Virus record (IMG/VR): IMGVR_UViG_3300010885_039203
Span: 1 to 23,253 of that record
Source: a virus
Direction: 5' to 3' (one strand)
DNA length: 23,253 nucleotides
Below the pieces are notes generated by a model that was given only the letters and a program-made list of their open reading frames with translations, was not told where the DNA came from and did no database searches. A program made the translations under genes and the position numbers. Positions 1-23,253 of the stretch are shown piece after piece (positions within the stretch are counted from its first letter, which is position 1; each line of letters starts with the position of its first letter).

Positions 1-984
1 AGTGCAATTTGGGATGCTAAACCAGCAGGCACAGTATTGATTTCTAATACTAATGCTAGTGACTCTTCTTTGTCCATCGACTACCGTAAAACTTCATCAG
101 ATGACTTAGTTAACCAAAAATTAACTAAATTCACTGGTTGCCGTGGCTCAGTAGATTTAACAGCAAACTTAGGTGAAATTCCTAAACTTAAATTTAGCTT
201 TAAAGGTAATGCTTCTGTACCTACAGCTAATCCAATTGTTACTCCAAAGTTTGGCGCACAGTTAACTAATCTTGCCCCTACAGTTCGTCAGTCTAGCATT
301 ATCGCTTTACCAGCATTACCTGCGGCTGCTTCTGTTTTAACTTCTAACCCTGCCGCGGGTACTTTTATTGCTCCAGTATGTCCAGCACTTAAGGCTACTG
401 CTGCTGGCGTCATCACAGTTGATACTACTAAATTTGCTGTAAATGACTGGGTTATTATTTCTGGTGCTACCGGCTCAAATGGTATTAAATACAACATTAC
501 TACTTATGTCTTATCAATAAATGCAACTGCCGGTACTATCTCTGTTCCTGCATTTACTGGTGCTGGTGCTGATGCTGATGGTCAGTTAATGGTTGCTAAC
601 TTAACCAAATTCAAACCTTTCTGTTTTGCTACTTTACAAGCTAATAACTTCTTTGGTTTTGACTATCAACGATATTTAACTGGTTGTGATGAAGGCTTTG
701 GTAAAGGCGGTGTTGCTACTGATGTTTCTATCTCTATCCTAGAAGATCAAGCAACTCTTACAACTGCTGGTGTTTCTACAGGTATTACCTCTTTTGACCC
801 AGAAGCTAACATTTCAAATTTCTTCTATGTAAGTATGCGTTTTGGCACTGGCGCAGGTAAATATATTACCTATGCTTGGAATAAATTGCAGCTTGCAGAT
901 ACAAAAACTGGTAAGATTGGTTCGTATTTTGCGCGTGACCTTACCTTTAGAAATACAGGCAAATCATTCCTATTTATGGAATAA
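1..984 (+). CDS. Major tail tube protein (5' end missing)
   Basis: The reading frame is open to the left edge, so the start lies outside the window; 327 residues are visible. The protein would polymerise into the non-contractile tail tube. The assignment rests on position directly before the G/GT chaperone pair and tape measure gene, on a low-complexity Ala/Thr/Gly beta-type sequence, on a strong terminator directly after the gene, and on richer use of GGT and CGT codons than in the minor tail genes, as expected for an abundant virion protein. Residues about 120-200 (around VDTTKFAVNDWVIISGATG) look like a separate small beta domain inserted between the tube-like N-terminal part and the C-terminal part (ending KSFLFME). 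The family is inferred from context and style rather than from a diagnostic motif. Confidence 0.72.
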   Translation, partial: SAIWDAKPAGTVLISNTNASDSSLSIDYRKTSSDDLVNQKLTKFTGCRGSVDLTANLGEIPKLKFSFKGNASVPTANPIVTPKFGAQLTNLAPTVRQSSIIALPALPAAASVLTSNPAAGTFIAPVCPALKATAAGVITVDTTKFAVNDWVIISGATGSNGIKYNITTYVLSINATAGTISVPAFTGAGADADGQLMVANLTKFKPFCFATLQANNFFGFDYQRYLTGCDEGFGKGGVATDVSISILEDQATLTTAGVSTGITSFDPEANISNFFYVSMRFGTGAGKYITYAWNKLQLADTKTGKIGSYFARDLTFRNTGKSFLFME

Positions 985-990
985 CAAACC

Positions 991-1016
991 GGCGGGTTAA
1001 TAGCCCGCCATTTTTT
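991..1016 (+). terminator. Rho-independent terminator after the tail tube gene
   Basis: GGCGGG (991-996) pairs with CCCGCC (1004-1009) around a 7-nt loop and is followed by a T6 run (1011-1016). It lies 7 bases after the tube stop codon and before the chaperone genes. It probably lowers transcription of the downstream minor tail genes relative to the tube gene. Confidence 0.85.
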
Positions 1017-1032
1017 ACTTAGAGGACAATCT

Positions 1033-1494
1033 ATGAAACTTTGTGTGAAGTTACAAACCCCAACTATTGAATTGAAAATTACTGCTAAAGATGCGGCGGG
1101 AGTTAAAGATTCTTTCTTAGTGGGCTTCAAAAGATATGAAATTTCTGCTACTGATGCAAAACTTAAAGAATTGCAAGCTGTAATGCAAGAAACAATTGAG
1201 GATAGTACTGAATCTGGTACTGCTAAATTAAGCTCTTTTATCAAAGGTGAAATTGCTTACTTGAAACAAATTAAACTTGACCTTGTTGATGAAAATGGTG
1301 CTACTAAAGAAATAACCGTTTTGGATACTCGTACAGTTAAGCCGAATGAAACTCTGTGGGGTACTCCTGATGAATGTTTAGCTGTCCTCCTAGACCTTTA
1401 TCTAGCGTCAGCACCCTATAGAGTTTCCCTAATATCTGCTATGCAAAAAGCTTTATTAAATAATGACTATAGCGAAGCAGAAGCAAAAAACTAG
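1033..1494 (+). CDS. Tail assembly chaperone, short form (lambda gpG-like)
   Basis: A 153-aa protein starting at ATG 1033 behind AGAGGA (1021-1026). In siphophages the gene between tube and tape measure encodes a cytoplasmic chaperone that coats the tape measure protein before the tube forms, and is made in a short (G) and a frameshifted long (GT) form. Length is close to lambda gpG (140 aa). The N-terminal half is beta-like (KLCVKLQTPTIELKITAKD) and the C-terminal part helical, ending SEAEAKN. The final two codons AAA-AAC form the slippery site with the preceding A, and the stop codon TAG follows immediately. No sequence motif is diagnostic; position, length and the frameshift support the call. 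Confidence 0.82.
   Translation: MKLCVKLQTPTIELKITAKDAAGVKDSFLVGFKRYEISATDAKLKELQAVMQETIEDSTESGTAKLSSFIKGEIAYLKQIKLDLVDENGATKEITVLDTRTVKPNETLWGTPDECLAVLLDLYLASAPYRVSLISAMQKALLNNDYSEAEAKN
1485..1491 (+). promoter_or_regulatory. Programmed -1 ribosomal frameshift site (A AAA AAC)
   Basis: The heptamer A-AAA-AAC at 1485-1491 is in the correct phase (zero-frame codons AAA 1486-1488 and AAC 1489-1491) and is one of the classic X-XXY-YYZ -1 slippery sequences. The zero-frame TAG stop begins at the very next base, and the -1 frame is open from 1491 to 1877. I see only weak downstream pairing (CTG-GT-CAG at 1501-1508; AGAA 1493-1496 with TTCT 1510-1513), so the stimulatory element is unclear. Confidence 0.85.
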
Positions 1495-1877
1495 AAGAGG
1501 CTGGTCAGTTTCTTGGAAAAATAATACTTAATGTTCGTCATGAACGAAAAGTAGCAGTAGCAAAGCAAGAAGCACAAGAATTTGCTGTTGCATTTCCAGG
1601 AATGAAACTTGAGGAAGATGTTGCAGAAGAAGAAAATGAACTTGAATACTTCTTTCTTTGGGATACTAAAGAAAAAGTATTTGATATTTACAAAATTCTT
1701 CGCAACTATCTTTCTGAGTATTATGGAATTGACTCAGCCGTACTTCTAGCACTTATTAAGGAACTGGATGTTCCAGTAACTAGAACTCTGCATGATATAC
1801 CTTTTATACATGCAGGATATTTAGATATTATTTTGCAAGAGAACTCAAATGGCAGCGACTCAAGAACTGAAAGTTAA
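1491..1877 (+). CDS. Frameshift extension of the tail assembly chaperone (lambda gpT-like part of GT)
   Basis: This -1 frame has no stop from 1491 to its TAA at 1875-1877 and adds about 128 residues (beginning LEEAGQFLGKIILNVRHERK) to the 153 residues before the slip, giving a GT fusion of about 281 aa, almost the size of lambda GT (279 aa). In lambda the T part binds soluble tail tube protein while G binds the tape measure. An internal ATG at 1602 would give a 91-aa protein, but it lacks a good ribosome binding site, and the open frame before it argues that the piece is made only by frameshifting. The sequence is acidic (EEDVAEEENELE) then helical. Its 3' end overlaps the tape measure start by 29 bases. 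Confidence 0.82.
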   Translation, partial: LEEAGQFLGKIILNVRHERKVAVAKQEAQEFAVAFPGMKLEEDVAEEENELEYFFLWDTKEKVFDIYKILRNYLSEYYGIDSAVLLALIKELDVPVTRTLHDIPFIHAGYLDIILQENSNGSDSRTES

Positions 1878-4800
1878 ACTTAATGTTGATACTGAGGGCT
1901 ATGCTGCCATTGATAAATCGTTAGATAATACGATTGAAAAGCAAAAAGAAATAGTAGACTTAAGCATTGAGCTTGTTAAGGTTAATGATAATATCAAGTT
2001 GCTTGAGGGTGAGAAGTTAGCTGCTACGGAAAAATTAACTGCTACAATCCAAAAGCTCAATGATAATGAGCGTCTAAATGCCGCGCTTGCTGAAAATGCT
2101 GCTAAAGCTGCTATACGTAGTTATAATGAACGCATTAAAGCTACTAATGAATTGTTAGATAAAGAAAAAACTATACTAGCAGTATTGCAAGATACTGCTA
2201 AAGCTTATGAGAAGATAAACTTAACCGATATAACTCCTAGAAAACCTCCTGCCCTTACTGCTGGACTTACAGACCCAAACGCAGCCCCAACTACTATTGC
2301 AGGTTCTCCTTCTGCGTATAACCCATTTAGTATGGGAACTAATTTTGAAAAATCTAAAGCTGCGGCAGAAGCGGCTATTGCTGATTATTATGAAAATCAG
2401 ACAGTATTGGCTGCAATGGCAGCTAAGAAAGAAAAAGAATTTCAGGAACTAATGGTATGGTATGCTGAACGTGCCGCAGAAGATAAAGCTAGAGCTGAAC
2501 GTGAATATGTTAAGCAATACGAACAATTATTAGAAGAACAAGAAAGAGCCTTAAAAGCATCAGAAGAAAGAAAACTTGCTATAATTAAGCAATATGAAGA
2601 AGCTGCGGCAGCAGTAGAAAATATGCGGAATCGTCAAGCTAAAGAAGCAAGTGATTATCGTGCTTTCTTAGAACAAGCAGATGCTAATAGACAGAAAATA
2701 GTTAAAGCGTCTACAGAAGCTATGTACGCTGAGTTATTCAAATCTACTTTGGATAAAGCAGATTTAATGGATGATGTGCAGAAAGCCGTTGATAAAGCTA
2801 ATTACATTGCTGAGAAAAGCCGTTTAGTTAAGGAAAAACTAGCTTCATCTGCTACTACATCTGCTGTTCCAGAAAAACAGCAAGAACATACAGAAGTTAT
2901 TGATAAGAATACTGCCGCATTACATGCTAATGCTAAAGGACTTGAAGTTGTATCTACAAGACATAAAAGCCTTGTAGGACATATTGCTGAGGTTATCAGT
3001 ATCTATGGCGTATTAAATACTACCGTTAATCTAGTCCAAGAAGCCCTGCTTAAGATTCCAAAGTCCGGTATTGAGTTCCAAGCTACACAAGCATCTGTGT
3101 ACTCTGTTTTTGGGAGTGAAGCTGGCGCAAAGGATTTGAAATACTTAGTTGACCTTGCAGATAATGCTGGACAAAATCTTAAAGCTCTTGAAACTGCTTA
3201 TAGAAGTTTTGCCCCTTCTGCTATGCTTGCTGGAGCTAGTCAAGAAGATGTTAATCAAGTCTTTAGGAATTTTACTGAAGTAGGTACAGTTCTACACCTT
3301 CCAGAAGAAAAAATCAAATCAGTTTACCTAGCGTTAGAGCAAATGTATGCTAAAACAACTGTACAGTCTGAAGAACTTAAGAAACAATTAGGTAACGTAC
3401 TCCCAGGCGCAGTAGAAATTGGCGCTAAGGCTATGGAAAAAACTCCACAAGCCTTTATGAAAGCTATGGCTAATAATGAAATTATAGCTAAAGAGTTTGT
3501 ACCTAAGTTTGCTACATTATATAGAAAAATCTTTGGCGGTGAAAATGATGAAGTATTTAATTCTACTAGAGATAAACTATTCTCTAACTTAAACCGAATT
3601 GTTAATCAGTATGAATTATTCTCAAGGGAATTATTTAATACTACTGAAGATACAATGAATAGTGTTGTTAGAGTAGCTGGCGATTTATTAAAAACCTTAG
3701 CTAATAATGCTAGGGCTGCTACACAAGTAGTTGCTGCATTTGGGTTATTAGCTGGAACCGCTACCATAGGCGGTATAGCTAAACTATCTACTGAACTTGT
3801 AGCTGTTAAAGACCATACTGGAGCAATTACAGAAGAAATAACTAAAGGCGAGCTTTGGTTACGAAAATTTGGTTCTACTGGGAGAGCCATATTTAATCCA
3901 TTAACTATAGCAGTAGGCGCTACAGCAGCAGCCTTTGCAGGACTTATTACTTCTGTTGAAAATTCTGATTTTGCCTATGGAAAATTTACAGGTACTTCTG
4001 ATAAAGTAGTTGCAAAATTGCAGGAAGTATATCTTGCACAAGGAGAAGGTGCAGATGAAGCTGGCAGAAAACTTCAAGAACTTGCAAAACTACAAGATAA
4101 ATCAAATAGTTTATATATTGAGTATGGAGAACAGCAAGTCAGAGTAACTACTATATTACAAGTAATGTGGGATAGAGTTGCTACTACTGTTAAAGATACA
4201 TGGGCAACAATTAAAAATACACTAATTAGTTTTGATGATTGGTTTACAAACACTTTTAATTTTTCTATATCTAAAACTTTAGAAGATTTAAATAATAAAA
4301 TTAAACAATTAGGGGTTGAGTATCAGAAAGGATTGGGCGGAATAATTTACGCAGTATCTAATATGCACATTAACTTAGATGATAATAATGCAAATAAAGA
4401 TTTAAGCGTACAAAAACGTATTACTAGAGGCTTAAAAGCTATAAAAGAAGCTTTTGCTAAAGGTATTGCAGATTATGAAGAATATGGTCGTACTTTGGAC
4501 GAAAAAGCCACTAAAGAAGGTAGTTCTCCTGGAAGTAGAACAGCACTATCCGTATTAGAAGAAGCTGCTAAAAGAGAAAAAGAAATAGCACAGCAAAAAT
4601 TAAAAACTATGCTTGATGTGCCAAATCAGGATTTTGGAAATAACCTTGAAAATAACGTTGAAAAAACTAAAAAGCAGTATAATGATATGTACAAAGCCCT
4701 TGCAAGGGATAGTGAAAATTATTCTGAAACTGTAAAAGCTAGTTTAGTAGAAGTTGCAGATAGTTATGCTAGAAACCTAACAAGTATCAAAGGTTACTTT

Positions 4801-6180
4801 GAAAGTAAACTTACTTTAGAAAAAGAAGATTTAAACCATCAAATTGAAAATGCTAGAAAAGCTTTAGAGATTGCACAGACTAGCGGCGATGAAGGTAAGA
4901 TTGAGCAGTATAAAGATAACATAGAGAAGCTACAAAACAAATTAAATACATTACAGGCAAGTGTTACTAAAGAAGAAACAGCAGCACTTACAGCATATGA
5001 AACTAAACTTAAAGAAGTAGAAGCTACATACTTGGAGTTTATTGGTAAAACTGCTGAAGCTTCTTCTATACGTTTTGATGCTCAAAATGCTGCACTTATG
5101 CAACGGCTTAAAACAGAGTCAGAAGCTACTAATACTAATACAGAAGCTGAAAGAGAAAAAGCTGCTTCTGCTTTAAAGTGGATGCAAATAAGTAAAGCTA
5201 ATAGTATTTTAGTTGGGCAAGTAAAAGAGATTGATGAGCAACGTACTAAAATCAATGATGAATATAATGCAAGTATTAACAAAACAAATATACTTGTACA
5301 GACTGGAGCTATTGGGCAGTATACTGCTTGGGTTCAACAAACTGAGTTTAATGATAAACGTATAGCGCAACTTGAAAAATTAATAGAGAAAGAACAAGAA
5401 CAAATTGATCTTGCAAAACAGTCTGGAGCAGTAGACCCTAAAGAAATAGATAAGCTTAAGAAACTTAGAGATGAACTTGATAATTTCAAACTTACTTCTG
5501 ATGTAGTAGCTACACATTTTGAAGAGGTATTTACCCGCTCTTTTTCAGAGGCTTTTACAGGATTTGCTACAGGTACTAAAACTGCTAAAGAAGCTTTCAC
5601 CAGCTTAGTAAGTTCTATGATTGGAGAATTGCAGAAACTAATTGCACAAGAAGCAGCTAGCCAATTATTGAAAGGAATGATTAAACCGGCCATTGGTAGT
5701 TTTTCTGGAGATACTGGTTTATTAGGAAGTTTAGGAAGTTTATTTGGAAGTAGTGCTAGTGCAGGTAGTGCTGGAGGTCTTGGAAGCTTTCTATCTAGTG
5801 CAGGTTCGTTTATCGGATTAGCTAATGGTGGAGTAATGCAGGGTAATGGTATTTCTGCACATTCTGGTACTATAGTAGATAAACCTACAGTATTCCCATT
5901 TGCTAAAGGTATTGGGTTAATGGGAGAAGCTGGCGCAGAAGCTATCTTACCATTGCAACGTAATAAAGCTGGAAAGCTTGGTGTTAGTGTAGAAAATAGT
6001 GGACAACAGGCCGGAAATGTGTATAATGTTAGCATAACTGTGCAAAGTAATGGTAAAGAGCAACCTTCCGATTTGGGTGCAAAAATCGGAGAAGCCTTTA
6101 TAAGAACAATAGCAAAAGATGAGATTGCTAATGCAGCTCGCCCTGGAAATATCCTAAATAAAACTACTAATTTCGGTTAA
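1849..6180 (+). CDS. Tape measure protein (lambda gpH-like)
   Basis: At 1443 aa this is the longest product in the window and lies directly after the G/GT chaperone genes. Residues 2-360 are charged, Ala/Glu/Lys-rich and predicted coiled coil. Residues about 380-565 look like the conserved phage tape-measure domain (IPKSGIEFQATQASVYSVFG, then KKQLGNVLPGAVEIGAKAM). Hydrophobic Gly/Ala segments at about 626-647 and 681-700 could insert into the host membrane during DNA entry. A second long helical region runs to about residue 1240, followed by a Gly/Ser-rich stretch. Near the C terminus, GLMGEAGAEAILPL (about 1355-1369) is the signature end of lambda-type tape measures. At the usual 0.15 nm per residue the tail would be roughly 200 nm long (inference). 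Start ATG 1849 follows a modest AAGAGA. Confidence 0.95.
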   Translation: MAATQELKVKLNVDTEGYAAIDKSLDNTIEKQKEIVDLSIELVKVNDNIKLLEGEKLAATEKLTATIQKLNDNERLNAALAENAAKAAIRSYNERIKATNELLDKEKTILAVLQDTAKAYEKINLTDITPRKPPALTAGLTDPNAAPTTIAGSPSAYNPFSMGTNFEKSKAAAEAAIADYYENQTVLAAMAAKKEKEFQELMVWYAERAAEDKARAEREYVKQYEQLLEEQERALKASEERKLAIIKQYEEAAAAVENMRNRQAKEASDYRAFLEQADANRQKIVKASTEAMYAELFKSTLDKADLMDDVQKAVDKANYIAEKSRLVKEKLASSATTSAVPEKQQEHTEVIDKNTAALHANAKGLEVVSTRHKSLVGHIAEVISIYGVLNTTVNLVQEALLKIPKSGIEFQATQASVYSVFGSEAGAKDLKYLVDLADNAGQNLKALETAYRSFAPSAMLAGASQEDVNQVFRNFTEVGTVLHLPEEKIKSVYLALEQMYAKTTVQSEELKKQLGNVLPGAVEIGAKAMEKTPQAFMKAMANNEIIAKEFVPKFATLYRKIFGGENDEVFNSTRDKLFSNLNRIVNQYELFSRELFNTTEDTMNSVVRVAGDLLKTLANNARAATQVVAAFGLLAGTATIGGIAKLSTELVAVKDHTGAITEEITKGELWLRKFGSTGRAIFNPLTIAVGATAAAFAGLITSVENSDFAYGKFTGTSDKVVAKLQEVYLAQGEGADEAGRKLQELAKLQDKSNSLYIEYGEQQVRVTTILQVMWDRVATTVKDTWATIKNTLISFDDWFTNTFNFSISKTLEDLNNKIKQLGVEYQKGLGGIIYAVSNMHINLDDNNANKDLSVQKRITRGLKAIKEAFAKGIADYEEYGRTLDEKATKEGSSPGSRTALSVLEEAAKREKEIAQQKLKTMLDVPNQDFGNNLENNVEKTKKQYNDMYKALARDSENYSETVKASLVEVADSYARNLTSIKGYFESKLTLEKEDLNHQIENARKALEIAQTSGDEGKIEQYKDNIEKLQNKLNTLQASVTKEETAALTAYETKLKEVEATYLEFIGKTAEASSIRFDAQNAALMQRLKTESEATNTNTEAEREKAASALKWMQISKANSILVGQVKEIDEQRTKINDEYNASINKTNILVQTGAIGQYTAWVQQTEFNDKRIAQLEKLIEKEQEQIDLAKQSGAVDPKEIDKLKKLRDELDNFKLTSDVVATHFEEVFTRSFSEAFTGFATGTKTAKEAFTSLVSSMIGELQKLIAQEAASQLLKGMIKPAIGSFSGDTGLLGSLGSLFGSSASAGSAGGLGSFLSSAGSFIGLANGGVMQGNGISAHSGTIVDKPTVFPFAKGIGLMGEAGAEAILPLQRNKAGKLGVSVENSGQQAGNVYNVSITVQSNGKEQPSDLGAKIGEAFIRTIAKDEIANAARPGNILNKTTNFG

Positions 6181-6182
6181 TT

Positions 6183-6542
6183 ATGATTATTGCATTACCA
6201 GTACCGGCTAAAGTAAGTTACGATAGTGGCAAAAAGGTATCTTTTAGAGATATTTCTGCCCAACTAGGTGATGGATATGTACAAGTAGCACAGCAAGGCA
6301 TCAATTCTAGGTATGATACATGGAATGTAACTTGGGGAGCTTTAACACTTACCGAAAAAAATACTGTAGTTGGGGTATTAGATACAGTAGGTAGTTGGAG
6401 TATGCTTTCATGGAAACCTTGCTTTGAAACTGTAACGAAAAACTTTCGTATGTCTAAAGAGGGTTATACTCTACAACCTCTAGGTAAAAGTGGTTTATAT
6501 ACCATTTCCTGCCAACTAATACAGGCATACGATTATGCCTAG
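6183..6542 (+). CDS. Minor tail protein M (distal tail protein)
   Basis: A 119-aa protein that resembles the phage minor tail protein M family: a short beta-rich protein with a conserved core around VSFRDISAQLGDGYVQVA and TWNVTWGALT, followed by GSWSMLSWKP. In lambda, gpM joins the end of the tube to the tail tip (the position of the Dit protein in other siphophages). It starts two bases after the tape measure stop and overlaps the next gene by 8 bases. The length matches lambda gpM (109 aa), and the M-L-K-I-J order is intact. Confidence 0.9.
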   Translation: MIIALPVPAKVSYDSGKKVSFRDISAQLGDGYVQVAQQGINSRYDTWNVTWGALTLTEKNTVVGVLDTVGSWSMLSWKPCFETVTKNFRMSKEGYTLQPLGKSGLYTISCQLIQAYDYA

Positions 6543-7053
6543 TATAAATGATGTAATCTATAAAAGTCAATTACCCAAGTATGTAGAACTTTTTGATATA
6601 GACTGTACTAAGATTCCTAATATAAATGCAGTTTTTAGATTAACGTCTAATTTTATTGACGATAATACGCTTGTACAATTTAATGGACAGCAGTATAGTA
6701 CATTTCCTATAGCTATTTCAGGTATATCCCAAAAAAGTGACGGCGCTTATCCAAGACCAATCTTAAGCATTTCTAATATAAATGGCGATATAGGCAGATT
6801 TGTACTTGAACATGAAGATATTATTGGGGCAAAAGTATTTTACTATAGAACTTTTGAGATATACTTAAGAAGTAATTCTTCTGTCTGTGCGCCACCGTTT
6901 ACATTTTTTGTTGGTAGAAAAACTGCACATACTAAAACTACTATCAATTGGGAGTTACGCCATACATTAGATAGAGAGCGTACTTTTCTTCCTGCTAGAC
7001 AGATGTTAAAAAAAGATTTTCCAGGTTTAGGGGATTATAGGCATATCGGATGA
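6535..7053 (+). CDS. Minor tail protein L, short form lacking the Fe-S domain
   Basis: The 172-aa product matches the phage minor tail protein L family in its N-terminal beta domain (KYVELFDIDCTKI, then PRPILSISNINGDIG, which corresponds to the conserved PRP-L-V-N segment). Lambda gpL is 232 aa and carries a C-terminal domain with four cysteines that bind an iron-sulfur cluster. Here the protein stops at LGDYRHIG and has only Cys24 and a Cys near 117, so the whole metal-binding domain is missing. The ATG lies inside gene M (8-base overlap), and the stop overlaps the next ATG (ATGA), so translation is probably coupled. I see no frameshifted remainder of the domain: the next frame is the well-formed K gene. 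Confidence 0.88.
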   Translation: MPSINDVIYKSQLPKYVELFDIDCTKIPNINAVFRLTSNFIDDNTLVQFNGQQYSTFPIAISGISQKSDGAYPRPILSISNINGDIGRFVLEHEDIIGAKVFYYRTFEIYLRSNSSVCAPPFTFFVGRKTAHTKTTINWELRHTLDRERTFLPARQMLKKDFPGLGDYRHIG

Positions 7054-7769
7054 TTACATTAAACTATAAACAAGAACAAGCTATTAAAGAACATGCGCTT
7101 AATTGTTATCCTGAAGAAATGTGCGGTATTATAGTTAAAGATGAGTTTATACCTTTAAAAAATAATTCTGAAGAACCTTTACATTCTTTTAAAATTTCCC
7201 CTAAAGATATTTCCGAATACGCTGGAGATATTACTGCGATAGTACATAGTCATTGTCGGGATAAGAATATCCCAGAAGTTTTTGATACACGTACTCCAAC
7301 TGTAGCAGATGTGAAAGGACAAAAACTAACTAATGTACCTTGGTTGATTGTTGCTACAGAAGGTATTGAAGTTACCCCACCTATAGAAATTCCTAGAGAA
7401 CCAAGCGCAGAATTATTCGGCAGACCTTTTATCTGGATTGTTAGTGATTGCTACAATCTAGTATATGATTATTATAAATTCTACCTTAATATAGAATTAA
7501 AAGGACATTTGCAAGAAGTAGATTACGTGGATTTCTTAAAAGTAGATGGTTTTCTTGACCAATATTTAGAAGAGTATTCTTTTAAAGAAATTCCATTACA
7601 TGAAATAGCTAATGGTGATTTAATTGTATTAAATATGGGTAGAAAGGCAAGAAATCATCTAGGTATTTTTCATGATAATACGATAATACACCAAGGCATA
7701 GTTTCTTGCCAAGAACCCTTTGATTATTACATAGGAAGAATTGCAAAGGTACTGCATTATGTTGGTTAA
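7050..7769 (+). CDS. Tail assembly protein K: JAMM metalloprotease plus NlpC/P60 hydrolase
   Basis: A 239-aa two-domain enzyme at the position of lambda gpK. Residues 1-105 are a JAMM/MPN domain: Glu22-Glu23 in YPEEMCGII, HSH at 66-68, and Thr84-xx-Asp87 completing the zinc site. Residues about 125-239 are an NlpC/P60 cysteine peptidase domain with catalytic Cys134 in SDCYNLVYDYY and His203 in ARNHLGIFHD. In the family the second domain acts on peptidoglycan peptides or in tip maturation. The spacing between HSH and the Asp (19 residues) is longer than the usual JAMM spacing, and Thr replaces the common Ser. The start overlaps gene L by 4 bases (ATGA) and the end overlaps gene I by 11. Confidence 0.92.
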   Translation: MITLNYKQEQAIKEHALNCYPEEMCGIIVKDEFIPLKNNSEEPLHSFKISPKDISEYAGDITAIVHSHCRDKNIPEVFDTRTPTVADVKGQKLTNVPWLIVATEGIEVTPPIEIPREPSAELFGRPFIWIVSDCYNLVYDYYKFYLNIELKGHLQEVDYVDFLKVDGFLDQYLEEYSFKEIPLHEIANGDLIVLNMGRKARNHLGIFHDNTIIHQGIVSCQEPFDYYIGRIAKVLHYVG

Positions 7770-8754
7770 TTTATTCATTGACGCTAATACGGTAGAAAGT
7801 TTTGATACTCCTTTTAATAATGTAAGGCAGATTCTTAATTATATAAAAAATACTTATGATAAGAAAATATCTGATCTTATTATAGAAAATGAGTATAAAT
7901 ATATTGTAATATCAAAGCAAGAAGATAAGCCCCCAATTCAATTGTACGAAGAAACTTTATTTGCTTCTTTAGATGAATATGATATTCTTTTACTATATCC
8001 TGAAGTTAAAGGCGAAGAGCCTATTAGTATGACTGCTATATGGGCTAGTGTAATGACAGGGCTTACTTCTGTTGGAGTAGGCGCAGCTACGGCAGCTTTT
8101 TTAGCAGAAGCGGCTGTATTTTTAGTACAAATTGGCATTGGACTTGCATTAAATGCAGTTATGAATTTGCTTTCCCCAACTCCTGAATTTACTTCTGACC
8201 CTGCACAAGCCCAAAAGAAAAGTAACTTATTCAATAGTAGTCCTATGATACGGGAGCAAGGTGGTAGTGTACCTTTAATTTTTGGTGATTGTTTCTGTGG
8301 AGGTGTACTTATTTCGTCTGGAGTAACTACGGATGAAAACGTAGGTAATACTACTAGCGCAGTAACTACACCTACTTTTTCTGGAGCTATTTCTCCTATT
8401 GATTTAACATTTGTAGATAGTGTCGAATTAGTAAATTTAGAAGGTAAGTATATTGATATAACTATCCGATGGAATTATTCACCACCTACAAGTGGGATAG
8501 CTTCTGATGGATTAGCTATATTTACAATTGATGGAAATACCGACTATCTATATAGCCCAATAGATTTAGCAAATTCAGCTTCACTAAATGAAGTTGATGT
8601 TACAACTGTTACTCCAAATTCTTATACTGTGAGTGCTTCCTATTATTCTAAGATACGCTTTGGTATTGCAGAATACCGTATAATAAATGACCAAAAATAT
8701 TACGGAACTATAGTACAACCGCAAACTTGGATATATAATTGGGAAGGTAGTTAA
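7759..8754 (+). CDS. Tail assembly protein I with an extra C-terminal domain
   Basis: I start this gene at ATG 7759, which has AAAGG at 7745-7749; a TTG 18 bases upstream is less likely. The 331-aa product has the lambda gpI layout: an N-terminal ubiquitin-like beta-grasp domain (residues 1-85), a Gly/Ala-rich hydrophobic segment at about 91-140 that could form one or two membrane helices, and the conserved IREQGGSVPLIFGDCFCGG segment near 164-182. Lambda gpI is 223 aa; here about 130 residues are added after residue 200, with a beta-sandwich look (YIDITIRWNY, then IRFGIAEYRI). The gene overlaps K by 11 bases, and its TAA shares a base with the ATG of J (TAATG). Confidence 0.87.
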   Translation: MLVNLFIDANTVESFDTPFNNVRQILNYIKNTYDKKISDLIIENEYKYIVISKQEDKPPIQLYEETLFASLDEYDILLLYPEVKGEEPISMTAIWASVMTGLTSVGVGAATAAFLAEAAVFLVQIGIGLALNAVMNLLSPTPEFTSDPAQAQKKSNLFNSSPMIREQGGSVPLIFGDCFCGGVLISSGVTTDENVGNTTSAVTTPTFSGAISPIDLTFVDSVELVNLEGKYIDITIRWNYSPPTSGIASDGLAIFTIDGNTDYLYSPIDLANSASLNEVDVTTVTPNSYTVSASYYSKIRFGIAEYRIINDQKYYGTIVQPQTWIYNWEGS

Positions 8755-11700
8755 TGCTTGAGCATAATTTAGTAATTTATGGCGAAGGTGGTAAAGGTGG
8801 AAAAGGACATACTCCTACAGAAGCATCTGACACTCTAATAGCTATCCAGAAAGTAAGTTTACTTATAGCAATTTCTGAAGGTGAGATTGCTAATGTAGAT
8901 AATGTATACCTTAACCAAGTTCCAATTGCTGACTATGAAGCTACTTGGGAATGGCGTTCTGGACTACCTAATCAAGATATTATTGCAGGCTTTTTAGATA
9001 ATCGCCGCCCTAATGCAAGTTTTTCTCCTTCTGCGTTAAAGTATCTTATAAATCATATAAATACTATAAAGGGTGATGTAGATGCTTGCCTAGTTACCCT
9101 TACATTAGCCTATCTACGAGTAATGCAGGATAATGGTGATGTAGTTGGAAATACTGCAACTTATGTTGTGTATACGCGGATAGGTGTTTCTGGTACATGG
9201 TCTAAAGCATTAACATCTACTAAGACCGGCAAGTGTTCTAGCAATTACAGCTGGGATTTATTAGTATATCGTCCAACTGGAGTTGGTGTTAATGATTTAT
9301 GGCAAATAAATGTAGTTAAGGAATCTAAGGACGGTGACTTAAAACATGGAGATAATACTACATATACGCAATTAGTAGAAATTCGGTATCAAAAATTAAA
9401 CTATCCTAATACTGCATTAGTTGGTATTACGCTAAAAAATCCAGATCAATTTAATAATGTAGTTCCTGAAATTACATTTAAAGTAAAAGGTATTAAAGTA
9501 AGAGTCCCTTCAAACTATAAACTTCCACCTTTAGGAGCTTTAAATACTCCAAATGGTACACTTACACTTGGTAATATAGAAGTTACAGCAAGTAATATTA
9601 CTCCTAATGTAAATATAACTGCAAACTTTAGATATACGGAAGGCAATGTAGCAGCTACAACTTTTGTAATATATGGAGCAGCTCTTGCTACTTTAAAACC
9701 ATACCAACTAACTACTTCTGACTTAGTTTTAGCTGAATTTCCAAATAACCTGAATAGTAATATTAAAACATATACTTGGCCAAATATTGGTTTAATGATA
9801 GGATATGTCTATGCAGGTGTAGCTGTAAAAAGGGTATTTAATGGTGTTACCTATATGAGTGATATTGTATCCTCTTGGGTAATTGATATGACCACAAATA
9901 CTCCAAGAACTATCAAAAATGAACAAGCTCCTACAATAGTTATTAAGTTAGGAAATTTAACTATTGTCCCAAACGCAGATGGAGTTACTGTAGATATAAC
10001 TGCAAATTTTTCGTCTTTAATTACTCCAGGGAATATCCAAGCAGACACCTTTGAATTTTATCTAGAAAGTAATATTTTAGGAAATACTGATACTACTAAA
10101 ATGCCTACTAGGTATTCTACTAAGGTCGGCAGTATCGCTGCTACTTCTACTAAAATTACTTGGTCACAAATACCTACAGGATTTTGGTTTAATTTAGGAA
10201 TTTCCGCTAAAAGAAATTCCGAATTTGATATGGCAGAAACTAAAGTGTTTGTTGGGTGGAAAGTTCCTACAATTACTAGCACAGCCGCTACTACAATAAC
10301 GTCTACACAAACTGATTTAGATAAATACAATGTTCCGTACTTATGGGATGGTAGTTTTAAATCATTGAATGAGTGGACTGCAAATCCTGCGTGGATATTG
10401 TATTATGTTTTAACAGATAAACGTAGTGGTTTAGGTATACCAGACGCAGAATTAGACATTTTTTCATTCTATAATCTTGCACTTTATTGTGATGAAGCGG
10501 TTAATGATGGGGCAGGTGTTATAGAGCCTAGGTATACTCTAAATTATCAATTTTTTAATCGAGAGAGTAGCCAGACATTTATTAACTATATCCTTACAAT
10601 CTGCAATGCTAACATTTCTAATAATGAATTTGGGCAGATTTCTGTAGTATATGATCGTCCGAACATTGCAGTAACTAAACAGGTAACAAATGCTAATGTA
10701 GTAAATGGAGATTTTACATATTCTTCTAGTCCTTTAGAATCAAGATCGAGTTCTGTGAATGTTACCTATAATGATAAGTCCTATTTTGGACGTACAAATA
10801 CAGTTACGCATATTGATGAAACTTTAGTAGCTCGTTATGGCTTGCAGACAGTAGATGTAGTACTTCCAGGATGTACAAGTAAAGGACAGGCACTTCGTAA
10901 AGCTAAATGGGCATGTTTTTCTAATGGATACCGTACTAAATTTATAAATTTTAGCGTACTATTCGAAGGTATGCAGTTCAGAATTGGAGAAATAATTCGG
11001 GTATATGATAAACATTTAAAAGGCCCACAACTAAGTGGAAGAATTGTATCTAGTGAATTTCCAAACCAAAATACAACGTTATTACTGCTAGACCGAATAA
11101 TTGACCTTCCAAATAATTCTATTTGCCATATTACTAATGACGGTAATATTATAGATACGGTAGCAGTTAGTTTAGTTACTCAAGCTGGTACGCGCACACA
11201 AATTACAGTAAATAAATTGCTAGATATTCCGCCAGAATCTATATTTATAATGAGCAATGAGTTACCGCAACCACCAGTTATTAGTATACCAACTATACCA
11301 TCTATAGAAGCAGAAAAACTTGCGGCTGCGGATGCTACTAATAAAGTTATTGCAGCACTTAATGCCTACAATGCTGCTGGCGTTCCAAAATTAACCTATA
11401 ATACTATAACAACAGTTTTTAAAGTTAATCCTAATCTTATTAAGAATTTTCTAAGTTGGGGGCATGAATTATTCGATTATCCAGTAGGAGACTATACTGA
11501 TTCTGTGTATCATAGCGTAGTAGCAGATAGCGTACTAGGCGCACAATATAAAACTGCTTCTGGATATTATTTGTATATACCACGTACAGCCATTACAAAT
11601 AATTCATGGACTGTTGTTACTACTTCCCAAATAGCCGCTGGAACTTATACAATATCATTTGATTATCTAGGTGCAGCAAATGGTGCTACTGCATCAGGGC

Positions 11701-12644
11701 AAAAAAGACAATTAGTTGTACAGTTAGCAGGCTCTAAGTCAAATAATCCACATACTTGGGTTATTGCGGACATACTATGGTATATACAAGACGCTGTTTT
11801 TGTTATAGATAATAATACCCCAAATACTCATTCATGGACATTTACTCTTACAGCAGCACAAGTTACTGCTCCTTACTTTGTTCTTCGCTTTTTCCCTAAT
11901 GATGCTAATATACGTCAATTACCTAAAAACTATACAGATATTTATATAAGTAATCCTAAGTTCGAAGTCGGAAATATAGCAACATATTGGTGTCCAACTG
12001 CGGCTGAAGGCGGCATGTCTACTGAATTAGCTAATATTAGGGGTATAGTACTATCTACGGATGAAACTGTAGCAACATTACTTACAGATACTATAGAAAT
12101 AGAACTAAATGGCAGTTTTTCTACTTTCCCAATAGCTATGGATGATAGAGTATTCTATAGAGCTTATACTGGAACTGAGATTAGTGTACAAGATTTACTA
12201 TATGTAAAAGCTATAATTGGGCCTAGTATAACTACTAATGAAATATACTCCTCATTTCCTAACTTAACTACTGGGCCACAGACTATAACTACAAAGTATT
12301 TTATAGTTAATACTTCTGCAGATATACCTGTAGGAGCTAGAACTATACTTACTAAAACAAAAATTGCTGCTAATGATGCTGCGGCTGCTGAAAAAGCAAT
12401 ATATAAAGCTTTATATGATAAAGCCGCCGGAACTGCGGATAATGCTAATACTGCACTGTATCGGGCACAACAAAATGTAACTGCTGCGGAAGCTGCTAGA
12501 AAAGTAGCATTAGCGCAAAAAGAAGCTCAAGATGCGGCGTATAAAGCAATTGCTGCAAAAATACCATTTCCAGATTATTATAAAATAGTAGATATAGAAC
12601 TGCAAGATAATATCTATTCCATTACCGGCTTAATTGAGATATAA
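8754..12644 (+). CDS. Central tail tip / host specificity protein J
   Basis: A 1296-aa J-like protein starting at ATG 8754 behind GGAAGG (8742-8747). The N terminus carries the J signature GEGGKGGKGHTPTEASDTL followed by LLIAISEGEIANVDNVYLN. Residues about 270-500 look like fibronectin-like beta domains. Residues about 545-600 (YVLTDKRSGLGIPDAELDIF, then YCDEAV) match the conserved J core that forms the tail hub. Residues about 890-1085 resemble a carbohydrate-binding jelly roll seen in tail tips (NLIKNFLSWG at its start, YISNPKFEVGNIATYW at its end). An Ala-rich coiled coil (about 1203-1270) precedes the C-terminal KIVDIELQDNIYSITGLI. In the family the trimer ends the tail and contacts the host receptor. 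Confidence 0.93.
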   Translation: MLEHNLVIYGEGGKGGKGHTPTEASDTLIAIQKVSLLIAISEGEIANVDNVYLNQVPIADYEATWEWRSGLPNQDIIAGFLDNRRPNASFSPSALKYLINHINTIKGDVDACLVTLTLAYLRVMQDNGDVVGNTATYVVYTRIGVSGTWSKALTSTKTGKCSSNYSWDLLVYRPTGVGVNDLWQINVVKESKDGDLKHGDNTTYTQLVEIRYQKLNYPNTALVGITLKNPDQFNNVVPEITFKVKGIKVRVPSNYKLPPLGALNTPNGTLTLGNIEVTASNITPNVNITANFRYTEGNVAATTFVIYGAALATLKPYQLTTSDLVLAEFPNNLNSNIKTYTWPNIGLMIGYVYAGVAVKRVFNGVTYMSDIVSSWVIDMTTNTPRTIKNEQAPTIVIKLGNLTIVPNADGVTVDITANFSSLITPGNIQADTFEFYLESNILGNTDTTKMPTRYSTKVGSIAATSTKITWSQIPTGFWFNLGISAKRNSEFDMAETKVFVGWKVPTITSTAATTITSTQTDLDKYNVPYLWDGSFKSLNEWTANPAWILYYVLTDKRSGLGIPDAELDIFSFYNLALYCDEAVNDGAGVIEPRYTLNYQFFNRESSQTFINYILTICNANISNNEFGQISVVYDRPNIAVTKQVTNANVVNGDFTYSSSPLESRSSSVNVTYNDKSYFGRTNTVTHIDETLVARYGLQTVDVVLPGCTSKGQALRKAKWACFSNGYRTKFINFSVLFEGMQFRIGEIIRVYDKHLKGPQLSGRIVSSEFPNQNTTLLLLDRIIDLPNNSICHITNDGNIIDTVAVSLVTQAGTRTQITVNKLLDIPPESIFIMSNELPQPPVISIPTIPSIEAEKLAAADATNKVIAALNAYNAAGVPKLTYNTITTVFKVNPNLIKNFLSWGHELFDYPVGDYTDSVYHSVVADSVLGAQYKTASGYYLYIPRTAITNNSWTVVTTSQIAAGTYTISFDYLGAANGATASGQKRQLVVQLAGSKSNNPHTWVIADILWYIQDAVFVIDNNTPNTHSWTFTLTAAQVTAPYFVLRFFPNDANIRQLPKNYTDIYISNPKFEVGNIATYWCPTAAEGGMSTELANIRGIVLSTDETVATLLTDTIEIELNGSFSTFPIAMDDRVFYRAYTGTEISVQDLLYVKAIIGPSITTNEIYSSFPNLTTGPQTITTKYFIVNTSADIPVGARTILTKTKIAANDAAAAEKAIYKALYDKAAGTADNANTALYRAQQNVTAAEAARKVALAQKEAQDAAYKAIAAKIPFPDYYKIVDIELQDNIYSITGLIEI

Positions 12645-12645
12645 C

Positions 12646-15600
12646 ATGGCAACTCCATTTTCAAATCTTACACCAAAAACTACGCCAACACAAAGTACTG
12701 CTAACGTACCTGCTAGTTTTGGTAATGTAACTGCCGGACAGTCGGCTCCAGCCGTATCAATATTGCCGACTGCAAGCAGTACTTCTATTACTTCTGTAGG
12801 GAATATTCTACCTGCCGATAAACCGACTACTGCCGCAGATTATATTTCACTCTCTAATACCGAATTATCAAGTACTGTTGTTGTTAGTCCGGTTACTGGA
12901 GTAGTAGTACCTACTGCTGTAACAGATACTACGATAAGCCCTCCTGAGAATATCCGTGTAACTGCTTCTAGTAATAATGTTGGCAAAGTAACTTTAGAAT
13001 GTCTTTGGGATTGGGATACCCAAAAACAACATACGTTTCAGCCTGCATATACAATAACATATAGTATTAATAATATTCAAATAGTTAATAATGTTGCTAC
13101 TATAGGAACAAGCTATACTTTACAAACTCCAAACGAAAATGATGTATATAGTATAACTGTAATTGCAAAAAATCCTACTAGTGGTTTAACTAAAAGTGCT
13201 TCTTTCACATACACATACAAAACAACTACAGCAGCAATAGTTCCTAGCGTACCTACTGTTTCTACTACACCATTTCCACCTACTAATGTAGTTGTAGAAG
13301 GGTCTACAGATTTACAATGGTATTCGCAAGATATTGTTATTACTTTAAATAAAAATCCAGCAAATGCGGCGGCAAATATCATTATTGTAGGATATTTTGT
13401 AGAAGTATATGCTCCAAATACCGGATTAGTGGATTCTTTTGTGGTGCCAGTTATATCTGAAGGTGGTATAAATATAGGTGGAGCTTCGTTTACATATTCA
13501 GCATCACAAATCTTCAGCAATTTTAGAAATTACTCTCGTACAGTGACTTTTAAAATATACTCTAAAGATGCTACTGGAAATATAAGTGATAGCATAGAAG
13601 CTATTTGTACCAATAATGCCCCTGCAAAAATAACAGGCATTACTTCTAATATTTCTGGAAATTTAGTTTCTTTAAATATTGGAAGTTATGTATTTAGTCA
13701 AGAAGCCGAGAATATTATTATAGCAGTTACTTCCTTAGCAAATACTATACCTACTAAAGATACTTGGTTTACAAAAATACCTTGCAATAACGTAACAAGT
13801 GGCGTTTCTTTCTTGCTTCCATTAGCAGGAAGTTATTATATTAAGGTAGCTGTAAGTGATGTATATTGTGAGGAATTTTTAAATTGGTCTGCTGAATTTA
13901 GAATTACCATCGCAAAGAATTATAATACGCCAACTTATAATGCCACAGATGCAGAAATTAACACTCTAGTAGGCATTTCTACAACTTCTACATTAGCAAC
14001 CCAGTTAGGTGCTTTTGAAAAAACTTCAAATAAAAATGTTGCGAATGGATATGTAGGGTTAGATGCCAATAATAAGATTCCTGTAACATATATTCCTAGC
14101 GCATCTGCTGACTGGAGCACAATTACTAATAAACCTGCCTTACAAGCAAGTAATGCTATATTATCTGCTATTAGTACTTTGGTACTAACTCCTAATATTA
14201 TGGGAAAGATTGCAATAGTCTATAATAATGCTACTAATACATATACTGCATCCTCAGATACAACTACTTACGCAAGTTCTGCTTCTTTAACAGCACATAC
14301 TGGCTCCGCTACAATACATTTAAGTACAGAACAAAATGCTTTTTTGGACTACATACTTCCAGAAACTACACCAGTACCTACTGGAAGATTTACTAACGGC
14401 ACTACATTAGGAAGCTATTTTGCTAATTTAACCGGGAATATTCAAGCACAATTAGATGCTAAAGCGTCTAGCGCAGCTTCAGTTAATTTAGCAATTGCAA
14501 CAGATACCCCAAAAAATTTAGCTGCTGTAGCTGTAGTAGGGACTTCAACTAATGCTGCTAGAGCTGACCATGTACATAAATTTCCAACTTTAGCAGACTT
14601 AGGATTTACTGGAAATAATAAACCAGTATCTGTAATTACTACAGCAGAACCTACTGGCGGTACAGATGGTGATTTTGCTTTTAATGCTGCGGATAAAAAT
14701 CTATTCCAAAAAGTAGGTACTGATTGGATTTACGTAAATAAAGGAAGTGCTGCAATAGTAGGTGCTGATACTGAAAATGCAGTTATTTACAATAAAACAA
14801 TTACTAAATCTTTTTCTACAGGGGCATATTATTCTTATATAAGTTTCATGGTGCGCCCAGGAACTAAAACACTTAAAAGTTTTAGGGTAGTTATAAAAAA
14901 TAATGATAATTCATCTGCGACATATACTTTTCTACATACAGCAGGAACTACTTCATATAGTAATGGACAAATCGCAGGTGTATCTTCTATATATGGTGGA
15001 TATAATAGATATATAATATCTTTTGAAGTTACTCCTATTTATAGTATAGAAACTGCGCCAGCTACTAATGGTTCAAGTAGTGGTATAAATCCAGTATACC
15101 CTAATGGTGGCGCACCAAAGCTAACTGTAAATGTTACCGGAACTTCAGTAACAATAGATTGGTCAATTACACCAGTACCTACAGCTACAAATGTAAGAGT
15201 TTATGTATACTATAAACTTACAAGTACTGGAAATTTTTTAAATTTTAGTAGTACAAATACTACAACTAATTCTTGGTATGCTCCATATCCTACATCTGGC
15301 AATCCATTTTTACAGCTATCCGGCACATTAACTTCTACATTTACTCAGTTGCAAGCTACTAGCGCTCCAGTAGACTATCAAATCATATATATGACGACTA
15401 CTGGAAGTATAATTACTACTATAAAATATTCTGATAGAACCGCATCGTGGGTAACTACAACTGCTTCTCCAGCAACAACTGTAGATGTGCCTGGCGCTGT
15501 TACTGATGCAACTGGGTGGATAAATGCACTTAAAATTACTAATGCAGATTTGGATACTTTAGAGGGGATTGTTGGTAATGTACAAACAGCGCTAGATGGA

Positions 15601-16731
15601 AAAGAACTTAAATCTAATAAGGGTATTGCTAATGGCTATTGTCCATTAGATGCTACTGGTAAAGTTGCAGCATCATATCTTCCAGCGGGTACTGGTACTG
15701 CTACTGGAAATTATCAAACTGCAAGTTCTGAATTAACAGCAATTGCTGCCATAACTGGAACTGGGTTTTTAAAACGCACTGGTACAAATACTTGGTCAGT
15801 AGATACTAATACATATGCTACAACGGCTTCTCTTAGTGGTTATCAGCCACTTGCAACACATCTTACAGGAATTGCCGCATTAAATGCTACTGGTACTGGG
15901 TATCTACAAAGAACAGCTACGGGTTGGTCATTTACCTCAAGTGTAAGTACTTCTAGCAGTATTACTGTAACATTAACTGGAGCTGTTACTGGGTCAACTA
16001 CAGGAACAGGTACTATTTCTATAGCTACTACTCTTGCTACAATTGCAGGCTTAGCGGTAGGAACTTATAAAAGTGTAACTGTTAATGATAAAGGGCAAGT
16101 AACTGGCGGAACTAATCCAACCTCACTTTCGGGTTATGGAATTACTGATGCGTATACTAAAACTGACGTAGATACTTCTTTAAGTGGTAAACAACCTCTT
16201 AATACTTTGCTTACAGGCATTTCAGGATTAAGTAGTACTGGAACTGGCTACCTACAGAAAACTTCAACTGGATGGGCTTTTGGTACTCCTTCTGGAGGAA
16301 CTACGGCTGTCCCAGGAGCAACTACACAAGTAATTTATAATGATTCAGGTGTACTAGCGGGGTCAACTGGATTTACATTTGATAAACTGAATAGCAATTT
16401 AACAATAGCTGGAGCTTTTACTGCTGGCGGGGATATTACAGCATTTTCCGATATACGTATCAAAGCAAATATACGCCCAATAGATAATGCACTTGCAAAA
16501 GTTAAAAAACTTTTTGGAAGATATTTTACTAGAAATGGTATTGAATCTATCGGATTTATAGCTCAAGAAATTAAAGAAGTTATTCCTGAAGTAGTAAGAG
16601 GTTCAGAAGAAGAAATGTATTCTGTAGCTTATGGAAATACTACCGCATTATTAGTTGAAGCGATTAAAGATTTGTCTGCTGAGGTCGATAACCTTAAAAA
16701 AGAAGTTGCAGAGTTACGAGGTAAAGCATGA
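12646..16731 (+). CDS. Tail fibre with C-terminal S74 intramolecular chaperone
   Basis: A 1361-aa fibre starting at ATG 12646, one base after the J stop; an in-frame TTG at 12634 lies inside J and is less likely. A low-complexity Ser/Thr/Val N terminus is followed by fibronectin-III-like domains (about 100-330). Two copies of a fibre motif follow: NGYVGLDANNKIPVTYIP (about 470) and NGYCPLDATGKVAASYLP (about 1000). Gly/Thr-rich repeats with TGTGYL and SGYQPL units come next. The last 94 residues are a peptidase S74 domain: SDIRIKANIRPIDNALAKV, then GFIAQEIKEVIPEVV, YSVAYGN and LLVEAIKDL, closed by a coiled coil. Ser1268 of the SD pair is the expected self-cleavage residue; the chaperone trimerises the fibre and is then released. 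It overlaps the next gene by ATGA. Confidence 0.93.
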   Translation: MATPFSNLTPKTTPTQSTANVPASFGNVTAGQSAPAVSILPTASSTSITSVGNILPADKPTTAADYISLSNTELSSTVVVSPVTGVVVPTAVTDTTISPPENIRVTASSNNVGKVTLECLWDWDTQKQHTFQPAYTITYSINNIQIVNNVATIGTSYTLQTPNENDVYSITVIAKNPTSGLTKSASFTYTYKTTTAAIVPSVPTVSTTPFPPTNVVVEGSTDLQWYSQDIVITLNKNPANAAANIIIVGYFVEVYAPNTGLVDSFVVPVISEGGINIGGASFTYSASQIFSNFRNYSRTVTFKIYSKDATGNISDSIEAICTNNAPAKITGITSNISGNLVSLNIGSYVFSQEAENIIIAVTSLANTIPTKDTWFTKIPCNNVTSGVSFLLPLAGSYYIKVAVSDVYCEEFLNWSAEFRITIAKNYNTPTYNATDAEINTLVGISTTSTLATQLGAFEKTSNKNVANGYVGLDANNKIPVTYIPSASADWSTITNKPALQASNAILSAISTLVLTPNIMGKIAIVYNNATNTYTASSDTTTYASSASLTAHTGSATIHLSTEQNAFLDYILPETTPVPTGRFTNGTTLGSYFANLTGNIQAQLDAKASSAASVNLAIATDTPKNLAAVAVVGTSTNAARADHVHKFPTLADLGFTGNNKPVSVITTAEPTGGTDGDFAFNAADKNLFQKVGTDWIYVNKGSAAIVGADTENAVIYNKTITKSFSTGAYYSYISFMVRPGTKTLKSFRVVIKNNDNSSATYTFLHTAGTTSYSNGQIAGVSSIYGGYNRYIISFEVTPIYSIETAPATNGSSSGINPVYPNGGAPKLTVNVTGTSVTIDWSITPVPTATNVRVYVYYKLTSTGNFLNFSSTNTTTNSWYAPYPTSGNPFLQLSGTLTSTFTQLQATSAPVDYQIIYMTTTGSIITTIKYSDRTASWVTTTASPATTVDVPGAVTDATGWINALKITNADLDTLEGIVGNVQTALDGKELKSNKGIANGYCPLDATGKVAASYLPAGTGTATGNYQTASSELTAIAAITGTGFLKRTGTNTWSVDTNTYATTASLSGYQPLATHLTGIAALNATGTGYLQRTATGWSFTSSVSTSSSITVTLTGAVTGSTTGTGTISIATTLATIAGLAVGTYKSVTVNDKGQVTGGTNPTSLSGYGITDAYTKTDVDTSLSGKQPLNTLLTGISGLSSTGTGYLQKTSTGWAFGTPSGGTTAVPGATTQVIYNDSGVLAGSTGFTFDKLNSNLTIAGAFTAGGDITAFSDIRIKANIRPIDNALAKVKKLFGRYFTRNGIESIGFIAQEIKEVIPEVVRGSEEEMYSVAYGNTTALLVEAIKDLSAEVDNLKKEVAELRGKA

Positions 16732-17534
16732 CATTACCGACAAGTGGGACTATAAAAATGTCTAATATCATGGCGGAATTAGGCATAACTGCAAATACTA
16801 CTACAAATGTAAACAATAGTTCTCTTAGAAATTTAGCAAAAAAACCTTCTGGAACAATTAAATGGAGTGATTTTTATGGAAAAAGTAATGTAAAACTTAT
16901 ATCGGAATTTCTTGGCACAGTTAATACAGGACTTGTATATAATGCAAGCCCAGTTAGTGTACCCTATTATAATTTATATAATAGTATTATGTATCTTAAT
17001 AATAGTACTAATACTATGTACCCTAAAACGATAGAAGGTTATCCTTCGCCAAACGACCCTACGCTAAGCAATTTCCTAAATATAACAACTGATGTCACAT
17101 ACGGAACTATGAGATTTTCAGGCACAACTTCTACAGATATACCTAGTAGTTTAAGTGCGCCAAAAAGATCGCTTATTTTACGAGCATCTGGTGGGGTAAC
17201 ACCAGATAATGTTAGGGTTAGAGGGCCAATAATAATTCTTGCACAGGCGGTAAGTTTAACAGCAGGTAGTAACATAAATTTTTGGTGGAAAGTTGCTAGT
17301 CCTGCCGGCATAAGCGATGTTTTTGGCTGGTTAGTAGAAGTGAATACAAAAAATACTATTACAATATTAGATTTTTGTGGAACAACTCCAAGTTTTACTG
17401 GTAATAATTGGACATTATCTACAGTAACTATTCCTACAACTGGTAGTTATAAAATTGTCTTTTTGAACGGCGCATTTAATAATAATACTACAATAGACGC
17501 TAGTTTATATATTGCAGATGTTTTTATGAATTAG
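16728..17534 (+). CDS. Small tail tip or fibre protein
   Basis: A 268-aa protein whose first 70 residues show a layout common in phage tail tip proteins: LPTSGTIKMSNIMAELGI, then SLRNLAKKPSGTIKWSDFYGKS. The remaining 200 residues are beta-rich and end in a sandwich-like region (about 125-268) resembling a ligand-binding domain, with RVRGPIIILAQAV, NINFWWKVASPAG and GSYKIVFLNGAF. Its start overlaps the fibre stop by 4 bases, so the two are probably produced together. The exact role is unknown; a second receptor-binding protein or fibre partner is the simplest reading. Confidence 0.7.
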   Translation: MTLPTSGTIKMSNIMAELGITANTTTNVNNSSLRNLAKKPSGTIKWSDFYGKSNVKLISEFLGTVNTGLVYNASPVSVPYYNLYNSIMYLNNSTNTMYPKTIEGYPSPNDPTLSNFLNITTDVTYGTMRFSGTTSTDIPSSLSAPKRSLILRASGGVTPDNVRVRGPIIILAQAVSLTAGSNINFWWKVASPAGISDVFGWLVEVNTKNTITILDFCGTTPSFTGNNWTLSTVTIPTTGSYKIVFLNGAFNNNTTIDASLYIADVFMN

Positions 17535-17571
17535 GCAATCAAGCCTAAGTGTTCCTAGCACTTTCTAGGAA
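17531..17571 (+). promoter_or_regulatory. Two hairpins at the end of the tail operon, before a strong RBS
   Basis: TTAGGC (17531-17536) pairs with GCCTAA (17543-17548), and TTCCTAG (17552-17558) pairs with CTAGGAA (17565-17571) across a 6-nt loop. Neither is followed by a T run, so they are not typical intrinsic terminators. They sit between the tail module and the highly translated next gene and may stabilise or process the mRNA. Confidence 0.5.
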
Positions 17572-17575
17572 GATG

Positions 17576-17584
17576 TAAGGAGGT
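17576..17584 (+). promoter_or_regulatory. Near-perfect Shine-Dalgarno site
   Basis: TAAGGAGGT ends 4 bases before ATG 17589. It is the best match to the 16S rRNA tail in the window; most neighbours have only AGGA or GAGG. Confidence 0.85.
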
Positions 17585-17588
17585 AATT

Positions 17589-18368
17589 ATGGCAGTAGCC
17601 GACTCTGGTATGCCACCTTCAGGTGGATTAGATTTAAATTCTTTACTTCAATCAGCAATAGCAGGAGGTTCTATGAGCAATATCTTTGGCGGGAATGATA
17701 TGGGTGGTATGGGCGGTGGCTTAGTATTAGGTTTATTACTAGGTCGTGGTGGTTTGTTGGGCAATGGTTTAGGTGTTGATGGAGCCGTTACTGGCGTAGC
17801 TCAACCACAAGCTAATATGTCAATTATGTCAGGCATTGGTGATATTAAACAAGCTGTAGCTGTAGCAGAAGCTAATATGGTAGCTAACAATGCTAGCCAA
17901 ACTGGACAATTGTCTAACCAAATGTCTGGTGTAGCTGCTGCTTTGACTAACACTGTAACAATGGCTAAAGATTCTGCTACTCAGAATACTATTACCTTGA
18001 TGCAACAGTTAAATGCTTCTACTACTGCTTTAATGAACGATGGTGATAAAACTAGAGCTGCTATTGCTGCTTTGGCTGACCGTATTCCTTCTGCACGTGA
18101 AGTAGATTTGGAACGTCAATTAGGCGTTGCACAAGCTGCTAATCGCCAAACTGAGCAATTGTCTGCTATCCGTTCAGGCAATGTTGAAGTTATTAACAAC
18201 ATTACTCAAACACAAAATCAAGCCCAACAACAGCAACAACTTGCTGGCTTGACTGCTTTAGTACACCAGCTTTCTGCTGACCAACGTGTTACTCAAGGTG
18301 TTTTGAACATTGGTTCTGGTACAGTAAGCGGCAATAGCCAAACTGCTGCCAATACTCGTGTTGCCTGA
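17589..18368 (+). CDS. Abundant Gly/Gln-rich protein of unknown function
   Basis: A 259-aa protein I cannot assign. Residues 1-75 are Gly/Met/Leu-rich with a hydrophobic stretch LVLGLLLGRGGLLGNGLG (about 45-62) that might enter a membrane. The middle (75-190) is helical, with spaced Ala, Asn, Gln and Thr. Residues 190-259 are Gln-rich, with a run of five Gln. It follows the strongest ribosome binding site in the window and prefers CGT and GGT codons, unlike the AGA-rich tail genes beside it, so I infer high expression. Gly-rich proteins of this general look occur near the tail/lysis junction of other phages and are mostly unannotated. A virion component is possible; a lysis accessory is an alternative. 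Confidence 0.75.
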   Translation: MAVADSGMPPSGGLDLNSLLQSAIAGGSMSNIFGGNDMGGMGGGLVLGLLLGRGGLLGNGLGVDGAVTGVAQPQANMSIMSGIGDIKQAVAVAEANMVANNASQTGQLSNQMSGVAAALTNTVTMAKDSATQNTITLMQQLNASTTALMNDGDKTRAAIAALADRIPSAREVDLERQLGVAQAANRQTEQLSAIRSGNVEVINNITQTQNQAQQQQQLAGLTALVHQLSADQRVTQGVLNIGSGTVSGNSQTAANTRVA

Positions 18369-18377
18369 GAGGATAAC

Positions 18378-18542
18378 ATGATTTGTATTCATGCAGATCA
18401 AGTAGTTATCTATAATACAGATAACGATGCTAGTTGCGGCAATTCTGAGAGTGACGGCAATAATGGGAATAATAAATCTACAGCTATTCCAGTAGAAAAT
18501 GTTGCTCCCGTAGTTCAACATGGTATTAAAGTAATAGAGTAA
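18378..18542 (+). CDS. Small hypothetical protein (54 aa)
   Basis: ATG 18378 lies 8 bases after GAGAGGA (18366-18372), itself just at the stop of the Gly/Gln-rich gene, and the frame is open to TAA 18540-18542. The product begins MICIHADQVVIYNTDND, continues through an Asn/Gly/Ser-rich middle and ends VVQHGIKVIE. It has two Cys, no membrane segment, and is acidic. It fills the gap between two genes exactly, with a good ribosome binding site, which supports it as real. Function unknown. Confidence 0.6.
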   Translation: MICIHADQVVIYNTDNDASCGNSESDGNNGNNKSTAIPVENVAPVVQHGIKVIE

Positions 18543-18546
18543 ACTT

Positions 18547-18954
18547 ATGAGTCCTTTAGAAATGCAAATACTGCAACAAATAGCCCAATTGCAATCTAGT
18601 ATTGGTAAAAATACTCCTTTGGCTAGTCCAGAAACTCTAACTGTACCTAGTATAGTAAGTAATTCTAGTTTATCTGAAGAAGATGTGCGAAGGATAGCCA
18701 AGCAGGTATTAGTTGATGAGATAAATGCACTAAAGGACTCAGCACAAACTGTCCCAGTAGAAGAAGTGCAAGATATTTCTCCTACAATGACAGCAGTTAC
18801 TAAAGCATTAACTGAAGATGAACGAACTTGGTTACTGCAAGCAGATAATCTGCCACAAGTTGAAGCATCTATTCCAGATTTTTTAAATACAGAAGATGGT
18901 ATTCTTGCCATTCAATCCTTTTATCTATATTACCGAGGTCTTTATGGAAATTAA
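18547..18954 (+). CDS. Hypothetical protein (135 aa)
   Basis: A soluble acidic protein with an N-terminal helix (MQILQQIAQLQSSIGK), a Ser/Pro/Thr-rich linker, a second helical part (SEEDVRRIAKQVLVDEINAL) and an acidic C-terminal region ending FYLYYRGLYGN. It starts 4 bases after the 54-aa gene and overlaps the next gene by 11 bases, so it belongs to the same late transcript. The ribosome binding site is weak (TAGAG), so coupling to the upstream gene is likely. I do not recognise the family. A structural or assembly role is possible given its place between tail and lysis genes. Confidence 0.7.
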   Translation: MSPLEMQILQQIAQLQSSIGKNTPLASPETLTVPSIVSNSSLSEEDVRRIAKQVLVDEINALKDSAQTVPVEEVQDISPTMTAVTKALTEDERTWLLQADNLPQVEASIPDFLNTEDGILAIQSFYLYYRGLYGN

Positions 18955-19189
18955 AGTAAAACATTATGTTGAAGCAACAGAAGAATGTGCAACCGAGTTG
19001 TACCACATTGCCCATGATGCCGCAGTCAAAGTATATCCTACTGCAATCGAACAATCTGCTGGTATTGCTGCGGCTGAAACTGCTTTCACCACGAAACTTA
19101 ATCTACTACTTGCCCAAGCATATGAAGTAGGTAAGAAAATGGGAAAACTATCTGCCGATATGGAAGATACTAAAATGTATTCTATGTAG
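18944..19189 (+). CDS. Hypothetical protein (81 aa)
   Basis: I start at ATG 18944 because GAGG lies 5 bases before it; an in-frame ATG at 18896 would overlap the previous gene by 59 bases and has no good site. The product (MEIKVKHYVEATEECATELY, then a helical Ala-rich part and KLSADMEDTKMYSM) is soluble, mostly helical, with one Cys. It directly precedes the holin gene. It has no membrane segment, so it is not an obvious spanin or antiholin. Function unknown. Confidence 0.68.
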   Translation: MEIKVKHYVEATEECATELYHIAHDAAVKVYPTAIEQSAGIAAAETAFTTKLNLLLAQAYEVGKKMGKLSADMEDTKMYSM

Positions 19190-19198
19190 GAGAAAGTT

Positions 19199-19609
19199 AT
19201 GGGATTGGATCCTTTTAGTTCTGCCTTTGATTTGATAAAAACAGGTCTTGATAAGATATTTCCAGATGCTGATACTGAGTTAAAAGGTAAATTAGATGCT
19301 GCGGCGGCAGAAATTAGTAATACTTTCCAACTGCAATTACAGCAAATAGAAGTAAATAAGGTAGAAGCAGCTTCCGGTAATGCTTTTACTTCTAGTTGGC
19401 GGCCTTGTGTGGGTTGGATTTGTGCTTGTTCACTAGCTTATAGTGCTATTCTAGAACCAATACTACGATTTGCAGCTATGGTTATCTTTGACTATAAAGG
19501 AAACTTTCCCGTAATAAACGAAGATATTACAATGCAAATACTATTTGGAATGTTAGGTATAGGTGCTATGAGAAGTTTTGATAAATACCACGGGAACGCT
19601 AAAAAATGA
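19199..19609 (+). CDS. Holin of the 3-TM (GTA_holin_3TM-like) family
   Basis: A 136-aa protein with a helical N-terminal region (1-60), the family hallmark SSWRPCVGWICACSLAYS at about 65-82, and hydrophobic stretches at about 69-97 and 111-126 (MQILFGMLGIGAMRSFDKY). The conserved WRP entering the first membrane helix and the GxMRS-DK end fit the 3-TM holin family, which was first described in gene transfer agents. It would open the inner membrane at the end of infection to let the endolysin through. AGGAG lies just upstream, and the stop overlaps the endolysin start (ATGA), the classical holin-endolysin pairing. Confidence 0.88.
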   Translation: MGLDPFSSAFDLIKTGLDKIFPDADTELKGKLDAAAAEISNTFQLQLQQIEVNKVEAASGNAFTSSWRPCVGWICACSLAYSAILEPILRFAAMVIFDYKGNFPVINEDITMQILFGMLGIGAMRSFDKYHGNAKK

Positions 19610-20166
19610 TTACAAAACAACAACTAACTTTACTAATGCCACACGCTTCTGAGAAAAATGTTGAAAAATTCTTAATACCACTTTGTACGGCTATGCAGAA
19701 GTATCGTATAAATACTCCACCTAGAATTGCAGCTTTTTTAGCTCAACTAGAAGTAGAAAGCGGCAGTTTGTATTATGTTGAGGAAATTGCTTGCGGTAGT
19801 GCTTACGAAAAGCGTAAAGATTTGGGCAATCTATGTGAAGAAGCACTTTCTGCGGCTCATTCTAAGAAAAGTACTACAGGTAAGTTCTACAAAGGACATG
19901 GACTAATTCAAATAACCGGCTTTTACAACCATAAAGAATGTGGAAAAGCTCTTGAGCTTGACTTAGTTAATGAACCTACTTTACTTTGTGAGCCTGAATA
20001 TGCTGCTGCTAGTGCTGCTTGGTTCTGGGATACTCATGGATGTAATGAATTAGCTGATGTAGGCTTATTTGGTAAGATAACTAAAGTAATTAACGGCGGT
20101 TATAACGGTGCTGAGGAACGTCTTAAGGCTTATGGACGGAATAAAAAGATACTTTCAGTAAAGTAG
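19606..20166 (+). CDS. Endolysin, glycoside hydrolase family 19 (chitinase-like muramidase)
   Basis: A 186-aa single-domain enzyme expected to cut the peptidoglycan glycan strand. The GH19 layout is clear: an N-terminal helix, AQLEVESGSLYYVEE with the likely catalytic Glu51 and a second acid at 59/60, KGHGLIQITGFYNHKECG (about 97-113), AAWFWDTHGCNELAD (about 137-151) and KVINGGYNGAEERLKAY (about 160-176). No signal peptide or signal-anchor is visible, so export depends on the upstream holin. It has no separate cell-wall binding domain, as is usual for phages of Gram-negative hosts. It is the last gene of the rightward late transcript and is followed by a terminator 5 bases after its stop. No spanin gene is visible nearby. 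Confidence 0.93.
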   Translation: MITKQQLTLLMPHASEKNVEKFLIPLCTAMQKYRINTPPRIAAFLAQLEVESGSLYYVEEIACGSAYEKRKDLGNLCEEALSAAHSKKSTTGKFYKGHGLIQITGFYNHKECGKALELDLVNEPTLLCEPEYAAASAAWFWDTHGCNELADVGLFGKITKVINGGYNGAEERLKAYGRNKKILSVK

Positions 20167-20170
20167 AGCT

Positions 20171-20197
20171 GTGGCGGAGGTTATCCGCCACTATTTT
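20171..20197 (+). terminator. Rho-independent terminator of the late operon
   Basis: GTGGCGGA (20171-20178) pairs with TCCGCCAC (20184-20191), a perfect 8-bp stem with a 5-nt loop, followed by TATTTT. It ends rightward transcription before the convergent minus-strand operon. The T tract overlaps the stop codon of the last minus-strand gene (20196-20198). There is no T tract on the minus-strand side. Confidence 0.85.
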
Positions 20198-20402
20198 ACT
20201 TAATAAAGGTGACTAAATGCCCATTTACATGCACATATTTCTTTGCTTGCAATGAACTTATGATACGCTGCATTTCTATATCTGACATTAGGCTGAATTT
20301 AGTGCGTAAGTCGTACTTTGTTACTGTCTCCATTGCTTCAATATGCGCTAATACTTTTAATTCATGTTGGCGATTCTTATGAAATTTACTTGGATTTACC
20401 AT
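20196..20402 (-). CDS. Small winged-helix-like protein (68 aa)
   Basis: Last gene of the rep operon. The basic N terminus (MVNPSKFHKNRQHELKV) leads into a helix pattern that fits a small winged helix: HIEAMETVTKYDLRTKF, SDIEMQRIISSLQAKKYV, then a short wing VHVNGHLVTFIK. A DNA-binding or regulatory role is inferred from this pattern only. The ATG overlaps the stop of the preceding 51-aa gene (TAATG), and AAAGGA lies about 10 bases upstream. Confidence 0.6.
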   Translation of the reverse strand: MVNPSKFHKNRQHELKVLAHIEAMETVTKYDLRTKFSLMSDIEMQRIISSLQAKKYVHVNGHLVTFIK

Positions 20403-20557
20403 TAGAATATTTTTCCTTTTTCAAGAGCTAATTTGAAGTTTAATGCCTTTTCATAGCTTGGAAATGCTAATTGAATGAAAGGATTTTGCTGTTCTACAAG
20501 ATATCCTTGTACTAGCCAAACTTTAGCTGGGTCTAAATAAGTTATCTTAGTGTACAT
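20402..20557 (-). CDS. Small hypothetical protein (51 aa)
   Basis: Open from ATG (20557-20555) to TAA (20404-20402), filling the gap between two operon genes with an 11-base overlap upstream and a TAATG overlap downstream. The product begins MYTKITYLDPAKVWLVQGYL and ends KLALEKGKIF. It is soluble with aromatic residues; no family recognised. A modest AAAGAG lies upstream. The exact tiling into the operon is the main support. Confidence 0.6.
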   Translation of the reverse strand: MYTKITYLDPAKVWLVQGYLVEQQNPFIQLAFPSYEKALNFKLALEKGKIF

Positions 20558-20741
20558 TTCGGACTCTTTTTAATATAAAGTAACTATCATCTTCAAAAAT
20601 GAACTTGTCATTGTCATCTTCTAGTTTTTGGTAGGCTACATAGTTTTCTATACAGATTTCCATGAACTCAGCCATGTCTTGTTCCTGTATTTCACCACCA
20701 AAAGCCGTTAAAATATCATTAGCAATAGTATTTCTAGGCAT
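20547..20741 (-). CDS. Small acidic hypothetical protein (64 aa)
   Basis: I choose ATG 20741 (MPRNTIANDILTAFGGEIQE), which has GAAAGAG 8 bases upstream and overlaps the preceding gene by only 8 bases; an ATG at 20774 would give 75 aa but has a poor site and a 41-base overlap. The product is acidic (QEQDMAEFMEICIENYVAYQ, then EDDNDKFIFEDDSYF) and probably helical. No recognised family. Small acidic proteins in phage control regions can mimic DNA or bind a partner protein, but nothing specific shows that here. Confidence 0.6.
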   Translation of the reverse strand: MPRNTIANDILTAFGGEIQEQDMAEFMEICIENYVAYQKLEDDNDKFIFEDDSYFILKRVRNVH

Positions 20742-20997
20742 CTTGCAGGCTCTTTCTAAATTGTCTAAGTTCATATTCCATTCTGGCTAGTTTGCACTTG
20801 AAATCTAGTAATGGTAGGTTGTTGTCACGATGTATTCGTATCTTTCCATGACAATCGGATATTTCTACAAAGGTGTATCTACTTAATGTTTGCCCTCTAT
20901 TCTCTAAATCCTCGCCATCAAAGCAAACTATGCTTCCAGTATAGTGTGAAGTTTCTTGATTAAGCCAAATTCGGCGGTTGTAATTGATCTTGCTCAT
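20734..20997 (-). CDS. Hypothetical protein (87 aa)
   Basis: The start ATG 20997 has AGGA 8 bases upstream, inside the 3' end of rep, which it overlaps by 38 bases in another frame. The N-terminal 65 residues are beta-like (RRIWLNQETSHYTGSIVCF, TFVEISDCHGKIRIHR) and the C terminus is a basic helix (LARMEYELRQFRKSLQDA). Two Cys are present but no clear metal motif. It is the second gene of the rep operon. Function unknown; a replication accessory or copy-control factor is a guess from position only. Confidence 0.62.
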   Translation of the reverse strand: MSKINYNRRIWLNQETSHYTGSIVCFDGEDLENRGQTLSRYTFVEISDCHGKIRIHRDNNLPLLDFKCKLARMEYELRQFRKSLQDA

Positions 20998-21709
20998 CTA
21001 GTAGTCCTATTTCTTTGGTTTTAATGGAAAATTTAATATGAGTTTTCTTATTGCCTTGTGAATCATAGTTTACATTAACAACTAAGTCACTTAGCATGTT
21101 TATATCTCGTAAAGCTGGCTCAATTACTTTGTCACGAAGGTTATTAAAGCGAGTATACTCTTCTGGCGAGTAACCCATGAGCCTTTTAAACTCTGCAATA
21201 GGTAAGCGCACTTTTCTAGCTACTTTCCACTTATTTAATATACGATACAAGCGTATACTATGTACACTTTTCATCTGTTTGGTGTTTTGCAAGTTATAGC
21301 CGGAATATAATTTACTTTCCCCAAATATACAAATGAAAGGAATAATATCTCTATGCCATTTTATAAGCACTTTAGATGTTTCAGGGTCGTAAATTGCTGA
21401 ATGTACCCAATGAATAATTGTTTTACTGCTTGCTTTAGCTTCTGGATTAAGTAAAGAAGTTTTTAATGTGAGTGTTCTAGTCATTAAACTTCTAGCTGAT
21501 TGCTCCATTATTTGATAAGCTGAATGTTTGTCCAAGTTAAACCAATCTGCATACTCTTGCAGGTCTACTTCATAGTATGTATCCTCGTCTATTGCTTCTT
21601 TTTGGAATATCTTACCAAGACAGATTTGCATTAGTTTTATTTCGCCAAGATGCAGTTTATGGTAGCTATCTAGTATTTCGTGTCCTTCACATATAACTAA
21701 ATCTTTCAT
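20960..21709 (-). CDS. Plasmid replication initiator, Rep_3 (RepB/Pi-type) family
   Basis: A 249-aa initiator with the two winged-helix layout of the Rep_3 family. The first domain spans about residues 10-125 (ILDSYHKLHLGEIKLMQICL, then YYEVDLQEYADWFNLD and SARSLMTRTL). The second spans about 140-235 with the family signature SVHSIRLYRILNKW at about 149-161, followed by LPIAEFKRLMGY and FNNLRDKVIEPALRDIN at about 188-204. Such proteins bind iterons as monomers to open the origin, and dimers often repress their own promoter. ATG 21709 follows GGAGA. It is read away from the iterons at 21828-21884 and leads an operon with four small genes. It implies that the element can replicate as a plasmid. 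Confidence 0.93.
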   Translation of the reverse strand: MKDLVICEGHEILDSYHKLHLGEIKLMQICLGKIFQKEAIDEDTYYEVDLQEYADWFNLDKHSAYQIMEQSARSLMTRTLTLKTSLLNPEAKASSKTIIHWVHSAIYDPETSKVLIKWHRDIIPFICIFGESKLYSGYNLQNTKQMKSVHSIRLYRILNKWKVARKVRLPIAEFKRLMGYSPEEYTRFNNLRDKVIEPALRDINMLSDLVVNVNYDSQGNKKTHIKFSIKTKEIGLLDEQDQLQPPNLA

Positions 21710-21733
21710 ATTTTCTCCGATTGACCAGCGACT

Positions 21734-21762
21734 ATATTAACATGATTTTGTAGGCGATACAA
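21734..21762 (-). promoter_or_regulatory. Promoter of the rep operon
   Basis: On the minus strand TTGTAT (21762-21757) and TAATAT (21739-21734) are separated by exactly 17 bases, and TG precedes the -10 region. Transcription would start about 18-20 bases before the rep ATG. A perfect TTGACA (21788-21783) lies further upstream but has no well-spaced -10. Confidence 0.55.
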
Positions 21763-21827
21763 GTTTCTGCTGCATTTTACTTTGTCAAGTAGTTTATTAG
21801 CAACCCACACTCTCCCCCAAATGTCAA

Positions 21828-21884
21828 TACCCTCTATTTTTGTAGTCGTTACCCTCTAAAAGTGTAGTCGCTTATCCTCTGTAG
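21828..21884 (-). repeat. Iterons of the plasmid origin
   Basis: Two 22-bp direct repeats, 21828-21849 and 21850-21871, share TACCCTCTA at one end and GTAGTCG at the other with a variable 4-5-bp middle. A degenerate, shorter third copy (TATCCTCT then GTAGC) follows to about 21884. The 22-bp period equals two helical turns, typical for Rep_3 iterons, and the repeats lie about 120 bp upstream of the rep start. The third copy also contains TTATCCTCT, a 7/9 match to a DnaA box. Confidence 0.78.
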
Positions 21885-21939
21885 CCCTTGCCAGCCGTGG
21901 CTTCCGGTACTCCTAAAAGCTATTAAAAGTTACAATCAA

Positions 21940-22020
21940 AAACCGCACTGCTACTATATTATTATATACAATAACATAATCAGCAAAATAGCATATAGTA
22001 TTACTAAATCTGCATAATAC
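21940..22020. other. AT-rich stretch next to the iterons (possible unwinding element)
   Basis: About 80 bases of mostly A and T (for example TATATTATTATATACAATAA) lie about 60 bp from the iterons on the side away from rep. This position suits the DNA-unwinding element of an iteron origin; the assignment is by position and composition only. Confidence 0.45.
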
Positions 22021-22059
22021 AATCTCAGCCACGATGCAAATTGCCGCTGGTAGGGTAGC

Positions 22060-22125
22060 AATCCCGCCTAAAATCGCCCAGAATCGCCCCAAAATCGGCA
22101 GAATATCCACTCAAATCGCCGCAAA
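22060..22125. repeat. Phased tandem array of AATCGCC repeats
   Basis: Units of consensus AATCGCCCMRA recur with ATCG starting at 22073, 22083, 22094 and 22115, a degenerate unit (ATATCCACT) in the 22105 slot, and a related unit (AATCCCGCC) at 22060. Spacings of 10-11 bp put every copy on the same face of the helix, as expected for cooperative protein binding. ATATCCACT (22103-22111) is also a 7/9 match to a DnaA box. Confidence 0.6.
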
Positions 22126-22248
22126 ACGTGGGTAATTGCCGTGGCGAAGCAGCCGTAAATACTAATACTAATCGCAAAACATGCTGTAACTATAAGTTAT
22201 GTAGCTGTGCCGTATGGATAATTGTAGTAGCTGTTTGCTGAATTGTCT

Positions 22249-22866
22249 GATAGCTTCGCCGGAGCTGCATTGGCGTATATAATATAAGTAATAGTGTAAT
22301 AAATGCTGGATAGCTGCGCCGCGGAGCTGCATACAATAATAATAATATGTAGCTTCGCCGCTGTTAGTTGTTGTATTTGGTGGTGTAGGTGCATGGATAG
22401 CTTCGCCGCACCCGTTGATACAGTAATATATATACGCACGTACATGCCGTATAAAGCTGGCGAAGCTACATAATGCTCATGTTAGCATGCCGTACTACTG
22501 ATAGTTGGTATGTTGTGCTTATTTTGTGTTGTAGGATAGCTGCGCCGGGTATTATATATACGTACATTGCCGGGAGCTGCATATAGTATCAATACAATGT
22601 GTACATACAGTATAGTTGTATGTTGCGGATGTTGTATGCTGCGGATGTTGTATTGTAGGATAGCTACGCCGAAGCATTTTATAATATATATATAATACAC
22701 CTCCCGTTCGGTAGTTGTGCGGCGGAGCTGCATATGTAGTATCCGTAGTGGTGTATAGGTATGGTAATGTAGTAGCTGAGTAGCATAAGTGTATGGATAG
22801 CTGCGCCGAGCCGTATAGTATTATAATGCATACAGGTATCCGCTTGTAGTGCTGGCGAAGCTGCAT
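22249..22866. repeat. Family of GC-rich inverted-repeat elements (about 7 copies)
   Basis: Left arms (GGATAGCTKCGCCG or close variants) lie at 22249-22261, 22308-22321, 22349-22360, 22395-22408, 22534-22547, 22658-22671 and 22795-22808. Right arms (GGCGAAGCTGCAT or variants) lie at 22260-22270, 22322-22332, 22457-22471, 22571-22582, 22721-22733 and 22852-22866. Arms are always in left-right order, and each left arm except the third has its own right arm. Two units are collapsed to 22-25 bp; four enclose AT-rich interiors and are 49-77 bp. The fourth and fifth units share interior sequence (ATATATACG then GTACAT and GCCG), so they are copies of one element. A degenerate arm (GTAGCTGTGCCG) lies at 22201. 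Confidence 0.8.
22616..22663. repeat. 16-bp tandem repeat
   Basis: TTGTATGTTGCGGATG (22616-22631) is followed directly by TTGTATGCTGCGGATG (22632-22647), differing at one base, and then by a diverged third unit TTGTATTGTAGGATAG (22648-22663) whose end is the start of a GGATAGCT arm. There are no spacers between units, so it is not a CRISPR. Confidence 0.75.
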
Positions 22867-22914
22867 TTGTAGTAGTAATAGTAAATATAATCGTATATTA
22901 GCCGTTGTGATTGG

Positions 22915-22943
22915 GTTTGCCGTAGTATTATTGTATATATAAT
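22915..22943 (+). promoter_or_regulatory. Possible promoter for the structured RNA
   Basis: A perfect TATAAT lies at 22938-22943. The -35 is poor (GTTTGC at 22915-22920, 17-bp spacer). Transcription would begin near 22950, about 30 bases before the long helix. TATA-rich DNA makes chance matches common here. Confidence 0.3.
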
Positions 22944-22980
22944 AGGTAGGCGTGGCAAAGTAGTATTTAGATAGTAATTA

Positions 22981-23096
22981 TAAGGTGCTATGGTGGAAAA
23001 ATTTGGTATGTAGATGGAGGTCGCCTAGTAAGTTTACGCAATATCACCAGTTCCGCCAAGTACCTTACCCCTAGTACCACTAGCACTAGGGGTTTT
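22981..23096 (+). ncRNA. Candidate structured small RNA ending at an intrinsic terminator
   Basis: TAAGGTGCT (22981-22989) and TGGTGGAA (22991-22998) pair with TTCCGCCA (23051-23058) and AGTACCTTA (23059-23067), giving 17 base pairs with one bulged A (22990) and two G-U pairs. Inside, TGGT-ATGT (23004-23011) pairs with ATAT-C-ACCA (23041-23049) as an 8-bp helix with one bulge, and the tip can form two small hairpins (AGG-TCG-CCT at 23018-23026; GTA-AGTT-TAC at 23028-23037). The closing helix ends one base before the stem of a strong terminator, so the two would stack. No open frame of useful length occupies it. I recognise no known RNA family; an antisense or regulatory RNA is possible. No covariation data are available from one sequence. 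Confidence 0.5.
23068..23096 (+). terminator. Rho-independent terminator
   Basis: CCCCTAGT (23068-23075) pairs perfectly with ACTAGGGG (23085-23092) around a 9-nt loop, followed by TTTT (23093-23096) and GTTGTTG. Its presence with no gene upstream on this strand for almost 3 kb implies a non-coding transcript. Confidence 0.85.
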
Positions 23097-23116
23097 GTTG
23101 TTGTTACTTGATTAAG

Positions 23117-23251
23117 CTTGGCATGTGCCAGGCAATGATAATTGTTATTGCTACTAGCAGTAGCTCAATGATGGCGCCTGCCAACAACAGCACTACTTAT
23201 CCCCCTTGGGGAGGGTGACATACCATCCGACTGGTATGGATAGCTCATCCA
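23117..23251. repeat. Run of consecutive short hairpins
   Basis: Seven adjacent inverted repeats: CTTGGC/GCCAGG (23117-23132), ATAA/TTAT (23138-23148), GCTACT/AGTAGC (23150-23164), TGGC/GCCA (23172-23183), CCCC/GGGG (23202-23211), CATACCA/TGGTATG (23219-23238, 7 bp perfect) and TGGAT/ATCCA (23237-23251). The last contains GGATAGCT, the start of the left arm of the upstream repeat family. The run continues to the window edge and may extend beyond it. Confidence 0.55.
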
Positions 23252-23253
23252 CT

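Follow-up and report, generated by a model that had tools for sequence, protein, structure and literature searches.

What kind of element is a dense cluster of GC-rich inverted repeats in the noncoding DNA of a virus that also carries a plasmid-type replication gene? The window, that is, the whole stretch of DNA analyzed here, was a virus fragment from IMG/VR of 23,253 bp, linear and without end repeats. Its genes include a tail module of lambda-like type, a GH19 endolysin and a GTA-type holin, and its minus strand encodes a Rep3 replication initiator. Both Rep3 initiator domains that mark a Rep3 plasmid replicon were present in this protein, Rep3_N (Pfam PF01051, 1.2e-24) and Rep3_C (PF21205, 2.5e-13), and its PHROG match was to replication initiation protein. 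The initiator was distant from all of its matches, with 27-29% identity to the best RepM plasmid initiators and mostly 20-30% identity across matches in a sample of 369 genomes from one gammaproteobacterial class, and no close relatives were found in IMG/VR or in genome contigs. An initial annotation of the DNA alone had assigned the repeats to the origin region of a phage-plasmid, which agrees with the finding of a plasmid-type Rep3 initiator in a phage record.

The repeats occupied the ~1.4 kb between rep and the contig end, an interval with no convincing gene, and the contig terminated 0.4 kb past them. Minus-strand open reading frames of 82-104 amino acids across the array were apparently artefacts of composition. 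The array itself was located 435-1146 bp (0.4-1.15 kb) upstream of the divergent rep gene. Closer to rep, and not part of the array, were two 22-bp iteron-like direct repeats, of which additional degenerate copies are likely. Iterons of 22 bp upstream of rep are a feature of Rep_3 plasmids (PMC13141974), and were found in this position in three Rep_3 plasmid loci (L138, L139 and L140); with two copies at 73% identity, the repeats in the window were weaker and fewer than those of the three plasmids.

The arms of the repeats proved to be real and far above chance, with seven left and six right copies as first described. Six left arms were exact copies of GATAGCTNCGCCG (starting at 22249, 22309, 22396, 22535, 22659 and 22796, and spanning 22249-22808), and a seventh at 22348 had two mismatches. 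Allowing up to two mismatches, the left arm matched eight times in the whole window against 0.49 expected, a count reached by none of 100 shuffles, and seven times between 22100 and 23000 against 0.03 expected, while the right arm GGCGNAGCTGCAT matched six times against 0.09 expected. The arms were 64% GC compared to 35% for the remainder of the interval and 36% for the window, so the description of GC-rich arms in AT-rich DNA was accurate, as were the exact spacings of 139, 124 and 137 bp between the last four left arms. Alternation of left and right arms, given as strict, held everywhere except at 22348 and 22396, where two left arms are consecutive if one leaves out a degenerate right arm at 22382 (GGTGTAGGTGCAT); one of the two short units measured 22 bp as reported, but the other was 24 rather than 25 bp. 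The only perfect arm pair, of 14 bp (22346-22359 with 22459-22472), enclosed another left arm. Through lone or decayed arms the array reached out to 22143 (GGCGAAGCAGC) and 22200 (TGTAGCTGTGCCG). Unit lengths were close to multiples of 24 bp (P 0.007), a post hoc observation that was given no weight. Within one array spacer there was also a 16-bp tandem repeat, GTTGTATGCTGCGGAT, in 2.4 copies (22615-22653).

Table 1. Coordinates of the rep gene, its upstream repeats and the units of the array in the 23,253-bp window.
Feature	Position	Strand	Details
Rep3-family replication initiator gene, 249 aa	20960..21709	-	Pfam, PHROG and RepM identity
Two 22-bp iteron-like direct repeats	21823..21866	-	73% identical, spacing 22; ~115-160 bp upstream of rep
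Short AATCGCC-type direct repeats	22065..22126		Tandem Repeats Finder, period 10, 3.2 copies; between iteron-like repeats and array
Outlying single arm GGCGAAGCAGCCG, GCGNAGC core intact	22143..22155	+	
Decayed left-type arm (TGTAGCTGTGCCG on plus strand), 3 mismatches	22200..22212	-	
Unit E1, 22 bp, left and right arm fused	22249..22270	+	
Unit E2, 24 bp	22309..22332	+	
Left arm L3a (TGTAGCTTCGCCG), perfectly complementary over 14 bp to right arm 22459-22472	22348..22360	+	
Unit E3b, 76 bp	22396..22471	+	
Unit E4, 48 bp, interior resembles E3b	22535..22582	+	
Unit E5, 75 bp	22659..22733	+	
Unit E6, 71 bp	22796..22866	+	
Twelve GCGNAGC cores	22144..22861		Seven minus (rep-sense), five plus

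With all arms written in a single sense, left and right proved to be the same 13-14 bp unit, CGGCGNAGCT followed by a four-base tail, which was ATCC in most left arms, GCAT in most right arms and ACAT at 22348, 22459 and 22200. The N of the core took all four values rather than the T, G or A first noted, and the other core bases were fixed in all left arms. All seven left arms retained GCGNAGC intact, on the rep-sense strand, as did four of the six right arms and one outlier, giving 12 sites in 900 bp compared to 0.86 in shuffles (~14-fold), with five in the other 22 kb. An extraordinarily stable DNA mini-hairpin results when two or more G-C pairs close a GNA or GNNA loop, N being any base, and the mini-hairpin GCGAAGC has a Tm of 78 C (PMC4686876). 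All 12 exact cores have the sequence of such a loop and stem, and GCGNAGC, with N free, is exactly the published mini-hairpin sequence (PMC4686876, and work of Hirao and Yoshizawa cited there); the published structure was determined in vitro, whereas folding within the array is read from the sequence, and the arms add conserved tails outside the core.

The base at N was complementary in only one of six neighbouring left and right pairs (E3b), consistent with the earlier observation that it does not covary, from which a DNA element was preferred over a conserved RNA structure. A structured noncoding RNA might instead run across the array and end at a terminator-like stem (CCCCTAGT/ACTAGGGG, then TTTTGTTGTTGTT) at 23071-23103 on the plus strand, upstream of which no plus-strand gene was evident. 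As five of six pairs did not covary, fold energies were the same as those of shuffles (z 0.07 and -1.22) and no Rfam match was found, we regard such an RNA as highly improbable. A simpler reading of the non-covarying base is that it would form the apex of a GNA triloop inside each arm, as a free N in an otherwise fixed left-arm core is what a GNA loop leads one to expect. Against this, the stems are minimal here, with two G-C pairs followed by G-T, and the array region contained no perfect GNA hairpin whose stem reached four or more. In the 22-24 bp units generic DNA folding did not favour the hairpin. Among long left-to-right hairpins, only those of the E3 units folded clearly better than shuffles. 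The two right arms lacking the core still retained GGAGCTGCAT, which suggests that the tail may be recognized as well as the core. Primosome assembly sites of PriA have the consensus GNAGCGG; these were rejected, as this sequence was absent from the array, where the motifs read GNAGCT.

A precedent for a DNA structure read by protein is found in the promoters of the phage N4 virion RNA polymerase, small hairpins whose loop contains a sheared G:A pair; they extrude at sub-physiological supercoiling and are recognized by protein (PMC4496689). The array cores resemble them in having a GC-rich heptamer with a predicted three-base loop, and would share the sheared G:A pair and extrusion by supercoiling. 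N4 stems, however, measure 5-7 bp and every promoter drives an early gene, while the array stems are shorter, with copies on both strands and no downstream plus-strand gene, and no N4-type polymerase gene was found in the window.

How the array arose can be judged from what lies between its arms. The interiors of E3b and E4 were similar (P 0.003), as were interiors summed over all pairs (P 0.007), so the alignable interiors of the initial annotation were recovered for these, though not for the other pairs, which were individually non-significant. Spacers following E3b and E4 were likewise similar (P 0.003), and other spacers were mostly dissimilar. The shared interiors and spacers of E3b and E4 suggest a partial tandem duplication with later divergence, in which the arms were kept. 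This history does not favour the tiny non-autonomous mobile repeat that had been proposed, inserted repeatedly in AT-rich noncoding DNA in the manner of yeast mitochondrial GC clusters, which are mobile palindromes (PMC4478555). The GC-rich palindromic arms amid AT-rich DNA, the variable interiors and the two short forms do resemble such clusters. However, yeast clusters are dispersed, whereas all copies here were confined to one 0.7-kb noncoding interval in a single orientation, with no unit elsewhere in the window, no target or flanking duplication visible in the unit flanks and no copy found in other genomes, and we therefore consider a mobile repeat very unlikely. The array could also be a by-product, either of neutral local duplication in fast-evolving noncoding DNA or of foreign DNA joined by misassembly, as the region was skewed and rich in simple sequence and neither an orthologue nor similar DNA was found. 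Against this, the arms were retained despite diverged interiors and spacers, suggesting constraint, and 12 bp of the array flank (GTATGGATAGCT) were matched again at 23234, near the contig end; a by-product thus seems improbable.

The array is known from a single sequence. We found no second array in IMG/VR, in ~85,000 species genomes, or in phages or plasmids; pattern scans of these other collections returned single isolated matches, and DNA similarity searches of phages and plasmids returned nothing. In two proteobacterial classes, represented by 369 and 385 species, copies of GGATAGCTNCGCCG never exceeded three per genome. Relatives identified by tail protein J (L008, L088) or endolysin (L090-L112) had neither Rep3 nor a detectable array, though these closest phage relatives are themselves fragments. 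As the initial annotation had supposed, no named family with this core was found.

We evaluated the frequency of the core in the upstream DNA of 26 other Rep3 genes and, as a held-out set, in 14 further Rep3 plasmids. Up to 1500 bp upstream of the 26 genes, GCGNAGC occurred 36 times on the rep-sense strand against 7.25 expected and 13 times on the opposite strand against 6.4, and up to 700 bp upstream 26 times in rep sense against 2.7, with five on the other strand; since the loci are related and phylogenetically non-independent, and part of this first set had suggested the motif, the enrichment is a lead rather than proof. Enrichment was absent from rep and downstream DNA (15 and 16 versus 17.3) and from phage loci totalling 694 kb (319 and 371 versus 316). 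Within 700 bp in the held-out plasmids the direction agreed but the excess was small (4 versus 1.5). GC-rich triloop hairpins upstream of rep were of the GNA type in 15 cases and of the TNC type in one (8 versus 0 in the held-out set), and by the number of loci hit GCGNAGC ranked second among 4006 patterns of the form XYZNUVW (15 of 42 loci compared to 3.6). Thiothrix plasmid pTunz3, for example, carried AGCCGCGTAGCGGCT, GCGTCGTAGACGC and ACGGGCGTAGCCCGT above its 22-bp iterons, and TGAGCGNAGCGAA was found in held-out plasmids of Acinetobacter baumannii (N=T), A. lwoffii (N=A), Proteus (N=A) and Enterobacter (N=C). Several GNA-loop palindromes or GAGCGNAGCGA motifs, mostly in rep sense, were also observed upstream of rep in other Rep3 plasmids, at L139:1826-1914, L130:301-579 and L138:2074-2210.

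Because related plasmid rep genes also have an excess of this core next to them, the array seems to belong to a region for replication or maintenance and does not look like a jumping element. We tentatively favour, at somewhat less than even confidence, the reading that this stretch of noncoding DNA is an array of cis-acting sites, lying upstream of the Rep3 initiator gene and the iteron-like repeats within the extended origin of a phage-plasmid. Like Rep3/RepM origins (PMC13141974), it combines this initiator family, upstream iteron-like repeats and the GCGNAGC that many members carry in rep sense. Upon unwinding or negative supercoiling of the DNA, the motifs could fold in single strands and, together with their conserved tails, be recognized by a protein of replication or maintenance, perhaps serving as single-strand sites for priming or loading next to the origin; the array would have expanded partly through tandem duplication. 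Other Rep3/RepM plasmids differ in having one to six scattered GCGNAGC, mainly in rep sense and with the flank GAGCGNAGCGA, whereas here there are twelve in an alternating array with the flank GGCGNAGCT. Three points count against this reading: five cores are on the other strand, although relatives favour rep sense; the array is 435-1146 bp from rep, although the excess in relatives falls mostly within 700 bp; and the primosome consensus is absent from the array.

The main rival to this reading is a partition (centromere) or incompatibility locus, in which the arms would be double-stranded half-sites for a ParB/SopB-like or other dimeric protein, the array would resemble F sopC or the dispersed sites of N15, and the likeness to a GNA loop would be incidental. 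Binding of partition or incompatibility proteins had been raised as a possible role for the arms from the outset. Type Ia centromeres always include inverted repeats, either scattered or grouped at one locus inside longer iterons (PMC5016525). With F sopC and the N15 sites the array has in common that inverted repeats occur in many copies where a plasmid or phage-plasmid has its maintenance functions, and arm conservation extends over 13-14 bp, exceeding the hairpin core. Phage KS14, which has a related Rep, has a noncoding repeat region next to rep as well as a DNA partitioning gene; immediately upstream of that gene (L137:1000-1096) are palindromic TTGATATCAAC-type repeats, likely a partition operator or centromere. 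No partition gene was found in the 23.3-kb window, from which the part of the replicon that might carry one is missing, and the distance between arms was highly variable (units of 22 to 76 bp), unlike that of a fixed palindrome. A partition locus would also leave unexplained the free central base and the excess of GCGNAGC, biased to one strand, that accompanies other Rep3 genes, and on balance we consider it a rather unlikely, though serious, alternative.

Beyond the cis-acting array that we favour, a broader and doubtful proposal is that GNA mini-hairpin motifs are an overlooked component of Rep3 origins, acting as rep-sense DNA-structure signals that were amplified to twelve copies here. To our knowledge, small extruded DNA hairpins have been assigned few natural roles, with N4 promoters as the standard case. 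Enrichment of a mini-hairpin grammar on one strand beside a large initiator family, together with its array in a phage-plasmid, makes the use of such structures by replicons directly testable, and a real role would have a wide reach, as many Acinetobacter plasmids belong to the Rep3 initiator family.

Two further observations concern the contig end and the distribution of Rep3 genes in phages. Next to the terminator-like stem, a small hydrophobic open reading frame, MLLLAGAIIELLLVAITIIIAWHMPSLIK, was present on the minus strand (23104-23193), with a GTG start and a G-rich stretch upstream; its start overlapped the stop of a frame running off the contig end, and the two are possibly the end of an operon. 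In Arsenophonus nasoniae plasmid paNv_UK13 (L197), a Rep3 gene was situated between capsid and terminase genes, and this plasmid is likely another Rep3 phage-plasmid.

Follow-up and report, generated by a model that had tools for sequence, protein, structure and literature searches.

Terminated leaders and other structured RNAs of phages

In lambdoid phages, termination of the late leader at tR' yields a small RNA known as StxS (PMC7873438). Late leaders of this pR'-tR' type, which include lambda 6S RNA, are short intergenic noncoding transcripts that end at an intrinsic terminator and precede the late operon. A different structured RNA, putRNA of phage HK022, folds into two stem-loops within about 73 nt and acts on terminators located further downstream (PMC9378689). 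The element considered here is a long hairpin (E1) followed by an intrinsic terminator near the end of a viral contig, and its nearest known arrangement, by analogy, is the terminated lambdoid late leader. Like the latter, it would be a short intergenic noncoding phage transcript, and it combines a strong intrinsic terminator with a putative leader in which no ORF is found. However, it has no sequence match to these leaders, the nearest phage relative has no such structure, and a promoter, a downstream operon and an antiterminator are not seen in this record; the module that it would precede is one that we infer.

The resemblance to HK022 put RNA is confined to a structured phage RNA of about 70-90 nt associated with terminators. 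A put RNA comprises two neighbouring stem-loops within about 70 nt, whereas E1 is a single long hairpin placed directly against its terminator, and membership was rejected. GOLLD and ROOL share with this locus a long noncoding stretch in a phage genome, but there is no Rfam match to them. One large ornate RNA was likewise rejected, as the 918-nt fold is ordinary on the plus strand (z -1.33) and not stronger than on the minus strand (z -2.66).

Genomic context

The window is the complete linear IMG/VR virus record IMGVR_UViG_3300010885_039203, with a length of 23,253 bases. It carries a lambda-like tail module with homologues of minor tail proteins and of the fibre J, beginning with a first tail gene at 37-984, as well as holin and GH19 lysozyme genes. 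No head genes are seen, and the record is therefore probably a fragment. A strong intrinsic terminator lies at 991-1009, right behind the first tail gene and within the tail module, and the late genes end at a terminator of their own after the lysozyme gene (20171-20191). A Rep_3 initiator gene (20960-21709) is part of a minus-strand operon, beyond which a noncoding stretch (21710-23253) reaches the contig end. The element is situated in this stretch, with the Rep_3 gene 1.3 kb away and the contig end about 150 nt past its terminator.

Two repeat arrays occupy other parts of the noncoding stretch. Just upstream of the Rep_3 gene, at 21823-21888, are tandem 22-bp repeats with a TACCCTCTA core, which are likely iterons of a Rep_3 origin. 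Between 22202 and 22866, about a dozen copies of the motif AGCTNCGCC(G) occur in both, largely alternating, orientations, such that neighbours could pair as hairpins. When one mismatch is allowed, TAGCTNCGCCG has 11 matches against 0.55 expected, 10 of them within 22202-22866. The two-unit pattern of this array found one IMG/VR match, which is a lone copy, along with 20 genome matches in single copy, approximately the number expected by chance. The array resembles REP-like or protein-binding repeats.

A long hairpin directly against an intrinsic terminator

E1 spans 87 bases of the plus strand (22981-23067) and is closed by a helix with arms at 22981-22998 and 23051-23067. The 17-bp closing helix of the original prediction holds, with two of its 17 pairs being G-U and with A22990 bulged. 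The minimum free energy of 22980-23068 is -31.9 kcal/mol (z -4.55), a value equalled by one of 4000 self-shuffles on the plus strand, while the minus strand folds more weakly (z -2.16). Together with the terminator (22981-23096), E1 forms the lowest-energy window among 4628 sampled windows of 116 nt on both strands of the contig. The 8-bp internal helix that had also been proposed was not recovered: the folding model places two 6-bp helices in the interior, and by themselves the 51 internal nt are no more stable than shuffled sequences (z +0.23).

The intrinsic terminator (23067-23105, plus strand) adjoins E1 directly, as had been claimed. It consists of a 9-pair stem at 23067-23093 followed by TTTGTTGTTGTT, with the arrangement ACCCCUAGU-loop-ACUAGGGGU plus UUUGUUGUUGUU (dG -13.4, z -3.59). 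Its stem energy of -13.4 compares with -14.6 for the terminator after the lysozyme gene (20171) and -12.9 for that after the first tail gene (991), and among the nine candidates in the contig that combine a hairpin with a U-tract, this terminator has the highest U-tract score. The U-tract is interrupted by a G after four U, which we take to make it a poor Hfq tail. In agreement with the statement that no coding sequence explains the terminator, no plus-strand gene ends at this site. The 3' end of a late transcript is unlikely here, since the late genes are followed by a separate terminator (20171-20191).

Downstream of the terminator, a second stem-closed fold (E2, 23115-23200) is stronger on the plus strand (z -2.69) than on the minus strand (z -0.53), and after correction for composition, the most extreme window of the region is the one that begins at 23112. 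The segment 23097-23253 as a whole (plus strand, z -3.98) contains E2 as well as additional short hairpins, among them CATACCA-N6-TGGTATG, up to the contig end. These structures could belong to a longer structured leader or to a packaging region.

Significance of the fold

When the 1.5-kb noncoding region was shuffled, a composition-corrected 89-nt window as extreme as that of E1 appeared in 23 of 150 shuffled regions (15%), so that the helix by itself does not clearly exceed chance expectation. Without composition correction, the most stable window of 41% of the shuffled regions equals or exceeds the region's own best. These frequencies, together with an interior that is not structured beyond chance, fit an explanation in which E1 is a functionless chance hairpin beside a plain intrinsic terminator whose role is to insulate the origin region or to stop a spurious plus-strand transcript. 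We regard this as quite possible, though on balance doubtful: the helix abuts the terminator and is biased to the plus strand, and the two structures together are the most stable sampled window of their size in the contig.

Since the region-wide null matches E1 in 23 of 150 cases, the case for the element lies in helix, terminator and strand bias taken together and not in the helix alone. Windows anchored on the terminator are unusual at 90 and 100 nt (0 and 2 of 1000 shuffles, respectively) and much less so when shorter than 90 or longer than 100 nt. The 90-mer upstream of the 23067-23093 terminator has a z of -3.74, compared to +0.50 and -0.37 for those upstream of the terminators at 20171 and 991.

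A signal at the level of DNA, such as a single-strand initiation site or a packaging site, is conceivable for a locus that is 1.3 kb away from the Rep_3 gene, may have a terminase module nearby and is followed by more hairpins up to the contig end. However, folding of the element as single-stranded DNA is unremarkable (z -1.90 and +0.61) and the G-U pairs of the E1 helix form in the plus-strand RNA only, making this explanation highly improbable.

Searches for homologues and relatives

Only one sequence of the element is known. A search of Rfam 15, a check put forward with the original prediction, found no family at the gathering score and nothing over E1. Below the cut-off, CyVA-1 (12.8 bits, cut-off 41.4) touches the terminator and Fluoride (13.2 bits, cut-off 34) falls at 23122-23187, both at chance level. 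No homologue was found by distant blastn against phages and plasmids, at thresholds of 1e-5 and 10, and an exact 18-mer had no hit in IMG/VR. An exact 16-mer occurs there in 95 stretches, in which blastn lengthens the match to a maximum of 29 nt at 86%, and these matches are therefore attributed to chance. A covariance model built from the single sequence (R1) found no homologue in 42 sources, in related phage records or in 369 genomes drawn from one class, which may not be that of the host.

Kin sought through the Rep, tail and GH19 proteins were related only at the level of the tail or the lysozyme, and none of those tested carries Rep_3. Among phages, G001 is the nearest relative judged by its tail proteins (45-49% in the J region); it has no Rep_3. 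In G001, plus-strand head genes, with a terminase recognised by eye and not by profile, directly follow an intergenic region beside minus-strand genes. Given this arrangement, the next module past the contig end may plausibly consist of head genes. At the corresponding place before its head genes, G001 has no structured leader (z +1.10).

Promoter-like sites, coding potential and possible targets

An exact consensus match to a -10 box, TATAAT, is located on the plus strand at 22938-22943, 38 nt upstream of the E1 hairpin, with a weak -35 (TTGCCG) at a spacing of 15 nt. Judging from this consensus match, a start here would possibly produce an RNA of about 150 nt. Promoter-like sites in the noncoding region are present at chance level in number. 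The best match of the region lies on the minus strand at 22930-22958 (TTGCCA-17-TACAAT, 10/12); it overlaps the possible plus-strand -10 box and would read toward rep.

Coding was rejected: the longest plus-strand frame, of 46 codons, lacks an ATG, GTG or TTG start and matches no family, and peptides of the longer open frames around E1 matched nothing in Pfam and PHROG. No tRNA or tmRNA was found. Attenuation by a leader peptide (MVEKFGM, 22990-23013) was considered; the terminator still forms when the 5' arm of E1 is blocked, and thus no attenuator switch is predicted.

A role as an antisense copy-number RNA of the replicon finds no support in the complementarity to the rep 5' region: 59 of 362 background windows pair equally well or better. 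An autonomous sRNA of about 150 nt, comparable to StxS, could alternatively pair in trans with phage or host messages. Its size, its own terminator and a possible -10 box of its own agree with such a role, and lambdoid phages make sRNAs of this kind by termination of the late leader (PMC7873438). However, no target was found, complementarity to rep is ordinary and the U-tract is interrupted, and we consider a trans-acting sRNA unlikely.

A proposed terminated transcript as leader or insulator

Of the original prediction, a plus-strand noncoding transcript ending near 23096 stands as plausible from its good terminator, the lack of an ORF, the plus-strand structural bias and the exact TATAAT; a novel structured RNA is not established, with no homologue and a weak region-corrected significance. 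We tentatively prefer a short, terminated plus-strand noncoding transcript, roughly 150 nt in length, with a role in cis as leader or insulator. It would be made between the minus-strand rep operon and the missing module past the contig end, from a putative promoter, with E1 as the body of the transcript and the 23067-23093 hairpin halting transcription. The terminator would thereby shield the next genes from incoming transcription. If those genes were late genes, they might be released by readthrough or antitermination, as in the pR'-tR' terminated leader of lambdoid phages.

The leader or insulator is favoured because the terminator matches the stem energy of two real gene ends and has the top U-tract score, because it alone of the three terminators compared follows a structured 90-mer, and because the plus strand folds better than the minus strand, with an unremarkable single-stranded DNA fold and an exact TATAAT upstream. 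It is weakened by the absence of a structured leader in G001, the lack of a homologue, the chance level of promoter-like sites and the absence of a predicted attenuator switch. It seems improbable that the locus encodes an undescribed kind of phage RNA whose hairpin, placed against an intrinsic terminator and perhaps in concert with E2, determines the extent of readthrough into the module downstream.

At present, the element is a candidate of modest strength, based on one sequence. If real, it would provide a terminated noncoding transcript for a Rep_3-replicon phage lineage that has no close relative in the searched collections, as well as a defined terminator for measurements of readthrough.
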